64,000 nucleotides of DNA from assembly GCA_035559815.1 (NCBI GenBank), contig DATMAT010000020.1:1-64000 (forward strand), written 5' to 3'. Positions 1-64,000 of the stretch are shown here, in pieces. Origin of the DNA: Thermodesulfobacteriota bacterium. GTDB taxonomy: Bacteria > Desulfobacterota_D > UBA1144 > Nemesobacterales > CSP1-2. The position numbers were made by a program, and so were the translations under genes. Below the pieces are notes generated by a model, which saw only the letters and a program-made list of their open reading frames with translations, was not told the origin of the DNA and did not search any database. Every line of letters starts with the position of its first letter. Within the stretch, counting starts at the first letter, position 1.

Positions 1-42
1 GGCTGATGATCAGTTGACTAAATCGATAACGAGGTGATACAT

Positions 43-177
43 ATGCAGATTAATCTCGCTTTAGAACCAGTAGTGTCTTTAATAGCAGGCATATTGATCC
101 TGTTCATGCCCCGGTTATTGAACTACATCGTTGCTATATATTTGATCGTGATCGGTATTCTGGGGGTAGCCCGCTAG
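43..177 (+). CDS. DUF3096 small membrane protein, 44 aa
   Basis: This is a 44-residue protein that is almost entirely one hydrophobic hairpin: a first segment at about residues 9-24 (SLIAGILILFMPRLLN) and a second at about 25-41 (YIVAIYLIVIGILGV). The ATG at 43 is preceded by GAGGTGAT. The length, the I-A-G-I-L-I-L-x-M-P-R-L-L-N-Y block and the single-Arg C-terminus match the DUF3096 family of tiny inner-membrane proteins of unknown function. It lies 46 bp upstream of a small lipoprotein gene on the same strand, and the two may form an envelope-stress unit. That grouping is inferred from position only. Confidence 0.75.
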   Translation: MQINLALEPVVSLIAGILILFMPRLLNYIVAIYLIVIGILGVAR

Positions 178-223
178 GCTGTTTGTGTTTTCAGCATAGT
201 GTTTTTAAATTAAGGAGATTGAT

Positions 224-439
224 ATGTTTATCATTAAAAAGCTCTTTTTAATTTTTATCACGGCATTCTTCATCGTCGGGCTCAACGGCTGCCCGGAAGA
301 AGGGCCCGCCGAACGTGCTGGTGAGAAGATAGACGAGGCAGTCGAGGACGCCGGTGAAAAGGCGGAGGAAACGGGTGAGAAGGCGGGAGAGGCCATGGAA
401 GAAGCCGGTGACAAAGCAGAAGACGCCGCCGATAAATAA
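224..439 (+). CDS. Small Ala/Glu/Lys-rich lipoprotein, 71 aa
   Basis: The protein has a lipoprotein signal peptide: lysines at 5-6, a hydrophobic core to about residue 20, and a lipobox ending LNGC with Cys23 as the predicted lipidated residue. The mature part consists of repeated A-G-E-K/A-x-E-x-A blocks, so it should be a charged amphipathic helix of Lpp-like or LEA-like character. An AAGGAG ribosome-binding site lies about 8 bp before the ATG. The low-complexity mature sequence prevents a family assignment. It sits between a DUF3096 gene and mgtC on the same strand. Confidence 0.75.
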   Translation: MFIIKKLFLIFITAFFIVGLNGCPEEGPAERAGEKIDEAVEDAGEKAEETGEKAGEAMEEAGDKAEDAADK

Positions 440-475
440 ACTCGTTCTTAATCTGGTCAATTAAAAGCATTTTTT

Positions 476-985
476 ATGGAATTTGGCGTTCTATACAATC
501 AATTTCAGCTCCAAACACTGGCCTACGTTGTGCTGGCGATGCTGCTGGGTGCGGTGATCGGGATTGATCGAGAGATAGCTGATAAACCTGCGGGATTGCG
601 TACGCACATGCTGGTATGTGGCGCATCTACTTTATTGGTCTCACTTGGCGATATTATGGTGCGGCATTTCGACCAAAATCTGCCTAATAATATGCTCCAA
701 TCGGACCCAATTCGAATTATCGAGGCAGTGATAACTGGGGTCAGCTTTCTAGGAGCGGGAACAATTATACGTCGTGGTTCCGATAATATCGCAGGGCTTA
801 CCACTGCTGCTTCTATACTGTTTGTTGCAGCGGTAGGAATATGCGTGGCACTGTCTCAAATTTCACTGGCGATGGGCAGCACTGTTTTAGTGGTAATCAT
901 ATTGCGGGGTGTGCACCTGCTCCAGCAGTGGATGGGTCTCCAGCATCAAAAAAAAGACACAGAAAAATCTAAACAAGACGGATAA
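476..985 (+). CDS. MgtC/SapB family membrane protein
   Basis: This 169-residue protein carries the N-terminal MgtC signature: about four membrane segments with LLGAVIGIDRE at residues 23-33, KPAGLRTHMLV at 37-47, and FLGAGTIIRR near 91-100. Family members are inner-membrane proteins linked to growth at low magnesium and to modulation of the F1Fo ATPase. The biochemical role is not fixed. The protein lacks the extra soluble C-terminal ACT-like domain of pathogen MgtC and ends in a short Lys/Gln-rich tail, so it is the short SapB-type form. The start is ATG, 36 bp after the lipoprotein gene. Confidence 0.85.
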   Translation: MEFGVLYNQFQLQTLAYVVLAMLLGAVIGIDREIADKPAGLRTHMLVCGASTLLVSLGDIMVRHFDQNLPNNMLQSDPIRIIEAVITGVSFLGAGTIIRRGSDNIAGLTTAASILFVAAVGICVALSQISLAMGSTVLVVIILRGVHLLQQWMGLQHQKKDTEKSKQDG

Positions 986-1050
986 AGTGACTTCGCGGTT
1001 AATACTCACCAATGCAAAAAGAACAGCGTTTAAGCCGGTAAGGGGAGATT

Positions 1051-2649
1051 ATGGCAAATCACATTGTTCATGAGGCGTTATCTGTTCCGTACCTGGAGGA
1101 GAAGGGATTACTCTCCTGGATTCTATCCACCGACCATAAACGCATAGGCATCATGTACCTTGTCTCCATAACTGCTTTCTTTATTCTGGCTGGCAGTGTG
1201 GCGCTCCTGATGAGGTTCGAGCTTATGTCGCCGCATAAACAAATTGTGGACCCTCATACTTACAATGTACTCTTCACGTTTCACGGGTCCAGTATGGTTT
1301 TCTTTTTCATCGTGCCTGGTATTTCCGCAACCCTGGGGAATTTTCTTCTCCCACTGATGATAGGGGCACGGGATGTGGCTTTTCCCCGCCTTAATCTGGG
1401 GAGCTACTGGATTTACCTGCTGGGCACACTCATTATACTCTTTGGCCTTTCTCAACCTGCGGATACCGGCTGGACATATTACACCCCTTATAGCGTACAA
1501 TCAGGAACGAGTGTGATTACGATCACCCTGGGAATTTTTGTCGTAGGTTTCTCCTCCATTCTTACCGGGCTTAACTTTATCGTGACCACACACAAGTTGA
1601 GAGCGCCGGGTATGACCTGGAACAGGCTCCCTCTCTTTGTATGGTCTATTTACGCAACTGCTATCCTCCAGCTCCTGGCTACTCCGGTTTTAGGTATTAC
1701 CCTGCTACTTCTCATTGCGGAGAGGGTTCTGGGCATCGGTTTCTTCGACCCGGCAAAGGGCGGAGACCCCATTTTGTTTCAAAGCTTCTTCTGGTTCTAT
1801 TCTCACCCCGCCGTCTATATCATGATACTCCCCGCTTTCGGGGTAATCTCGGAGGTGCTACCGGTCTTTGCCCGAAAGCCCATATTCGGCTATAAAGTCA
1901 TGGCGTATTCGCTTCTGGCTATAGCATTCATCAGTTTTCTTGTTTGGGCTCATCATATGTTTGTAAGCGGCATGTCGGAAGTTGCCGCGACTATCTTTTC
2001 TTTCCTTACCATGCTGGTGGCCATACCTACGGCCATTAAGGTCTTCAATTGGGTGGCCACTCTGTATAAAGGCTCGATAGACCTGAAATCCCCGATGCTC
2101 TACGCGCTTTCTCTTATATTCCTATTTACCATTGGTGGGCTCACCGGTGTTTTCCTCGGTGCACTTGCCGCCGACGTTCATCTTCATGATACCTATTTTG
2201 TGGTTGCCCATATGCACTATGTGATGATAGGCGGGACGGTGATGGGTTTCTTTGCTGCGCTTCATTTTTGGTATCCGAAGATGTTTGGGAAGATGTTTAA
2301 CGAAAAGATGGCCCGGGCGGCCTGGGGGCTCATATTTGCCGGGTTCAACATTACATTCTTCCCCCAGTTTATTCTGGGGGTTCAGGGTATGCCTAGGAGG
2401 TACGCCGACTACCCTTCCGATTTTTATTTGCTTAACCTCGTTTCGACTATCGGTTCCTGGGTTCTGGCTATAGGCATGTTCATTATGTTTGTAAACCTGG
2501 TAAGAGGGCTTTTTGACGGTGAGGAGGCTCCGGCCAACCCATATAATTCCCTGTCATTAGAATGGCAGGTGTCATCGCCCCCGCCGCACGAGAATTTCAA
2601 GGAGATACCGGTTGTAAAGGACTGGACTTACGGATACGGGAAAAAATGA
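1051..2649 (+). CDS. ctaD: Haem-copper oxidase subunit I (A2-type, aa3/caa3-like)
   Basis: This is the catalytic subunit of a cytochrome c oxidase, reducing O2 to water and pumping protons in the inner membrane. At 532 aa it is full length for the family. Ligands are visible: His78 for low-spin haem (FTFHGSSM), His252 and Tyr256 (YSHPAVY) for CuB and the cross-linked tyrosine, His301-His302 (WAHHMF), and His387/His389 (VAHMHYV). The motif reads YSHP at 250-253 instead of GHPE, which defines the A2 subtype in which Tyr-Ser replaces the D-channel glutamate. The start is ATG after AAGGGGAG. It is followed 90 bp later by a pentahaem cytochrome. Subunits II, III and IV are not in the window, so this copy appears separate from a complete cta operon. 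Confidence 0.93.
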   Translation: MANHIVHEALSVPYLEEKGLLSWILSTDHKRIGIMYLVSITAFFILAGSVALLMRFELMSPHKQIVDPHTYNVLFTFHGSSMVFFFIVPGISATLGNFLLPLMIGARDVAFPRLNLGSYWIYLLGTLIILFGLSQPADTGWTYYTPYSVQSGTSVITITLGIFVVGFSSILTGLNFIVTTHKLRAPGMTWNRLPLFVWSIYATAILQLLATPVLGITLLLLIAERVLGIGFFDPAKGGDPILFQSFFWFYSHPAVYIMILPAFGVISEVLPVFARKPIFGYKVMAYSLLAIAFISFLVWAHHMFVSGMSEVAATIFSFLTMLVAIPTAIKVFNWVATLYKGSIDLKSPMLYALSLIFLFTIGGLTGVFLGALAADVHLHDTYFVVAHMHYVMIGGTVMGFFAALHFWYPKMFGKMFNEKMARAAWGLIFAGFNITFFPQFILGVQGMPRRYADYPSDFYLLNLVSTIGSWVLAIGMFIMFVNLVRGLFDGEEAPANPYNSLSLEWQVSSPPPHENFKEIPVVKDWTYGYGKK

Positions 2650-2739
2650 AATTTGATGAGATGAAAGCTCCTTACCGATAAGGAGAAAAGTGTTACTTTT
2701 GACATCCTGGGAAAGCCGTAATAAAACCAGCGTAGAGAG

Positions 2740-3360
2740 ATGAGCAGACGGACTTTAATTATTCTCCTGCCTGTTCTTATGTTTCTGGCCGTTTATATAT
2801 ATGTCGTGGCAATCAGGATTGAGGCGCCGCAACAGCCTGTCTTTTTCAGCCATAAAATACATGCGGGGCAGAACCAAATCCCTTGTCAGTACTGTCACAG
2901 CTATGTTACGAAATCCCCGATGGCGGGGATGCCCTCCATTCAGAAGTGTATGGGATGCCATTTGATAATTGCCGGACAGGATGCTGATTACTATTTCGGG
3001 AAGAAGGCTATAAATATTCGAGGGGAAATTGAAAAGTTGAGGGAGTATTGGGAGAAGAGTCAGGAAAAGGGAGTATTAGACGGGGAAGAGTACTCAAAGG
3101 ACTTCCACTACCTGGGCCAAAAGGAATCTATTCCATGGGTGAGGGTTTATTATCTGCCCGAATTCGTTCATTTCAGTCATAAACGGCACGTTCTTCGCGG
3201 GTTTGGGTGTAAAACCTGCCACGGAGAGGTGGAGAAGATGGATATAGTATACCGGGTTCAGAAACTGGAGATGGGCTGGTGCATAGGATGTCACGAAGAA
3301 AACGCCAGGGATAAGAAAGAGCTTACCCAGCTAAAGGATTGCCTGACTTGCCATTATTAG
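2740..3360 (+). CDS. Membrane-anchored pentahaem cytochrome c, ActA-like
   Basis: The 206-residue protein has one N-terminal anchor (about residues 5-26) and five CXXCH haem c sites, starting at Cys49 (CQYCH), Cys70 (CMGCH), Cys157 (CKTCH), Cys181 (CIGCH) and Cys201 (CLTCH). Two F-S-H-K blocks (VFFSHKIH and VHFSHKRH) supply the distal His ligands typical of cytochrome c3/c7-type packing. Five haems, one anchor and the S-H-K signature match subunit ActA of alternative complex III. That complex oxidises quinol and passes electrons to caa3 oxidases, consistent with the oxidase subunit I immediately upstream. ActB-ActF are absent here. A general multihaem electron carrier is the alternative. Confidence 0.8.
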   Translation: MSRRTLIILLPVLMFLAVYIYVVAIRIEAPQQPVFFSHKIHAGQNQIPCQYCHSYVTKSPMAGMPSIQKCMGCHLIIAGQDADYYFGKKAINIRGEIEKLREYWEKSQEKGVLDGEEYSKDFHYLGQKESIPWVRVYYLPEFVHFSHKRHVLRGFGCKTCHGEVEKMDIVYRVQKLEMGWCIGCHEENARDKKELTQLKDCLTCHY

Positions 3361-3367
3361 TTTGAGT

Positions 3368-4987
3368 TTACTTCCTGATTTTCCATTCGCTTTTAGTCTC
3401 TGTATGTGTTTTGTCTGTGAAAGCGATATTGTCGTGATAAGCAAGATGACGGTCTTTTTTAATTGTACTTACCCTTTTTACTATGCGCCGTTTCTCTTTT
3501 TTGGGCTGGATTTTCAGGTTATCTTCTAGGGTTTCCACCCCCTCGATATTTATGGCGATATCCTTTATTACTTTGCTCTCATCTTGGTTGGACAGTGTCC
3601 CACTCAATATGGCTTTTCGGTTAATGACGGTTACCTCTATGTTCTTATACCCTTTATCATCTAATTCCTTTCTGATCCCGGAAGCGATTTTTTGGTCGCT
3701 TATTATTTCCTCCACCACTATGCCGTTTTCAACTTGCTTTATCCCCGGGACATTTTCTGCAATGTTCTGGATGGCTTGGCGGTCTTCCTGGGTGGTGACT
3801 TTCCCGCTCACCACGGCTTTTCCGTCCGTAACGGTTACTTTTATATCTCTATGGCCTTTTTTCCACAGCTCGGTTTCGATATTGGATTTAACACTGGAAT
3901 CGGTGGGAGGAAATAGGATCTGGTCCATCAGCGTTTTAAGGGTGAACCGGCCGTTGAGGTGATTAGCTTTACCGTATTCAACTTTCTGGATAAGCTGGGT
4001 TTGAGCACTATCACCCACGGCGGAAGCTTTGCTTCTTAATACAGCTTTGCCCTTTATAACGCTTAGTTTAATATCCTCATAACCCTGCTCCCATAGTTTA
4101 CCCAGGTTGGTTTCGATATCGGATTTAATCTTTGAAGTAGTTATGGGAGATATAAGCTCCCTTATGAATCTGGCAAGCTCCGCTCTCCCGTCGAAGTAAT
4201 TGGAACCGATGTATGTAAATCCGGATATCAGGAGAAGAAGCACAACTACCCGGTTAACTTCTCTGGAAAAAGAGGATAAAATTCTTCTCTTCCATGTGGC
4301 CGGATGACTGAGCTGCCTGTACGGCAAACTGAGGAGTTTCCAATTCTCTTCATACCTTTTTTCATGGAGGTTTATTTCTCTACCGGGTATTTCCCTTTCT
4401 TCTTGAAGATGTTTCTTTGTGCTGCCCGCCTCCGTGCGAGGCTGAGTGATTTCCTCTGATTCTTCTCGAATCGGTGTTGATGCTTCTACGGATGACCGGT
4501 TCTCCCTCCCAATCTGTTTTTTCCTTTCGTTACTTCTACCGTAAGCCGATTCGGTGAGCTCTACGATATCAGGGACATATAGAATGGGCAGGGCTTCCGG
4601 AATTTCGTTCTTCCTATTGTTCTGGGTGTTTTTGTCATGGGTTTCCTTTATAGCCCTTATCAGTTCTGAGGAACTCGTTTCCCTGCCTATGTAGAGAATA
4701 TTCGGCAACACCGGCTCTTCTTCGATGTTCTTTCCTAAAACAATGACCCTTACATCGAGGCCATTTTTGCCGGTTAAATTAAGGAGTTCATGGATATCCA
4801 GGCTTAGTGTCCTATTGTCAAGGAGTAGAAGCCTGGGCTTTAAGGAGATAAGATGCTTTTCCATCTCCTCGCGATTTAAAGCCTCGGCTACTATTTTTAT
4901 ACCCTTTTCATTCCCCAGAATCTTCCGTATTCCTTCAAGGAAGAACCTTGAGTTTGAAGCTAGTAGTGTTCGGACGGGTTGATTCAT
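3368..4987 (-). CDS. Degenerate receiver domain fused to membrane segment and BON domains
   Basis: The order in this 539-residue protein is: a CheY/NarL-like fold at residues 1-115; a charged low-complexity linker to about 235; one transmembrane helix near 243-262 (VVVLLLLISGFTYIGS); then three BON-like repeats to about 505 and a basic tail. In the receiver part Asp57 (LLLLDN) is kept, but the acidic pair is replaced (LLASNS at 8-13) and the conserved lysine position reads IGRE. Phosphotransfer is therefore doubtful. BON domains bind membranes or peptidoglycan-associated partners and normally face the periplasm, so the predicted topology is cytoplasmic receiver in, BON out. The gene is convergent with the pentahaem gene. 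The architecture is unusual, and function is not predictable beyond an envelope-linked sensor or adaptor. Confidence 0.75.
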   Translation of the reverse strand: MNQPVRTLLASNSRFFLEGIRKILGNEKGIKIVAEALNREEMEKHLISLKPRLLLLDNRTLSLDIHELLNLTGKNGLDVRVIVLGKNIEEEPVLPNILYIGRETSSSELIRAIKETHDKNTQNNRKNEIPEALPILYVPDIVELTESAYGRSNERKKQIGRENRSSVEASTPIREESEEITQPRTEAGSTKKHLQEEREIPGREINLHEKRYEENWKLLSLPYRQLSHPATWKRRILSSFSREVNRVVVLLLLISGFTYIGSNYFDGRAELARFIRELISPITTSKIKSDIETNLGKLWEQGYEDIKLSVIKGKAVLRSKASAVGDSAQTQLIQKVEYGKANHLNGRFTLKTLMDQILFPPTDSSVKSNIETELWKKGHRDIKVTVTDGKAVVSGKVTTQEDRQAIQNIAENVPGIKQVENGIVVEEIISDQKIASGIRKELDDKGYKNIEVTVINRKAILSGTLSNQDESKVIKDIAINIEGVETLEDNLKIQPKKEKRRIVKRVSTIKKDRHLAYHDNIAFTDKTHTETKSEWKIRK

Positions 4988-5311
4988 GTTTAACGGTTTG
5001 ATCCCTGATTATATTTTAAAGCTTTCGGGCCTGCTACTCCTTTTCTCTCTTCTCCCGTAAAAGACCACCTATATGAATCTAGTAATGATAATTTTATCTA
5101 ATTGTCTCGAATCTTGGAGCACACATCAATCACGGAATTCCTGTATTTTGCATGCGGTAAATATGTAGATTAATTCTAACATGTATAACTATTTTATAGA
5201 AGTAAGAATATAAGGGGATAGCTCTTCCCGGGCCCCCGTGCTTCCCCTACCGCTCAGGAATTTCTCTCATAAGGCTATTCCGAGCATTGGAGAAAGAACA
5301 GGGAATGGGAT
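4988..5311. other. Intergenic region, no gene seen
   Basis: These 324 bp separate the receiver-BON gene from the barrel gene, both on the minus strand. A TATAAT hexamer on the minus strand lies at 5013-5008, about 20 bp before the BON-gene start. It may be its -10 box, but I see no convincing -35. The segment is otherwise AT-rich with no coding signal on either strand and no recognised RNA. Confidence 0.4.
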
Positions 5312-6190
5312 TCAAGACCTGGGAATGGTTATCGAGGACAGGAATTGATAGTTTATATCCTCTTCTTCTATTGCCTTATCCACGTTCAGGGAGTTTTGAA
5401 ATTCCATGCCCGTGGGCAGGGGCAGCTTGAAGTTAATCCCTCCGCCGAATTTTATCAGCTCGGCGCTGTTATTGAATGAATTACATTTCTCGTAGCCATT
5501 GTTGAACTGAAGGTGGAAATTTCTGGAGGGACCATAATTAAGACCAAACTCGGCAAAATGTCGATTTTCGTCGGCTTTTGCTTCTTTATAAATTAATCCT
5601 CCCTTCATCCAGGTTTCTATATCATCCCAGATTTTTCTTATCTCTGTGGTCAGAGTTTTTGTGTAGAAATCTCCGTCGTTAAATTCCATTCCTGTAACTA
5701 CTGAGGCGAAGCTGAGAGGGCTAATCGACAACCTGAATAGACCGTGGCTTATCTTATTATCGGTGTCCGCCCACTGTCTATCTACGTTCGTGCTGAGAGA
5801 AACAAACCTCCACGGTTGATAGTCGAGGTTAAAGAACAAGCCCTGGCTCTCTTCTAGTAATGTGGGAACCCTCCTCCGGTATGCGGCACCCGCCCTGAAG
5901 TCTTTGGTCTTAACGGAGGAGCCTATTCGAAGTGAGTAATCTTCTATCTCCGAGTCTATGTTTTCTGGTATTACACTCTCAAAATTACCCTGAATATTAA
6001 GTGCCTGCGAGATAGTGAACTTGTTCTCTACGGCTAAGGATTTTGGGGTCAGTAGGTCTCCCGGCTTGGATGGCCTTAAATTCCTCGTTTTTATGCTCAG
6101 GCTTTGAGAGAAGAAACTACCATTATTCTTACTGGATAAATTATGACTATAGGCTAGGGGACGTAGTGGGTAGACGACCTTTGGTATCAT
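5312..6190 (-). CDS. Probable outer-membrane beta-barrel protein; true start upstream of this ATG
   Basis: The 292 residues from the first in-frame ATG alternate short polar and aromatic strands (FVSLSTNVDRQW, FHLQFNNGYEK, GGGINFKLPL), as expected for an outer-membrane barrel with a C-terminal strand. I do not recognise a family. The same frame stays open upstream to 6352 and encodes a clear signal peptide (about 6272-6320: FYVFIIFFILLLSYRLL, then A-S-A before AEPEV). The ATG at 6190 would remove it, so the natural start is upstream. No ATG, GTG or TTG exists there: the candidates are CTG at 6340 or a codon after GGGAGG at 6333-6338. Either a rare start codon or an indel near the 5' end must be invoked. 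Confidence 0.6.
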   Translation of the reverse strand: MIPKVVYPLRPLAYSHNLSSKNNGSFFSQSLSIKTRNLRPSKPGDLLTPKSLAVENKFTISQALNIQGNFESVIPENIDSEIEDYSLRIGSSVKTKDFRAGAAYRRRVPTLLEESQGLFFNLDYQPWRFVSLSTNVDRQWADTDNKISHGLFRLSISPLSFASVVTGMEFNDGDFYTKTLTTEIRKIWDDIETWMKGGLIYKEAKADENRHFAEFGLNYGPSRNFHLQFNNGYEKCNSFNNSAELIKFGGGINFKLPLPTGMEFQNSLNVDKAIEEEDINYQFLSSITIPRS

Positions 6191-6351
6191 ATCGGAAGAA
6201 GAACGAAGAAGATAGCTTCCGTCGAGGTCACTATATTTAACTTCGGGTTCGGCAGCAGAAGCTAGCAGTCTGTAGGAAAGTAGTAGTATAAAAAAAATTA
6301 TGAAAACATAAAACTTATTCGTGCTTTTGACCCTCCCCAGTTGTGCTTCAA

Positions 6352-6357
6352 ATTATA
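6352..6357 (-). promoter_or_regulatory. TATAAT -10 box of barrel gene
   Basis: A perfect TATAAT lies on the minus strand at 6357-6352, just upstream of the open frame that carries the signal peptide of the barrel gene. No good -35 hexamer is visible at 16-18 bp. Transcription would begin close to 6345, leaving a very short leader before the GGGAGG motif. Confidence 0.35.
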
Positions 6358-6636
6358 GCCAAACTATTTAATTTTTCTAGTGTACAACTATATACATAAT
6401 AACTCACTTATATTAAATGAATAAACTAATCTCCTTTCTCTACAAGCTGGTCTGAAAAAGAAGAAAAAAGGAGACGCAACCATTTTTTATTAGAATAACT
6501 GAAAGGTATGTTCAACCGGAATAGCGTAAAGAGAGCTACTGACATCTTAGCCCAAATTTCTTACTCAGTTACTGACAAATTTACAGACATGGAAGAGGGG
6601 AGGTAACGCTAGTAGTTTGTGAATCCTTCTAATCAC

Positions 6637-6714
6637 TGGCGTCCCCGACGGGATTTGAACCCGTGTTACCGCCTTGAAAGGGCGGTGTCCTAGGCCGAGC
6701 TAGACGACGGGGAC
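6637..6714 (-). tRNA. tRNA-Glu (TTC), CCA encoded
   Basis: The minus strand folds as a full cloverleaf: acceptor GTCCCCG/CGGGGAC, anticodon stem CCGCC/GGCGG around loop CTTTCAA (anticodon TTC), T-arm CGGGTTCAAATCCCG, and discriminator G followed by encoded CCA at 6639-6637. It lies downstream of tRNA-Lys on the same strand, and the two are probably co-transcribed from the promoter at 6886-6914. Confidence 0.96.
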
Positions 6715-6796
6715 ACTGATTTGCAGATTGGCGATTGCGGATTTCGGATTTAAAAAAATTTTTTCAGAAATCATAAATCCGAATTCCAAAATAAAA

Positions 6797-6870
6797 TGAG
6801 CCGTGCAGGACTCGAACCTGCGACCCTCTGCTTAAAAGGCAGATGCTCTACCAGCCTGAGCTAACGGCTC
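6797..6870 (-). tRNA. tRNA-Lys (TTT), no encoded CCA
   Basis: The cloverleaf is clear on the minus strand: acceptor GAGCCGT/ACGGCTC, D-arm with GCTCAGGCTGGTAGAGC, anticodon stem TCTGC/GCAGA with loop CTTTTAA (anticodon TTT), T-arm GCAGGTTCGAGTCCTGC, and discriminator A. CCA is not encoded, unlike the neighbouring tRNA-Glu. The 82 bp between the two tRNAs contains an imperfect inverted repeat of the type AAATCCGAA. Confidence 0.96.
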
Positions 6871-6885
6871 AAAATAAACCTAAAA

Positions 6886-6914
6886 AATATATACATGGCA
6901 TTAACCTTTGTCAA
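6886..6914 (-). promoter_or_regulatory. Consensus sigma70-type promoter of the tRNA pair
   Basis: On the minus strand TTGACA (6914-6909) is followed by a 17-bp spacer and TATATT (6891-6886). The predicted start near 6879 is a few bases before the first base of tRNA-Lys at 6870. This is the best promoter match in the window and fits a strongly expressed stable-RNA operon. Confidence 0.75.
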
Positions 6915-6998
6915 AAATCCTATATACTCTTTGCCTACATCGAACATTCCTTATTTAATCAGGATTAACGCTTGAAATTTTGGATGTGAAGGTTCTAG

Positions 6999-8192
6999 AT
7001 GATTTCCGGACTGGACAAGACTCAGACTAAAAATTTTACGTTAATAACCATCGCCAATTTTTTCTTTTTCTGTAATTTTTCTTCCTTCTTTCTTCTCCCG
7101 TTATTCATAAAGAGCCTTGGAGGGAACGAAGCAAACATCGGTTTTATCATGGGCTCTTTTGGCATCACTTCCCTTGGCTCGATTCCGCTCGTATCGTTTC
7201 TCATCGATAAATACGGAAGGCGGAGATTCATGCTCTTCGGCGCCTTGGTCATGTATCTATCTTCGCTCGGTTATCTCCTGATCACCGAGCTAAGCTACGT
7301 TTTCTATCTATTGAGGTTACTTCAAGGAGTAGGGTTCGCCTTCTTTTTCACCTCTTCCGGCACCGCTGCCGCCGATTTTGTCCCGGAAGCAAGGAGAGGG
7401 CAGGGGCTCGGCCTGTTCGGGGCGTTTACTATTGCATCTTATGCCCTGGGGCCGACTGTTGGAGAGGGTGTGATAGAGTATCTCGGGTTTCGCTCCTTCT
7501 TTATATATGCCTCGTCATTCAGCCTGATTGCCATTATACTGGTCTATCCTACCAGGGACGCCGATTTTAAGCAGTCCAAGGACCGTTACGGCCTTGGTTT
7601 TTTCCGCCTGGCTTTTTCCAGAAAGTTTGCCATACCGCTTCTTACAAACCTCATTCTGGCCGGTGGATTCGGGTCCATATTGAATTTTGTGTCTGCTTTT
7701 CTCAAGCCCAAAGGATTGGATGTCTTTTATTTCTTTATTACCTATACGGTAACGATTGCCGCAATCAGGGTTTTCGGAGGAGGGATTTCGGACGTGTTTG
7801 GAAGGAAAAAAGTGGCCTCTCCAAGCCTCCTTTGTTTCTCCCTATCCCTAGTGGCTATGATCTTCATAAATTCGGTTTACGAGACGGTGTTAATATCTTT
7901 CCTCTTCAGCATCAGCTATGGGATGCTCTATCCGACTTTAAGTGCCCTGGTTATAGACAAGGCCGGTCCAGACGAAAGAGGTAAGGTTATGGGGGCTTTC
8001 AACGCCAGCTTCAGCATCGGAACAAACATTCTTACATTCGGCTTTGGAGTTATTGCCAAGAATTTCGGGTTTGATGGCATGTATCTAACCTCCGCCAGTT
8101 TTGTGTTCATCGGCTTTTTGATTTTTACCATCTTTGAAACTGAACAAGGTTTTCACACGCTTAGCCACAAAGACACTAAGATACAAAGTTAG
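6999..8192 (+). CDS. MFS transporter
   Basis: This 397-residue major facilitator has about twelve membrane segments. The loop 2-3 signature is present (FLIDKYGRRRFMLFG, near residues 63-77), with the matching half-repeat GISDVFGRKKV in the second half. It would move a small solute across the inner membrane by proton coupling; the substrate is not predictable. Motif and length resemble multidrug or sugar-efflux MFS proteins. The last ten or so residues (LSHKDTKIQS) are encoded by one arm of a dispersed inverted repeat, so the native C-terminus was probably replaced. The gene stands alone, divergent from the tRNA pair. Confidence 0.85.
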   Translation: MISGLDKTQTKNFTLITIANFFFFCNFSSFFLLPLFIKSLGGNEANIGFIMGSFGITSLGSIPLVSFLIDKYGRRRFMLFGALVMYLSSLGYLLITELSYVFYLLRLLQGVGFAFFFTSSGTAAADFVPEARRGQGLGLFGAFTIASYALGPTVGEGVIEYLGFRSFFIYASSFSLIAIILVYPTRDADFKQSKDRYGLGFFRLAFSRKFAIPLLTNLILAGGFGSILNFVSAFLKPKGLDVFYFFITYTVTIAAIRVFGGGISDVFGRKKVASPSLLCFSLSLVAMIFINSVYETVLISFLFSISYGMLYPTLSALVIDKAGPDERGKVMGAFNASFSIGTNILTFGFGVIAKNFGFDGMYLTSASFVFIGFLIFTIFETEQGFHTLSHKDTKIQS

Positions 8193-8316
8193 AATCCAGG
8201 GGAAAGAAGTCAGGAGTCGGAATTCAGAAGTTTTTTCTCCTGGCTTACGGATACTTGGGTACTTTTCAAAAAATCCATTCTCTCACTCGGTGCCTTTGTG
8301 TCTTAGTGGTTAAGCG
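8159..8316. repeat. Inverted-repeat element (CTTAGCCACAAAGACAC type)
   Basis: The left arm (8159-8188, CGCTTAGCCACAAAGACACT...) and the right arm (8294-8316, ...TCTTAGTGGTTAAGCG) are imperfect inverted copies around a 105-bp centre. The left arm contains the stop codon of the MFS gene, and the right arm ends just before trmI. Sequences of this kind are dispersed intergenic repeats with no coding capacity. Confidence 0.7.
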
Positions 8317-8361
8317 TCTACCTTGAAAAGCGTGGCTTTATTATTTACTCTTCCGGTTGAT

Positions 8362-9201
8362 ATGGAGATAAAATCGGGCGATTTCGTTTTCCTTCTGTCT
8401 TCGGACGGTAAAACCTTTCTTATCAGAGTAAATGAGGAAAAAATCTTTGGGACCCATCTCGGTAATATTGCGCTCAGGGACGCAATTGGCAAGAGATATG
8501 GCGAGGTTATTTATTCGCAGATGGGAAAGCCGTTCATTCTCCTGGAACCGACGCTCGAGGATAAGATGATGAAGGTAAGGAGACACACTCAGATAATTTA
8601 TCCCAAGGATGCGGCTATGATTTTGCTTAAGACCGGGGTCCGGTCGGGGACACGGGTAATCGAATGTGGCTCGGGCTCGGGTGCTCTCACCATTGCCCTG
8701 GCCAGCGCAGTAGCTCCGGCGGGGAAAGTGTATGCGTATGACAGAAGAGAGGATTTTCTGGAAAATGCCAGGAGAAACGTATATGAGGCGGGCTATTCCG
8801 ATTACGTGGAATTCAAGTCGAGAGAGGTAGGACAGGGGTTTGATGAATCGGATGTGGACGTGGTGGTGCTTGACCTTCCTTCTCCCTGGGAAGGGATTCC
8901 TGCTGCCGCGCGCTCGATCCGGGGCGGTGGAAGAATAACTAGTTTGTCCCCTACATACAATCAGGTAGAAAAAACGGTGGAGAGTTTGAGCGAACATGGT
9001 TTTGTTTACATCGAAACTTTGGAGGTTCTGGTTCGCCGGATGCTCGTTCGTCTCGGCAAAACCAGGCCGTATGAGAGGATGGTCAGTCATACCGGGTTTC
9101 TCACCTTTGGGAGGAAAGCGATCAAGACCTCCACAATATCGGAAGAGGATGAAGGGCTTCAGGTTGCTGAATTGCTTAACGACGTAGAGGGGGGGATTTA
9201 A
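8362..9201 (+). CDS. trmI: tRNA (adenine-N1)-methyltransferase, TrmI type
   Basis: The enzyme methylates N1 of A58 (or A57/58) in the tRNA T-loop using S-adenosylmethionine. The family pattern is clear: a small N-terminal barrel, the linker RRHTQIIYPKDAAMILLKTG, SAM motif I ECGSGSGALT, a YAYDRRE acidic loop, and the catalytic-site motif VVLDLPSPW. I chose the ATG at 8362 (279 aa) because the longer TTG-initiated version adds 13 residues read from the end of the upstream repeat. TrmI occurs in archaea, actinobacteria, Thermus and some deep-branching Gram-negatives and is absent from E. coli, so it carries a lineage hint. Confidence 0.88.
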   Translation: MEIKSGDFVFLLSSDGKTFLIRVNEEKIFGTHLGNIALRDAIGKRYGEVIYSQMGKPFILLEPTLEDKMMKVRRHTQIIYPKDAAMILLKTGVRSGTRVIECGSGSGALTIALASAVAPAGKVYAYDRREDFLENARRNVYEAGYSDYVEFKSREVGQGFDESDVDVVVLDLPSPWEGIPAAARSIRGGGRITSLSPTYNQVEKTVESLSEHGFVYIETLEVLVRRMLVRLGKTRPYERMVSHTGFLTFGRKAIKTSTISEEDEGLQVAELLNDVEGGI

Positions 9202-9272
9202 AATCAGTCTCGGATTTCGAGTTTTGATCGGCAATTAAATGACTTCAATGACGGACAAATAATAAAACACAT

Positions 9273-9403
9273 GTTAGGACGGGGACTTGCATATCAAACA
9301 TAAAAGAACGGAACCTGATTTTAAAAAGATGTTTTTATCTATCTAAAGGCCTTGTTTCACGAGTGTGAATGTTGGTTTCTAATTATTTTTGGGCGGCAGT
9401 GAT
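9273..9403 (+). repeat. Dispersed ~130-bp element, copy 1, upstream of truD
   Basis: The block begins GTTAGGACGGGGACTTGC and contains TTTAAAAAGA, TTTTATCTATCTAAAGG and CCTTGTTT. It aligns along its whole length with 36165-36283. Both copies end within about 5-35 bp of a start codon (truD here, a GNAT gene there). The blocks AAACATAAAAGA, TTTAAAAAGA, TTTTATCTAT and TAAAGGCCTTGTTT are conserved or nearly so, and spacing is almost constant. No ORF is present. It could be a mobile mini-element, a promoter-bearing cassette or a structured leader. Confidence 0.7.
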
Positions 9404-9408
9404 CCTAG

Positions 9409-10605
9409 ATGAAAATAAAGTCGCGTCCAGAGGATTTTGTGGTCGAAGAGTTTTTGGAGCTTCCCGAATTTACGCCGGAGGGTTCTTACGTTATCTATAA
9501 ATTAGAAAAGAGAGGACTTTCTACGCTTGAGGTAGTGGAGTTGCTCGCCAGGAGATACAAAATACCGGATCGGGACATAAGTTTTGCCGGGTTGAAAGAC
9601 AAATATGCTCATACAACTCAATACTTGAGCATGAGAGTCAGAGAGGCAAGGGCAATTAAGGAGAGAAATTTCGGATTGAGCCCGCTCGGTCGTTCCACAC
9701 GTCCGGTAGGGCCGGATTTGCTCAGCAAGAATAAGTTTAGACTTACGCTAAGGGATTTAGAAAAAGATTCGGTCGAGAATATAATTATCAGCCTAGACCA
9801 AGTCTCCAAATACGGGTTTCCAAACTATTTTGGAGAGCAAAGATTCGGTTCGGTAAGACATGGAGGGGAATTTTTAGCAAAGCTCCTGATTCATGAAGAT
9901 TACGAGGGAGCCTTGAAGCTTTATCTTTCCCGCTGGTCAACCGAGGATAGAGCTGTAGACAAGAAATTCAAGAGGTTTGTTCTCAGCCATTGGGGAGACT
10001 GGGATGAGTGCCTGAGAGTTGCTGGACGTAATAGAGTAAGGGCCATAATTTCTTATTTGAGAGACCATCCCGGGGCCTTTCTAAACGCTATAAACATGAT
10101 AAATCCCAGGCTGCTTTTTCTTTACGTGGCTGCCTATCAAAGTTATTTATGGAACGAGATGGCATCGGAATTCATCAAGACGGATTTGAATGGGGTTGAG
10201 TTAATAAGATTTCGCTACAAACCCGGGGAGATGGTCTTTTACAAGAAGCTTCCGGATAAGCTGTTTGACCGGTTTATAAAGATGGAGATTCCTCTGATAG
10301 ACCACAAGGTAGAATTCTCGGAAAATTCAACGAAAGAAATTGCAGAGAAGGTGCTTTCAAGAGAGGGAATAGCTATTCAAGAATTTAGGTTAAAAAAGCT
10401 AAAAAGGGCTTTCTTCAAATCGGCACCTAGAAAACTCATCGTTTTCCCGGAGGAATTGGAAATTTCTGACATTTTTCCCGACGAAATCTATAAGGGTAAA
10501 TTCAAGCTCACTTTATCTTTTTTTCTGCCCTCGGGGAGTTATGCCAGTGTGCTCCTGAGGAGGATAGAAGATAGGGAAATACAAAAAGTGAATGGAATAA
10601 CATAG
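9409..10605 (+). CDS. truD: tRNA pseudouridine(13) synthase TruD
   Basis: TruD isomerises U13 in the D-arm of tRNA-Glu to pseudouridine. The catalytic motif FAGLKDKYAHTTQ (Asp64) and the downstream NYFGEQRFG motif are intact. The fold is split by the TruD-specific insertion, and the 398-residue length is normal. The ATG at 9409 has no strong Shine-Dalgarno, although the conserved repeat element ends only 6 bp upstream and may supply the expression signals. It lies 207 bp downstream of trmI, so two tRNA-modifying enzymes are neighbours. Confidence 0.92.
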   Translation: MKIKSRPEDFVVEEFLELPEFTPEGSYVIYKLEKRGLSTLEVVELLARRYKIPDRDISFAGLKDKYAHTTQYLSMRVREARAIKERNFGLSPLGRSTRPVGPDLLSKNKFRLTLRDLEKDSVENIIISLDQVSKYGFPNYFGEQRFGSVRHGGEFLAKLLIHEDYEGALKLYLSRWSTEDRAVDKKFKRFVLSHWGDWDECLRVAGRNRVRAIISYLRDHPGAFLNAINMINPRLLFLYVAAYQSYLWNEMASEFIKTDLNGVELIRFRYKPGEMVFYKKLPDKLFDRFIKMEIPLIDHKVEFSENSTKEIAEKVLSREGIAIQEFRLKKLKRAFFKSAPRKLIVFPEELEISDIFPDEIYKGKFKLTLSFFLPSGSYASVLLRRIEDREIQKVNGIT

Positions 10606-10624
10606 AAAGTTTTACTTCTTTTCC

Positions 10625-10645
10625 GCTTACATGTAAGCTAATTTT
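10625..10645 (+). terminator. Weak hairpin plus T-run after truD
   Basis: A perfect 14-bp palindrome GCTTACATGTAAGC (10625-10638) is followed by TAATTTTT. The stem is short and AT-rich, so this is at best a weak intrinsic terminator between truD and the aeRF1-like gene. It could also be an operator. Confidence 0.35.
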
Positions 10646-10663
10646 TCCTAAGGAGGGATACTT

Positions 10664-11866
10664 ATGAATTTTGAAAGCAGGGTCAATAAACTCTTGGAGT
10701 TTAAAAGCAAAGAATATCCAATTACCTCTCTTTATTTGAAACTGGGACCAAAAGAGAGAGAGAATTTTAAATACAGAATAACCTTGAAAAATCTCATAAA
10801 GGAACAAAGGGATAGATTAGACAAAGGTGGCTTTACCAAGCAAGCCATTGAGTCAGTAGAGTCTGATTTAAAAAAAATCGCTGGCTATATCGAAAACACA
10901 GACCAGATCACCGGTTGCAGAGGTATAGCACTATTTTCCTCCACTGGCGCAGATGTTTGGGAAGTGTTCAAGCTGCCCTTGCTATACCGCAATCGGTTAG
11001 TTGTAGATTGGTCTCCACTTATTAGGCAACTGGTTACAATCAGCGATGAGTTTGGGGATATAGCGGTGGTGATAATAGACCGTAAAAAAGCCCGGCTTTT
11101 CCGAATAGGATTAAATGGAGCAAGTGAGGTGGCTGGTTATTTTTATCCGGAAGCCACTCGCAGCACTAAATTCCGCTCGCAGGAAGGGAAATTCAAACAA
11201 CGAGTGTCGCCCGCAGTCGGAGGTGGCGAAGTGCCCCATGGCCTTGGCGAATACGGCTTCCAGAGAAAGATAGAGAATGAAATTCAGCAGCATTTTAGAT
11301 ACGTATCCGATAAATTATTCGGCTATTACAAGGAGAATAAGTTTGATTGGTTGGTAATAGGCGGCGCCGAATCGGTCATCACCGATTTCTCTCATCATAT
11401 CCACACTTATCTGAAGGAAAGGTCTCTGGGTTCGTTTGTGTTAGAAGATATAGACTCAGCCAAGTTTGATGAAATCGTGGAGAAATCGCTCGAGCTCTTG
11501 GATTCTATGGAACGTAGAAACGAAGCCAGGATAATTAAAGAGTTTGAAGAGAAGCTTCATCTGGGGTTTGCAGTAAATGGGCTAGAATCTTCTTTAAAGG
11601 CCCTTATGATGGGACAGGTGAGGGTACTAATAGTAGCGGAAGGGTTTATTCAATCAGGGTTTATTTGCCCGGAATCCGGTGTTTTGGTCTGGGAGAAAAG
11701 GGATAGCCTTTGTCCGGAGGGGAAAACCCCTATACCGGTGGAGGATATCGTGGATGAGGCTATTGAGGAAGCGCTGGGGCAGGGTGCCGAGGTGGAGGTG
11801 ATTTTCGACCAGGACGCCAAGAAAAAAATAGAAGGGATCGGGGCGATTCTACGGTTCAAACTCTAA
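10664..11866 (+). CDS. Bacterial archaeo-eukaryotic release factor (aeRF1-like) family protein
   Basis: The 400-residue protein has the three-part organisation of bacterial eRF1-like proteins: an N-terminal helical/beta region to about 130, a central domain (IAVVIIDRKKARLFRI near 127-142, then FDWLVIGGAE near 227), and a C-terminal L7Ae-like domain (VRVLIVAEGFIQSGFIC near 323-339 and EVIFDQDA near 384). The loop after the RLFRI strand contains VGGGEVPHGLGE where release factors carry GGQ; it has no GGQ, so peptidyl-tRNA hydrolysis need not be its role. The family has been proposed to act in ribosome rescue or conflict systems. TAAGGAGGG precedes the ATG. The neighbours are tRNA modification genes and rsmG. 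Confidence 0.8.
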   Translation: MNFESRVNKLLEFKSKEYPITSLYLKLGPKERENFKYRITLKNLIKEQRDRLDKGGFTKQAIESVESDLKKIAGYIENTDQITGCRGIALFSSTGADVWEVFKLPLLYRNRLVVDWSPLIRQLVTISDEFGDIAVVIIDRKKARLFRIGLNGASEVAGYFYPEATRSTKFRSQEGKFKQRVSPAVGGGEVPHGLGEYGFQRKIENEIQQHFRYVSDKLFGYYKENKFDWLVIGGAESVITDFSHHIHTYLKERSLGSFVLEDIDSAKFDEIVEKSLELLDSMERRNEARIIKEFEEKLHLGFAVNGLESSLKALMMGQVRVLIVAEGFIQSGFICPESGVLVWEKRDSLCPEGKTPIPVEDIVDEAIEEALGQGAEVEVIFDQDAKKKIEGIGAILRFKL

Positions 11867-11876
11867 TATATAAGGT

Positions 11877-12731
11877 TTGAGCAATGTCGACTCCTTTGGT
11901 TTTACTCAAAAAAAAACAGCTCTTCTTAAAAGTCGAAAAGGGCTATATTTATTTCTCGCCTTAATCCTAGCATTATTTCTATTTTTTGTTAAAACCGGAT
12001 CAAGGTTCGGGTTAACTACTACCGGTAAACATAGGGTATTGAGCGTGATTGATGGCGATACGATTGTGCTCGAAGGTGTTAATACCCAGGTCAGGTATCT
12101 AGCAATAGACGCTCCGGAGATTCCCACTGAGGAATCGCCAGGAGACCCCCTTTCTCTTGAGGCTAAGAGATTTAACGAAAGCCTTGTTGGCGGTAAGACA
12201 GTTCGATTAGAATTTGATGAAGAGAAGTATGACTATTACGGGAGAATGTTGGCTTATGTTTATGTAGACGAACTTTTTGTCAACCAAGAAATGGTCAGAA
12301 GCGGCCTGGCCAGGGCTTTCATAATAAAGCCCAATGATAAACACGAGAGAATCATCTATGAGGCAGAGGAGCAGGCAAGGCGGGGAAGAAAGGGAATCTG
12401 GGGAGATCATAGAGGGTTTAAGCCGCCTGATGAAAATGTCCGATTCTTGATCAAGCCATCCCAGGCATCCCGTTATATCGGGCAACGGGTGGTGGTAAGG
12501 GGTAAAATAACCGATTTTCGAAAATCGGATAAAGTGATAGTTCTAGAGATGGAAAATGAAATGGACGTGGTCATATTCTCGGGTGATTGGGGAAATTTTG
12601 ATTTCTTCGGAATAGTGCCGGAGAAATATTATCCGGGAAAGCCGGTTGAAGTTGTAGGCAGGGTGAAGATGTATAGGGGCAAGCCGCAAATAGTGGCAGG
12701 CCATCCTATTTTAATCAGGGAACTCCGGTGA
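11877..12731 (+). CDS. Membrane-anchored staphylococcal-type nuclease
   Basis: The protein has a basic N-terminus, one anchor at about residues 20-38 (LYLFLALILALFLFFV), then an SNase domain. The catalytic set is visible: VIDGDTIVL, the Arg in VRYLAIDAPE, the Glu in SLEAKRF, and the Arg in YDYYGRMLAYVY. About 85 residues follow that resemble an OB-fold nucleic-acid-binding extension (GQRVVVRGKITDF). It should cut single-stranded DNA and RNA in a Ca-dependent way on the periplasmic face. The TTG at 11877 is the only start that keeps the whole anchor; its ribosome site is poor, so the start is uncertain. The end overlaps rsmG by 4 bp. Confidence 0.82.
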   Translation: MSNVDSFGFTQKKTALLKSRKGLYLFLALILALFLFFVKTGSRFGLTTTGKHRVLSVIDGDTIVLEGVNTQVRYLAIDAPEIPTEESPGDPLSLEAKRFNESLVGGKTVRLEFDEEKYDYYGRMLAYVYVDELFVNQEMVRSGLARAFIIKPNDKHERIIYEAEEQARRGRKGIWGDHRGFKPPDENVRFLIKPSQASRYIGQRVVVRGKITDFRKSDKVIVLEMENEMDVVIFSGDWGNFDFFGIVPEKYYPGKPVEVVGRVKMYRGKPQIVAGHPILIRELR

Positions 12732-13378
12732 GGACGGAAGAGGTTTTAACAGCCGGGGCCAGGGAATTGGGAGTATTGCTAACGCCGGCCCAGGTCAGTC
12801 TTTTTCTCGAATATTTGAATAACCTTAAATTCTGGAACAAGAAAATTAATCTTACCGGAACTAGGGATGATGAGGATATCATAATAAATCATTTTCTCGA
12901 TTCCATGACCATCCTGCCGTTCATTTCCGAGGGTTCAAGATTGCTCGACATTGGCTCCGGGGCTGGTTTTCCCGGTATCCCACTCAAGATCGTGATGCCT
13001 ACTTTAATCATAACACTTCTCGATTCGGCGAGTAAAAAGGTTTTTTTCATGCGAGAGGCAATTAGAAAACTGAGTTTAACCGGGATCGAGGCCGTGTGCG
13101 GCCGGGCGGAGGATGTTAATAACAGCGTTCCGAGAAGCCATTTTCAATTCGTGGTTTCAAGAGCGGTGGGTAAACTTGAAGACCTGGCTAAACTGAGTAT
13201 CCCATATCTTGGTGAGAACGGAAAGATTATCCTTATGAGAGGACCGAACGGACTCAAGGAATGGGAGCAGTTAACTCATAAAAGTGCCCTGAGGCTTAGG
13301 TTGTCAGAGTCTAAAAGCCTGTCTTTGCCTTTCACCGGACATCGTCGAGTGGTCCTGGTCATCACTTCAACATCATAG
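12728..13378 (+). CDS. rsmG: 16S rRNA m7G527 methyltransferase RsmG
   Basis: RsmG (GidB) methylates N7 of G527 in 16S rRNA. The 216-residue length is standard. The N-terminal helix YLNNLKFWNKKINLTG, SAM motif LLDIGSGAGFPGIPLKI and the VVSRAVGKLEDL segment are diagnostic. The GTG start lies inside GTGA, shared with the nuclease stop, so the two genes are translationally coupled. The gene is not beside mnmG or parAB as in many bacteria. Confidence 0.93.
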   Translation: MRTEEVLTAGARELGVLLTPAQVSLFLEYLNNLKFWNKKINLTGTRDDEDIIINHFLDSMTILPFISEGSRLLDIGSGAGFPGIPLKIVMPTLIITLLDSASKKVFFMREAIRKLSLTGIEAVCGRAEDVNNSVPRSHFQFVVSRAVGKLEDLAKLSIPYLGENGKIILMRGPNGLKEWEQLTHKSALRLRLSESKSLSLPFTGHRRVVLVITSTS

Positions 13379-13570
13379 TTTATTTTTGGGGAAAGTATGC
13401 AACATTCCGGAGTGCGGCAGAAGAGTCAACTATATCAAAAAAGGATGATGCCTAAGCTTTGGTCTTACTTCGGTACTAGTACTTTCCTTAGACCTTCTTA
13501 CTAGCTATTTCAGCATAAGATGCTTCCCGGGTATTCCCGAATTTCTTCCCAAAATACTACCTAAGCCCAA

Positions 13571-13599
13571 TTGTTTTGACCTGCCTAATTTTTTATAAA
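13571..13599 (+). promoter_or_regulatory. Putative promoter of secreted protein gene
   Basis: TTGTTT (13571-13576), a 17-bp spacer and TATAAA (13594-13599) lie 35 bp before the AAAGGAGG ribosome-binding site of the gene at 13634. The rest of the 255-bp gap after rsmG shows no gene. Confidence 0.4.
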
Positions 13600-13633
13600 T
13601 GTACCCATACCATTTTAAAGGAGGTACGAGACC

Positions 13634-15694
13634 ATGAGGAAAACATGGGTTCTAACTTTATTGTTGTTAATGTGTGTTTTCATGCCGGCGGCTCAAACAA
13701 ACAGGGTTTGGGCAAACGGGACGGAAACATTAGGGAAGCCAAGTATAACTATTCAGTCCGGCACTGGAATGACCGCTGCCGGTACCGGGTTAATTACTCA
13801 GCCCGGAACTATTAACGTCAATGTTCCCGAGGATTCAGTCGTTAAACAAGCGCTCCTTTACTGGGAATGCCGGGGGAACGAAGACAAAAATGTTATTGTT
13901 AATGGAAACATTAATGTCGTGGGTCAAAAGATAGGGGGCCCGAACCCCGACAACCAGTTTCCCAGCAGGAGCTTCAGGTCGGATATTACCGGTCTCATTA
14001 CACCGGGGGCTAACACGCTGACAGTCGAGGGCTTGAATTGTGATGTTACTGCCAACAACGGCGCAGGCGTGTTGGTAATTTTTGACCAGGGGATTGCCAC
14101 AGAATTCAGCGGCGAAGCGACGGTTTTGGATGCATCTGTTAATCTTACCGTCCTTCAAATCGACACAACCGAGGTTACGGCTGGTCCACTTCCACCGGAA
14201 GGCGGCTCCGATTCAGATAGCGTAGCAAACCTGAACGTGGGCAATGGTGCGATTACGTCCGGAACTGCTAGTGCATTGACGATCGGCGCGGGGAGCCAGA
14301 GTTTTTCCGAAGCCGAGGTGCAGAACCTGAATCTCAACTTATTAAGTCTCCTTCTAGTGGGAGCCTCAGTTATAAGGGCGGAGGCTGAAGCTATATGTGA
14401 TCCAGATGGTAATGCTTCTGTGAGCGGCAATTCGGAAATAGCCGACCTAGCTATTAACACTCTTCTAGGCCCTGTAAACATACCGGTAAGCTTTCCACCA
14501 AATACGGTATTAGCCGACCTGAATATAGCGGGCTTAGGACAGGTAAAGATTGTTGCCAACGAGCAGACCGGCTCTGCGATGGGAGGCGAAGGAGAAATAA
14601 CGGTAAATGCACTACACATAACCCTCAGTACAAATATCCCACTTGTTGGTACTGTTACCGTTGCAGATATCGTAATTTCCTCGGCATATGCCGATATAGT
14701 ATGTGATACTGATGAGTCAGACATCATTATAATACGCGATGGAGATGATTTTGCGCGTGCTGAGAGAGAAACAATCGAACTAAGTACCACGAAAACGCAG
14801 GCATTCAAATTTAATGCCACCGATTTTGACCGTATAGCCAAGATGATTTTGTTTGTAGGGGACGCTCAACAGACCCGTCCTGATGTTATCTTAATCAAGA
14901 CTTTCAACACCAGCGGCAACCTAGTTAAGACTATAAAATTAATTGATAGGCTTGATGCCTCTGACGGCTCGCAATGGGACACCGAAACTATATCTGTCCC
15001 GGTTCCGGCTGGAGTATCCAAGGTAACAGTTCAGGTACAATCGAAGAAGGACAGTAAAAGTAACTTAACCGGGCGTGATTCTTTGGTCTGGGTTCTTGCC
15101 GCATTTACCCTACCTACGGCGGAAGAGGCCAATACATTTAGTGGTAGAGCAACAGTGGCCAGGGTCTCAATTCTAGATGCACTTAACGTGGTTTTGGGTG
15201 ATACCGGGCCTCTTCCATCCTCAGGTGGAAAGTTAGAGGAGACTGGTGTTATTCTGGACATACCCGGTGTGTTCAGTTCTGGAACAGGTGCTGCTTCCAC
15301 CATGGGTGCAGGGAATCAAAGCAGTTCCGAGGCTACGGTGGAAGAGTTAGAGCTTAATCTGTCCTTGGCCGGCCTGATTACATCTGCTACGGTTATAACT
15401 GCTGAGACAACTGCTGAATGCGATGTCAACGGAAAAGCGTCAGTGAATGGGGAATCCATCATAACCGACTTGGTAATTAATGGAAACACTATTAACATTA
15501 CCGGTGCAGCAAATCAGACAATACAAATCGGACCGGCAAAAATCATAATCAATGAGCAGATTCGTACGGTTAACAACGGTGTAGGCGATATCACAGTCAA
15601 CGCCCTACACATAATTGTGCCAGGAGTAGGCGAACTTCCCGACCCGGTTAACGTGATTATCGCCTCGGCCCACTCCGATATAAGCTGTAACTAA
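13634..15694 (+). CDS. Secreted protein with two choice-of-anchor P-type domains
   Basis: The 686-residue exported protein has a signal peptide to about residue 30 (LLLLMCVFMPAAQ, cleavage near VWA-NG). An N-terminal region resembles DUF3344-type adhesive modules (VVKQALLYWECRG). Two long homologous copies follow, at about 165-365 and 500-686. Each opens with FSG-A/R-ATV and contains a run of TSGTA/SSGTG, TIGAGSQ or TMGAGNQ, then AE-A/TTAEC-D, then ITVNALHI, and ends in an SAYADI-C or SAHSDI-C cysteine. The pattern matches the choice-of-anchor P family of surface proteins. Cysteines recur at equivalent points, suggesting one disulphide per copy. It has a strong AAAGGAGGT site and is monocistronic. 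The partner or ligand is unknown. Confidence 0.75.
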   Translation: MRKTWVLTLLLLMCVFMPAAQTNRVWANGTETLGKPSITIQSGTGMTAAGTGLITQPGTINVNVPEDSVVKQALLYWECRGNEDKNVIVNGNINVVGQKIGGPNPDNQFPSRSFRSDITGLITPGANTLTVEGLNCDVTANNGAGVLVIFDQGIATEFSGEATVLDASVNLTVLQIDTTEVTAGPLPPEGGSDSDSVANLNVGNGAITSGTASALTIGAGSQSFSEAEVQNLNLNLLSLLLVGASVIRAEAEAICDPDGNASVSGNSEIADLAINTLLGPVNIPVSFPPNTVLADLNIAGLGQVKIVANEQTGSAMGGEGEITVNALHITLSTNIPLVGTVTVADIVISSAYADIVCDTDESDIIIIRDGDDFARAERETIELSTTKTQAFKFNATDFDRIAKMILFVGDAQQTRPDVILIKTFNTSGNLVKTIKLIDRLDASDGSQWDTETISVPVPAGVSKVTVQVQSKKDSKSNLTGRDSLVWVLAAFTLPTAEEANTFSGRATVARVSILDALNVVLGDTGPLPSSGGKLEETGVILDIPGVFSSGTGAASTMGAGNQSSSEATVEELELNLSLAGLITSATVITAETTAECDVNGKASVNGESIITDLVINGNTINITGAANQTIQIGPAKIIINEQIRTVNNGVGDITVNALHIIVPGVGELPDPVNVIIASAHSDISCN

Positions 15695-15793
15695 TTCTGT
15701 TCTTCTGGAGTAATGGACCCGAAAATCAGGACCTACCGGCGGTGGGATGAGTGGATAGCTCACCCGCCGCCGATTTGAATCTTCCCTTCATAA

Positions 15794-15812
15794 AGGAGGT
15801 AAGTACATGTAG
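15794..15812 (+). other. Strong ribosome site leading to a start-stop ATG-TAG
   Basis: AAAGGAGGTAAG sits 7 bp before ATGTAG at 15807-15812, giving an initiation codon immediately followed by amber. The surrounding 256-bp gap (15695-15950) contains no other convincing gene. This may be the remnant of a lost small gene or a minimal start-stop regulatory ORF upstream of the gene at 15951. Confidence 0.35.
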
Positions 15813-15950
15813 TTCTATGCGTCCTAGACCTTCCTTCGCGCCCCCTGGTCTTGCTGGTAAGAGTAAGCCCGTCTATAATTCTTTCGCTCGGTTATGGTAT
15901 AGGGGATATCTAAGTGGTTTCCCTGCAATACGGACTAGAAGAAAACTGTC

Positions 15951-16649
15951 GTGCCCAGAAAAATAAAGATAGCCTGGGATATATCCCACCTCGAATTTAC
16001 AATCGAAGACCACTATTATTTCTCCATTCTGAAATCGGAGATTAAAAGATCGGGGGCAGTTGTTAAGGAGGTCAATTCTCTCAAGGACATAATTAAGTAT
16101 GACGTGGCGGTCTTGAATTATCCCGAAAAGCCCTTCACCAGAATGGAAGCAAAACTCATAAACCGATACATCGAGGGCGGCAATAAGGTCATTATCGCCG
16201 GCTATTATAACAATGAGGATAGAATTGCCGACCGTATCAACACCCTCTCCCGGGACTTTGGACTTTCTTTAAACAAGGACCAGATAAAGGATAAACTGAA
16301 TAACGAGGACGGCGACCAACTTTTAGTGGTGACCTCCCGGGTGTCATCTTATAACCATTCTGTGAGTAGGGTTTTTTTTCCCTGTGCCGCTTCGGTAAGC
16401 ATTAAAGGAACCGGAGGAACCCCAATTATTCTAAGAGAAAGATCACGATATTCTAGGAGGGAGACGGTTATCGCTGCTGAAGTAAAGGTAGGGGAGGGTG
16501 TGTTTATACTCCTTGGGACCTGTGTGTTCTGGGATAATTTTGCCATTAGAAAATACGATAATCTCCGGTTTTCGCTGAACTTGCTCTTGGGGGTAGGAGG
16601 AGAACACAACGATTATCGGCTGGGATTTAACCAGCGGCACTGGGTGTAA
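15951..16649 (+). CDS. Conserved hypothetical, ThuA/DUF4350-like amidotransferase fold
   Basis: This 232-residue soluble protein starts with IKIAWDISHLEFTIEDHYYFS, where a substrate-binding loop is expected. It has alternating strands consistent with a flavodoxin-like or class I amidotransferase-like fold (DVAVLNYPEKPFT, NKVIIAGYYNNED, GEGVFILLGTCVFWDN). The pattern of a peptide that asks whether a moiety is present and ends in VGEG-V-LLG resembles ThuA/DUF4350/GldG-type domains, which usually lack the catalytic triad and bind sugars or act in gliding and transport complexes. No signal peptide is seen. The start is GTG at 15951; no good ribosome site is visible. Function is unassigned. Confidence 0.55.
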   Translation: MPRKIKIAWDISHLEFTIEDHYYFSILKSEIKRSGAVVKEVNSLKDIIKYDVAVLNYPEKPFTRMEAKLINRYIEGGNKVIIAGYYNNEDRIADRINTLSRDFGLSLNKDQIKDKLNNEDGDQLLVVTSRVSSYNHSVSRVFFPCAASVSIKGTGGTPIILRERSRYSRRETVIAAEVKVGEGVFILLGTCVFWDNFAIRKYDNLRFSLNLLLGVGGEHNDYRLGFNQRHWV

Positions 16650-16808
16650 GATTCGATTCGAGCTGTTCTTATTAAGCCTTGACCGGAATTTGTTTGAATG
16701 TTAGCTTACGAAGCTTTTGATTTAAATTTGAATGATGAAGGTGATAGCATAAGTTAGAAGTAAAACTCTTACCAAAATAGTCGAGGGTATATCTAAGCGG
16801 TAAAATAG

Positions 16809-16814
16809 TATAAT
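16809..16814 (+). promoter_or_regulatory. TATAAT -10 box before mtnP
   Basis: TATAAT at 16809-16814 lies 18 bp before the ATG, with GAGG at 16824-16827 as ribosome site. The -35 region is weak. The transcript would have a very short leader. Confidence 0.35.
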
Positions 16815-16832
16815 TTTTTAAAAGAGGTGGCT

Positions 16833-17690
16833 ATGAAAACTGTCGGAGTGATAGGTGGCAGCGGCCTTTATGAAATGGAGGGGTTGACCGATCTTCGTTC
16901 TATTAAGGTGGAGACGCCTTGGGGAAGTCCCTCCGATGATCTAATGGAGGGAAAGCTGGGCGATACCAAAATGGTTTTTCTACCCAGACACGGGCGTGGT
17001 CATAAAATAATGCCTTCAGAGGTGAATTACCGGGCGAACATTTATGCCATGAAAAAGCTCGGTGTCAGTTGGATAATTTCAGTCAGTGCGGTGGGCAGTA
17101 TGAGGGAGGAAATTGCTCCCGGTCATGTGGTCATCCCTTCACAGTTTTTCGACCAAACCAAGGGAAGGATATCCACTTTTTTTGGTGATGGTATCGTAGC
17201 TCATGTCTCCATGGCTGACCCGGTTTGTCCCCGTCTTTCCCAGGCTCTCTACACGGCGGCAAGAGACCTAGGGGCAACTGCGCACCGGGGTGGGGTCTAC
17301 ATCTGTATCGAGGGTCCCCAGTTCTCGTCGAGAGCGGAGAGCAACATATACAGGAAGTGGGGAGTTGATGTTATTGGTATGACCAACATGCCTGAAGCAA
17401 AGCTTGCACGCGAAGCGGAGATTTGCTATGCTACACTGGCACTCTCCACCGACTACGACTGCTGGCACGAAGCTCATGCAGATGTCACCGTGGAGGATAT
17501 CATCGAGACGCTCACCAAGAACGTGAAGCTGGCTAGGCGGGTCATAAAAGCGGTCGTTTCGATGATCCCGGGAAGGGAAGACTGTCCCTGTCCTGATGCG
17601 CTCAAGAATGCGATTATCACGCCAAAGGAGGCAATAACCGAGGAGGCAAAGAGAAGATTGGACATAATAGTCGAGAGGTATATTAAATGA
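16833..17690 (+). CDS. mtnP: S-methyl-5'-thioadenosine phosphorylase
   Basis: The enzyme phosphorolyses methylthioadenosine, the by-product of polyamine or ethylene-type SAM chemistry, to adenine and methylthioribose-1-phosphate. Diagnostic stretches are VIGGSGLYEMEG at the N-terminus, FLPRHGRGHKIMPSEVNYRAN (phosphate site), and EGPQFSSRAESNIYRKWG with VIGMTNMPEAKLAREAE (base and ribose pocket). These favour MTAP over purine nucleoside phosphorylase. The ATG at 16833 (285 aa) has AGAGG five bases upstream, so I prefer it over the GTG six bases earlier. Its last codons overlap the next gene by 4 bp (ATGA). Confidence 0.93.
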   Translation: MKTVGVIGGSGLYEMEGLTDLRSIKVETPWGSPSDDLMEGKLGDTKMVFLPRHGRGHKIMPSEVNYRANIYAMKKLGVSWIISVSAVGSMREEIAPGHVVIPSQFFDQTKGRISTFFGDGIVAHVSMADPVCPRLSQALYTAARDLGATAHRGGVYICIEGPQFSSRAESNIYRKWGVDVIGMTNMPEAKLAREAEICYATLALSTDYDCWHEAHADVTVEDIIETLTKNVKLARRVIKAVVSMIPGREDCPCPDALKNAIITPKEAITEEAKRRLDIIVERYIK

Positions 17691-18589
17691 GCGTTTTGGT
17701 AGTAGGGTCAATGGCCTTAGATACCGTGGAGACCCCGTTTGGACGGGTTGAGGACGTACTGGGCGGCTCTGCTTCTTATTTCTCTCTTGCGGCGAGCTTA
17801 TTCACCGAAGTCAAGGTTGTAGCGGTAGTGGGTGAAGATTTCCCGGATGCGTACATTCGACTTTTCCAATCCAAGGGAATCGAGTTGAGCGGGGTTCAGA
17901 AGACCTCCGGAAAAACATTCCGGTGGCACGGACGGTACGGATACGACTTGGGAGACCCGGATACGTTGGGCACGTATCTCAACGTCTTCGAAAATTTCGA
18001 CCCCAAATTGCCGGAGGACTACCGGGAGGTGGACTATGTCTTCCTGGCAAATATAGACCCTGAGCTCCAACTCAAAGTCCTCAAACAGGTCCAGAAGCCC
18101 AAACTGGTTGCCTGTGATACCATGAACTACTGGATAGAAAATAAGCCCGCTGAGTTGAAGGAAGTGCTCAGGCATGTTCACATGCTTATAATAAATGATT
18201 CGGAGGTCCGGGCATTGGCCAATGAACCGAAGATAATAAAAGCGGCCAGGGAGGTGCTGGATATGGGGCCCGCGGTTCTCATCGTGAAAAGAGGGGAATA
18301 TGGAGCGTTAATGTTCTCCAAAGACGGGATATTCTGGGCTCCCAGTTATCCTCTGGAAGAGGTCGTTGACCCAACCGGGGCTGGTGATACCTTCGCCGGC
18401 GGGTTTTTGGGATATGTTTCCAGCCAGGATACCTCTGATTTAACCGAGTTTAAGAAGGCGGTTGTTTACGGGAGTGTTATTGCTTCATACACGGTAGAGG
18501 ATTATAGTGTAAGCAGATTGACCTTTTTGGAAAAAGACGATGTAAGCACAAGGTTTAGGGCCTTCATGAAGCTTTCTAATCTTGACTGA
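17687..18589 (+). CDS. PfkB-family sugar/nucleoside kinase
   Basis: This 300-residue ribokinase-fold enzyme has GGSASYFSLAAS near the N-terminus and the catalytic DPTGAGDTFAGG motif with Asp234 as general base. It overlaps mtnP by 4 bp and is probably translated from the same message. That suggests the substrate is related to MTA salvage (for example adenosine, or ribose derived from it), but PfkB substrates cannot be read from sequence. The N-terminal LGG-type substrate lid and the RWHGRYGYDLGD block resemble a subgroup of adenosine/inosine-like kinases found next to mtnP in several uncultured lineages. Confidence 0.85.
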   Translation: MSVLVVGSMALDTVETPFGRVEDVLGGSASYFSLAASLFTEVKVVAVVGEDFPDAYIRLFQSKGIELSGVQKTSGKTFRWHGRYGYDLGDPDTLGTYLNVFENFDPKLPEDYREVDYVFLANIDPELQLKVLKQVQKPKLVACDTMNYWIENKPAELKEVLRHVHMLIINDSEVRALANEPKIIKAAREVLDMGPAVLIVKRGEYGALMFSKDGIFWAPSYPLEEVVDPTGAGDTFAGGFLGYVSSQDTSDLTEFKKAVVYGSVIASYTVEDYSVSRLTFLEKDDVSTRFRAFMKLSNLD

Positions 18590-18590
18590 T

Positions 18591-19355
18591 ATGAGAATAT
18601 TGATTTTTTTACTGGGAATCTCGTTTTTGATTTCTTCCTGTGGTGGCAGGAGGGTTGAAGAAAGACGGGAGGAGACATTGTTGAGCGACCAAAAGGCCTT
18701 GGCGGTGGCCTCTCTTCGTCGAGGAAACTTACAACAGGCTGTTACGGATATAAATAAAGCGGAGGAGATGAATAAGAACGACCCCGATGTTCATCTAATA
18801 AAAGGACTAATCTATTTTGCCCTGAAGGATTATGCCCAGGCGGAAGCTTCTTATAAGGAGGCCATAGAACTTAAGCCCTCTTATTCCGAGGCTAGGTTAA
18901 ATCTATGCAATTTGTATTTTACCCTCAGCAACCTGGATGGGGCAATCGAGCAATGCTCTAAAGCGGCGTCTGACCCGGTTTATAAATCGAGGGTCAATGC
19001 TCTCACCCTTTTGGGAACGGTATATTTCAGAAAAGGGGATGTTGATAAAGCTAAGAATTACTATGACCAGGCGCTTCAGATTAATCCGGCATTCGTTTAT
19101 ACTCATAACGAGCTGGGAAAGCTGTATATGGCCACCGGAAAAGAAGAAGAAGCAATAAAGGAATTCAAAATAGCCGTTGACGGCTTTAACCTATACGATG
19201 AAGCTTATTACAACTTGGGTCTGGCCTATCTAAAGGTGGGGAAAACGGCGGATGCTTGTCTATCCTTCAGCCGCGTCGTGGAGATTTCCCCTAACAGCGT
19301 CCTAGGATTAAATTCTAAAAGTTATTTATCTACTGTATGTAATAAACAAAGTTAA
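18591..19355 (+). CDS. TPR-repeat lipoprotein, PilW/PilF-like
   Basis: The protein has a lipoprotein signal at residues 1-18 (ILIFLLGISFLISSC), with Cys17 as lipidation site, then five or six TPR units (for example PDVHLIKGLIYFALKDYAQ, NALTLLGTVYFRKGDVDKA, AFVYTHNELGKLYMATG). It is expected on the inner face of the outer membrane as a scaffold. PilW/PilF-type TPR lipoproteins assemble type IV pilus secretins, but no pilus gene is nearby, so that role is only suggestive. I start at ATG 18591 because it begins the signal peptide. The upstream TTG would overlap the kinase gene. Confidence 0.8.
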   Translation: MRILIFLLGISFLISSCGGRRVEERREETLLSDQKALAVASLRRGNLQQAVTDINKAEEMNKNDPDVHLIKGLIYFALKDYAQAEASYKEAIELKPSYSEARLNLCNLYFTLSNLDGAIEQCSKAASDPVYKSRVNALTLLGTVYFRKGDVDKAKNYYDQALQINPAFVYTHNELGKLYMATGKEEEAIKEFKIAVDGFNLYDEAYYNLGLAYLKVGKTADACLSFSRVVEISPNSVLGLNSKSYLSTVCNKQS

Positions 19356-19375
19356 ATCCAATAGGAGGTGAACAT

Positions 19376-19669
19376 ATGGCTCAGAATACTCAGCGGGAAA
19401 AGAAAAAGGGTTTTATGGATTTCCTTGGCAGCCAGAAGTGGATCACAGATCTAGAGAAGAGATTCGAGAAGCAGCTCAAAGTGGCCCGGGATTCTTTCGA
19501 TAAAAATTTGGAGAAGGCCAGAAAGGGGCTCAATATCACCACCAAAAAGGACCTGAGCGCAATTAATGCGAAGATTAAGGCCTTAGAAAAGAGGATTGAG
19601 AAACTAGAAGGAGTAAAGAAGACCAGGCCTTCAAGGTCTAAAGCTTCCGGATATAAACAGCCGTCTTAA
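19376..19669 (+). CDS. Small basic coiled-coil protein
   Basis: The 97-residue protein is a predicted long helix (KWITDLEKRFEKQLKVARDS... and LSAINAKIKALEKRIEKLE) with heptads and a Lys/Arg/Ser-rich tail. This resembles the oligomerisation segment of phasin or polyhydroxyalkanoate granule-associated proteins, without enough sequence for assignment. AGGAGGTGAACAT precedes the ATG. It ends 3 bp into hldE, which is convergent. Confidence 0.65.
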   Translation: MAQNTQREKKKGFMDFLGSQKWITDLEKRFEKQLKVARDSFDKNLEKARKGLNITTKKDLSAINAKIKALEKRIEKLEGVKKTRPSRSKASGYKQPS

Positions 19670-21123
19670 TTTCGTTTTCGTATTCTATCTACTAATAGTG
19701 AGGTGGAAACTCCTTCTACCAGGGGTACGATGGATACCCGGCCGCCATAGCCTTCTACCACATCTCTTCCTACAACCTCCTCCGGGGAATAATCTCCTCC
19801 CTTCACCAGCACATCGGGTTTTATTAACCTAATCAGTTCAAGCGGGGTATCCTCCGAGAATACGACCACATAATCTACACAATCTATAGCCGCCACGATG
19901 TTCGCTCTTTCGCTTTCCGGGATATAGGGTCTCCCATCTCCCTTTATTCTCCTCACCGAATCCTGGCTATTGATCCCGACGATAAGCACATCGCCTAGTT
20001 CTTTAGCTTGTCTCAGGAGTGCTAAATGCCCGGCGTGAAAAAGGTCAAAGCAACCGTTCGTAAAGACGATCTTCTTCCCCTCTGCTTTATGCTTGGAAAT
20101 AGCGTTCAAAAGCAGGCCTATCTTGAGCAGCTTTCCTTTGGTTCTCTGATTATTTTCTTTATAACTGTTTATTAACTCCTCCCTGGTGACGGTGGCGGCT
20201 CCGATACGGCCGACCACTATTCCCGCCGCCCTATTAGCTATCTTGACCGAGTCTTCCCAGGATTTGGATTTAATGAAGGCGAGTGTAAATGTGCTCACAA
20301 CCGTGTCGCCCGCACCAGTGACATCATATATTTCCCGGGCGTCAGAAGAAATCGTTTTTAACTCTTTGTCTTCCCTGACGTAGTAGCTTATTCCGTTCTT
20401 TCCCCTGGTGATTAAAACGCCCTGGGCTTCGGTTTGCTGAATCAGAATCTGGGCCGCTCTTTGAAGGCTTTCTTCATCTTCGATTTGGAACCCGCATACC
20501 TCTTCTGCTTCCCTCTGGTTGGGGGTAATGGCATCGGCTCCCCGATATCTGGTGAAGTCCTTTCCCTTTGGGTCGATACAAATGAAGATGCCCTTCTCCT
20601 TTGCCATTTGGATTATACTGGTTGATAAGTCTCTACTGACTAGCCCTTTTGCGTAGTCGGAGATTATTATTCCGTCTGGCGGATTTTCCCCAAGCGATTG
20701 AATGATAGCTTCTAAAATCCGGTCTTCAACCTGACCGGAGATATAGCAAGTCACCTCTCTGTCCATTCTAATGACCTGTTGATTTCCGGCAATGAGCCTC
20801 GTTTTAGTGGTTGTCGGCCTCTTCGGGTCCAGGATAAGCCCCTTCGACCCTATTTCGAGACGCTGCAGAAGCTCCAGTAATTTTTCTCCTTCGGGGTCAT
20901 CTCCTATCACTCCATAGATTTCCACCGAAGCGCCCAGGCTTTTTAAATTGTTTGCCACATTCGCTGCCCCTCCCGGAGAAGATTCTTCCCGGTAGATTGT
21001 TAGTACCTGCACGGGTGCCTCTGGTGATATCCTCTTCACTTCTCCAAAGACGTAACGGTCGAGCATAACATCGCCTACGACCATTATCTTGAGCGCCGAA
21101 AAATCTTTAATTATTGATGCCAT
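19666..21123 (-). CDS. hldE: Bifunctional heptose-7-phosphate kinase/adenylyltransferase HldE
   Basis: Residues 1-320 form a ribokinase-type kinase (VVGDVMLDRYVFGEVKRISPEAP, GGAANVANNLKSLGA, DVTGAGDTVVSTF) that phosphorylates heptose-7-phosphate at C1. Residues about 345-485 form a nucleotidyltransferase (IVFTNGCFDLFHAGHL) that attaches AMP to give ADP-heptose. The product is the precursor of lipopolysaccharide inner core, which indicates an outer membrane. The 485-residue length is that of the E. coli fused enzyme. It is preceded by a consensus-like promoter and convergent with the coiled-coil gene. Confidence 0.95.
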   Translation of the reverse strand: MASIIKDFSALKIMVVGDVMLDRYVFGEVKRISPEAPVQVLTIYREESSPGGAANVANNLKSLGASVEIYGVIGDDPEGEKLLELLQRLEIGSKGLILDPKRPTTTKTRLIAGNQQVIRMDREVTCYISGQVEDRILEAIIQSLGENPPDGIIISDYAKGLVSRDLSTSIIQMAKEKGIFICIDPKGKDFTRYRGADAITPNQREAEEVCGFQIEDEESLQRAAQILIQQTEAQGVLITRGKNGISYYVREDKELKTISSDAREIYDVTGAGDTVVSTFTLAFIKSKSWEDSVKIANRAAGIVVGRIGAATVTREELINSYKENNQRTKGKLLKIGLLLNAISKHKAEGKKIVFTNGCFDLFHAGHLALLRQAKELGDVLIVGINSQDSVRRIKGDGRPYIPESERANIVAAIDCVDYVVVFSEDTPLELIRLIKPDVLVKGGDYSPEEVVGRDVVEGYGGRVSIVPLVEGVSTSLLVDRIRKRN

Positions 21124-21168
21124 GTATCTTGATGTCCTTAACGGTCTCGGTCAGTTCAATCGGTACTT

Positions 21169-21197
21169 ATTATAATAAAGTTGTTCGAGGGTGTAAA
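21169..21197 (-). promoter_or_regulatory. Promoter of hldE
   Basis: On the minus strand TTTACA (21197-21192), a 17-bp spacer and TATAAT (21174-21169) point towards hldE, 45 bp downstream. The -10 overlaps a plus-strand TATAAT (21171-21176) that could serve the divergent PHP gene, so the two may be mutually exclusive. Confidence 0.65.
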
Positions 21198-21217
21198 TCA
21201 CAGTAGACTTAAGACTC

Positions 21218-21955
21218 ATGGAAAGGGATACTTACCAGGAAATAGTGGATATTCACTGCCACTTCCTTCCTAATGTAGACGACGGCCCTAACACCTGGGA
21301 GGAAAGTCTGGAGATGGCCAGAATAGCTTATCAGGACGGTATCAGGGTTGCGGTGACAACACCACACTTTATCCAAGGAACAAGATGGGAGCCCGATTCG
21401 GCGGTAATAAGAGATAAAGTTGAAGAATTAAATCGAAAACTCAGGGCAAATGAAATACCCCTTACCGTTTTGCCGGGGATGGAAATCGGGATTTCGGAAA
21501 ATTTGCCCGAACTTCTCTCTGCGGGCCGGATTCTGCCCCTGGGGGAGAGTAATTTTATCCTGCTGGAAATACCGTTTATCTCTTTACCCTACGGAATCGA
21601 GGAGATAATATTCAACCTTAAGACCGTGGGGGTTTCGCCAATCCTAGCCCATCCGGAAAGGAATAAGGAGATTCAAAAGAGTCCAAGCCGGGTGAAGGAG
21701 CTAGTCAGTGCCGGGGCTTTTGTCCAGGTTACAGCGGGGAGCGCCTGTGGATATTTCGGGGACAGCGCCAGACGTTGTCTATTCGACCTGGCCAAACAAG
21801 GAGTGATACACGCCGTAGCCTCCGATGCCCATAACTCCCATAATAGGCCTCCACTGGTAACGGAGGGTTTACAGGTTTTAGAAGACATTATCGGTATAGA
21901 TGAGGTTAAGGTACTAATCAGTAATGCCAAAAGGTTTATAAGAAATGGGTCGTAA
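21218..21955 (+). CDS. CpsB/YwqE-type PHP-domain tyrosine phosphatase
   Basis: The 245-residue protein has the PHP metal-binding motif DIHCHFLPNVDDGP (residues 11-24), then TTPHF, PGMEI, LAHPERN and a C-terminal SDAHN motif. Three-metal PHP phosphatases of this family dephosphorylate bacterial tyrosine kinases that control capsule and exopolysaccharide export. The partner kinase is not in the window. The gene is divergent from hldE and shares its promoter region, consistent with a surface-polysaccharide theme. Confidence 0.87.
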   Translation: MERDTYQEIVDIHCHFLPNVDDGPNTWEESLEMARIAYQDGIRVAVTTPHFIQGTRWEPDSAVIRDKVEELNRKLRANEIPLTVLPGMEIGISENLPELLSAGRILPLGESNFILLEIPFISLPYGIEEIIFNLKTVGVSPILAHPERNKEIQKSPSRVKELVSAGAFVQVTAGSACGYFGDSARRCLFDLAKQGVIHAVASDAHNSHNRPPLVTEGLQVLEDIIGIDEVKVLISNAKRFIRNGS

Positions 21956-21992
21956 TCTTATAAATTGTGGCTGCGGGCGGGTGGAATGAAAG

Positions 21993-22289
21993 TTACTTTT
22001 TCTCGGATTGGACATCTTTAACGTACTTCATCCTCAGGTTGAACAGTACATCGTCGAGTAGTTTCTCTTCCTCACGGTCCAGGTTCCCTTTGGTTTTGCT
22101 CTTGATTATCTCTAGAATCTCGATGGTGTGTTTTGCCGCCGGCAGGTTCACGGTTCTCTCCTTGGATTGAGGGTCGGGAATGTCGCCTAAATGGATCAGG
22201 GCAGAGGCATTCAGGGAAAGGACAAAGGTGGAAAAATCCATCTTAAAAAGGCCGGCTTGCTCGGTGTCTTTCTTTATTTCTTCGCTCAT
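21993..22289 (-). CDS. DUF1844 protein
   Basis: This 98-residue protein matches the DUF1844 pattern: FSTFVLSLNASALIHLGD, then PDPQSKERTVNLPAAKHTIE, and a C-terminal helical block DREEEKLLDDVLFNLRMKY. The function is unknown. It lies 6 bp downstream of the MerR/CbpM-like gene and is probably the last cistron of the heat-shock operon that starts at hsp20. Confidence 0.82.
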   Translation of the reverse strand: MSEEIKKDTEQAGLFKMDFSTFVLSLNASALIHLGDIPDPQSKERTVNLPAAKHTIEILEIIKSKTKGNLDREEEKLLDDVLFNLRMKYVKDVQSEKK

Positions 22290-22295
22290 GGGGTT

Positions 22296-22598
22296 TCACC
22301 TCTTCTCTATTATGTTTTGGTCGACGTACTGTAGAAGTTTGTATAGAATCTCATCATTTTCTTTTTTCATAGCTAACATACGGTCGCTTATTTCCAGTAT
22401 GACTTCGATCCCGGCGAAATTTATTCCCATTTCTCTCAAGTCTTTGGCCAGAAAGAGCTTCCTCAAGTCCCGGTCAGTGTAAAAGGTACTGTCCTCTACC
22501 ACGATAGGAGATATGAGCTCCGTCTCCTCAAGCCTTTTTATGAAGCCGGGGCTTACGCCGACAATCTCTACCATTGACCTTAAAGAATAAAGTTTCAT
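22296..22598 (-). CDS. MerR/CbpM-like chaperone-modulator protein
   Basis: This 100-residue protein has an N-terminal helix-turn-helix of MerR type ([22 protein letters not shown]) and a C-terminal helical region ([20 protein letters not shown]) typical of HspR/CbpM. CbpM binds CbpA and blocks it; HspR-type proteins repress heat-shock genes. It overlaps the dnaJ-family gene by 4 bp (ATGA), so the two are made in equal amounts. I infer either direct inhibition of CbpA or repression of this operon. The candidate operator at 24073-24103 supports the second. Confidence 0.8.
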
Positions 22599-23542
22599 TT
22601 CGTATATTTTTCCAGATGCGTTCTTGGATTATATGGAGCCGTCCTGGCCAGCTCTTCAAAAGACCTTTTCGCGTTTTCACTGACATGCTCAGGCATTACG
22701 ATTTTGACTACCACGTATTCGTCTCCTCTTTCCCTGCTCTTTATGTTTGGAACCCCCTTACCTTTAAGCCTAAGTTTGGTACCATTTTGCACGCCCGGTG
22801 GTATTGTTACGGTGGCGCTTCCATCTATGGTCGGAACGTTGATTTGTGCGCCGAGAACGGCTTCATAAAATGTAATAGGGACCTCTACATATATGTCGTC
22901 TTGCCTACGTATAAATATAGGGTGCGGTCTTACTTTCACCCGGAGGTATAGGTCTCCGCTGTTTCCCCTACCGCCGATCTCTCCTTTTCCGGCCACCCTA
23001 ATCCTAGAGCCGTCGTCAACCCCCGGTGGAATTTTTACGGAAATAGTCTCGGTGACCATCTTCCTGTCGGCGGTTTCTCTGCTGAGCTTGATGTCCCGGA
23101 CCCCGCCCTTGATAGCCGTCTCGAAGTCTATTTCAATCTCGTATTCGATATCACGGCTTCTTCTGGGCCTGCCGGTTGGTTCTCTGGCCCCGAATATCTC
23201 GCTGAAAATATCGTCTAGTCCGGAAAATCCTCCCATATCTCCAAAGCTGAATCTAAACCCGCCTTCCGGCGATCCTTCAGGCCAGGTCCAGGTTCTTTGA
23301 TTTGCCCATCCTGGCTGAAACCCGGCTGAGCCGTACGTATCATACATCCTTCTCTTGTCCTCTTTGGACAGGACATCGTATGCTTCCTGGATCTCCTTGA
23401 ATTTCTCCTCAGCTTCTTTGTTGCCAGGGTTTAAATCGGGGTGGTATCGTCTAGCCAGCTTGCGATAAGCCTTCTTTATATCCTCAGTCGTAGCATTTCT
23501 GGATACACCCAGTGTTTTGTAGTAATCCTTGTTTGTGGCCAT
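22595..23542 (-). CDS. cbpA: DnaJ-family co-chaperone CbpA type
   Basis: The 315-residue protein has a J domain with the HPD motif ([10 protein letters not shown]), a Gly/Phe-rich linker ([14 protein letters not shown]) and two C-terminal substrate-binding domains, without the cysteine-rich zinc finger. This is the type II/CbpA arrangement, which stimulates DnaK ATPase and delivers clients. The start is ATG at 23542, 48 bp after the hsp20 stop across a hairpin. No strong ribosome site precedes it, so translation could depend on that hairpin region. Confidence 0.9.
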
Positions 23543-23554
23543 ATTTTATTAAAA

Positions 23555-23582
23555 GCTACCCTGCCTGCCGGGGCAGGGTAGC
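23555..23582 (-). terminator. Intercistronic hairpin between hsp20 and cbpA
   Basis: Arms GCTACCCTGCC (23555-23565) and GGCAGGGTAGC (23572-23582) form an 11-bp GC-rich stem. Read on the minus strand the stem is followed by TTTTAATAAAAT. It resembles an intrinsic terminator with a broken T-run and lies inside the operon, so partial termination or RNA processing would give more Hsp20 than CbpA. Confidence 0.6.
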
Positions 23583-23590
23583 CTCAGTCA

Positions 23591-24046
23591 TTAGCTAACA
23601 TCGACCTTAATTTGTTTCGGTTTAGCCTCTTCCTTCTTGGGAAGAGTGAGCTCCAGGACACCGTCTTTATACTTGGCCTTAATCTTATCCGGGTCTACAT
23701 TCTGGGGAAGGGTGAAACTGCGAATGAATGTCCCATACGTACGCTCGACCCTTATGTAGTTATCTTTAGAGACCTGCTGCTCAAACTTCTTTTCTCCCTT
23801 GAGGGTCAGAGTGCTGTCCTTTACGTCTATTTGAATATCCTCTTTATTCATGCCGGGGAGGTCGGCTTTCACCACGAAGCTCTCGTCGGTCTCGTGTATA
23901 TCAACTGCTGGTACCCATGTTCCCCTCTCTAATTCCTCCTCCCCTTCTGGATGAAATGTCCTAAGCGTCTGGTCAAAAAGCCGGTTTATTCTGTCCTGAA
24001 GTGTACCAAAATCTTTCCACGGGTCTCTTACCATTAACCTTACCAT
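23591..24046 (-). CDS. Hsp20-family small heat-shock protein
   Basis: The 151-residue alpha-crystallin protein has the conserved ADLPGMNKEDIQIDVKD stretch, a TLKGEKK turn, the YGTFIRSFTLPQNVD block and the A-x-Y-K-D-G-V-L-E-L-T-L-P motif, followed by an IKV tail, which is the C-terminal anchor motif. It is an ATP-independent holdase. GGAGGTAGG lies 7 bp before the ATG. It is the first gene of the cbpA operon. Confidence 0.93.
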   Translation of the reverse strand: MVRLMVRDPWKDFGTLQDRINRLFDQTLRTFHPEGEEELERGTWVPAVDIHETDESFVVKADLPGMNKEDIQIDVKDSTLTLKGEKKFEQQVSKDNYIRVERTYGTFIRSFTLPQNVDPDKIKAKYKDGVLELTLPKKEEAKPKQIKVDVS

Positions 24047-24072
24047 TTTAACCTACCTCCTTTTTATATTTT

Positions 24073-24108
24073 TCATTCTAAAAATAGTCATCATATAGAA
24101 TGAGTCAA
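24073..24108 (-). promoter_or_regulatory. Promoter and inverted-repeat operator of the hsp20 operon
   Basis: TCATTCTA (24073-24080) and TAGAATGA (24096-24103) form an inverted repeat of two 8-bp arms with a 15-bp spacer. A minus-strand TTGACT (24108-24103) abuts the upstream arm, and TATTTT (24086-24081) is a plausible -10. The repeat therefore covers the RNA-polymerase spacer, as MerR-type and HspR-type regulators do. It is not the CIRCE or HAIR consensus. Confidence 0.5.
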
Positions 24109-24141
24109 GGCAGGTTTATCTAAAATTAGAAGTATTTAAAC

Positions 24142-25203
24142 TCAATGTCCAACAGATTCTTCTATGTTTTTTAGTATCTCCTCGGCTATTATCATGAATG
24201 CTTTGGCGGTGGGGCTGTCCGGGTTGGATATCACTATCGGGTTTCCTTCGTCTCCGCCCTTTCTAAGCTCCGGGTCGATAGGCACTTCTCCCAAAAAAGG
24301 CACGTTGAACTTCTCGGCCATTCTTCTCCCGCCGCCCCTGCTGAATATGTCGATTTCTTCTCCGCAGTGCGGACAGTTGAGGTAGCTCATATTCTCTATA
24401 ATTCCTAAAACCGGTACGTTAAGTTTCCTGAACATCTGCACTCCCCGCCTGACGTCGATCAGGGCTACATCCTGGGGTGTGGTGACGATTACCCCTCCGC
24501 TAAGCGGCGCTGTTTGAATGAGAGAGAGTTGGGCATCTCCGGTACCCGGTGGAAGGTCGACTATAAGGTAATCCGTCCCTGCCCATTCTACATCCTCTAT
24601 GAATTGTTTTACCGCACCGTGCACCATGGGTCCTCTCCAGATCACCGTATCATCCTCATTTATCAGAAACCCTATGGACATCAGCTTCAGCCCATGCTTT
24701 TTGAGGGGAATAATCTTCTGGTCGGGGGTGGACAAGGGCCTTTCATTTATCCCCATCATTATTGGGGTGCTCGGCCCCCAGATGTCAGCGTCCAGGAGAC
24801 CGACGTTATTTCGCATCTTAGAGATGGCTAGGGCAAGATTAACCGCTACCGTGGATTTCCCCACGCCGCCTTTCCCGCTAGCCACCGCTATGAAGTATTT
24901 TATATCTGGCAGCTTTGCCTTCTCTGCTGTTTTTGGCTGGCCGGGGGCGGCTTTAGGTTCTCTGGCCCCCACCCTTATATCCACCTCCGAAACCCCGGGG
25001 GATTCTAAAAGGGTTTTGCTGACCGAGTTTCTTATTTCCGATTCCACTTTCTCATCCGGCTTGGGAAGAAGGAGATGAACTCTAACCCTGGAACCCTCAA
25101 TCTCTATATCCTTCACCACCCCGAATGAGACTATGTCCCTGGTAAAACCGGGATACTTCACTTTTCTCAGGATGTTCCGTATCCCCTCTGGGTTTAATTC
25201 CAT
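24142..25203 (-). CDS. mrp: Mrp/ApbC-type iron-sulphur carrier ATPase
   Basis: This 353-residue protein has an N-terminal DUF59-like segment, a Gly-rich linker, then a P-loop ATPase: deviant Walker A GKGGVGKST, the DADIWGPS block, and DLPPGTGDAQL. The C-terminal CPHCGEE supplies the CxxC that binds a bridging cluster between monomers. It transfers Fe-S clusters to apo-proteins in the cytosol. The ATG has GGGAGG 5 bp upstream. SufT lies 20 bp upstream on the same strand, so cluster synthesis and delivery are coupled. Confidence 0.93.
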   Translation of the reverse strand: MELNPEGIRNILRKVKYPGFTRDIVSFGVVKDIEIEGSRVRVHLLLPKPDEKVESEIRNSVSKTLLESPGVSEVDIRVGAREPKAAPGQPKTAEKAKLPDIKYFIAVASGKGGVGKSTVAVNLALAISKMRNNVGLLDADIWGPSTPIMMGINERPLSTPDQKIIPLKKHGLKLMSIGFLINEDDTVIWRGPMVHGAVKQFIEDVEWAGTDYLIVDLPPGTGDAQLSLIQTAPLSGGVIVTTPQDVALIDVRRGVQMFRKLNVPVLGIIENMSYLNCPHCGEEIDIFSRGGGRRMAEKFNVPFLGEVPIDPELRKGGDEGNPIVISNPDSPTAKAFMIIAEEILKNIEESVGH

Positions 25204-25223
25204 TCATGCCTCCCGGTTGATAA

Positions 25224-25631
25224 CTAGATTAAGCCTAGTTTCTGCTTTGCTTCATCACTCATCATGTCCGGATTCCATGGCGGGTCCCATATGATTTGAA
25301 CCATTACATTTTTAGCTCCGAGTGTTTTTATGGCGTCTTCCGCCTGTTTGGCAATCACCGCTCCCATGCCGCATCCAGGCGTAGTCAGGCTCATTTTAAC
25401 CTGGACATTTCTGCCAGAGATTTGCACGTCATAAATAAGCCCGAGGTCGACGATATTTACCGGGAGTTCCGGGTCATAGACCGATTTCAGTGTCTCAAAC
25501 ACCCTTTCTTCCGTAATCTCTATTTGCTCATCGGAACCTTTAGATTTTTGAAACCCGGTAAGTGTGACCTTGCTCTCCCCTATTCCCTTGGAATCTTCCT
25601 TAGTTATGCTGATAATTTTTTTCATTCCCAT
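25224..25631 (-). CDS. sufT: SufT/MIP18 family Fe-S maturation protein (DUF59)
   Basis: The 135-residue protein consists of a DUF59 domain preceded by about 45 variable residues. The family motif DPELPVNIVDLGLIYDV (about 65-81) and TTPGCGMG (about 97-104), with the reactive-type cysteine, are clear. PaaD/SufT proteins assist Fe-S cluster insertion, especially under high iron demand. AGGAGGT lies 5 bp before the ATG at 25631. It is 20 bp from mrp. Confidence 0.87.
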   Translation of the reverse strand: MGMKKIISITKEDSKGIGESKVTLTGFQKSKGSDEQIEITEERVFETLKSVYDPELPVNIVDLGLIYDVQISGRNVQVKMSLTTPGCGMGAVIAKQAEDAIKTLGAKNVMVQIIWDPPWNPDMMSDEAKQKLGLI

Positions 25632-25917
25632 CTGGTACCTCCTATTATTAATAATACCTAGTATATCGATAGCCTTAAAATACTCATTCGGGTTGAGCTG
25701 GTGGAGAATCAGGACCGAAGATCAACCCTTGCCGAGTTTTGGGTGTGTTGAACGAATAGGGTATTTCCCATTTAACCAGTAAAAGGATGGTGTGTCAAAT
25801 AAACTAGTGACATTATCACTTTGCAAAAACAATAAAGGTCTGTGATTGACAAGGAGACAATTTAGTGCCAAAGTATTCATCCGGGCAAAGTAGTTTAATG
25901 TTGAAGGAGGAAATAAG

Positions 25918-26118
25918 ATGACTATAAGAAGGATTTGCTGGGATTGTCCGGATGCACCGGTTCGCGAATGGAGGGTTATATCCGAGTCCAGTACCGGTGA
26001 GGGTCACTTGATTAGAATAAACTGCCCGGAATGCAAGAAGGAATCTCGGGTATATGGTTGGATGGTTGGCTGCCAGTGTAATACGTGTAAAAATCAAGCC
26101 ATAGGTGCGGCTAAGTAA
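25918..26118 (+). CDS. Small zinc-ribbon protein, 66 aa
   Basis: This protein has CWDC near residue 8, then CPEC and CQCNTC, giving several C-x2-C knuckles in a compact domain. It probably binds one zinc ion. The short length, the GWMVGCQC turn and the lack of other domains leave the partner unknown. It has a strong GAAGGAGG ribosome site. A TTGACA hexamer lies at 25846-25851 with only a poor -10 match. The 286-bp gap upstream holds no other gene. Confidence 0.65.
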   Translation: MTIRRICWDCPDAPVREWRVISESSTGEGHLIRINCPECKKESRVYGWMVGCQCNTCKNQAIGAAK

Positions 26119-26344
26119 AGTCTAGTCCTTATAAAAAATGGCTAAAATTATGGAGAAAGGCTTTTAACTCCTCCATAAAACCCAATCCCATAAATTAAGC
26201 GGACAGTCTGAGATAAAAACTCTTGCTATCGGGATGTGTTTTATTCTATTCGGGAAACGGATTATATTTCGTGAGACCATAACTTCTTGCCGATTTGTAA
26301 AAGAAAGCGGGTTTCATAAACTTAAACCGGAGGGATTTCTTTAA

Positions 26345-27265
26345 ATGAAGATTTTGGTCACAGGCGGTGCCGGGTTTATCGGGTCTTGGGTAGCCGATAT
26401 CCTTATCGGAGAGGGACACCAGGTTCTGATATTAGATAACCTGTCTACCGGGTTCGGGCACAATGTTCCGAGAAAGGCTGATTTTATCGAGGGTGATATT
26501 AGAGACCGCAAGCTACTAGAGAAGGTTTTTGCTGATTTTAAACCCGAGGTGATAAATCACCACGCCGCACAGATGGACGTCAGGGTATCTGTCGACGACC
26601 CGGTCTATGATGCTGAGGTAAACATAATAGGGACCATAAACCTACTTGAACTCTCTGTTAAAAGCGGAGTTAAGAAATTTATATTTGCATCCACTGGCGG
26701 TGCAATCTACGGGGAGCCGGAGAAGCTGCCTGCGGACGAGAATACTTCCCCTATGCCCATATCTCCTTACGGAACTTCAAAGTATGCAGTGGAGAAATAT
26801 CTCGGCTGCTACAAGGCCGTTTACGGGCTCGAATATGTAGCGCTCAGATATGCTAACGTGTATGGACCTCGACAAAACCCGCACGGGGAAGCCGGCGTTC
26901 TAGCAATTTTTTGCAACAAGATAATATCCGGAAAACCATGTCAAGTATACGGAGACGGTAATCAAACCCGGGATTATGTTTTCGTTGGTGATGTGGCCAG
27001 GGCTAACATCTTCGCCCTTAATGCCCCGGTAGGCAGTTATAACATTGGCACTGAAAAAGAGACATCGGTAAACGACCTGGTTGAAGCCCTAAAAAAGGCT
27101 ACCGGAAGGAAATTTCGGGTGGAGTATGCGCCGGCGAGGCTTGGAGAGGTGCAGAGGATTTCTCTGGACATAGGCATGAGTAGGCAGGTGCTGGGATGGT
27201 CTCCAAGCGTAGACCTCGAAGATGGAATAGCTCAAACCTGGAAGTGGTTTGTGGAAAGGAGTTGA
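26345..27265 (+). CDS. NAD-dependent epimerase/dehydratase (UDP-glucose 4-epimerase type)
   Basis: The 306-residue extended short-chain dehydrogenase has the NAD motif GGAGFIG (residues 7-13), the catalytic triad region (FASTGGAIYG then YGTSKYAVEKY) and the RYANVYGPRQNP substrate loop. It should interconvert a nucleotide sugar such as UDP-glucose/galactose or a uronic acid. It is solitary, so the sugar cannot be named. The 306-residue length and N-H-H-A-A-Q-M-D-V-R-V-S pattern match the GalE-like group common in polysaccharide clusters. Confidence 0.85.
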   Translation: MKILVTGGAGFIGSWVADILIGEGHQVLILDNLSTGFGHNVPRKADFIEGDIRDRKLLEKVFADFKPEVINHHAAQMDVRVSVDDPVYDAEVNIIGTINLLELSVKSGVKKFIFASTGGAIYGEPEKLPADENTSPMPISPYGTSKYAVEKYLGCYKAVYGLEYVALRYANVYGPRQNPHGEAGVLAIFCNKIISGKPCQVYGDGNQTRDYVFVGDVARANIFALNAPVGSYNIGTEKETSVNDLVEALKKATGRKFRVEYAPARLGEVQRISLDIGMSRQVLGWSPSVDLEDGIAQTWKWFVERS

Positions 27266-27322
27266 GAGTTAAAAATAGTATTCCTTAAATCTTTTAACTC
27301 TTCACTCTAAACTTTACTGATA

Positions 27323-28309
27323 ATGGACTTTTCTGAGATCAATCGAATAAGCAGTGGATTTACGCAGTCGAGAATCCTCCAGGTTGCTGTCAAGCTGGGC
27401 GTATTTGACTCGGTAAAGAGCGGGGGAAGCACTTCCGGGGAAATCGCCATGGCCCTAGGTGCCAATCATAGAGCGGTAGAGATTTTTCTTAACGCGCTTG
27501 TGGCAATGAGGTTACTGTCGAAAGAAGAGGGCAGATTCCACAATACGGAGGCTTCTCTGACCTACCTGGTAAGAAGCTCTCCCAAGTATTACGGCAGTAT
27601 GATCCTGTTCGAAGAAGGGCTCTGGAATTTATGGGAAAGGCTGGAGGACTCGGTTATCACCGGCAATCCGGCAAAGAATCCGGATATGTTCCAGACAAAA
27701 CAGGACGAGACGGAAAAATTCATAGCGGCGATGCACTCGCTGGTGACGGCCAGGGGGGATGCGGAAGTCCTAGGTGATATATTGGATTTGAAATGGGCAG
27801 AGAAATTGATAGACATAGGCTCCGGCCCGGGAACCTATCCCATTCAATTTTTAAAAAAATATCCACATCTTGAGGTCACCGTATTTGACCTTCCAGGTAC
27901 ACTCGGGGTAACAAAGAGATTCCTGGAGAAAGAAGGGATGGCCGGGAAAATAAAGATGGTGGAGGGGGATTACAACAGAGATGAGCTTCCCGCCGGTTTT
28001 GATGTGGCGTTTCTTTCCAATATAATCCACAGCGAAAACGAGGATACGAATAAAGAGCTAATGAAAAAGGTTTTTGATGCACTAAACCGGGGAGGAGAGA
28101 TCATAATTAAAGACCACATCCTCGACGATTCTCTCACCCATCCCCCGGTCGGGGCTATATTCTCCGTTCAAATGCTATTAGCCACCCGGGGGCGAGATTA
28201 TTCCTTCACTGAAGTCAAGCTCTGGCTCGAGGAGGCGGGGTTTAATAAGATAGTATGTATCGGCCTCCCGACTCCTCTTACCTCTTCTCTGGTTACCGGT
28301 TGGAAATAG
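27323..28309 (+). CDS. SAM-dependent O-methyltransferase-type protein
   Basis: This 328-residue methyltransferase has an N-terminal winged-helix dimerisation domain (residues 1-90) and a Rossmann domain with motif I LIDIGSGPGTYP (about 158-169) and the IKDHIL and LLATRGR turns. Dimerisation plus this order matches the acetylserotonin/caffeate O-methyltransferase-like superfamily, which also includes bacteriochlorophyll and carotenoid methyltransferases. The substrate is not predictable. It stands 57 bp after the epimerase on the same strand; no pigment or antibiotic genes are nearby. Confidence 0.8.
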   Translation: MDFSEINRISSGFTQSRILQVAVKLGVFDSVKSGGSTSGEIAMALGANHRAVEIFLNALVAMRLLSKEEGRFHNTEASLTYLVRSSPKYYGSMILFEEGLWNLWERLEDSVITGNPAKNPDMFQTKQDETEKFIAAMHSLVTARGDAEVLGDILDLKWAEKLIDIGSGPGTYPIQFLKKYPHLEVTVFDLPGTLGVTKRFLEKEGMAGKIKMVEGDYNRDELPAGFDVAFLSNIIHSENEDTNKELMKKVFDALNRGGEIIIKDHILDDSLTHPPVGAIFSVQMLLATRGRDYSFTEVKLWLEEAGFNKIVCIGLPTPLTSSLVTGWK

Positions 28310-28379
28310 GCGATGGGTGCTCAGACATAAGATTGCCAATCCAGATTTAGCAGGTATCCTAAAATTTTTTGGAGGGTAA

Positions 28380-28589
28380 ATGATGAAAGATAGAAACGAG
28401 CTTGTCTATGATGTGAGGGTGGCCGATAGATACATACGTGAAGGGGTAATAACCAAGGATGACTACGAACAGTATATTAAAAAGCTACCCGATGTTTCGG
28501 ATAAGGGATGCCCTTTGCTGGTCGATGAGGAAGCAAAAGAAGGGCACACCGCTAAAACACCGGAAGAAGATGTTGGAGAAGAAGTATGA
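28380..28589 (+). CDS. Hypothetical small acidic protein, 69 aa
   Basis: GGAGGG lies about 4 bp before an ATG-ATG start. The protein is mostly helical and acidic, with a conserved-looking opening (LVYDVRVADRYIREGVITKDDYEQYIKKLPD) followed by a disordered Glu/Lys tail. It overlaps the DUF4177 gene by 4 bp (ATGA), which supports expression. I recognise no domain. Confidence 0.6.
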   Translation: MMKDRNELVYDVRVADRYIREGVITKDDYEQYIKKLPDVSDKGCPLLVDEEAKEGHTAKTPEEDVGEEV

Positions 28590-28795
28590 AGTGGGAGTAT
28601 AGGGTAGTTTCTATAGATGAGCTCTTTCCGGAGCACGTTGACCATGATATTGCTGTATCTAAGCTGGCGGCCACAACCAGAAGGTCAAAATTAGGGAGAG
28701 GCTTCGAAGAGAACCTGAACAAACTGGGGGCGGATGGTTGGGAGCTCGTGGCGATATTGGGGGAATTTGGGGTGTTCAAGAGGTCGCAGGTTTAA
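28586..28795 (+). CDS. DUF4177 protein
   Basis: This 69-residue protein opens with KWEYRVV and closes with LGADGWELVAILGE, the core of DUF4177, a small alpha/beta fold of unknown role. The start ATG overlaps the upstream stop, so it belongs to a two-gene unit. Confidence 0.75.
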   Translation: MKWEYRVVSIDELFPEHVDHDIAVSKLAATTRRSKLGRGFEENLNKLGADGWELVAILGEFGVFKRSQV

Positions 28796-28881
28796 CCTGC
28801 CCGAGCGTCACGCTATAAACTCAAAGCCAAGAAGCGCTGTCCTTTGAGTGTTCCCTGGAGATATTGACCTAAACGAAGGCT

Positions 28882-29631
28882 ATGAGCCGTGCGAGCTTAA
28901 AATTATTTAACTATATATTTGTCTCATTATTCTTCATTCTTTTTTCTCTCTCCACGCCCGCATTTTCCGAAAAGCCATCTATATCGATAAGGGTCCTGGA
29001 AAACCCGGAAAGCAATCCTGTTATCAAAACTCTTCCCAAGGCGGATATCGAAAGAGAGATCTCTACCGTGCTCATAGGCTCGGGATATAGACTGACGCTA
29101 GAACAGTCGAGCGACATCATGCTGGAAGTCTACGTGGGTATAAGGGCCACAGAGAACAAGGCGGCAGGGGTTACTTACAATACGGTTGCCGATGTTTTCA
29201 TCCGGGCTAAAGACCGGGGAGGAGAGTTAATAACCGAGGTAAGAGACAGCTCCTATAAGACTGGCTCGACCGTCGGTGATTCCAGTCTGGAGGCATTGAA
29301 GGTTGCCGGTGCCGGCGCCGCAAGAAAGCTGAGGTCGGAATTGGAGGAAAGAAACAGGCAGGCAGCCCGAGCAGAGTTTATACAAGTTTCGTTCAGCGGT
29401 CTTAGAAGTTATGTTCAGTACGAGCGTATAGATAAAATAATAGCGAAGTCGCTCTCGGGGGTCAGCATAAGAAAGAGGGTTTTTAAACCGGGAGGAGAGG
29501 TTTCCTTTCAGTTGTCTTCGAAGGCTAGCGCTGAAGAGCTGGCTAAAACCATACAAGGGTCGCTGCCCGGAGATATAGCCGTTAAGTTAGAACGCAGCTC
29601 CTACGACCATATTTGGTTTAGCCTTGATTGA
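28882..29631 (+). CDS. Exported hypothetical protein, 249 aa
   Basis: The protein has a signal peptide at residues 1-29 (LFNYIFVSLFFILFSLSTPAFS-EK). The mature part is soluble, mixed alpha/beta and charged, with an Arg/Glu helix in the middle (LRSELEERNRQAARAEF). It has two similar halves: ISIRVLENPESNPVIKTLPKADIEREI and VSFSGLRSYVQYERIDKII, each followed by GxS-type turns. This recalls secretin-associated or FlgT-like N-domains but is not decisive. It lies 30 bp from guaA, which is convergent. Confidence 0.55.
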   Translation: MSRASLKLFNYIFVSLFFILFSLSTPAFSEKPSISIRVLENPESNPVIKTLPKADIEREISTVLIGSGYRLTLEQSSDIMLEVYVGIRATENKAAGVTYNTVADVFIRAKDRGGELITEVRDSSYKTGSTVGDSSLEALKVAGAGAARKLRSELEERNRQAARAEFIQVSFSGLRSYVQYERIDKIIAKSLSGVSIRKRVFKPGGEVSFQLSSKASAEELAKTIQGSLPGDIAVKLERSSYDHIWFSLD

Positions 29632-29660
29632 CCAGTCGGAGAGTATAGATGGCTTTGACC

Positions 29661-31193
29661 CTATTCCCACTCTATGGTGCTGGGTGGCTTGGTGGATATG
29701 TCATACACGACGCGGTTGATGCCCTTTACCTCGTTAATTATGCGGACGGAGACCTTCTCCAGTACTTCATAAGGGATACGGGCCCAGTTGGCAGTCATGC
29801 CGTCCAGGCTGGTCACCGCCCTGAGTGCTATGACATTCTCATAAGTCCTTTCATCCCCCATGACCCCGACGGTGTTTACCGGGAGGAAGACACAAAAGGC
29901 CTGCCAGATTTCATCATAAATTCCTGCTCTTCTTATTTCTTCTATAAAAATCGCGTCTGCCAGGCGAAGCTTTTCCAGTTTTTCCTCAGTTACCTCGCCC
30001 ATAATCCTTATTGCTAATCCCGGCCCGGGGAACGGATGGCGGTCGAGGATCTCCGGGGGAAGCCCAAGCTCACGCCCTACCGCTCTTACTTCGTCTTTAA
30101 ACAATTCACGGAGAGGTTCTATCAACTCTAGGTTCATTCTTTCAGGCAGACCGCCCACATTGTGGTGAGATTTTATCTTTGCCGAGGGGCCTTTGACGCT
30201 CACGCTCTCGATGACATCCGGGTATAGGGTTCCCTGGGCAAGAAAGCGGGCCCCATCAATCTTAAGGGCCTCCTCTTCAAATACCCGGATGAATTCCTCC
30301 CCTATAATTTTTCTCTTGAGCTCCGGGTCCTCTACGCCCTCCAGCTTTTGAAGAAAACGTTTGCTGGCATCGACAGGAATAAGGTTTAGCCCTGAATCGC
30401 TAAAAGCCGCCAGGACCTGGCTGGCTTCATTCTTCCGGAGAAGCCCGGTGTCGACGAATATGCATTGGAGCCTATCCCAGATAGCACGCTGTATGATTAA
30501 AGCGGCCACGGCTGAGTCCACCCCTCCGGAAAGGGCGCAGATTACCTTGGAGTCCCCCACCTTTTTTCTGATGTCTTTTATGGCCGATTCCACGAAGGAT
30601 TTGGCTGTCCACGAGCCGTCGCACTGGGCAATCCTAAAAATAAAGTTTGATAGTATTTCCTTGCCGAACTCGGTGTGGACCACCTCCGGGTGGAACTGGA
30701 CGCCGAAGATTCTCCGGTTTCTATCCTTCATGGCGGCTACCGGTGAGTTTTCACTGGTGGCAATGGTGGTGAATCCTTCCGGAAGACCGAGCACCCGGTC
30801 ACCGTGGGACATCCAAACCTTGGTCTTCGGTGGAATACCGTGGAAAATGTCGGAATCGTCCGTGATGTTAATCTCGGCAGGCCCGAATTCCCTTCTTTCC
30901 GACCGTTCAACCCTCCCGCCGAGGAGTTGGGCGGTTAGTTGCATCCCGTAGCAGATTCCCAATATGGGGATATTCAGGTCGAATATCTGCGGGTTTAAAG
31001 ACGGTGATCCCTCGTCCCAGACACTGGCCGGCCCGCCGGATAAAACAATTGCCTTTGGCTCGGCCTTCTTTATTTCATCTAAAGGAAAAAGAAAAGGTTT
31101 AATCTCGGAGTAAACGCCGATCTCCCGTATTCTTCTGGCGATAAGCTGGGTGTACTGCGATCCGAAGTCAAGGACTAAAACTGTTTCACGCAT
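29661..31193 (-). CDS. guaA: GMP synthase (glutamine-hydrolysing)
   Basis: GuaA aminates XMP to GMP. The 510-residue protein has an N-terminal class I amidotransferase (LGICYGMQL with the nucleophile Cys, [12 protein letters not shown]), then a PP-loop ATP pyrophosphatase ([12 protein letters not shown]) and the C-terminal dimerisation domain ([13 protein letters not shown]). It is the second gene after guaB on the minus strand, separated by 77 bp that contain a 28-bp palindrome, so the two steps of GMP synthesis are adjacent. Confidence 0.97.
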
Positions 31194-31234
31194 TATTGTG
31201 AATTAGGGCTACGTGGTTATGGATCCGCTGAAAG

Positions 31235-31262
31235 GTAAGGAACGTATGTATGCGTTCCCTAC
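31235..31262. repeat. 28-bp palindrome family, copy 1 (guaB-guaA gap)
   Basis: It reads GTAAGGAACG at its left end and GCGTTCCCTAC at its right, 28 bp with no central loop. Compared with the perfect copy at 59089 it has three changes; two keep G-T type pairing and one breaks a pair. Other copies lie at 41948, 56395 and 59089. Confidence 0.85.
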
Positions 31263-31270
31263 AACTAAAA

Positions 31271-32737
31271 TTATTCGATTCTGTAATTTGGTGCCTCTTT
31301 GGTTATGATTACATCGTGGACATGGCCCTCACGAAGCCCGGCGTGGGTTACCTTTATGAATTTTGCATTCTTTCTCAGTTCATGAATAGTACGGCATCCG
31401 GTATAACCCATACCGGCCTTTAATCCGCCAACGAGCTGATAAATCATTCCCCCTATCGAACCTCGGTATGGGACCCTTCCTTCGATACCCTCCGGAACGA
31501 GCTTGGCATCTATCATCTCGTCCTGTGCATAACGGTCGCGGCTTCCTTTCTTCATGGCTTCTATCGAGCCCATCCCCCGATAAACCTTGTAGGTCCTACC
31601 CTGATACAGCACAACCTCTCCCGGAGCTTCGTCAGTACCGGCAAATAAATTACCTATCATGACCGAGTATGCTCCCGCTGCCAGAGCCTTAGTCACATCG
31701 CCAGAATATTTGATCCCGCCATCGGCAATTATAGGGGTATCGTGTCTATGGGCTATCTTCCCCACCTCTAATATAGCGGTGACCTGGGGGACGCCTATTC
31801 CGGCAATGACCCGGGTAGTACATATAGAACCAGGCCCGACCCCGACTTTAACCGCGTCTGCCCCGGCTTTTATCAGGGCCTCGGCTCCGTCTGCAGTGCC
31901 TACGTTTCCGGCAATTAAGTCTATTTTGCGGAAATTAGACTTCGTGGATATTACCGCGTCGATCACCCTCTTAGTGTGGGCGTGTGCCGTGTCTATTACT
32001 ACCACGTCACATCCGACCCTAACTAGGGCGTCAACCCTTTCCTCTCTATCCGGCCCGACACCGACGGCGGCTCCGCATCTCAATCTTCCCATTCCGTCTT
32101 TGCAGGCATGGGGATACTTCTCTATCTTTTCTATATCTTTCATGGTTATAAGGCCGCGGAGTCTGAACTTTTCGTCTACTACCGGGAGCTTCTCGATTTT
32201 ATATTTGTGAAGAAGCTCTTTTGCGCTCTCCAGTGTAATTCCCTCTCTAACGGTAATAAGCTTGTCCTTGGCAGTCATGAGCTGGTCAACCCGGTAATCA
32301 AGGTTCTTTTCCAGTCTCAGGTCTCTGTTGGTGATTATGCCCACTAATCCCCCGTCTTCCTCGGTAACGGGCAGTCCGGTTATATTATGCTTAAGCATGA
32401 TATCCAATGCTTCTCTCACCTTATGATAAGGACGAACGGTCAAGGGGTTGACTATCATTCCGCTTTCGTACTTTTTGACCCTCTCTACCTCTGCGGCTTG
32501 AGAGGCGATATCAATATTTCTGTGAATTATGCCGATTCCACCCTCTTGGGCCATAGCTATAGCCGTCTTAGCCTCGGTTACCGTGTCCATGGCCGCGCTG
32601 ATTAGGGGAATATTGAGCTTGATGTTAGGGGTCAAATAGGTGGAGACGTCGACTTCGCTCGGCATAATTTCGGAATATCCCGGAACTAGAAGAACGTCGT
32701 CGAACGTCAAACTTTCGTCGATTCTATCCTCGGACAT
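31271..32737 (-). CDS. guaB: IMP dehydrogenase
   Basis: IMPDH oxidises IMP to XMP using NAD+, the committed step to GMP. The 488-residue barrel has the CBS-domain insertion at about residues 95-200 ([22 protein letters not shown], then [16 protein letters not shown]) and the catalytic loop [13 protein letters not shown] with the nucleophile Cys, plus [10 protein letters not shown] small gene of unknown role begins 6 bp upstream and is co-directional. Confidence 0.97.
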
Positions 32738-32743
32738 GATATG

Positions 32744-33115
32744 TTACCTTTTTGATTTTTTGGCCTTTGCTTTTTTTATCGTAGATTTTGTACCCCGGTT
32801 ATTAGCGGCTTTCCTCGGCTTGGAAGGAGTGGGCGTGGAAATCAGTTTGGTCGGAGCTTTGACGATCTCTATCACCTGTTTCCTCATTTCCGGCAGGGTT
32901 ACACCCAGTTCTATCTCGATCTCCTGCTCTTTCTCTCCAAGATTTATAAAAACAGGAAGTACACCTACGAAGGTAGTTGCATCCACACGCTCGAACCCAA
33001 GAGCCTTAAGAAGCTTCTTGGGAAGGACCGGAAATTCCAACGTCGCTATGTCCGCCGTCTCCTGCGGAAGCAAGCCGTCCTGGCTTACGCTTATCTTTAG
33101 ACGCGTAGACTTCAT
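32744..33115 (-). CDS. Hypothetical protein upstream of guaB, 123 aa
   Basis: The protein starts with KISVSQDGLLPQETADIATLEFP, ends in a Lys/Arg/Ala-rich disordered tail, and has a middle helical beta block (QEIEIELGVTLPEMRKQVIEIVK). I recognise no family. I chose ATG 33115, which has GGGGTGA about 9 bp upstream; a GTG at 33127 is an alternative. The 6-bp gap to guaB suggests co-transcription and possibly a role in purine control, but that is inference. Confidence 0.6.
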   Translation of the reverse strand: MKSTRLKISVSQDGLLPQETADIATLEFPVLPKKLLKALGFERVDATTFVGVLPVFINLGEKEQEIEIELGVTLPEMRKQVIEIVKAPTKLISTPTPSKPRKAANNRGTKSTIKKAKAKKSKR

Positions 33116-33127
33116 CCTGTATTTCAC

Positions 33128-33537
33128 CCCCTAATTAAGTACATTTCCGCCTTCAATTGATAAAAAGGGCGCTTTAATTTTAACTCTAATTGATTATGGC
33201 GGTGAATTTTCCGTTCTCTTTTGTGAGAATGAATAAAAGGAGAGATCTTGTATTACGCTCCCAATTTATCTTACCTTTATTGTTAAAGTATTTTACTTTA
33301 ATTGATGCAAATAGCAATAGTTAGGCAGCGAGCGGAAGCGGCCAGTCTCGTCCCGGAAAGGCCACGGGTGTTAGGGAGTCAGATAGGTGTTAAGTGGTGC
33401 GGGGTTTACTGTCGGCATGGATAGAGTAACCGTATAAGTCTTAGGAACCTCTCGATTTCCAGTTAAGGTTAATTTAGGAGAGAATAAGATAAAAATCCAG
33501 TGATTTATAATAGTTAGTTGGTGAGTAACTCAGACGA
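33128..33537. other. Intergenic region, no gene seen
   Basis: The 410 bp between the guaB-side genes and the mutase gene are AT-rich at the flanks, with a GC-richer block at about 33325-33425 (GGAAAGGCCACGGGTGTTAGGG and nearby). I looked for cobalamin-riboswitch and SRP-RNA signatures because of the B12 enzyme next door and found neither consensus. No ORF is convincing. Confidence 0.4.
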
Positions 33538-35538
33538 TCACGAATCAAGGCCCCTTGATTCCTTCACAATTTCCACTATATCGTGCATTATCCGGTTAAG
33601 GGAATAGTCTTTTGGGGTGTAGACGCGCCTGAGGCCGGCCTTGATGAGTAGTTTAGCATCTTCGTCCGGAATGATGCCGCCGGCGATTACCGGTATGTCA
33701 TCAAGCTGCCGTTTTCTCATCAAGCCTATTATCTTGGGGATGATTGTGTCGTGTGAGCCGGATAGAATGCTCAGCCCCACTAGGTCCACGTTCTCCTCTT
33801 CCGCGGTTCTGGCAATCTGCTCGGGGGTAAGGCGAATACCTTGATAAATGACCTCCATACCTACCTCCCTTGCTCGAACAGCAATTTGCTCGGCGCCGTT
33901 TGAATGACCGTCGAGCCCCGGCTTCCCGATAAGTATCTTAATCGGGCGTCCCAGCTTTTCTCCGAGCGCTTTAACTTCGCTTCTTATTCGAGTTATGTCA
34001 TCGGTTTCCCTTTGAAGCCGGATGGAAGTCCCGGTCGGGGCCCGGTATTCGCCAAAGACCAGGCGAAGTGTGTCCGACCATTCCCCGGTGGTAACACCGG
34101 CATGGGCACAATGGATTGAAGCGGGCATGATGTTTTCACTGCTTTTGGCTGTATCCCTTAATCTTTCCAGGGCATCTTTGACTGCCTTCTGGTTTCTCCT
34201 GACTTTGAACGACCTTAACCTTTCTATTTGTTTTTTAACCATCTCCGGCTCAACCTTCTGTATCGACTCCTCTATAGATTGGGTGTGAGGAGATACCTCC
34301 GTCTCGGTAAAGCAATTAACCCCGACTATCTTTATATCCCCGGATTCGATTGCTCGAACACGCTCGGCATGAGACGAGACCAGCGCCATCTTCATGTATT
34401 CGATTGCCTCGAGCGTGCCGCCGATTTTCCGGATCCTATCTATTTCTTTCCATGCGGCGTCTTTTAGCTCTTTAACCGTGGCCTCGATTACCGATGAGCC
34501 GTTGAATATGTCCGGATACTCCAGCAAGTCGGTTTCGTAGGCTAGAATCTGCTGAAACCGGAGTGACCATTGCTGGTCCCAGGGGCGGGGAAGCCCCAGG
34601 GCTTCATTCCATGCGGGAAGCTGAATTGCTCTGGCGCGGGCATCCCTGCTAAGGGTTACGGCCAGCATCTCGATTATTATCCGGGCGACGTTGTTCTCCG
34701 GTTGTTGTGCGGTGAGGCCAAGGGAGTTCACCTGAACTCCGTATCTAAAACGTCTGTACTTCTCGTCTTTGACCCCGTATTCTTTCAAGGTCAGCTCATC
34801 CCACATTTCGGTGAATGCCCTCATCTTGCAGAGTTCCTCGATGAAACGAATCCCGGCGTTCACAAAAAAGGAGATGCGGCCCACAACTTGTGGAAACTGC
34901 TCTTCAGGAATCTGCCCGTTTTCACGAACTGAATCGAGCACGGTGGTTGCATTTGCTAGTGTGAATGCAATCTCCTGCACCGGGGTGGCCCCGGCTTCCT
35001 GGAGATGATAGCTGCATATATTAATCGGGTTCCAAGCCGGTACTTTAGAGGATGTGTAAGAAATCATGTCGGAGATAAGGCGCATGGACGGTCTTGGAGG
35101 AAATATGTATGTCCCGCGTGAGAGGTATTCTTTCAAAATATCGTTTTGAGTGGTTCCTTGGAGAAGGGAAATATCTATTCCCCGTTTCTCGGCTAGTGCT
35201 ATGTACAGGGAAAGGAGCCAGGCGGCAGTGGCGTTGATGGTCATTGAGGTGTTCATTTTTTCTAGTGGTATCTGGTAGAAAAGGGCTTCCATATCTTCGA
35301 TATGGCAGACGGGGACTCCTACCTTGCCCACCTCGCCCTCGGCCAGGGGATGGTCGGAGTCGTAACCGGTCTGAGTGGGAAGGTCAAAGGCGATGCTTAA
35401 GCCGGTTTGTCCCTTGGCCAGGTTTTTCCGGAATAGTTCGTTAGAGGCTTCGGCGGTCGTATGCCCGGCATAGGTCCTCATTATCCAGGGATTGTCTTTC
35501 ACTCGTCTTTTCGATTTCTGGTCCGGCTTTGAAGGCAT
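33538..35538 (-). CDS. ecm: Ethylmalonyl-CoA mutase (B12-dependent)
   Basis: The 666-residue acyl-CoA mutase carries substrate barrel and cobalamin domain in one chain. The barrel contains RTYAGH, FDLPTQTGYDSDHPL and SYHLQEAGATPVQE; the B12 domain contains GKPGLDGHSNGAEQI, with the His that ligates cobalt. Sequence detail throughout (MNTSMTINATAAWLL, RYGVQVNSLGLTAQQPENN, LPAWNEALGLPRPWDQQW) follows ethylmalonyl-CoA mutase of the ethylmalonyl-CoA pathway more closely than MCM. It would isomerise (2R)-ethylmalonyl-CoA to methylsuccinyl-CoA. The crotonyl-CoA carboxylase/reductase and other pathway genes are not in this window. ATG 35538 has GGGGGAG upstream; a start 36 bp earlier is possible. 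Confidence 0.85.
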   Translation of the reverse strand: MPSKPDQKSKRRVKDNPWIMRTYAGHTTAEASNELFRKNLAKGQTGLSIAFDLPTQTGYDSDHPLAEGEVGKVGVPVCHIEDMEALFYQIPLEKMNTSMTINATAAWLLSLYIALAEKRGIDISLLQGTTQNDILKEYLSRGTYIFPPRPSMRLISDMISYTSSKVPAWNPINICSYHLQEAGATPVQEIAFTLANATTVLDSVRENGQIPEEQFPQVVGRISFFVNAGIRFIEELCKMRAFTEMWDELTLKEYGVKDEKYRRFRYGVQVNSLGLTAQQPENNVARIIIEMLAVTLSRDARARAIQLPAWNEALGLPRPWDQQWSLRFQQILAYETDLLEYPDIFNGSSVIEATVKELKDAAWKEIDRIRKIGGTLEAIEYMKMALVSSHAERVRAIESGDIKIVGVNCFTETEVSPHTQSIEESIQKVEPEMVKKQIERLRSFKVRRNQKAVKDALERLRDTAKSSENIMPASIHCAHAGVTTGEWSDTLRLVFGEYRAPTGTSIRLQRETDDITRIRSEVKALGEKLGRPIKILIGKPGLDGHSNGAEQIAVRAREVGMEVIYQGIRLTPEQIARTAEEENVDLVGLSILSGSHDTIIPKIIGLMRKRQLDDIPVIAGGIIPDEDAKLLIKAGLRRVYTPKDYSLNRIMHDIVEIVKESRGLDS

Positions 35539-35722
35539 ACTAATTCTCCCCCTGATAATAGAAGCACAAATCACTGGCAGTAGGGGGATAATTGGGTCGG
35601 TTGCTTTAGGCGAAGCTGATTGCCCTTACTACTGCCACGATACACAATAATGTTATCAGAAAAGTAGGAGGAGAGGAAAGTATGGTCTTTGAACCTCTGA
35701 TTACTCTGGACAGCTATGATAA

Positions 35723-35760
35723 TAGATGTAGGGGCACGCTGCGGCGTGCCCCTACATCTA
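35723..35760. repeat. GTAGGGGCACG hairpin (REP-like)
   Basis: Two arms (35723-35739 and 35744-35760, TAGATGTAGGGGCACGC and its complement) pair perfectly over 17 bp with a 4-base loop. It starts GTAGGGGCACG and ends CGTGCCCCTAC, the same head and tail style as the hairpins at 47207, 48192 and 48630. Confidence 0.85.
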
Positions 35761-35830
35761 TCTCATCCAATAGAGAAATTAACTTGCTCATGGTAAGGTC
35801 TTATTCCGAGACATATCTGTCCAAAATAAG

Positions 35831-36135
35831 AGATTGCTTCGCTTCGCTCGCAATGACAACCCATGTCCTGTGATTGCGAGGAGTGAAGCGACGAAGCAAT
35901 CCCTTGAAAAAAAGAGATTAGGGTTAGAATGATCCATGGTTCGACAGAGTTTGCCCTGAGTTTATCGAAGGGCTCACCATGAAGGCAGATATAAAACTTG
36001 TAGCAATGCCATGCCCTTCACCCTGAGCGGAATCGAAGGGTGAGTCCTTCGGCTTAGTTTATCTTGAGTGCTTCGACCTCGCTCAGCATAAACTAAGCCG
36101 AAAGGCTCAGAATAAACTACGATGAAGGGTGAGTA
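35831..36135. repeat. Cluster of dispersed inverted repeats
   Basis: The 742-bp gap 35575-36316 has no gene. Within it 35831-35903 is an inverted pair (AGATTGCTTCGCTTCG and CGACGAAGCAATCCC). At 35939-35977 and 36005-36135 there are further repeats of the TTCGACAG/CTGAGTTTATCGAAG and CCTTCACCCTGAGCG/CGAAGGGTGAG classes, which recur near 42.1, 44.5, 47.9 and 60.7 kb. These are short non-coding repeats; some produce spurious ORFs. Confidence 0.7.
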
Positions 36136-36164
36136 GGATTAAAAAGGCTATTTCAACAAATAGG

Positions 36165-36283
36165 GTTAGGACGGTGCTTGCATGAGAAACATAAAAGAGG
36201 GTGACCTGACTTTAAAAAGACCATTTTATCTATTTAAAGGCCTTGTTTTATAAGTATGAACCATTACTTTGGACAGCAGTAAT
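36165..36283 (+). repeat. Dispersed ~120-bp element, copy 2, upstream of GNAT gene
   Basis: It aligns with 9273-9403 along its length, including GTTAGGACGG, AAACATAAAAGA, TTTAAAAAGA, TTTTATCTAT and TAAAGGCCTTGTTT. It ends 34 bp before the start of the acetyltransferase gene, as copy 1 ends just before truD. Confidence 0.7.
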
Positions 36284-36316
36284 TTCGAGAGTAATTTTTG
36301 GGTTTAAACTTAAGCT

Positions 36317-36844
36317 ATGATTAAGCGGAAGGTATCTCCAGCTTCATTGAAGAACGGCTTGGTGATACGGGAAATTGAAGCCGGAGAAGAATTTGAAGTA
36401 TCCAGACTGGTAGACCGCGTCTTCATGGAATTTATTGCTCCTATTTTTTCCAACCGGGGTACTCATGAAGTCAGACGCTATGCCAAGGCCGAGAGACTGA
36501 AAGAACGGCTGGAAGAAGGTTGCTTTATTCTTCTCGCTTTATGGAAGGGACAAATCGTTGGAATGATTGAGGTAAAGGAAGAGGGCCATATATCTTTGCT
36601 GTTTGTTGACGGCGAGTATCAGGGCAAGGGGATTGCCAGGAAATTGATTAATGCTGCTGTCAAGCGCTGTTTAAAAATAGACCCTTTCCTTAAAGTCGTT
36701 TCGGTCAATTCCGCTCCGAACTCGGTTAAATTCTACAAGAAGCTAGGTTTCGTCCCCACCCATTCCCAACGCATCCAGAATGGGGTGCGATATGTGCCGA
36801 TGGAGTTGGAAGTTAATGCGGAATTGAACCTGATTTGTAGATAG
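36317..36844 (+). CDS. GNAT-family N-acetyltransferase
   Basis: The 175-residue protein has the acetyl-CoA-binding motif A region (LLFVDGEYQGKGIARKLINA, Q/R-x-x-G-x-G/A) and the C-terminal NSAPNSVKFYKKLGF block of the Gcn5 fold. It acetylates an amine on a small molecule or protein; the acceptor is not predictable. It is isolated between the repeat cluster and the AT-rich accessory patch. Confidence 0.82.
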   Translation: MIKRKVSPASLKNGLVIREIEAGEEFEVSRLVDRVFMEFIAPIFSNRGTHEVRRYAKAERLKERLEEGCFILLALWKGQIVGMIEVKEEGHISLLFVDGEYQGKGIARKLINAAVKRCLKIDPFLKVVSVNSAPNSVKFYKKLGFVPTHSQRIQNGVRYVPMELEVNAELNLICR

Positions 36845-37055
36845 ACAATCTCATGCCATGGATTTATTTTCACGCCCATTTGCGAGTTCTTATAGGAGCT
36901 TCTGGAAATCCCTTTTTTTGAGAGATAAATAGGATTAACAGATTTTGACTTGAAATGGATATTTATATTGCGATTGGGCTAAACATGGTACAAAAATTTA
37001 ATTAACCTGTACGTTATTTGAATACTGTATTCTTTTATTTATACAACGCACTTTG

Positions 37056-37289
37056 ATGCACTTCGAAATCGTCGGAGAAATTACCGATATTGAAATAATT
37101 GCTGTAGGCAGTGCTATTCGTATCCTTCCAGTTTTGCGAAAGCGATACGGCAAGGGACGATGGAGAAAGTTAAAAGGAATTGCTACTGTTCTTTTGCCCG
37201 ATGGACAAATACGGATAGCTGAAGTACACTGGTTTGAAGCGCATGGCATAGGCAAGAGGAAAATGAGAATAAAGAGATTTCTAGATTAA
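37056..37289 (+). CDS. Conserved hypothetical, 77 aa
   Basis: The sequence reads as a small beta-rich protein: FEIVGEITDIEIIAVGSAIR, then RYGKGRWRKLKGIATVLLPDGQIRIAEVHWFEAHGIGKRKMRIKRFLD. The GKGRWRK-KG-A-V-L-DG-x-x-x-AE-HW-EAHGIGK pattern is shared by many short hypothetical proteins and is not named here. The start is ATG 37056. It is 5 bp upstream of the next small gene, with which it usually pairs, so I treat them as a unit. The patch is AT-richer than its surroundings. Confidence 0.6.
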   Translation: MHFEIVGEITDIEIIAVGSAIRILPVLRKRYGKGRWRKLKGIATVLLPDGQIRIAEVHWFEAHGIGKRKMRIKRFLD

Positions 37290-37294
37290 AGACT

Positions 37295-37531
37295 ATGGTA
37301 AAAAATAAAAACCAAAAAAAGAAATTCGCTATATGTATTAGTACAGATGACCCAGACTTATTGACCCCACGGATGATTTATCGAATCTTACCTGACAATA
37401 ATGCAGCACGGTCTAACTATGTTCGTGTGATAGATAATGAGGGCGAAGATTATTTATACCCTGCGGATTATTTCGTTTTTGTCGATCTCCCTCCTGCAGT
37501 AGAGAAAGCGTTGTTGAGGGTATCGAAATAA
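37295..37531 (+). CDS. Conserved hypothetical, 78 aa
   Basis: A basic N-terminus is followed by FAICISTDDPDLLTPRMIYRILPD and VIDNEGEDYLYPADYFVFVDLP. The I-Y-R-I-L-P-D and V-I-D-N-E-G-E-D-Y-L-Y-P blocks recur in small uncharacterised proteins that lie beside the 77-residue gene. No enzyme motif is present. It follows that gene by 5 bp. Confidence 0.6.
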   Translation: MVKNKNQKKKFAICISTDDPDLLTPRMIYRILPDNNAARSNYVRVIDNEGEDYLYPADYFVFVDLPPAVEKALLRVSK

Positions 37532-37729
37532 TTCGAAAATACAAGAGCTTTCTACCGTACCCCAAGAATATATTTACGATGATCCCTTTAATGCCTCTCA
37601 ATTTTGACTTGCGATGCCTTTTACTTTATATTCGTCAATAATTAGGTTTTTTGTAAGAATTCCAGGATATTATGCTTGAAGTTTGTACATATGATGTTTC
37701 CAGTGAAGCAGTTACTAAGTCAGTGCTTT

Positions 37730-38545
37730 ATGGATCGAATTAATTATACAAAATTTTTAGAGGCGGTTGGAGCGGAATTTCAGGCCCGTATATCAAAGGC
37801 TAAATATTATAAGCACCCTACCGGCGTTGGGGATGCGCTAGAAGATATTGTTCGAGAATATCTCAGACAAATTCTTCCCGAGCGTTTCTCCGTGGACCGT
37901 GGAAAAATTTTTGATAGCGAAGGAAGACTCTCTCGTGAATTTGACATCATCATTTCTGAGCGTTTTGACGTTGTTCCGATGATGGCATTGGCAGGTAGGA
38001 GAATAATACCAGTAGAGGCTGTATATGGTGTTATCGAAGTTAAATCGAGGCTTGATTTAAACAACTACAACAGTTTTATTCAAGCAGTCGAACAGCTTGA
38101 TGAGATGCGTAGATTTTATAAATCTGTAGACAATAGTTTGGTTCACTCAAAAGAAGAAGGTTATAGTGCGCAGGATAACGTTCCTGGTAAATTATGGAGC
38201 GGAATCATTACTTTTAATGCTCTTCAAAGAAAGACGCTTCGCGCTCTTTTACAAAAATTTTGTGAAGGCCTTGTTTTCATATGCATACCACATAGAGAGT
38301 TAGTTTTATACTGGCCGAATGATACAGATTTCATACATTATCCGTTAAAACTAAAGTCTCTTCCATTAGCTGTTTGGCTAATCCTGGAATTGACTACTAA
38401 TAATTTGCGTTCAAGGAAATTAATGCCTGATTTTTCACGCTATAGGAGTAATATGCTTAAAAAAATTATTGGAGAAACAAGTGACAAACTGAGATTGAAG
38501 AGAAATACTAACAAAAAAGGCCAGAGACTCAAGAGTAGTAAGTAG
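37730..38545 (+). CDS. DUF6602 protein, restriction-endonuclease-like core
   Basis: The protein has a helical N-terminus, then SREFDIIIS (the metal-binding Asp) and, about 40 residues later, VEAVYGVIEVKSRLD (E-x-K), the pattern of a PD-(D/E)XK nuclease core as in DUF6602 proteins. The C-terminal half is variable and ends in a Lys-rich tail. The role is unknown; family members are scattered in accessory regions and may act in defence or DNA processing. I prefer ATG 37730; a TTG at 37676 would add 18 residues. The gene is AT-richer than the flanks, which hints at transfer. Confidence 0.6.
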   Translation: MDRINYTKFLEAVGAEFQARISKAKYYKHPTGVGDALEDIVREYLRQILPERFSVDRGKIFDSEGRLSREFDIIISERFDVVPMMALAGRRIIPVEAVYGVIEVKSRLDLNNYNSFIQAVEQLDEMRRFYKSVDNSLVHSKEEGYSAQDNVPGKLWSGIITFNALQRKTLRALLQKFCEGLVFICIPHRELVLYWPNDTDFIHYPLKLKSLPLAVWLILELTTNNLRSRKLMPDFSRYRSNMLKKIIGETSDKLRLKRNTNKKGQRLKSSK

Positions 38546-38610
38546 GGTACTGACTCTCAGCGACAATTGGCTTTGAGAAAACTGCTTTTAGATTTTCCAT
38601 TCTAATTAAA

Positions 38611-38639
38611 TTGAGTAACCCCTGCTTCTATGGTACTAT
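38611..38639 (+). promoter_or_regulatory. Promoter of dcd
   Basis: TTGAGT (38611-38616), a 17-bp spacer and TACTAT (38634-38639) lie about 43 bp before the dcd start, with an AAGGAG ribosome site in between. Confidence 0.5.
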
Positions 38640-38681
38640 CCCATACTTCCCAAAATTCCATCAAAAAGGAGAAATGAAGAG

Positions 38682-39236
38682 ATGGGGGTAAAGCCTGACC
38701 ACTGGATTAGGAGAATGGCACTCGAGCATAAGATGATCGAGCCGTTTGTCGAGGAGCAAGTTTCAAAGGGCTCCATATCTTACGGTCTATCCGCCTACGG
38801 GTACGACATCCGGGTGAGCGATGAATTCAAAGTTTTTACGAATGTTTACAACACGGTTGTAGACCCCAAGGGATTTGACGAGAAGTCCTTTGTGTCCATA
38901 AAAGCCGATGTCTGCTTGATTCCCCCTAATTCATTCGCCCTGGCCAGAACAGTCGAATATTTCCGAATTCCCCGTAGTGTGATCACCCTCTGCGTGGGCA
39001 AGTCAACCTACGCCCGGTGTGGTATAATAGTGAACGTTACGCCCTTTGAGCCCGAGTGGGAGGGATTTGTAACCCTAGAAATTTCTAACACAACCCCACT
39101 TCCGGCAAAAATTTATGCAAATGAAGGAATTGCTCAGGTTATATTTTTCGAGGCGGATGAGGTGTGCGAGGTGTCTTACGCTGACAAGAAAGGGAAGTAC
39201 CAAAAACAGGTAGGGATTACCCCTCCTAAGGTTTGA
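38682..39236 (+). CDS. dcd: dCTP deaminase
   Basis: The enzyme deaminates dCTP to dUTP, feeding dTMP synthesis. The 184-residue trimeric dUTPase-fold protein has [13 protein letters not shown], the [27 protein letters not shown] block and the catalytic-region motif [16 protein letters not shown]. The N-terminal W-I-R-R-M opening is standard. It precedes gyrB by 161 bp on the same strand. Confidence 0.94.
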
Positions 39237-39333
39237 TGAAATTAATCCGGGGCGGTTTGCTAACTGCCCTAAAATGAAACGGTTTTAGGTATAGAAATTA
39301 CTTTATAAACCTACACAAAAGTTCCTGATATCA

Positions 39334-39362
39334 TTTACTTTTGTTGGTTTTTATGGTATATT
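39334..39362 (+). promoter_or_regulatory. Promoter of gyrB
   Basis: TTTACT (39334-39339), a 17-bp spacer and TATATT (39357-39362) lie about 36 bp before the TTG start. An ACAAAAGT/ACTTTTGT inverted repeat at 39315-39344 overlaps the -35, a possible site for gyrase autoregulation. Confidence 0.6.
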
Positions 39363-39397
39363 AGTTAAGATTTATTTTATTACCGGAGGTTGTGTAG

Positions 39398-41863
<2,466 letters not shown>

Positions 41864-41947
41864 TCCAAGAATTTATTTGCCACAGAGATTGCCGAGTTTA
41901 TTGAGTTGTGGTCTTTGAATATATGCCTTACTAAGATTAAACCCAAT

Positions 41948-41975
41948 GTAGGGAACGCATATATGTGTTTCTTAC
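41948..41975. repeat. 28-bp palindrome family, copy 2 (after gyrB)
   Basis: It has head GTAGGGAACGCATA and tail TATGTGTTTCTTAC. The three positions that differ from a perfect palindrome all give G-T (G-U in RNA) pairs, so pairing is kept. It lies 85 bp after gyrB. Confidence 0.85.
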
Positions 41976-42060
41976 AATCCTATATTTTAACTTGTAATAG
42001 CGAGAACTAATCAAACAGGCAGTGCTTTAGAAATTTGTAACTAATAGAATGGGTTCAGTT

Positions 42061-42200
42061 ACTCTGAGCTCATCATAACATTCAGAGCTTGTCCAGAGCA
42101 AAGCGTAGGAATAGAATCTGCGAGGGCCCTAAGTAGTCATGCTGAACGAAGTGAAGCATCTTAAAATTAGATTCTTCGCCTTCGGCTCAGAGTGACAGCG
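42061..42200. repeat. Dispersed repeats in the gyrB-macA gap
   Basis: The 599-bp gap 41864-42462 has no gene. Repeats of the GTCATGCTGAACGAAGTGAAGC and TTCGCCTTCGGCTCAGAGTGAC type lie at 42137-42199, and a CTCTGAG/TTCAGAG pair precedes them. The remainder is AT-rich with no coding signal. Confidence 0.5.
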
Positions 42201-42462
42201 TTGAAAGTTACTGCCAGATACAACCTATGCCTGCATTGCTGAAATCTCGAATTCTGATTATTACAATTATTTCTTCAAAAACTTAGCAACTAGGCTAATC
42301 CACAATTCAGGGCAATTATTAAAGCTGGTTTTCGCTCACGCAATTTCATTTGACATTCTTAGGTGCTAATACATACTATTAAATCAAGACTTCAATGGCT
42401 TATTCATTCCCTCTCGTTTCCGTCTGATGCATGATCGGCATCGATTAAAATCCAGTTAAATC

Positions 42463-43617
42463 ATGACCACCGACCCAACTAATAGAACCGTTGACCTTTC
42501 TTCATTAAGGATTGACCGGGACAAGCCTCAGTCAAGGAGGCGCTTCCTGAAACTCTCGGCCGGGGTATTGATTCTGTTGTTGGTACTTTTCTTGTTTTTT
42601 CGTGTTGCGCCGCGGCACTTTGCTTTCCTGAGCCCGGAGGTCTCGGTAGCCCGTGCCATACTCGTTCCTCCCTCTCAAGCTGCCACAGTACTGACCGCTT
42701 CCGGCTACATAGTGGCAAGAAGCAAGGCAGAGATATCACCCAAGACAGTGGGCCGTATCGCCTGGATCAATTTGGAAGAGGGACAAAGGGTGAAAAAAGG
42801 AGAGCTGGTGGCGCGTCTGGAAAATCAGGAGTTAATTGCGCAGAAGGCTGAAGCATCGGCGAACCTGGCAAACGCCCGGAGGGAACTGGTACGGCAGAAG
42901 GAGCTTTTTGCCAAGGGGATTACTACGGAACAGTCTCTGGACAACGCAGAGACACAGGTGGAGATATTCGAGGCCCAGCTCCACTACATCGAGGAGCAGA
43001 TTCGTAACACCGAGATTTACGCTCCCATAGACGGGGTGGTTACCGTGAAAAAAGCGTTTCTGGGAGAGACCGTTACCCCACAAGGGTTTGGGGCCGGTTC
43101 TGCCGGGGCTACCTTTGCGGTAATTGTCGACTTAGACTCACTGGAGATGGAGGCGGATATCAACGAGCAGAACGTCTCAAAGCTTAGGCTAGGAATGCCT
43201 GCCGAAGTAACCCTTGATGCCTACCCGGATCGTTCTTACAAGGCCAGATTGCGCCAGATTGTCCCCACGGCGGATAGGCAAAAGGGCTCGGTCAAGGTCA
43301 AAATAGAGCTTCTGGAGAGGGATGAAAGGGTTTTACCGGAGATGTCCTGCCGGGTCTACTTTCAGAATTGGGAAATCCTTTCAGAGGGAAAGTCCAGGGT
43401 GATGATACCGGTTTCTTCAGTGATAGATATGGACGGAGAGAAAGGGGTTTTTCTGCTCAACCGGGATGCGATTCGGTTCCAGCCAGTTGCATTGGGTAAC
43501 ACCGTAGGCTCGCAGATAGAGGTTATGGAAGGGCTTTCAGGCGGGGAGGAGATAGTTGTCGAGGCGGCTGATAATAATCTCGAAAACGGCCAGAAAGTAA
43601 GAAGGAAAAGCGAGTGA
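42463..43617 (+). CDS. HlyD/MacA-type efflux periplasmic adaptor
   Basis: The 384-residue membrane-fusion protein has one N-terminal anchor near residues 28-48, a lipoyl-like hairpin (ISPKTVGRIAWINLEEGQRVKKGELVARLENQE), a coiled coil (LANARRELVRQKELFAKG), a second lipoyl half (IYAPIDGVVTVKKAFLGE) and a beta-barrel region. It would link an inner-membrane ABC exporter to an outer-membrane channel. The ABC and permease genes follow directly, so it belongs to a MacAB-like or DevBCA-like exporter. No TolC-type gene is in the window. Confidence 0.88.
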   Translation: MTTDPTNRTVDLSSLRIDRDKPQSRRRFLKLSAGVLILLLVLFLFFRVAPRHFAFLSPEVSVARAILVPPSQAATVLTASGYIVARSKAEISPKTVGRIAWINLEEGQRVKKGELVARLENQELIAQKAEASANLANARRELVRQKELFAKGITTEQSLDNAETQVEIFEAQLHYIEEQIRNTEIYAPIDGVVTVKKAFLGETVTPQGFGAGSAGATFAVIVDLDSLEMEADINEQNVSKLRLGMPAEVTLDAYPDRSYKARLRQIVPTADRQKGSVKVKIELLERDERVLPEMSCRVYFQNWEILSEGKSRVMIPVSSVIDMDGEKGVFLLNRDAIRFQPVALGNTVGSQIEVMEGLSGGEEIVVEAADNNLENGQKVRRKSE

Positions 43618-43621
43618 ACCG

Positions 43622-44377
43622 TTGGCCAAACCTCTCATACAAGTTTTAGATATAGTCAAGAAATATCACCGCGGTGCAGAAGAGCTTCTGGTTCTAAACG
43701 GCCTCAACTTGAACATAGAGGAAGGAGAGTTCGTAGCGCTGATGGGGCCATCGGGTTCCGGTAAGACTACGCTTCTTAACCTGATTGCCGGAATAGACCG
43801 CCCTACCTCCGGGCATATCTACGTGGGGGAAGAGGACATCTCCGCCATGAATGAGTCGGAGTTGGCCGAGTGGCGAAGCCGTCACATTGGATTTATTTTT
43901 CAGACGTACAATCTGATTCCGGTTCTGACTGCTTTTGAGAACGTGGAGCTTCCTTTATTACTAACACCCCTGGGAAAAGCGGAGCGGCGAAAGCACGTGG
44001 AGATTGCCCTTTACATAGTGGGGTTAGCCGACCGAATGTCCCACTATCCAAACCAGCTTTCCGGCGGACAGGAGCAGCGGGTGGCTATAGCCAGGGCAAT
44101 AGTGACTGATCCTACTCTTCTCATAGCCGACGAGCCGACGGGGGACTTGGATGCTAAAAGTGCGGACGAGGTACTGGTCCTTCTGGAGCGCTTGAACTTA
44201 GAGTTCAAGAAGACCATAGTCATGGTGACGCACGACCCGAAGGCGGCTTCACGCGCACGCCGGCTGGTACGTTTGGAAAAAGGAATCTTGATTGAAGACA
44301 ACCATTCGAATGGTATTGGTTCTCCTGGGCCTGCTGATGTAATTGATGCTTCTGTTGGCCCCGCAGAATCGGAATGA
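43622..44377 (+). CDS. ABC transporter ATP-binding protein (MacB/LolD type)
   Basis: Its 251 residues carry Walker [10 protein letters not shown], the Q-loop [20 protein letters not shown], signature [14 protein letters not shown], Walker [13 protein letters not shown] and the H-loop THDP. MacB/LolD ATPases work in pulling substrates through a periplasmic adaptor rather than importing. TTG 43622 lies 4 bp after the adaptor stop, and the two permeases downstream complete the exporter. Confidence 0.92.
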
Positions 44378-44485
44378 TTAGGGGACGGTGAAATGAATAG
44401 TTCTAAGCCTGATTTTAACCTCCACTTCGTCCCCTCCTTTGTGAGGAGGTGGTTTAAGGAGGTATTAGTAAGACCGGTGAATAAT

Positions 44486-44515
44486 CCGTTCGTTCTGAGC
44501 CTGTCGAAGAACGGG
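44486..44515. repeat. CGTTCTGAGCCTGTCGAAGAACG repeat
   Basis: CCGTTCGTTCTGAGCCTGTCG with the complementary GAAGAACGG forms a short inverted repeat in the 278-bp gap before the first permease. The encoded peptide [11 protein letters not shown] appears wherever this repeat is mistranslated, so the ORF over it is not a gene. Confidence 0.7.
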
Positions 44516-44655
44516 TTTTCTAATCATTCATCCTTCGACCTTGTTGTTACGAGCGGATATTCATCCGCTGGGTGCAAAAATATTTAACGATGCAGGGCAG
44601 TCGTTACTACGGCGTCTATCAAAAAGGAACAGCTTTAAATAAAAGCTAAACGTAA

Positions 44656-45822
44656 ATGAAGTTTCTATCCCTGATGCTGAAGAATGTATTTAGGAAGAAG
44701 ACCCGGACGATTCTGACCATCGGTTCGATTATTCTTCCTCTCTTAGTTATATGCATCATGGGAAGCTTCTTAAAGGCCCTTGATGCACCCGACCCGGCCG
44801 AGACGCGAGGCATGTTTCGCATAGTAACCCGGCACAAGGTCGGGCTGACCAGCGACTTGCCGATTAGCTATGCGGAAAGGATCGAACAGTTAGACGGCGC
44901 ATTGGCGGTAACCACCTTCGACTGGTTTGGAGGCACATACATTGATAACAGCGCCCGGAATTTCTTCGCCCGTTTTGCCGTGGAGCCGGAGACCTTTCTC
45001 GAGGTATTCGACGATGCCAGCTTGACCAGAGGCTCTATAGAGGACTGGATGAGCGACCGGGCCGGAGCTTTAGTGGGGGAGGACCTGATGAAAAAGTACG
45101 GCTGGAAGCCGGGAGACCAGGTCGTCCTGGTCGGGGATATTTATCCGGTTACCCTACAGCTTACCATACGTGCGGTCTATGGAGTTTCCTACGGGGGTTC
45201 GGACGGGCTATTTTTCAATCGGAAGTATCTGGAGGAGGCGCTTCCCAGTTTTGAAGGGGTTGTGGGGACCATCTGGACCAAGTGCAGGGATGGAGAGGCG
45301 GCTAATCGCCTTTCCAATCAGATCGACCAGATGTTCGAGAACTCGCCATATCCAACCAAGACCGAGAGCGAAAAGGCCTTCCAGATGGGCTTTGTCTCCA
45401 TGTTAGGGAACGTAAAACTCCTGATAACGTCCTTAGGCGTCATCATAGTGCTGGTCATCATTCTTATCGCTGCCAATACCATGGCGCTCTCTGCACGCGA
45501 ACGGGTGAGGGAGATAGCGGTCTTGCGCACCCTTGGATTTACCCGGCGCATGATTCTTTTACTGATTCTTGGGGAGAGCCTAACGATGGCGCTGATCGGT
45601 GGTTTACTGGGCCTGGGGATGTTTGTGGTGGGTCTAAAGCCACTCAAGGCAAGCCTGGTTAATACCCCGATCTCCGGCTTTGCGTCGGCCATAATGCTTT
45701 TCCCGGAGGTATTGGTCGTGGGATTTGGTGTTACGGTCTTGGTAGGCCTTCTCTCCGGTATTGGCCCAGCAATTCGCGCCAGCCAGCGTCCGATCACCGA
45801 GGGCCTCAGGCATTTGGGATGA
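44656..45822 (+). CDS. FtsX/MacB-type ABC permease 1
   Basis: The 388-residue permease has one N-terminal membrane segment, a large periplasmic MacB_PCD-type domain (about 55-235), and three C-terminal segments (VKLLITSLGVIIVLVIILIAA, then LILGESLTMALIGGLLGL and VVGFGVTVLVGLLSG) with the conserved ARERVREIAVLRTLGFTRR cytoplasmic helix. It would pair with permease 2 and the ATPase in a heterodimeric exporter; the substrate is unknown. It lies 278 bp after the ATPase gene, an unusually wide gap filled with repeats. Confidence 0.88.
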   Translation: MKFLSLMLKNVFRKKTRTILTIGSIILPLLVICIMGSFLKALDAPDPAETRGMFRIVTRHKVGLTSDLPISYAERIEQLDGALAVTTFDWFGGTYIDNSARNFFARFAVEPETFLEVFDDASLTRGSIEDWMSDRAGALVGEDLMKKYGWKPGDQVVLVGDIYPVTLQLTIRAVYGVSYGGSDGLFFNRKYLEEALPSFEGVVGTIWTKCRDGEAANRLSNQIDQMFENSPYPTKTESEKAFQMGFVSMLGNVKLLITSLGVIIVLVIILIAANTMALSARERVREIAVLRTLGFTRRMILLLILGESLTMALIGGLLGLGMFVVGLKPLKASLVNTPISGFASAIMLFPEVLVVGFGVTVLVGLLSGIGPAIRASQRPITEGLRHLG

Positions 45823-45845
45823 AACTCAAATAAAAACAAGTCAAC

Positions 45846-45939
45846 TAGCCACGAATTATCACGAATGAGCACTGATAAAACATTCAATTTGAAACTTTAA
45901 AAAAATTAATTCGAGTTAATTCGTGTTCATTTGTGGCTA
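45846..45939. repeat. TAGCCACGAATT inverted-repeat element
   Basis: The left arm TAGCCACGAATTATCACGAA and the right arm TTAATTCGTGTTCATTTGTGGCTA flank a short AT-rich centre. The right arm supplies a spurious GTG-GCT-AAA start in the frame of permease 2. Similar elements lie at 49741 and 53164. Confidence 0.8.
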
Positions 45940-45957
45940 AAGAAAAGAAGCAATGTA

Positions 45958-47133
45958 ATGGCTATTCCGCTCAAATACAACATACGTAACCTGCTTGTCC
46001 GAAAGATCACGACCGGGCTGACGGTTTTGGGAATCGCCCTGGTTGTGGCTGTTTTTCTATGCGTCATGTCCCTGGCCGAGGGGTTAACACGCGTTTTCAA
46101 ATCATCCGGCTCGGAGAGAAACATCATAGTTCTTCGCCAAAACTCTCAATCGGAAATCCAATCCGGTGTTACACGCGACCAGGTCCCGCTCATCATGACC
46201 TTGCCCGGAATCGAGCGGGACAAAGACGGAAGCCCGCTGGCTTCTCCGGAGTTGGTGGTCGGCTTAAACCTGGAGAAAATAGAAGGGGGGGCGTCCATAG
46301 TTACCCTCAGAGGGATTTCGGAGAAGGGCCCTATCCTGAGACCAAATTTCAAGTTGATAGAAGGACGCATGTTCAGACCGGGACTTTCCGAGGTGATAGT
46401 TTCAAAGGGTATCTCCAGGCGATTCAAGAATTGCCGCGTCGGGGATACGATTCGCTTTGGCTCTTACCAGTGGAACGTAGTGGGAATATTCGACGCCGGC
46501 GGAACTGCGCCGGACAGCGAGATCTGGACGGATGTCGAGGGTGCGCTCGCCGACTTCAAGAGGCTGACTTACTCGTCGGTCCTTTTGCGAAGTACGGATA
46601 GCGATGCACGAGACCAGATTATAAAGGCATTAAACAGCGACCCGCGTCTTAATCTCGAAGGAAAATCAGAGCGTGTTTACTATGACGAGCAGACTTCCAC
46701 CGCCGAGCCTATTAAATTTCTCGGTTTCTTCATCGGTATCATCATGGCTATAGGGGCGAGCTTCGGGGCGATGAACACGATGTACGCCGCCGTTTCTGCC
46801 CGTACTCAGGAGATCGCCACGCTACGCGTCTTAGGCTTCTCCCGTTTGGCCATCCTGATATCCTTTGTGGTTGAGGCGATTTGTCTGGCACTTTTAGGCG
46901 GCATTCTGGGCTGTTTGTTTGGGATAATAGCCGTAAATCTGGCTCTTTCTGGAATTACCGGTACGACCAATTTCAATACGTTCTCCGAAGTCGTTTTTGC
47001 CTTCAGGTTAACTCCGAAGCTTTTGCTTATAGGAATGTTCTTTTCAGTCCTCACCGGATTGCTTGGCGGAATCCTGCCGGCCAGCCGGGCAGCATTTACC
47101 AAGATTACTCTGGCCCTCAGGCAGGTGGGGTGA
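45958..47133 (+). CDS. FtsX/MacB-type ABC permease 2
   Basis: The second permease of the exporter (391 aa from ATG 45958) has the same plan: N-terminal segment (LLVRKITTGLTVLGIALVVAVFL), a periplasmic domain, and three C-terminal segments with the SARTQEIATLRVLGFSR cytoplasmic helix. It is a distant paralogue of permease 1, so the exporter uses two different permeases. The longer GTG-initiated frame starts inside the inverted-repeat element and is rejected. Confidence 0.88.
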   Translation: MAIPLKYNIRNLLVRKITTGLTVLGIALVVAVFLCVMSLAEGLTRVFKSSGSERNIIVLRQNSQSEIQSGVTRDQVPLIMTLPGIERDKDGSPLASPELVVGLNLEKIEGGASIVTLRGISEKGPILRPNFKLIEGRMFRPGLSEVIVSKGISRRFKNCRVGDTIRFGSYQWNVVGIFDAGGTAPDSEIWTDVEGALADFKRLTYSSVLLRSTDSDARDQIIKALNSDPRLNLEGKSERVYYDEQTSTAEPIKFLGFFIGIIMAIGASFGAMNTMYAAVSARTQEIATLRVLGFSRLAILISFVVEAICLALLGGILGCLFGIIAVNLALSGITGTTNFNTFSEVVFAFRLTPKLLLIGMFFSVLTGLLGGILPASRAAFTKITLALRQVG

Positions 47134-47206
47134 ATCTAGTCTGAGAACAAATTGTAGCCTGAATCTGTCGTTCGGCACGTTCGTAGCAGATCAGGATTCC
47201 ATCATC

Positions 47207-47235
47207 GTAGAGACGACCCGCCGGGTCGTCTCTAC
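47207..47235. repeat. GTAGAGACGACC hairpin (REP-like)
   Basis: Arms GTAGAGACGACCC and GGGTCGTCTCTAC (13 bp each, 3-base loop) lie 73 bp after permease 2. The GTAG...CTAC ends match the other REP-like hairpins. Confidence 0.8.
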
Positions 47236-47236
47236 C

Positions 47237-47560
47237 TTAGAATTTTTGAGGGGCGTATTCGGGCGTTGCATGCGTTTTAGATATTTCAGTCAGTTTCTTT
47301 ATGACTTTTTCATTTAAAGGTAGATGAAGCTTATTAGTACGTGGCCAAATTGTTCCAGGATAAATATCATACATTGGATCAATATCATACTCTGTTAAAT
47401 TCCTTAATACATCGTGGCCAGTAGAACATTCTAAATATATTATTGCATTATCATTTACTAACAACTACAAAGCTTGAAAAAAATCCGTAGGGTCAAAACC
47501 ATTTTCAAATTTCCATACAGTACCAGTGTTAATTGGTTCTAAAGTTTTTCGATTGTTCAT
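47237..47560 (-). pseudogene. Small ORF interrupted by an in-frame amber codon
   Basis: From ATG 47560 the frame codes for 31 residues (opening MNNRKTLEPINTGTVWKF), meets TAG at 47467-47465, and then continues open in the same frame for 75 residues (NDNAIIYLECSTGHDVLRN...). The ATG overlaps the stop of the upstream gene (47557-47841) by 4 bp, which argues that it was a genuine cistron. I do not recognise the family. Either it is a pseudogene with one nonsense mutation or the amber codon is read through. Confidence 0.55.
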
Positions 47561-47841
47561 TTGCTATGATTAGGGGTTTTTCTTTGAATTAATCGCTTAG
47601 CAAACTTATACGACGAGAAAACAAGGGCGATACATAATCCTAAAACAGAGAGACGTATTCCTAGAGAATCTTCGGTGGTAAGCAGGGCGACTGATATAAT
47701 TGCGGTGAGGGATAAAGCAAAGGCTAAACCGAGGGTGATTCCGCCTTTGGTCGAGAGTCTATTGCGTTCGACCTCCGCTTTTATCCTGAAGATGATAATT
47801 ACAAGAGTGAGTACTGTGAGAACTATGCCCAGTCCTATCAT
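47557..47841 (-). CDS. Small two-helix membrane protein, 94 aa
   Basis: Three hydrophobic segments are visible (IGLGIVLTVLTLVIIIF; LGLAFALSLTAIISVALL; RLSVLGLCIALVFSSY), separated by short charged loops. It is a membrane protein of unknown family. It overlaps the amber-interrupted ORF by 4 bp. Confidence 0.55.
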   Translation of the reverse strand: MIGLGIVLTVLTLVIIIFRIKAEVERNRLSTKGGITLGLAFALSLTAIISVALLTTEDSLGIRLSVLGLCIALVFSSYKFAKRLIQRKTPNHSK

Positions 47842-47890
47842 GATCAGTTCGGCTAAGTTATATCATCTAAGTAAACCGTTCGTCTCTTGA

Positions 47891-48025
47891 CACTCACCCT
47901 TCGTCTCCGCTCAGGGTGAAGGGGTACAACTATTGGTTTTAATACCCTCCTTCATACCGAGCGGAGTCGAGGTATGAGCAATTTTCTCCACGCTCATGCT
48001 TCACCCTTCGACTCAGGATGTAAGG
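47891..48025. repeat. CTCACCCTTCG / CGAGCGGAGTCGAGG dispersed repeats
   Basis: CTCACCCTTCGTCTCCGCTC with AGGGTGAAGG, then ATACCGAGCGGAGTCGAGG and a TTCACCCTTCGACTCAGG block, form degenerate inverted repeats of the same class as those at 35.9-36.1 kb and 60.7-60.8 kb. The 385-bp gap (47842-48226) holds no gene. Confidence 0.6.
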
Positions 48026-48189
48026 GCTGATAACCCGTTTGGGAAAATAACATATCACGTCTCTACATTCGATATTGCAGATCGCTGAGAATCAGCTTAG
48101 CTTGTATCATTTTAAAATATATTCAAGCATGATTAGGTAGATCCTCGACATATCATGCTGCACGATAAATTCGGTGGTATTTATCCCTT

Positions 48190-48653
48190 TTGTAGGCACA
48201 GACTTCTCTGTGCCTGCTTTCGCTGTTCATAGAACCGCCGCTTTAGCGATCGAAATACCAACATCCTCGCCTAAAGCGTAGTAACGATAACTTGACCACC
48301 GGTAATCTTCCGGTTTGTCGTATAACCCGTGTTTTATAGGATTATTATATATATATTCAATGTGCAACCGGTAATACTCTTGGAGAAATAAGCAGATGTA
48401 TATGGTCAGGGAGAAGAACAAAAGCAATAGTTTCTACAGAACATTTTTTACAATAGTGGTTTAAAATCCTAAGCAGTATTTGAGCACGGTTTTCATTAAT
48501 AAAGATGGGTTCACGATTTTCGATAACAGAGGTGATAAAATAAAGATGGTCTGTCAAATAAAACCTTTTAAGTTCAACCTTACGAGATACATAACCCTTC
48601 ATGATTAATGTTCTTTCTATGAATAAGTTGCACGAATAAATTCGTGCCTACAA
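48190..48653 (-). mobile_element. REP-associated transposase remnant with REP hairpins and TTGTAGGCAC termini
   Basis: TTGTAGGCAC at 48190-48199 and GTGCCTACAA at 48644-48653 are exact inverted ends. Inside each lies a hairpin: GTAGGCACAGA/TCTGTGCCTGC at 48192-48217 and GCACGAAT/ATTCGTGC at 48630-48647. Between them is a decayed tyrosine transposase. The structure resembles a RAYT gene flanked by its REP sequences. The encoded enzyme is broken, so the element cannot move by itself. Confidence 0.7.
48227..48602 (-). pseudogene. REP-associated tyrosine transposase (Y1/TnpA_REP), internally deleted and frameshifted
   Basis: The N-terminal part from ATG 48602 gives RKVELKRFYLTDHLYFITSV and reaches the HUH motif DHIHLLI, then runs out of frame near residue 81. 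A second frame downstream carries the C-terminal YIYNNPIKHGLYDKPEDYRWSSYRYY block. The roughly 60 residues expected between the two, including the catalytic region, are missing. It is an IS200-like single-strand transposase in decay. Confidence 0.8.
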
Positions 48654-48676
48654 TTTATTTGAGCTGATTTCTTGTA

Positions 48677-49726
48677 CTATTTAGGCCAAAAAACCACCAC
48701 TGCGCTGGTCACGATTATATTCAAGACCGCCAGCGGAAAAAGGGTCTTCCATCCCAGCTTCATCACCTGGTCGTAGCGAAACCGGGGAATTGTCCATCTG
48801 ACCCAAATGAAGAAAAAGAGGAGGAAAAGAACCTTTCCGATGAAGACAAGAGGAGGGAGATACCAGTATTTCTCGATATCTATCCCAAACCACCCTCCGA
48901 ATGGCAGCGGGTACCATCCGCCGAGAAAGAAACACACTACGAGGCACGAGGCTACAATCATATGTGTATATTCAGCCATAAAGTACATGGCAAATTTCAT
49001 GCTGCTGTACTCGGTGTGATAGCCGGCCACAATCTCCGGCTCGGCTTCGGGCAGGTCAAACGGAAGGCGGTTCGTCTCGGCAAAAGAGGAGACCATGAAA
49101 ACAATGAAACCTAGAAACTGAGGTATGGCAAACCAGATCCTTTGCTGCGCCTCGACTATATCGTTCAATCGTAAGGAACCGGCAAGCAGGATCACACCTA
49201 GTATAGAAAGCCCCAGAGATAATTCGTAGCTTATCATCTGCGCCGCAGACCGAAGTCCTCCCAAGAGCGAATACTTGCTGTTCGACGCCCAGCCGCCCAT
49301 GACCACGCCGTAAACGCTCAATGAAGATACGGCAAGCACAAAAAGAAGTCCGGCGTTTATGTCTGCTATTTGAAATTTCACGAAAATAGGCTCTTTAAGA
49401 AGTCCGAAAATGTCAGTATAGAAGCCGTGGCCTATGGGAATCACCGCAAGAGCAAGCAATGCCGGGACTAAAGAAAGCGCCGGCGCCATTATGTAGAACG
49501 GCTTGTTGGCATATTTGGGGATGATATCTTCTTTAAATATGAATTTTATTCCATCGGCTGCGGGTTGAAGAAAACCAAACGGGCCTACCCGGTTAGGGCC
49601 GAGTCTATCCTGAATGAATGCGCTTATCCGCCTCTCCGCCAGGGTTAGATAGGCAACCAAGGTAAGAACTACGAAGAAGACCAAAGCGATTTTTACGAAT
49701 GATATTCCGATTTCCACCCAGAGCAT
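48677..49726 (-). CDS. nuoH: NADH-quinone oxidoreductase subunit H
   Basis: NuoH is a membrane subunit of complex I that forms the quinone-binding site with NuoB/NuoD. The protein has about eight helices and the family signatures LGPNRVGPFGFLQPAADGIKF and SFAETNRLPFDLPEAEPEIVAGYHTEYS. The ATG at 49726 (349 aa) is preferred; the GTG-GCT-AAA start at 49747 falls within the inverted-repeat element. It lies downstream of nuoG. Other nuo genes are outside the window. Confidence 0.96.
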   Translation of the reverse strand: MLWVEIGISFVKIALVFFVVLTLVAYLTLAERRISAFIQDRLGPNRVGPFGFLQPAADGIKFIFKEDIIPKYANKPFYIMAPALSLVPALLALAVIPIGHGFYTDIFGLLKEPIFVKFQIADINAGLLFVLAVSSLSVYGVVMGGWASNSKYSLLGGLRSAAQMISYELSLGLSILGVILLAGSLRLNDIVEAQQRIWFAIPQFLGFIVFMVSSFAETNRLPFDLPEAEPEIVAGYHTEYSSMKFAMYFMAEYTHMIVASCLVVCFFLGGWYPLPFGGWFGIDIEKYWYLPPLVFIGKVLFLLFFFIWVRWTIPRFRYDQVMKLGWKTLFPLAVLNIIVTSAVVVFWPK

Positions 49727-49740
49727 GCTTTTCTCTTTTT

Positions 49741-49894
49741 TAGCCACGAATTAACACGAATGGTAGCGAATGAAGATACATAATTGTTTCCCGGTTAACG
49801 AGTTCGTAGGTCAAAGTGTTATCTCGTTAATAGGATAACAAGCTAACTCGTTAACTGAATATCTATTCGTGTAAATCCGTGTTCATTCGTGCCA
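49741..49894. repeat. TAGCCACGAATTAACACGAAT inverted-repeat element
   Basis: The left arm TAGCCACGAATTAACACGAA and the right arm TTCGTGTAAATCCGTGTTCATTCGTG (ending at 49894) enclose a second inverted pair (CGGTTAACGAGTTCG and CTAACTCGTTAACTG). The element fills the whole nuoG-nuoH gap and provides a false start codon to nuoH. Confidence 0.8.
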
Positions 49895-49897
49895 GAT

Positions 49898-51484
49898 TTA
49901 TTTCGTCTTTTTCAAGCCCAGAGGTCCGATTTTGTCGTAGTCCATCCCCTTGTACATAGTAACTTTTTCCGATATCTCCGACATAATTTGAGAAGGACTG
50001 TTATATCGGAAAATTTCTTTCTGAAACCTGTTTCCAAGAAGTGTGAGTATTTCCCAATCCGGTTTGGCATCTCCGGGTGGGTAGATTGCTTTCTTGACTC
50101 TCTGCACCCTTCCCCGGTCGTTGGTGAACGTTCCGTCCTTTTCATAGGGACTGGCCCCGGAGAGGATTACATGAGCTAGTTTAACCGTCTCCGTGAGCTT
50201 AAAATCTTGAACTGCAAGGAAAGAGAGCCTGGATAATGCCTCGGTTATTTTATTCTTTTCCCCGTCGGAAACTACATCGAAGAGGTCTTCACCCACAACA
50301 TAGAGCGCTCTTATTTTTCCTTCTAGAATAGATTGCACTATCTGTCTTAACCCACTTGCTAACCCTAAATCCTCTACTCCGGCGCTGTTTGGAAATGTGT
50401 CAGAACTCAGCAGGCCAAACTTCTTTTCTCCTTCTAATCTGCCCGTATTTGACGCGATATTTTTCACATCCAAAAGTTGGGCGAGTCTTTTGAGGAGGTA
50501 GAGTTCCTCGTTCGTCAAAAGGGGCGACCCGATGATGGCCACTGATTGGGGAGACTCTTCTTTTATACTATTTATCTTTTCCACTACTGTGTCCAGTGCT
50601 TTATCCCAGGTAGTGGCTTCAAAGCCTTCTCCGACCCTGATTATCGGCTCTTTCAGCCTTTTTGCATTTTGAATCTCTTTAAACCCGTATCTGCCCCGGT
50701 CGCATATCCAGTACTGGTTGACCTCCAGGTTTACCCTGGGTCTTATTCTTGCAACTCGACCTTTTCTGGGGTCAACTCCCACCGTTATATTGCATCCGTT
50801 GCTACAGAGGGGACAAACGGAGTCGGTAAATTTCCAATACCATACCCGCTCCTCATGAAGGGTGTCTTTGTCGAGAAGGGCGCCGACCGGACAAAGGTCG
50901 ATTACGTTTCCGGCCAGGTCGTTGTCTAAGGTCCTGCCGGGGAAAATGACGATCTTTTTCCTGAACCCGCGCGACTGATAACCAAGCTCGCCGGTCTTGG
51001 TGACCTCTTCGGTGAACCGAACGCATCTAGTGCACATGATACAGCGATTGGGGTCGTACATTATCTTGTCGCTGAGGTAGTACTTTCTTCTTACCTTTTT
51101 CTCCTCGGGCCCGTCAAAGCGGCTATAACCGGGGCCGTGTTTGAAAGTGGTGAGCTGTAAGGGACATTCTCCGCCCTTGTCGCAGATGGGACAATCCAGA
51201 GGATGGTTTATGAGCGTGAACTCGACTGTAGCTCTCCGCGCTTTGATCGCCTTTTCGGTGTTGGTTTTTACTATCAGCCCTTCTCTCACAAAGGTGTTGC
51301 AGGCGGGCATCACCTTGGGAACGCCTTCCACCTCCACCAGACACTGCCGGCACTGGGCCACGATGCTTAGGGCCGGATGGTAACAGAAATGGGGAACATC
51401 GATTCCAATTCTGGCCGCCGCTTGAATAAGATTTAAACCGTCCTCGACCTCGATTTCCTTTCCGTCTATGGTGAGCTTGGGCAT
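49898..51484 (-). CDS. nuoG: NADH-quinone oxidoreductase subunit G
   Basis: This is the peripheral-arm subunit of complex I. The N-terminus has the 2Fe-2S ferredoxin fold (CYHPALSIVAQCRQCLVEVEG), then the His/Cys 4Fe-4S region (HPLDCPICDKGGECPLQ), the second 4Fe-4S sites (CIMCTRCVRF), and a third CPLCSNGC motif. The molybdopterin-like part is short: 528 residues in total against about 700-900 in many bacteria. ATG 51484 is preceded by AAGGAAC. nuoH follows after the repeat element, so the complex I operon seems to be dispersed. Confidence 0.93.
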   Translation of the reverse strand: MPKLTIDGKEIEVEDGLNLIQAAARIGIDVPHFCYHPALSIVAQCRQCLVEVEGVPKVMPACNTFVREGLIVKTNTEKAIKARRATVEFTLINHPLDCPICDKGGECPLQLTTFKHGPGYSRFDGPEEKKVRRKYYLSDKIMYDPNRCIMCTRCVRFTEEVTKTGELGYQSRGFRKKIVIFPGRTLDNDLAGNVIDLCPVGALLDKDTLHEERVWYWKFTDSVCPLCSNGCNITVGVDPRKGRVARIRPRVNLEVNQYWICDRGRYGFKEIQNAKRLKEPIIRVGEGFEATTWDKALDTVVEKINSIKEESPQSVAIIGSPLLTNEELYLLKRLAQLLDVKNIASNTGRLEGEKKFGLLSSDTFPNSAGVEDLGLASGLRQIVQSILEGKIRALYVVGEDLFDVVSDGEKNKITEALSRLSFLAVQDFKLTETVKLAHVILSGASPYEKDGTFTNDRGRVQRVKKAIYPPGDAKPDWEILTLLGNRFQKEIFRYNSPSQIMSEISEKVTMYKGMDYDKIGPLGLKKTK

Positions 51485-51694
51485 AAAGTTCCTTGTTATG
51501 AATGGGTAAAAAGATTGTATCTGACCCACTCTTCATTCGCAAGTTTATGCGGGCCACGGAGTGATAATTGGAATCAGTAATTTCTTCAACTTTATTTAAC
51601 GTAATAATTCTAAGTTCGGCTGCACGGAGATTACTACAAGTTAAAAGAAGTTAAATTTTATAATCATGGAAAATTAAAAAGGTAGGATTTTTGC

Positions 51695-51958
51695 CTAAGT
51701 ATCCTCGTTTGTGGATCTATTTTCATCTGTTAATTTTTGTTTCTTCCCTTCTTGATCTTCTCTAGTAGGCTTTGTGTCTTCTTCTTCATCATCATAAAAG
51801 TCCTTGTCCAGGGTTTGTCTCAGCTCGTCCTTGGCTCTCTGTAGCTGCCTCATACCCCGGCCGATTGTCCTGGCGATCTTGGGGATTTCCTTCGGCCCAA
51901 GAACAAGTATGGCAATTAAAAGGATTATCAGTATCTCACTGGTACCGATGCCGAACAT
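51695..51958 (-). CDS. tatA: Sec-independent translocase TatA/TatE type
   Basis: This 87-residue protein has an N-terminal membrane helix (FGIGTSEILIILLIAILVLG), a Gly/Pro hinge (PKEIPKIARTIGRG) and an amphipathic acidic helix. TatA forms the pore for folded twin-arginine substrates. The start is ATG 51958; the longer frame adds an unlikely 20-residue extension. tatC is not in view. Confidence 0.9.
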   Translation of the reverse strand: MFGIGTSEILIILLIAILVLGPKEIPKIARTIGRGMRQLQRAKDELRQTLDKDFYDDEEEDTKPTREDQEGKKQKLTDENRSTNEDT

Positions 51959-52155
51959 TGTATTTAGAATAGAAATATTTGTTCGCCGAGTTTTATAAAA
52001 AGCTAGCACATCAGGCATGATTGTTCAAATTAATACTAATAAGGTACTGAGGCAAAATGTATGGTACTATAAACCTTTCGTACGATACTGGAAATTCTCC
52101 AGTGGCTGACGGGATAGCCAGTCGATAATAAAAAATTAAAGGGGGGAATAATAAT

Positions 52156-53151
52156 ATGAAAGCGATAATTTATCACCAGTTCGGCGGCGTCGAGGTGCTC
52201 AAATACGAGGACGTACCCAAACCGGAGGTCGGGGATAACGAGGTTCTCGTCTCGGTAAAAGCTGCCTCCTTGAACCAACTAGACCTGCGCTTGAGGTCCG
52301 GAAAATCTCCGAGACCGGTTGACCTGCCTCACATCGGCGGGGTGGATATTGCCGGAGATGTGGCGGAGGTAGGGAAGGGGGTAACTGATGTTAAAGTGGG
52401 AACGCGTGTGGTTGTGGACCCAACAGTGAAAGCCGGTGAAACGGTAAAGGTTGTTGGTGTCAACCTGTATGGCGGATTTGCCGAATATGTGAAGGTGCCG
52501 GCAGGAAATGTTGTTCCTATTCCGGACAATCTTTCGTATGACCTTGCTTGCACCCTTCCTATCTGTTATGTGACCGCCTGGTACGGACTCTTTGACCGGG
52601 GGAACCTTAAGCCCGGTGAGACGGTGCTTGTCCATGCGGCAGGGAGCGGAACCGGGAGTGCGGCAATCGAAGTAGCAAAGTTATCCGGGGCCTATGTTGT
52701 TGCCACAGCTGGTACAGACGAGAAGCTAGCCAAAGCAAAGGAGCTGGGGGCGGACGAAGTCATTAATTACAACACGTCTGACTTTGCGGAGGAGGTCAAG
52801 AGAATAACGAATAAGAGAGGGGTGGACGTAATTTTCGACCAGATCGGGGGGTCGGTGTGGGATAAAAACCTTCAGTCGCTGGCTTCACAAGGGAGGTTAC
52901 TCCTGGTGGGGGTTGTCGGCGGGGGGACCGCTTCGGCTAATCTAGGCCCAATCATTGTAAGGGATCTTTCCATAGTAGGGGTGACTGTATTCAATGCCCC
53001 TCGCCGGGATTTGGAAGCTGTAGTGAAGTTGACCGCTCAAGGAAGACTCCGCCCGGTGATCGATAAAAAGTTTCCTCTAAAGGAAACGGCCCATGCACAA
53101 AAGGTTCTTGAGGATAGAAATCAGTTCGGAAAGGTCATTTTGAACCCATAA
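52156..53151 (+). CDS. Zinc-independent medium-chain dehydrogenase/quinone oxidoreductase
   Basis: The 331-residue MDR protein has VLVSVKAASLNQLDLRLRSG, VGVNLYGGFAEYVKV and the NADPH motif VHAAGSGTGSAAIEVAKL. The catalytic and structural zinc cysteines of alcohol dehydrogenases are absent, which places it with quinone oxidoreductases or enoyl reductases. It has a strong AAGGGGGG ribosome site. It lies between tatA and an HDAC-type gene, both on the minus strand. Confidence 0.88.
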   Translation: MKAIIYHQFGGVEVLKYEDVPKPEVGDNEVLVSVKAASLNQLDLRLRSGKSPRPVDLPHIGGVDIAGDVAEVGKGVTDVKVGTRVVVDPTVKAGETVKVVGVNLYGGFAEYVKVPAGNVVPIPDNLSYDLACTLPICYVTAWYGLFDRGNLKPGETVLVHAAGSGTGSAAIEVAKLSGAYVVATAGTDEKLAKAKELGADEVINYNTSDFAEEVKRITNKRGVDVIFDQIGGSVWDKNLQSLASQGRLLLVGVVGGGTASANLGPIIVRDLSIVGVTVFNAPRRDLEAVVKLTAQGRLRPVIDKKFPLKETAHAQKVLEDRNQFGKVILNP

Positions 53152-53163
53152 GACAATATGTTG

Positions 53164-53254
53164 AGCCACAGATTGACACAAATGGACACGAATGGATAGA
53201 AAAATCCTTGAATGCTATTAGTTTATTCGTGATAATCAGTGTTAATTCGTGGCA
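53164..53254. repeat. GAGCCACAGATTGACAC inverted-repeat element
   Basis: The left arm GAGCCACAGATTGACACAAA and the right arm TTCGTGATAATCAGTGTTAATTCGTGGC form a diverged copy of the TAGCCACGAATT element, in the gap before the HDAC-type gene. Confidence 0.7.
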
Positions 53255-53265
53255 AAACATCATGA

Positions 53266-54102
53266 TTAGATTGGGCTTGCCAGGATCTCGGCAATCTTCG
53301 GGAAGATGTACTCGGCCACATCCCTACGTGAACCGCCCCCGGTTATGATCAAATACCTCCCCCGACAAAGCTCCTCGGCGCATTCTTTTACCTCTTTTAC
53401 TAACTCGATGAAGAAATCCGGGGTGAGCCCGATGTCTCCATAATCACCCTGGCAGGTGTCATGGCCGAGAAAATGGAAGATCATCTCCGGTTTAAACATT
53501 CTGGCCCTAGGCATAAATTCCTTTCTTACGAGATTAATATAATGGGTGTCGGTTGAAGTCCAGCCCACGCCGACGCACACGTTACTCTCATCTACATAAG
53601 ATGAATCACAAAAACATACATGGAGTAAAGACTGGTCGTTCTTGAACATATCTCTGTCCCCGTCTCCGTGATGGCAATCGGTGTCCAATAAGACGAATTT
53701 TTCTGCTCCCATCGATCTTCTAACCGTATGGACGGCCGGAGCAACACAATTTATATAGGTTCCGCCCCAGGCGTAGGTGGGTCCGGCATGATGACCGGAT
53801 GCGCTGTTAAAAAGAAGCCCGTTCTTCAGCTCACCGCTCATTATCTTCTCGGTCGCGGTCACACAAGCCCCGGTGGAATAAAATGCGTTCTTGCCGTAGG
53901 GCTTTTTCTTCAAGTTCTCTACCATCTCTTTGGTGTGGAATTTCAAGACCAGGTCCTCGGCTACAGGCTCGTGCTCGAATAATTTAACGTTGGGTAATTT
54001 GAGTACGTCGCCAAGCGCTTCGGGGAAGTTAATAAACTTTGGCCCCACTACCGGGCCCGGGCTCGTCTTGAATATATGGCTGTAAAATATTCCGGTGATC
54101 AT
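53266..54102 (-). CDS. Histone-deacetylase-fold protein, usual catalytic Tyr motif absent
   Basis: This 278-residue arginase/HDAC-fold protein has GHHAGP (103-108), the zinc ligands in DTDCHHGDGD (Asp142, His144) and LGHDTCQGDYGDIG (Asp215). The C-terminal EGGY-type motif, which supplies the catalytic Tyr, reads LIITGGGSRRD here, so transition-state stabilisation may differ, as in class IIa enzymes. Bacterial homologues deacetylate polyamines or acetoin-pathway substrates. The gene is solitary and the substrate unknown. Confidence 0.8.
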   Translation of the reverse strand: MITGIFYSHIFKTSPGPVVGPKFINFPEALGDVLKLPNVKLFEHEPVAEDLVLKFHTKEMVENLKKKPYGKNAFYSTGACVTATEKIMSGELKNGLLFNSASGHHAGPTYAWGGTYINCVAPAVHTVRRSMGAEKFVLLDTDCHHGDGDRDMFKNDQSLLHVCFCDSSYVDESNVCVGVGWTSTDTHYINLVRKEFMPRARMFKPEMIFHFLGHDTCQGDYGDIGLTPDFFIELVKEVKECAEELCRGRYLIITGGGSRRDVAEYIFPKIAEILASPI

Positions 54103-54387
54103 TTAATCCCCCCTGAAGTCTAATTGGATAAACAATAACAAAAATTTGTCTTTGATGAAAGGAGTCGACCGGAATGAAAATAAGGGGATGAGCAGGTCCG
54201 CTTGTGCCCTTGTCCCAGATAGGGACGGGAGAATGGTAGAACAAAGCCCGACCAATGATGACACGGGCATATAAAAATAAATAGGTAGCGAAATAGAAAA
54301 ATTAAGGGAAAGCATAAGGAGTTTTGATTATAATATTTAGAGCAATTTATCATAAACCAGGTAGATTAGAGTATGGAGTAAAAAACG

Positions 54388-54690
54388 ATGCCCCAGAATC
54401 CATATTCCAAATTCACTAAAGAAGAATTGATTCTTCGCGACCGACTGGCTGTAGACCGAACTATACTGGCTAATGAAAGAACATTTCTTGCCTACATCAG
54501 GACGGCGCTGGGCTTTTTTGCCGCCGGGGTGTTTGCCATTAAATTTTTCGACTCTATCTCGATTGAATTAGTTGGGTGGGTATTCGTTCTGTCAGGGATA
54601 ATTACATTTGTGGTAGGGTTAAGGAAATATAGAAGGTTGAAAAGGCAAATTGCTTTATCTACCCAAGAACTTCTCGAAAAGAAGCCATAA
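54388..54690 (+). CDS. DUF202 (YidH-like) membrane protein
   Basis: This 100-residue protein starts with LILRDRLAVDRTILANERTFLAYIRTALGFF, the DUF202 opening, and has three membrane segments. The N-terminal R-L-A-x-x-R-T-x-L-A-x-E-R-T block is diagnostic. The function is unknown. Its end overlaps the convergent M3-like gene by about 30 bp. Confidence 0.85.
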   Translation: MPQNPYSKFTKEELILRDRLAVDRTILANERTFLAYIRTALGFFAAGVFAIKFFDSISIELVGWVFVLSGIITFVVGLRKYRRLKRQIALSTQELLEKKP

Positions 54691-56155
54691 GAGGAGATAA
54701 GTCAAAGGGATTAACTCCCAACCTTTTGGAAATCTCGCGCGAGCCGATTCTTCCGCCTTCTCGCCATATTTTACGGATAAAATTTCCAGCCTCTTTCTCC
54801 CTCCACCACTGCTCGTCAAAATTCTCTCTCAGGTAGTTTCTGAACGAAGCCTCGATTACGATCCCCTTAAGACAACTAGCCGTGTATAAATAGGGTTTAA
54901 CGTCGATAAGATAGTACACCTCATCTTGTTCACAGAACAGGGCGTTTTGAAGCGTTTGTTTATATAAATCGGACTTAGTCTTAAAATCCTCGTCTTTGTG
55001 GAGGGCCATTTCATAGATTAGTTTTCCAGCGTAATATCTTATCTTCGTAAGCTGCCTGAGGTACAAGAATCTTATGAAGTCGATATGTAAATCCGCTTTC
55101 AAATATTTTTTCAGCCATTTAGGCTGATAAATAAGGTTATTGAATAGATAGGCATAGATTTCTACGGTCGTTGATTCTCTCAGATGCTTGAACTCAAAAT
55201 CATCGCCATCTTCGACGTATCCATAGCAAAGCGCACTACCCAGGCCGTAGAAGAAAGATTCATAGTCTTCGACCCCTCCTACAGGATGGATGGAGAATGT
55301 TATACTTCGTGGTGGCTCTATCGGCATGCAAAAAGGCTCTGTGGTTTTTCCTCTTCTCGGTTCGATGTCTGATTTTATCTTTTCGCCAGTCTCTACATCC
55401 ATCTCTCCGAGGATGCTTTCAGCAATTGCTCTAAAATTCGTTTTTGGAAAGTTTGCTCTTAGCTCGAATGAATTGAATAGATAGTCCAGGTCGTAGCTCT
55501 TGGCGTCTTTTAGCTTTAATTCCATTTTCTTGGAAAGAAACCAGGATAGAAAATCCCGATAAATGTACTCGGTGTCGTTTAGAAAGGCTTTTGCTTTTTC
55601 TTCAAGCTGGGTTAAGTTTAGCTCTTCTATCTCATCGCAAAGTCCTTCATAGCTCGAAAACCCAAGCTCCGCTGCTGAGGTGTGTGCGTTATCATATAAC
55701 TCTAGAAATAAGGGGTTTAGCTTCAATACCACTTCCCTTCTTTTTCGCTCTATTTCCTCTCTTCTTGCTCTTTTCGGTTCTTTTTTCATCTCGGCACGGG
55801 CTGACCGAAAGGGGATGGCTGTCCGTTCAACCTCGATGGATTCTCCGCCCTCCGTGGTCATAATTTTATCGACCAGCCTTGCTGTTTTGCTTCCGATGAA
55901 GGAGCGGACCAGAAAATTTAATAGTAAGGGCACGCTGCAGGTTACATCGGCATTACCTTCTTCTTTATTTGCTGGAGATATATTTTTTAATGAAAAGTAT
56001 AGTTCGGGTTCTCCAAGGTCCGGATATGATTTATAGATCGACCTGGTGTTGATGTCTTTTTTCAGTCCGGAGAGATTTGAGTAAAGCTCTCCATATAAAG
56101 CCTTTAGAAATCTCTCACCCTGTTTTCTGATTTCGTTGATTGTTTGTGCACTCAT
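54659..56155 (-). CDS. M3-fold metallopeptidase homologue lacking HExxH (pseudopeptidase)
   Basis: The 498-residue all-helical protein follows the M3 (oligoendopeptidase) plan: a long helical N-terminus with a charged hinge at about 118-145, then RRGKTTEPFCMPIEPP and the segment FFYGLGSALCYGY at about 301-313, where M3 enzymes carry the zinc-binding HExxH. No HExxH and no downstream Glu ligand are present, while STTVEIYAYLFNNLIYQPKWL still resembles the metal-ligand helix region. It is probably a catalytically dead relative that binds peptides or acts as a scaffold; a fully new helical family is the alternative. It overlaps the DUF202 gene at the 3' end. Confidence 0.6.
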   Translation of the reverse strand: MSAQTINEIRKQGERFLKALYGELYSNLSGLKKDINTRSIYKSYPDLGEPELYFSLKNISPANKEEGNADVTCSVPLLLNFLVRSFIGSKTARLVDKIMTTEGGESIEVERTAIPFRSARAEMKKEPKRARREEIERKRREVVLKLNPLFLELYDNAHTSAAELGFSSYEGLCDEIEELNLTQLEEKAKAFLNDTEYIYRDFLSWFLSKKMELKLKDAKSYDLDYLFNSFELRANFPKTNFRAIAESILGEMDVETGEKIKSDIEPRRGKTTEPFCMPIEPPRSITFSIHPVGGVEDYESFFYGLGSALCYGYVEDGDDFEFKHLRESTTVEIYAYLFNNLIYQPKWLKKYLKADLHIDFIRFLYLRQLTKIRYYAGKLIYEMALHKDEDFKTKSDLYKQTLQNALFCEQDEVYYLIDVKPYLYTASCLKGIVIEASFRNYLRENFDEQWWREKEAGNFIRKIWREGGRIGSREISKRLGVNPFDLSPLMASFREVLG

Positions 56156-56394
56156 ATCGGACTTAAATATATCTTATCGTATGGCCAAAGGAGAAATGTT
56201 AAAAGTATTAGAGTTAAGAGGGCAGGTGATAGAATATCCCCATCCGTATTTCTATTATATATATATGTTAAGCTAAAAGAAAAACCATTTCTCAGGCGAG
56301 GGCTGAATCTCCAGTATTAAAAAATCATGTCGTCTTATTAGGTGGTTAATACCGTGTTGAGGTACAGGCACGGGTTTAGGCGAAGATCCAAATT

Positions 56395-56422
56395 GCAGGG
56401 AACGCATATATGCGTTCCTTAC
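56395..56422. repeat. 28-bp palindrome family, copy 3
   Basis: It has head GCAGGGAACGCATA and tail TATGCGTTCCTTAC; one pair is lost and one becomes G-T. It lies 2 bp from the 3' end of the OFA-type MFS gene. Confidence 0.85.
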
Positions 56423-56424
56423 TT

Positions 56425-57681
56425 TCATGATGGCGCCTTTGCGGTATCCCTGATTAACCGCTCCGGGGTTTTGATGAAGAATGAAAACATAGAGGCGGCG
56501 TAACAGAAGAGGATAGCAAGAAGAAAGGGATAAAAGTAGCTGCCGGTGATATCGTGTATATATCCAGCGATGAGCGGCCCGCTTATCGCTGCGACTGAAT
56601 AGGAAGTGCCGAAGAACCCGTATATCGTCCCCAAGGCGCTTAGACCGAAGAAATTTCCCAGAAGCGAGGGGAAAATGGGAACTGTGCCGCTATAAAAAAA
56701 TCCAAACATTACTCCAAAGAGATAGAAAGCCCACACTTCCCCGAAACTTAGCAGAAGAAAAATAGAGCTTCCTTGAAGGAGGAAGCAGATGAATAGAACC
56801 TTCCGACTCTCTATAACCTCGGTAAGAAGCGCCGAAAGAATCACTCTTCCGAATAGGCTCCCCAATCCTATGGCCGCGGGGGCACCCGCTGCAACTAGGG
56901 GTGGAATTCCCAAGTCTATGGCAAAGTTAAAAAGGTGGACCACTACTATTAAAAAGGTGGTGAAGGCGAGAAAATACATCAGGTAAAGTAGCCAGAAGGT
57001 GGGCGTGGCTATTGCCTCGAGCGCTTTCCAGTCGTTATTGCCATTTGATCTCTTTTGCGAAGCGTTCGGTTCCTCCTCTTCTTCCGCGCCGTAGGGCTTC
57101 AGGTTTTTGTCCTGGGGATATCCCCTGAGCACGAGGGCGGAGAGAACGGAGACCATTATAATACCGGCAAGGGCAAAGAAGGCATTTCTTAACCCGAATG
57201 AGGAGATGAGCCATGCGGTGAGCGGGTTCGTAATCAGCCCGCTCAATGGAATACCGGTAGTAATGATGCCGATAGCCAAGGTTCTCTTCTTTATGAACCA
57301 CCTACTCACCAGTGCAACGCAGGTGATGTAAAGTACCCCGTCACCTAGTCCGATGATAAATCCATAGGTCACGTACAGTTGCCACCCTTCAGTAACCAGT
57401 CCGGATAGAAACACTCCCAGTGCGGCGATAGCTCCTCCGCCAAATACCACCGCCCTAGGGTCGTACTTATCTACCAAGCGGCCGGCTAAGGTTAGGGAGA
57501 AGGCAAGCACGAATGACCTAAAGGAAAACAGGGAAGACCCCATAGCTCGGGAAAAACCGAATTCCTCGTTTAGGTAAGGCAGGAACACGCCAAAGGAATA
57601 AAGAAGGACGCCGTCAAGAATGATTAAAATTAGAGAAGCGGCTACAATGTACCAGCCGTAGAAAATTTTTCTTCCGAACAT
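56425..57681 (-). CDS. MFS transporter, oxalate/formate antiporter (OFA) type
   Basis: This 418-residue protein has twelve membrane segments, opening with FYGWYIVAASLILIILDGVLLYSFGVFLP, the OFA-type signature, and GRLVDKYDPRAVVFGG in loop 2-3. Substrates of the family are small carboxylates such as oxalate, formate, lactate or monocarboxylates. A charged loop (PYGAEEEEEP) between the halves is expected. It is a lone gene. Confidence 0.85.
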   Translation of the reverse strand: MFGRKIFYGWYIVAASLILIILDGVLLYSFGVFLPYLNEEFGFSRAMGSSLFSFRSFVLAFSLTLAGRLVDKYDPRAVVFGGGAIAALGVFLSGLVTEGWQLYVTYGFIIGLGDGVLYITCVALVSRWFIKKRTLAIGIITTGIPLSGLITNPLTAWLISSFGLRNAFFALAGIIMVSVLSALVLRGYPQDKNLKPYGAEEEEEPNASQKRSNGNNDWKALEAIATPTFWLLYLMYFLAFTTFLIVVVHLFNFAIDLGIPPLVAAGAPAAIGLGSLFGRVILSALLTEVIESRKVLFICFLLQGSSIFLLLSFGEVWAFYLFGVMFGFFYSGTVPIFPSLLGNFFGLSALGTIYGFFGTSYSVAAISGPLIAGYIHDITGSYFYPFLLAILFCYAASMFSFFIKTPERLIRDTAKAPS

Positions 57682-58082
57682 AGGTTCTCCTTGGATTTAT
57701 CTGTAATTCGGCACAGATTGTAAGTTTTGGGTTCCTTCTAGCTTAGCATAATGACCTGTTCTGAATTATACAACTTAAGGAATGTAAGCATACCTGAAAA
57801 TGTCTTAAAAGGCTCGGTAAAGTGTATAAGGATAGGGAGAATAAGCAGGTCGCCGGATGCAGGAGACTAGGTGGGTAGATAGGTTAAAAAGCGTGGGCCA
57901 GATTAGAACGAGGAATCCCTTAATTGAGTCTCTCTTCAAACTATGCTTCGATTTATTTGACTTATTCTCGGCTAACTTTGATGTGCAATCGTTGAGCGCT
58001 AGTTGAAAAAATGGGCCGACGTTGCTAAGATTTCTTAAAGCTAACCTTTTGGTGTCTTACCAAGAGGCAAAAAGGAGGATGG
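57682..58082. other. Intergenic region, no gene seen
   Basis: The 401 bp between the OFA-type gene and the DUF4234 gene are AT-rich at both ends. I find no repeat family, no terminator and no RNA. AAAAAGGAGG at the right end is the ribosome site of the DUF4234 gene. Confidence 0.4.
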
Positions 58083-58487
58083 ATGGAAAGGTCGAGTACT
58101 TCCTTTACTCAAGCCGACTTGCTGGAGTTTAAAAGCGGGATCGCCAAATATGTCATACTGTCAATAATCACTCTTGGTATATTCAACCTCTACTGGCAAT
58201 ATAAACAGATGCGGTTCGTGAATACAGTAGCCGGGGAGGAGAGGTTTTCATTTGTTAGGTATTTGATTTTTACGATTATCACCTGCGGTATCTATCATCT
58301 TTACTACGAATATGTGATGGGGCGTGAAATCACTATGTTGCAGGAAAAACATGGATTGTCCAAGAGTGAAGACCTGCCTGCTATAAGCATTGTCCTGGCC
58401 GTTCTCGGCCTAACCATCGTCACCGATGCTATTCAACAAAGGGAGATTAACATGATGGTAGATAAACTTTCGTTGAAGACTGCTTGA
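58083..58487 (+). CDS. DUF4234 membrane protein
   Basis: The 134-residue protein has three hydrophobic segments with short polar turns. Its first segment (ILSIITLGIFNLYWQYKQM) and the YHLYYEYVMGREI block match DUF4234, whose function is unknown. AAAGGAGG is upstream. It is followed 105 bp later by a DUF2752 gene, a pairing seen in other genomes. Confidence 0.82.
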   Translation: MERSSTSFTQADLLEFKSGIAKYVILSIITLGIFNLYWQYKQMRFVNTVAGEERFSFVRYLIFTIITCGIYHLYYEYVMGREITMLQEKHGLSKSEDLPAISIVLAVLGLTIVTDAIQQREINMMVDKLSLKTA

Positions 58488-58504
58488 CAATGAAAAGGGA
58501 TGTC

Positions 58505-58529
58505 ATTCCCGCATGTATTTAGCGGGAAT
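58505..58529. repeat. ATTCCCGC/GCGGGAAT inverted repeat
   Basis: ATTCCCGC (58505-58512) and GCGGGAAT (58522-58529) form an 8-bp stem with a 9-base loop directly after the DUF4234 stop. It may act as a transcription barrier or be a dispersed repeat. Confidence 0.5.
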
Positions 58530-58591
58530 CCACAATATTTGTTAAAGACATTTGGGTATGACAAAGAGTAAGATATTAGTAATGTGAGTGA

Positions 58592-59011
58592 ATGATGCTT
58601 GTCAACCTGAGGAGAGTTACAAAATTTTATTCTCTGCTCTCGCTTAACTTCGGTTCTTTACTTCTTATCTCGTGGTTTGGGCTTTTTTTAGTAATTCATT
58701 TATTTGGACTTTCCAGGGATGAAGCAATCGAGCATCTCCCCATTTTCTGCCTGTTTAAGGCTATTACCGGGATTCCCTGCCCTGGGTGCGGTATGACCAG
58801 GGCTTTTCTGGAGCTGGCGAAGGGAGACTTTGTTACTGCTTTTCAACTAAATCCTTTAAGCATTCCGTTCTTCCTGGTTTTAATTTTTTCCGCTTTTAAA
58901 TTCCGTCTGCCGGTTTCAGGTGAGATTAGGAGCTATCTCCTTGGTTTTGTGCTGTCCGTAATTCTGGCTTGGTGGTTCTGGGCGAGGTTAGTACCGGGTG
59001 TTTTTATCTAA
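58592..59011 (+). CDS. DUF2752 membrane protein
   Basis: The 139-residue protein has FKAITGIPCPGCGMTRAFLELAKGD, the C-P-G-C-G-M-T-R motif that defines DUF2752, between membrane segments, with a conserved LNPL turn after it. The function is unknown; the CxxC may bind metal. The preceding DUF4234 gene supports a shared unit. Confidence 0.85.
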   Translation: MMLVNLRRVTKFYSLLSLNFGSLLLISWFGLFLVIHLFGLSRDEAIEHLPIFCLFKAITGIPCPGCGMTRAFLELAKGDFVTAFQLNPLSIPFFLVLIFSAFKFRLPVSGEIRSYLLGFVLSVILAWWFWARLVPGVFI

Positions 59012-59088
59012 ATCCTACCTCGGAGAGTCCATTCATGAGATGACATGCTAACCAAAAAGTAATGGAAAGCACCTCTCATTTATCTCTT

Positions 59089-59116
59089 GTAAGGAACGCA
59101 TATATGCGTTCCTTAC
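59089..59116. repeat. 28-bp palindrome family, copy 4 (perfect)
   Basis: GTAAGGAACGCATA is followed directly by its exact complement TATGCGTTCCTTAC, with no loop. It lies in the 352-bp gap 59012-59363, which has no gene and no other feature. Confidence 0.9.
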
Positions 59117-59363
59117 ATTTCTAAATAAAAATTCGTAGTTGTTCCCGGCGCAGTGCATTGCTCGTAATGTTTGCAGATCAAGGGTTACGCGGTCTCCTGG
59201 ATAGAGCTCCTGGACAGGCTTGATTTAATCATTTAGGCCAAGTATCTGGCGTATAACGCTGCAAAATGTATTATGTGGGGGAATATTTGTTGTTAGCTAG
59301 ACAGAGTGGTAATGGTATTTTCCATTTGGTGGTCACTGGTTTGACCATATAATTAAACAACAA

Positions 59364-60089
59364 ATGACAAAACGAAGGAAGCTTTTAATTCTTACGTTTA
59401 TATTCTTTTTCGTTACTGCGGTGATAGCCTGGTTTATTTACCCGGCATTCAAAATGTATCTACTCTATACCCGTTTGGGTGCTGAAGGTTTGACGGCCGA
59501 GGCTAGAATATTAAGAAAAGAAACCAGGACTAGTCCGTCCTTTCTGGGGATCTTTGATTCTCGCACTAAGAGACATTTGATGCAGGTAGAATTTGAAGAC
59601 CTCGGTGGGAATTTCAATAACACTCTACTGGACGTATCGAAGACGTTTTATGACCGGCACAAGGTAGGCGATTTTGTACGAGTGCTGTATTTGAGAGATG
59701 ATCCCGGACAATGCAGACCGGCGGCCTTTGTAGAGAGCACCAGGTACATAAGCAAGGTCGTTGTTATATGTGGACTGGCGGTATGGATGTTTGCTGCTGT
59801 ATTACCGGCAGTAGTCGGGGTCTTTTCAATCAGCCGTTCGGAAAGAGCAAACGAAATAAGACTAGACATAGAAGAGGTGAGATGTCCGGAATGTGGTTTG
59901 CCAATGAAAGAAGGATACATTCCTTTGACATCGGGCATAAATTGGCGTTATAAAGACGAGCCTATAGGTTTACTCGCTGTCTTTTCCGGACTCCCGGGAA
60001 CGGTCTGGTGGAATCCGTTTAAAAGACCTAAGCTTCCCGGATTTCGCTGTGCGAAATGTAAGGTTATCTTATTCAAGTACGGGAAGTAG
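59364..60089 (+). CDS. DUF3592-type membrane protein with C-terminal zinc ribbon
   Basis: This 241-residue protein has a TM segment at 8-28, a soluble DUF3592-like beta domain (AEARILRKETRT, VGDFVRVLYLRDDPGQ), a second TM segment at about 131-155, and a zinc-ribbon tail (VRCPECGLPMKEG and FRCAKCKVILFKYGK). DUF3592 proteins are membrane-anchored with no known activity. Both cysteine pairs are intact. Confidence 0.7.
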   Translation: MTKRRKLLILTFIFFFVTAVIAWFIYPAFKMYLLYTRLGAEGLTAEARILRKETRTSPSFLGIFDSRTKRHLMQVEFEDLGGNFNNTLLDVSKTFYDRHKVGDFVRVLYLRDDPGQCRPAAFVESTRYISKVVVICGLAVWMFAAVLPAVVGVFSISRSERANEIRLDIEEVRCPECGLPMKEGYIPLTSGINWRYKDEPIGLLAVFSGLPGTVWWNPFKRPKLPGFRCAKCKVILFKYGK

Positions 60090-60217
60090 TTCTCAAGTTG
60101 CATTAGAGATTGATTTTATGATTCTTTTTCGGTTAACATATATCGTCCAAAGTTAGAATTTTATCTCAATAATTCACTTCAATAATCCAAAATCCATTTA
60201 AGGAGAGAAATAATAAA

Positions 60218-60658
60218 ATGGCTGATATCTTAGATACTACCGATTTGTTGACCAGGATAAAGGAGGGAGTGAGTAAAGGGGTGAGAATAGTGAATATCCG
60301 GTCAAAAGAGGCTTATGAGACCCTGAAAATCAAGAGTGAGATACAATCACTCAACAAACAAAGGAGAAAAGCCATCGAGGACCTAGGGAGTAGTGTCTAT
60401 CGGTTGTTTAAACATAAGAACAGCATCAGTGAAGAAAGCATAAAGACTAAGTGCGTTGAGATAGCCAAGATAGAGGAAAGGATAGGGGAGTCGGAAGAAC
60501 AGCTTAGGCTCGTCCATGAAAATGCACAGAAGGAGCTTGGCAAATTAAAAGCGATAGCGAAACCTAGGGTGGTTGGCACCTGTGAGTGTGGCGCCGAGAT
60601 ATACGAGGGCTCCCAGTCCTGTAGCAGGTGTTTTCGTAAAGTAGAGCTGTATAAATGA
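60218..60658 (+). CDS. Coiled-coil protein with C-terminal zinc ribbon
   Basis: About 105 helical residues (IRSKEAYETLKIKSEIQSLNKQRR... EERIGESEEQLRLVHENA) precede CECGAEIYEGSQSCSRCFRK, a CxC...CxxC ribbon. It resembles small zinc-ribbon proteins with a helical hairpin. AAGGAGAG lies before the ATG. It lies near the preceding ribbon protein, but no shared function is evident. Confidence 0.65.
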   Translation: MADILDTTDLLTRIKEGVSKGVRIVNIRSKEAYETLKIKSEIQSLNKQRRKAIEDLGSSVYRLFKHKNSISEESIKTKCVEIAKIEERIGESEEQLRLVHENAQKELGKLKAIAKPRVVGTCECGAEIYEGSQSCSRCFRKVELYK

Positions 60659-60990
60659 TGATTTTTCTTCGATTTGCTCCTTTCATAGCTCGACGGAGTC
60701 TATTCCTTCCCCGATTTAATCGGGGACCAGCTCAGGACAGGCTTTGAGTGCAGTAGAAAGGCTCACCATGAAGAGGGCATAAAATTCACAGTAACATCTC
60801 TTCACCCCGAGCGGAGTCTAGGGGTGAAGGGTGAACCCCTCTTCTCTTGCTTTAAATCATACTTCGACAAACTATATGAGCGTATGCACGCATTAGCAGC
60901 AAAAACGTTAAAGATAAAACCCTTTCGTCCTGAAGCAATCTCAATACGAGATTGCCACGCCGCCAAAGGAAGGCGGCTGGCAATGACGAC
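60659..60990. repeat. Repeat-filled gap before the TIR-like/TPR gene
   Basis: Repeats in the 542-bp gap 60659-61200 include CCCCGATTTAATCGGGG (60709-60725), CTTCACCCCGAGCGGAGTC/GGGGTGAAGG at about 60801-60830, and CTGAAGCAATCTCAATACGAG...AGGCGGCTGGCAATGACG at about 60931-60987, which resembles the 35831 pair. These belong to the dispersed families seen near 36 and 48 kb. The rest is AT-rich; GGAGGGGTGTTA supplies the ribosome site for the next gene. Confidence 0.6.
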
Positions 60991-61200
60991 TGGAATAGGT
61001 TATTAATGATTAAATTGGCTTTTACCCCAATAATCCATTCCTGACAAATTTTGTTAGGAACTTTGCCTAAATTTTTACTTCTCCCTAAAAAACCAAACAA
61101 TGTGGCTAAATTATGATTAAGATTGCATTGGCATAGTTATTGCTAAATTAAATGAAAGGATTAACTACGATGATTTCGGGCAAGTTTCGGAGGGGTGTTA

Positions 61201-64000
61201 ATGAGAGATAGCAGTTCTCGATTAAGTAGAGAAGCGGAGATACCGTGCTTAGTTCTATACCCACACAAGGTGGAAGCAAGCTACATTAACGACATCGTGC
61301 GCTCGGTGAGGGAGTGCTTGTACGAAAAGGGTTTGAAGGTTTATTTGCTATCCGATAGCGGCACCTCTAATGGCCATTTTCTCTATCAATTTGAAAAAAT
61401 TGTGGACGAATGCGTTATGGGCATAGTAATTCTCGATGGTTTCAGGCCGGACCTGCTATACGAATATGGATTCTTCAGGGGGAAAGGAAAGCTGATCGTA
61501 CCCATCCAGGACAAGAGGGATTTTCTGGATAATAAGGCTACAGCGGCTCCGAAGGTTTCTACCGAAGATATGGGCGAACTCGGCAACCACTTTGATAACT
61601 TCGAATTTGCCGGCCTAGGAGAATCTCCCCTCAGTTATTTTTACCACCTTTCAAAGAGCCACGGTATCAACACTACGGTTGTAGATTCTGCGGCTGACCC
61701 CAATTCCACCGAACATACCAGGAACAAGCTGGGAAAAGAGATCGAAACCCTGATGTCTAAGGTAGCGGAGAGGTATTGTGAAGAGAGCTTGAAACCGGTG
61801 TCAGGCATCGGTCCTGAGGAGTTCGATGAGCTAAGAACAATGATGGTAAACCTGCTCGATGGTTATATAGGAGGAAGGAATCTCAGCCTCTCCGAGATAG
61901 ATAACGCAGTCGACGTGATGAAAGGGCTTGAGGAAAGCTATGGTGAAAGAATCTCCCAGCAATTATATCGACCATATCTGTTCTTGGCACATCTTTATTG
62001 CCGTCGGGTCACTACCGAGAGCTCCAACCCGGATGAAACCTTGGACTGCTTTAAAAAAGCTAAAGAAATTTACGAGAGGATGCTGGAATTTGAATGGTCT
62101 ACATTATTAAATGGTCATCTGCAGAAAAAACTCGGAGATGTTTATTTAAATCTTTCTGAATACGAGGATATAGAAGGGTACTGTAGGAAGGCGGTAAGAA
62201 GCTATCATGAAGCCCTTAAATTCTACACGGTTGAGCTCTTCCCCATCGACTATGCCGACATCCAGAACAACCTGGGTGTCTCCTACGACAGGCTGGCGGA
62301 GATAGAGGATAAATCCGAGAACTGTAAAAAGGCTATCGAGGCCTATCAGGAGGCTCTCAGATTCAGAACCCGGGCAATCTCGCCCATGGATTACGCTCTG
62401 ACCCAGGATAACTTGGGGATGTCCTACCTTATCCTGGCGGAAGAGGAGGACAAGGCGGAGAACTGCAGGAAAGCCATAGTGGCGCATGAGGAGGCGCTTA
62501 AGGTTTATACCTACCAAGAGTTTCCTCTCCAATATTCCGGGGCTATGAGGAATCTGGGCAACGCCTACAGGATACTGTCCGAGTCGGAAAACGAGGCAGA
62601 AAACTGCAAGGGAGCTATCGAGATGTACAAAAAAGCTCTCACCTTTTATACGCTGGCCGGCTTTCCCACGGTTTATGCCGACATCCAGAACAACCTGGGT
62701 GTCTCGTACGACAGGCTGGCGGAGATAGAGGATAAATCCGAGAACTGTAAGAAGGCAATCGAGGCCTATCAAGAGGCCCTCAGGGTAAGAACCCTGGAAA
62801 CATCACCTCTAGATTATGCGGTGACCCAGAATAACCTGGGAATTGTCTACGGTGTCCTGGCGGAAGAAGAGGACAAGGCGGAGAACTGCAGGAAAGCCAT
62901 AGTGGCGCATGAGGAGGCGCTTAGAGTTTATACGTATGAAGAATTTCCGGTTGAGTACGCGGATATACAGAGGAACCTGGGCAATGCCTACAGGACGTTT
63001 GCAGAAGAAGAGGATAAGGCAGAAAACTGTATAAGGGCAATCGAGGCCTATGAAAAGGCTTTGACCGTTTATAGCGCGGACAGATTTCCCAGAGAGTATG
63101 CAACGACTCAGAATAATCTTGGAGCGGCATATGACATGCTTGCTCAGGAGCCCGAGCAGTGCATAAAAGCAATCGAAGCTTATCAAGAAGCACTAAAAAT
63201 TTATACGTTTGAAGATTTCCCGGCCCAATATGCTACCACTCAGAATAACCTGGGCAATGCATACGGTACTTTAGCTGAATTAGAGGAGAAAGCCGACAAT
63301 TGCAAGAAGGCAATCGAAGCCTATGAGAAAGCACTAAGGGTGAGAACCATAGATAGCTCTCCGGTTGATTATGGGATGACCCAGAATAACCTGGGGGTGG
63401 CCTTTGCTACCCTAGCCGCACTGGAGAACAAAGCCGATAACTATAAGAAGGCAATAGAAGCATATGGGGAAGCATCCAGGGTCTACACGTTTAAAGACTT
63501 TCCCATGAATTACGGAATGATCCAGAACAATCTTGGTAGTGCCCTTATCGCTATTGCCGAGATAGAGAATAGGGCTCAAAACCTTGAGCAGTCGGTTGAG
63601 GCCTTTAAAGAGGCTCTAAAGGTCTACACTATAGAAGCCTTTCCCATGGACTACGGGATAATCCACAGCAATCTTGGGTCTGCTTACACCGCACTCTCCA
63701 GGTTGGAGAATAGGGCGGAGAATGCGAAAAAAGCAATTGAGTCTTACCAGAAATCCCTTGAGGTCTATAGGCGAGGGGAATTCCCGCTGGATTATGCAGG
63801 CATCGAGAAGAATCTGGGAATTGCTTATGCCATCCTTGCAGGTGTGGAGAATAAAGGTGAGAACTCAAAGAGGGCAATCCAAGCATACCAGGAATCACTC
63901 GATGTGTACGGGGAGGAGGAGTTTCCCCAGGATTACGGAACAGTCAATAGCCGCTTGGGAGAGGCCTACTTAAATCTCTATGAGACGGAAAAGAGCAGCG
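61201..64000 (+). CDS. TIR-like N-terminal domain with long TPR array, 3' end beyond window
   Basis: The ATG at 61201 follows GGAGGGGTG by 4 bp, and the frame is open for more than 930 codons to the window end. Residues about 14-110 are alpha/beta with VLYPHKVEASYINDIVRS, then FEKIVDECVMGIVILDG and RPDLLYEYGFFRGKGK (Glu88), which resembles the RxNVxxExGxxxG pattern of TIR-like and CAP12-like nucleotide-binding domains. A linker to about 300 follows. From about 303 there are at least fourteen repeats of 47 residues (consensus QNNLG-AY-xLAE-E-KAENCKKAIEAY-EALRVYT...), of the type seen in cyanobacterial CHAT/TPR proteins. The pattern suggests a ligand-sensing scaffold driving a TIR-type NAD-cleaving or nucleotide-binding effector, but catalysis is not shown. 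The C-terminal domain is unseen. Confidence 0.7.
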   Translation, partial: MRDSSSRLSREAEIPCLVLYPHKVEASYINDIVRSVRECLYEKGLKVYLLSDSGTSNGHFLYQFEKIVDECVMGIVILDGFRPDLLYEYGFFRGKGKLIVPIQDKRDFLDNKATAAPKVSTEDMGELGNHFDNFEFAGLGESPLSYFYHLSKSHGINTTVVDSAADPNSTEHTRNKLGKEIETLMSKVAERYCEESLKPVSGIGPEEFDELRTMMVNLLDGYIGGRNLSLSEIDNAVDVMKGLEESYGERISQQLYRPYLFLAHLYCRRVTTESSNPDETLDCFKKAKEIYERMLEFEWSTLLNGHLQKKLGDVYLNLSEYEDIEGYCRKAVRSYHEALKFYTVELFPIDYADIQNNLGVSYDRLAEIEDKSENCKKAIEAYQEALRFRTRAISPMDYALTQDNLGMSYLILAEEEDKAENCRKAIVAHEEALKVYTYQEFPLQYSGAMRNLGNAYRILSESENEAENCKGAIEMYKKALTFYTLAGFPTVYADIQNNLGVSYDRLAEIEDKSENCKKAIEAYQEALRVRTLETSPLDYAVTQNNLGIVYGVLAEEEDKAENCRKAIVAHEEALRVYTYEEFPVEYADIQRNLGNAYRTFAEEEDKAENCIRAIEAYEKALTVYSADRFPREYATTQNNLGAAYDMLAQEPEQCIKAIEAYQEALKIYTFEDFPAQYATTQNNLGNAYGTLAELEEKADNCKKAIEAYEKALRVRTIDSSPVDYGMTQNNLGVAFATLAALENKADNYKKAIEAYGEASRVYTFKDFPMNYGMIQNNLGSALIAIAEIENRAQNLEQSVEAFKEALKVYTIEAFPMDYGIIHSNLGSAYTALSRLENRAENAKKAIESYQKSLEVYRRGEFPLDYAGIEKNLGIAYAILAGVENKGENSKRAIQAYQESLDVYGEEEFPQDYGTVNSRLGEAYLNLYETEKSS
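62251..63096 (+). repeat. Recent tandem duplication of a 423-bp three-repeat unit
   Basis: 62251-62673 and 62674-63096 are near-identical in long stretches. TATGCCGACATCCAGAACAA occurs at 62251 and 62674, and CAAGGCGGAGAACTGCAGGA at 62451 and 62874, always 423 bp (141 codons, three 47-residue repeats) apart. Neighbouring repeats match much less well. The array has therefore grown by blocks of three. Confidence 0.8.

Follow-up and report, generated by a model that had tools for sequence, protein, structure and literature searches.

The window analysed here is the whole stretch of 64,000 nucleotides, the minus strand of which carries, at 3368..4987, an uninterrupted frame for a protein of 539 aa (P0001). 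From its N-terminus, this protein is made up of a pseudo-receiver (residues 1-119; 4631..4987 (-)), a charged linker predicted to be disordered from its composition and pLDDT (residues 120-240; 4268..4630 (-)), a membrane helix located by sequence and AlphaFold (residues 247-265; 4193..4249 (-)), three BON-like repeats, and a C-terminal tail whose sequence is rich in Lys and Arg (residues 496-539; 3371..3502 (-)). A sequence-only reading of this DNA had proposed a receiver-linker-helix-BON order within this ORF, and profile and structure searches now back both halves. No operon joins P0001 to a paralogue or a kinase; the same-strand neighbour lies 324 bp upstream of the fusion gene (window 5312-6190 (-), with the frame open upstream to ~6350). 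The product of this neighbour is beta-rich, begins much like a signal peptide and is possibly a barrel protein of the outer membrane; it matches no Pfam family, and across 58 genomes of the phylum its sole other homologue is encoded in this same genome (G000:C51:78637-79632). Two tRNA genes also lie upstream of the fusion gene (window 6640-6870), marking a possible insertion hot spot.

The N-terminal domain had been read as a NarL-like receiver, which is supported by NCBIfam, by a family profile and by Foldseek. Residues 3-94 match the NCBIfam NarL model at E=9.6e-6, the match to Pfam Response_reg reaching E=0.022 only, under that model's cut-off, and solved structures of NarL, VraR and CheY-like receivers are recovered at 1e-6 to 1e-5 with a profile built from 14 receivers of the family. 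AlphaFold models the domain at pLDDT ~80-96 as beta1-alpha1-beta2-alpha2-beta3-alpha3-beta4-(no alpha4)-beta5-alpha5, and Foldseek matches this model to NarL receivers (E=2e-6, target TM-score 0.78), with the KaiA N-domain also among its matches. Asp57 is kept, the acidic pair is replaced by A10-S11-N12-S13, and in the family alignment Arg102 (4682..4684 (-)) stands at the position of the conserved Lys; the kept Asp and the loss of the acidic pair and the Lys are as first described. Two further changes had escaped the sequence-only reading, i.e., the loss of the switch Thr (Gly85) and of helix alpha4. Thus, from the residue set of a phosphorylatable receiver (acidic pair, Asp, Thr/Ser, Lys), P0001 retains Asp57 alone. 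With no acidic pair, no switch Thr in most members and often no Lys, the family is not expected to carry out ordinary phosphotransfer, and the residues present suggest that the P0001 receiver is probably phosphorylation-dead. A pseudo-receiver is a domain recognised as a receiver which is without the residues needed for phosphotransfer (PMC12632262), a definition that covers P0001.

However, the label "degenerate" given earlier to this receiver is misleading, since the site has been remodelled and its new residues are held constant. The family alignment places Ser-x-Ser (residues 11-13; 4949..4957 (-)) at the position of the Mg-binding acidic pair and an Asp57-Asn58-Arg59 motif (4811..4819 (-)) after beta3. 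S11 and S13 are present in 20/20 of the family rows covering that stretch, neither being conserved in sister receivers, while D57 and R59 are found in 21/21 rows and N58 in 19/21; among these five residues, D57 alone is also fixed in sister receivers. The conserved-Lys position varies across the family (K 9, R 5, H 3). The conservation of the altered site residues argues that the pocket was rebuilt rather than left to decay. Relative to sister receivers, the aligned family rows also show a six-residue gap between beta4 and beta5, corresponding to a shortened connection in P0001 (residues 85-96; 4700..4735 (-)), and no beta4-beta5 helix appears in the AlphaFold models of P0001 and of a second fusion described below. 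Alpha4 is therefore predicted to be missing from the family receiver, on the basis of alignment and AlphaFold models rather than a solved structure.

This receiver belongs to a lineage-specific family, which forms a 21-row clade (support 98/96) apart from other receivers of the lineage and against whose profile P0001, itself included in that profile, scores 158 bits. A receiver-profile search of 58 genomes of the phylum showed that the family is expanded both in this genome (~10 copies, ~8 of them soluble) and in another genus belonging to its taxonomic family (seven matches at E<=1e-18), and is single-copy in each of several sister-family genomes; 17 genomes of one other phylum gave no family receiver at E<=1e-15. 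Most complete members are ~200 residues long, with a LuxR-type HTH at the C-terminus, the one soluble member scanned matching GerE at E=1e-19. P0001 gave no HTH family match even at E<=10, and its BON repeats occupy the LuxR/GerE position. Family genes adjoin topA in the sister family and in G001, as does copy C35 of this genome, and this topA-adjacent site is taken as the ancestral locus. No conserved 5' element was seen by eye upstream of family genes, and Rfam gave tRNAs only. Damaged copies, truncated or interrupted, occur at L041 (G000:C64), L049 (G005:C70) and L048 (G005:C104), and a receiver-only copy with a 146 aa frame at L045 (G005:C6), suggesting that the family turns over quickly. 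Two further members, L040 (G000:C46) and L043 (G005:C101), are probable orthologous pseudo-receiver-LuxR genes from two genera and have uvrA-like and GAF-type genes as neighbours.

By sequence, the closest relatives of P0001 are NarL/FixJ regulators and the soluble pseudo-receiver-LuxR paralogues, with which it has the receiver fold in common; the paralogues of the lineage also have the SxS, the DNR and the missing alpha4. P0001 differs from all of these in having no DNA-binding domain and a helix and BON repeats after the receiver. Known pseudo-receivers (CsgD, VpsT, FrzS, the KaiA N-domain and others; PMC12632262) have likewise lost phosphotransfer residues while retaining the receiver fold, whereas P0001 is set apart from them by its SxS/DNR pocket, its alpha4 deletion and its membrane anchor with BON repeats.

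The Glu/Arg-rich linker and single membrane helix recognised in the sequence-only reading are borne out by composition and by one hydrophobic helix at ~247-265. Residues 118-240 hold 19 Glu, 13 Arg and 9 Lys, and residues 128-230 are modelled at pLDDT <50. The N-terminal flank of the helix is basic (6 K/R vs 1 D/E), from which the receiver is expected inside and the BON repeats outside; P0001 is accordingly predicted to be N-in with a periplasmic BON part, and the earlier placement of the receiver in the cytoplasm and the BON modules at the envelope holds as a predicted topology. Response-regulator folds are cytoplasmic, and the sequence of P0001 starts with the receiver, with no signal peptide before it. 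These features, together with the basic N-terminal flank that the helix has in each fusion, which is the positive-inside pattern for N-in, make it very improbable that the topology is inverted, with the BON repeats in the cytoplasm as in the potassium-binding protein Kbp and the receiver outside or also inside. Kbp would lend such an arrangement some support, as repeat 2 matches it weakly and as no signal sequence is discernible in this BON protein (PMC7806268).

The C-terminal half matches Pfam BON (PF04972) with 90.1 bits against a cut-off of 27 (E=1.2e-25). Where three BON-like repeats had been claimed, two are clear and the remaining one is a partly degenerate relative of repeat 2. Repeat 2 (residues 363-426; 3710..3901 (-)) scores 55.7 bits and repeat 3 (residues 430-495; 3503..3700 (-)) 45.4 bits, each against the cut-off of 27, and both are modelled mostly at pLDDT 90-97 (mostly 90-94 and 95-97, respectively). 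Repeat 1 (residues 279-352; 3932..4153 (-)) is recognised by comparison with repeat 2 (23/53 identical, z=15 vs shuffles) and by the model, in which it has low confidence, and its second half is degenerate. Foldseek matches the BON half to structures of OsmY, DolP, CdsD, YscD and BonA, and the YscD periplasmic-domain model PF16693 scores above its cut-off. OsmY, DolP and BonA share the BON repeats and are the best fold matches of this half; however, they are secreted proteins or lipoproteins, whereas the BON repeats of P0001 are predicted to be tethered to the inner membrane and to a cytoplasmic domain. P0001 scores 22.4 against the DolP-like model PRK11023 (cut-off 184), and an N-terminal lipoprotein signal is absent, the sequence having no lipobox. 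Phospholipid binding by DolP uses W127 in alpha1 of BON2 (PMC7806268); no obvious equivalent was seen by eye in P0001, that helix lying outside the aligned part of the available matches, so lipid binding is unsupported at the residue level.

A second gene with the same domain order is found on another contig of this genome (L005:5294-6928 (-), 544 aa, P0002), which rules out an assembly chimera as the source of the fusion. The P0002 gene is flanked by genes for tRNA-Ser and tRNA-Arg (L005:5098-5189 and 7146-7223), again a possible insertion hot spot. The receivers of P0001 and P0002 are 50% identical, the BON repeats of P0002 score 93 bits, the YscD periplasmic-domain model PF21937 matches P0002 above its cut-off, and the AlphaFold model of P0002 has the same folds as that of P0001. 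Both proteins also carry the helix pattern LLL...G..Y.G..Y. The spacing of the BON repeats differs between the two, and their best pairing is of repeat 2 in P0001 with repeat 1 in P0002 (30/72 identical), which favours a fused common ancestor for both. The best receiver tree pairs P0001 with P0002 at a support of 52/0 only and by itself is no proof of this. Broken family members (G000:C64, G005:C70, G005:C104), the degenerate BON repeat 1 and the confinement of the fusion to one genome would all suit a relic, meaning a recent fusion that serves no selected function and comes from a family both expanding and decaying. We regard this as improbable, as the two frames of ~540 aa are intact and keep every module although about half of their receiver residues differ, and as the family-invariant S11, S13, D57 and R59 are all retained in both.

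The fusion is rare among the genomes searched. The search of related genomes called for in the sequence-only reading showed a receiver-BON fusion in 1/58 phylum genomes, namely this one with its two genes, and none in relatives, either among the 58 phylum genomes (receiver search) or among 44 genomes of the order (BON search), where the other BON proteins are stand-alone in frames of 85-173 aa. "Found only here" thus refers to these two sets, the wider searches being weak: two peptide-pattern contig scans outside the phylum gave no match with patterns that fell in poorly conserved stretches, a viral scan gave no match, and a plasmid scan gave BON-side matches only. In a published survey, the twelve main clusters of BON architectures include Forkhead-BON and none with a receiver (PMC7806268), and neither BON nor transmembrane appears in the main text of a 2025 review of bacterial pseudo-receivers (PMC12632262).

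The closest known layout, which the earlier reading did not mention, is the FHA-membrane-BON arrangement of SctD/CdsD. In YscD/EscD, a cytoplasmic domain is followed by a helix and BON repeats (PMC1084347), and the cytoplasmic domain of SctD/YscD/CdsD is an FHA domain. P0001 is similar in its predicted order of a cytoplasmic signalling-type domain, one membrane helix and BON-like periplasmic repeats, and in the profile and fold matches of those repeats. It differs in having a NarL-type pseudo-receiver in place of FHA, as well as long disordered linkers. Membership in the SctD family is rejected: neither Pfam nor Foldseek gave an FHA match in P0001, TIGR02500 scores 19.5 bits against a cut-off of 86, and no FHIPEP export gate was matched in its own genome, where the search is backed by positive controls in 4 genomes. 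The missing FHIPEP indicates that type III secretion and flagellar machines of this sort are absent from the genome. The earlier statement that no standard family is known with this order stands.

The main rival to the reading we prefer is a static scaffold like that of SctD or decameric BonA, in which the BON repeats would form a periplasmic ring or bundle and the pseudo-receiver would be a cytoplasmic docking or dimerisation module that does not signal. The YscD periplasmic-domain models above cut-off in both fusions, the Foldseek matches to CdsD and YscD, and the order described for YscD/EscD all speak for such a scaffold. We consider it possible but on the unlikely side, because an FHIPEP export gate is missing from the genome, a pocket with conserved SxS/DNR residues points to something beyond a spacer, and just two BON repeats are well formed, with spacing that differs between the paralogues.

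Our preferred reading, which we put forward tentatively and at somewhat less than even confidence, is that P0001 is a trans-envelope adaptor whose BON repeats hold or read the envelope and whose pseudo-receiver captures partners, probably its soluble LuxR-type paralogues. A NarL-type pseudo-response-regulator would have gained a membrane helix and BON repeats where its relatives carry a LuxR DNA-binding domain, giving a single-pass inner-membrane adaptor. In the periplasm, the BON repeats and basic tail may bind an envelope component or oligomerise, and in the cytoplasm the pseudo-receiver, not normally phosphorylated, may bind partners through its retained alpha1/alpha5 surface. Since alpha4 is missing and both alpha1 and alpha5 are intact, the contact surface that remains is that of NarL-type dimers. 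The likeliest partners would be this genome's soluble pseudo-receiver-LuxR paralogues, in which that face is retained alongside a DNA-binding domain, and the membrane form could hold or release them according to the envelope state or a periplasmic ligand of the BON repeats. The domain order, the paralogous pair, the family, the loss of phosphorylation residues and the lack of an HTH come from sequence, and the alpha4 loss and N-in topology from models, while envelope binding, the identity of the partners and regulated release are what we infer.

This adaptor model draws on the receiver family with its LuxR-bearing members, the missing HTH, the conserved rebuilt pocket, the alpha4 loss in both fusion models, the basic flank of the helix and the BON structure matches, and further on three points: NarL/FixJ regulators dimerise via alpha1-alpha5 (PMC12632262), the atypical regulator WhiI works through a heterodimer with BldM (PMC12632262), and ~8 soluble paralogues are available. 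The model is weakened by the absence of an operon linking the fusion to a paralogue or kinase, by the lack of an obvious equivalent of DolP W127, and by the fact that most observed pseudo-receiver dimers involve part of alpha4-beta5-alpha5 (PMC12632262), a face that cannot form normally here. The partner might instead be a histidine kinase, docked by the membrane-bound pseudo-receiver as a decoy so that its output is tuned in response to the BON repeats. The NarL-type fold with alpha1 and alpha5 kept is compatible with this, and kinase binding by pseudo-receivers has been discussed as possible (PMC12632262); however, the beta4-beta5 region is remodelled and no kinase gene was recognised beside either fusion among the ORFs read, leaving the kinase decoy rather improbable.

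Signalling of envelope state by the fusion, as suggested in the sequence-only reading, is plausible. A more speculative extension of the adaptor model, which we think unlikely, is a phosphorylation-independent trans-envelope switch, in which the alpha4-less family would control transcription by receiver-receiver pairing and its membrane-BON forms would report envelope state by capturing or releasing soluble members, with no histidine kinase. The family offers a testable case, as a single genome holds several soluble DNA-binding members and two membrane members whose output half may bind the envelope. It would also indicate that the layout of cytoplasmic signalling domain, helix and BON described for the FHA proteins of type III secretion was put together a separate time, starting from the fold of a response regulator.

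Another atypical family of NarL-like proteins, with the motif AC..PLLREG, was also observed (L088 (G000:C5), L089 (G000:C12), L090, L091, L092 and L050). It too has lost the acidic pair, but both the Asp and the length of alpha4 are retained. The sister-family gene has dprA and ugd as neighbours and is close to topA and to the gene for the family receiver.
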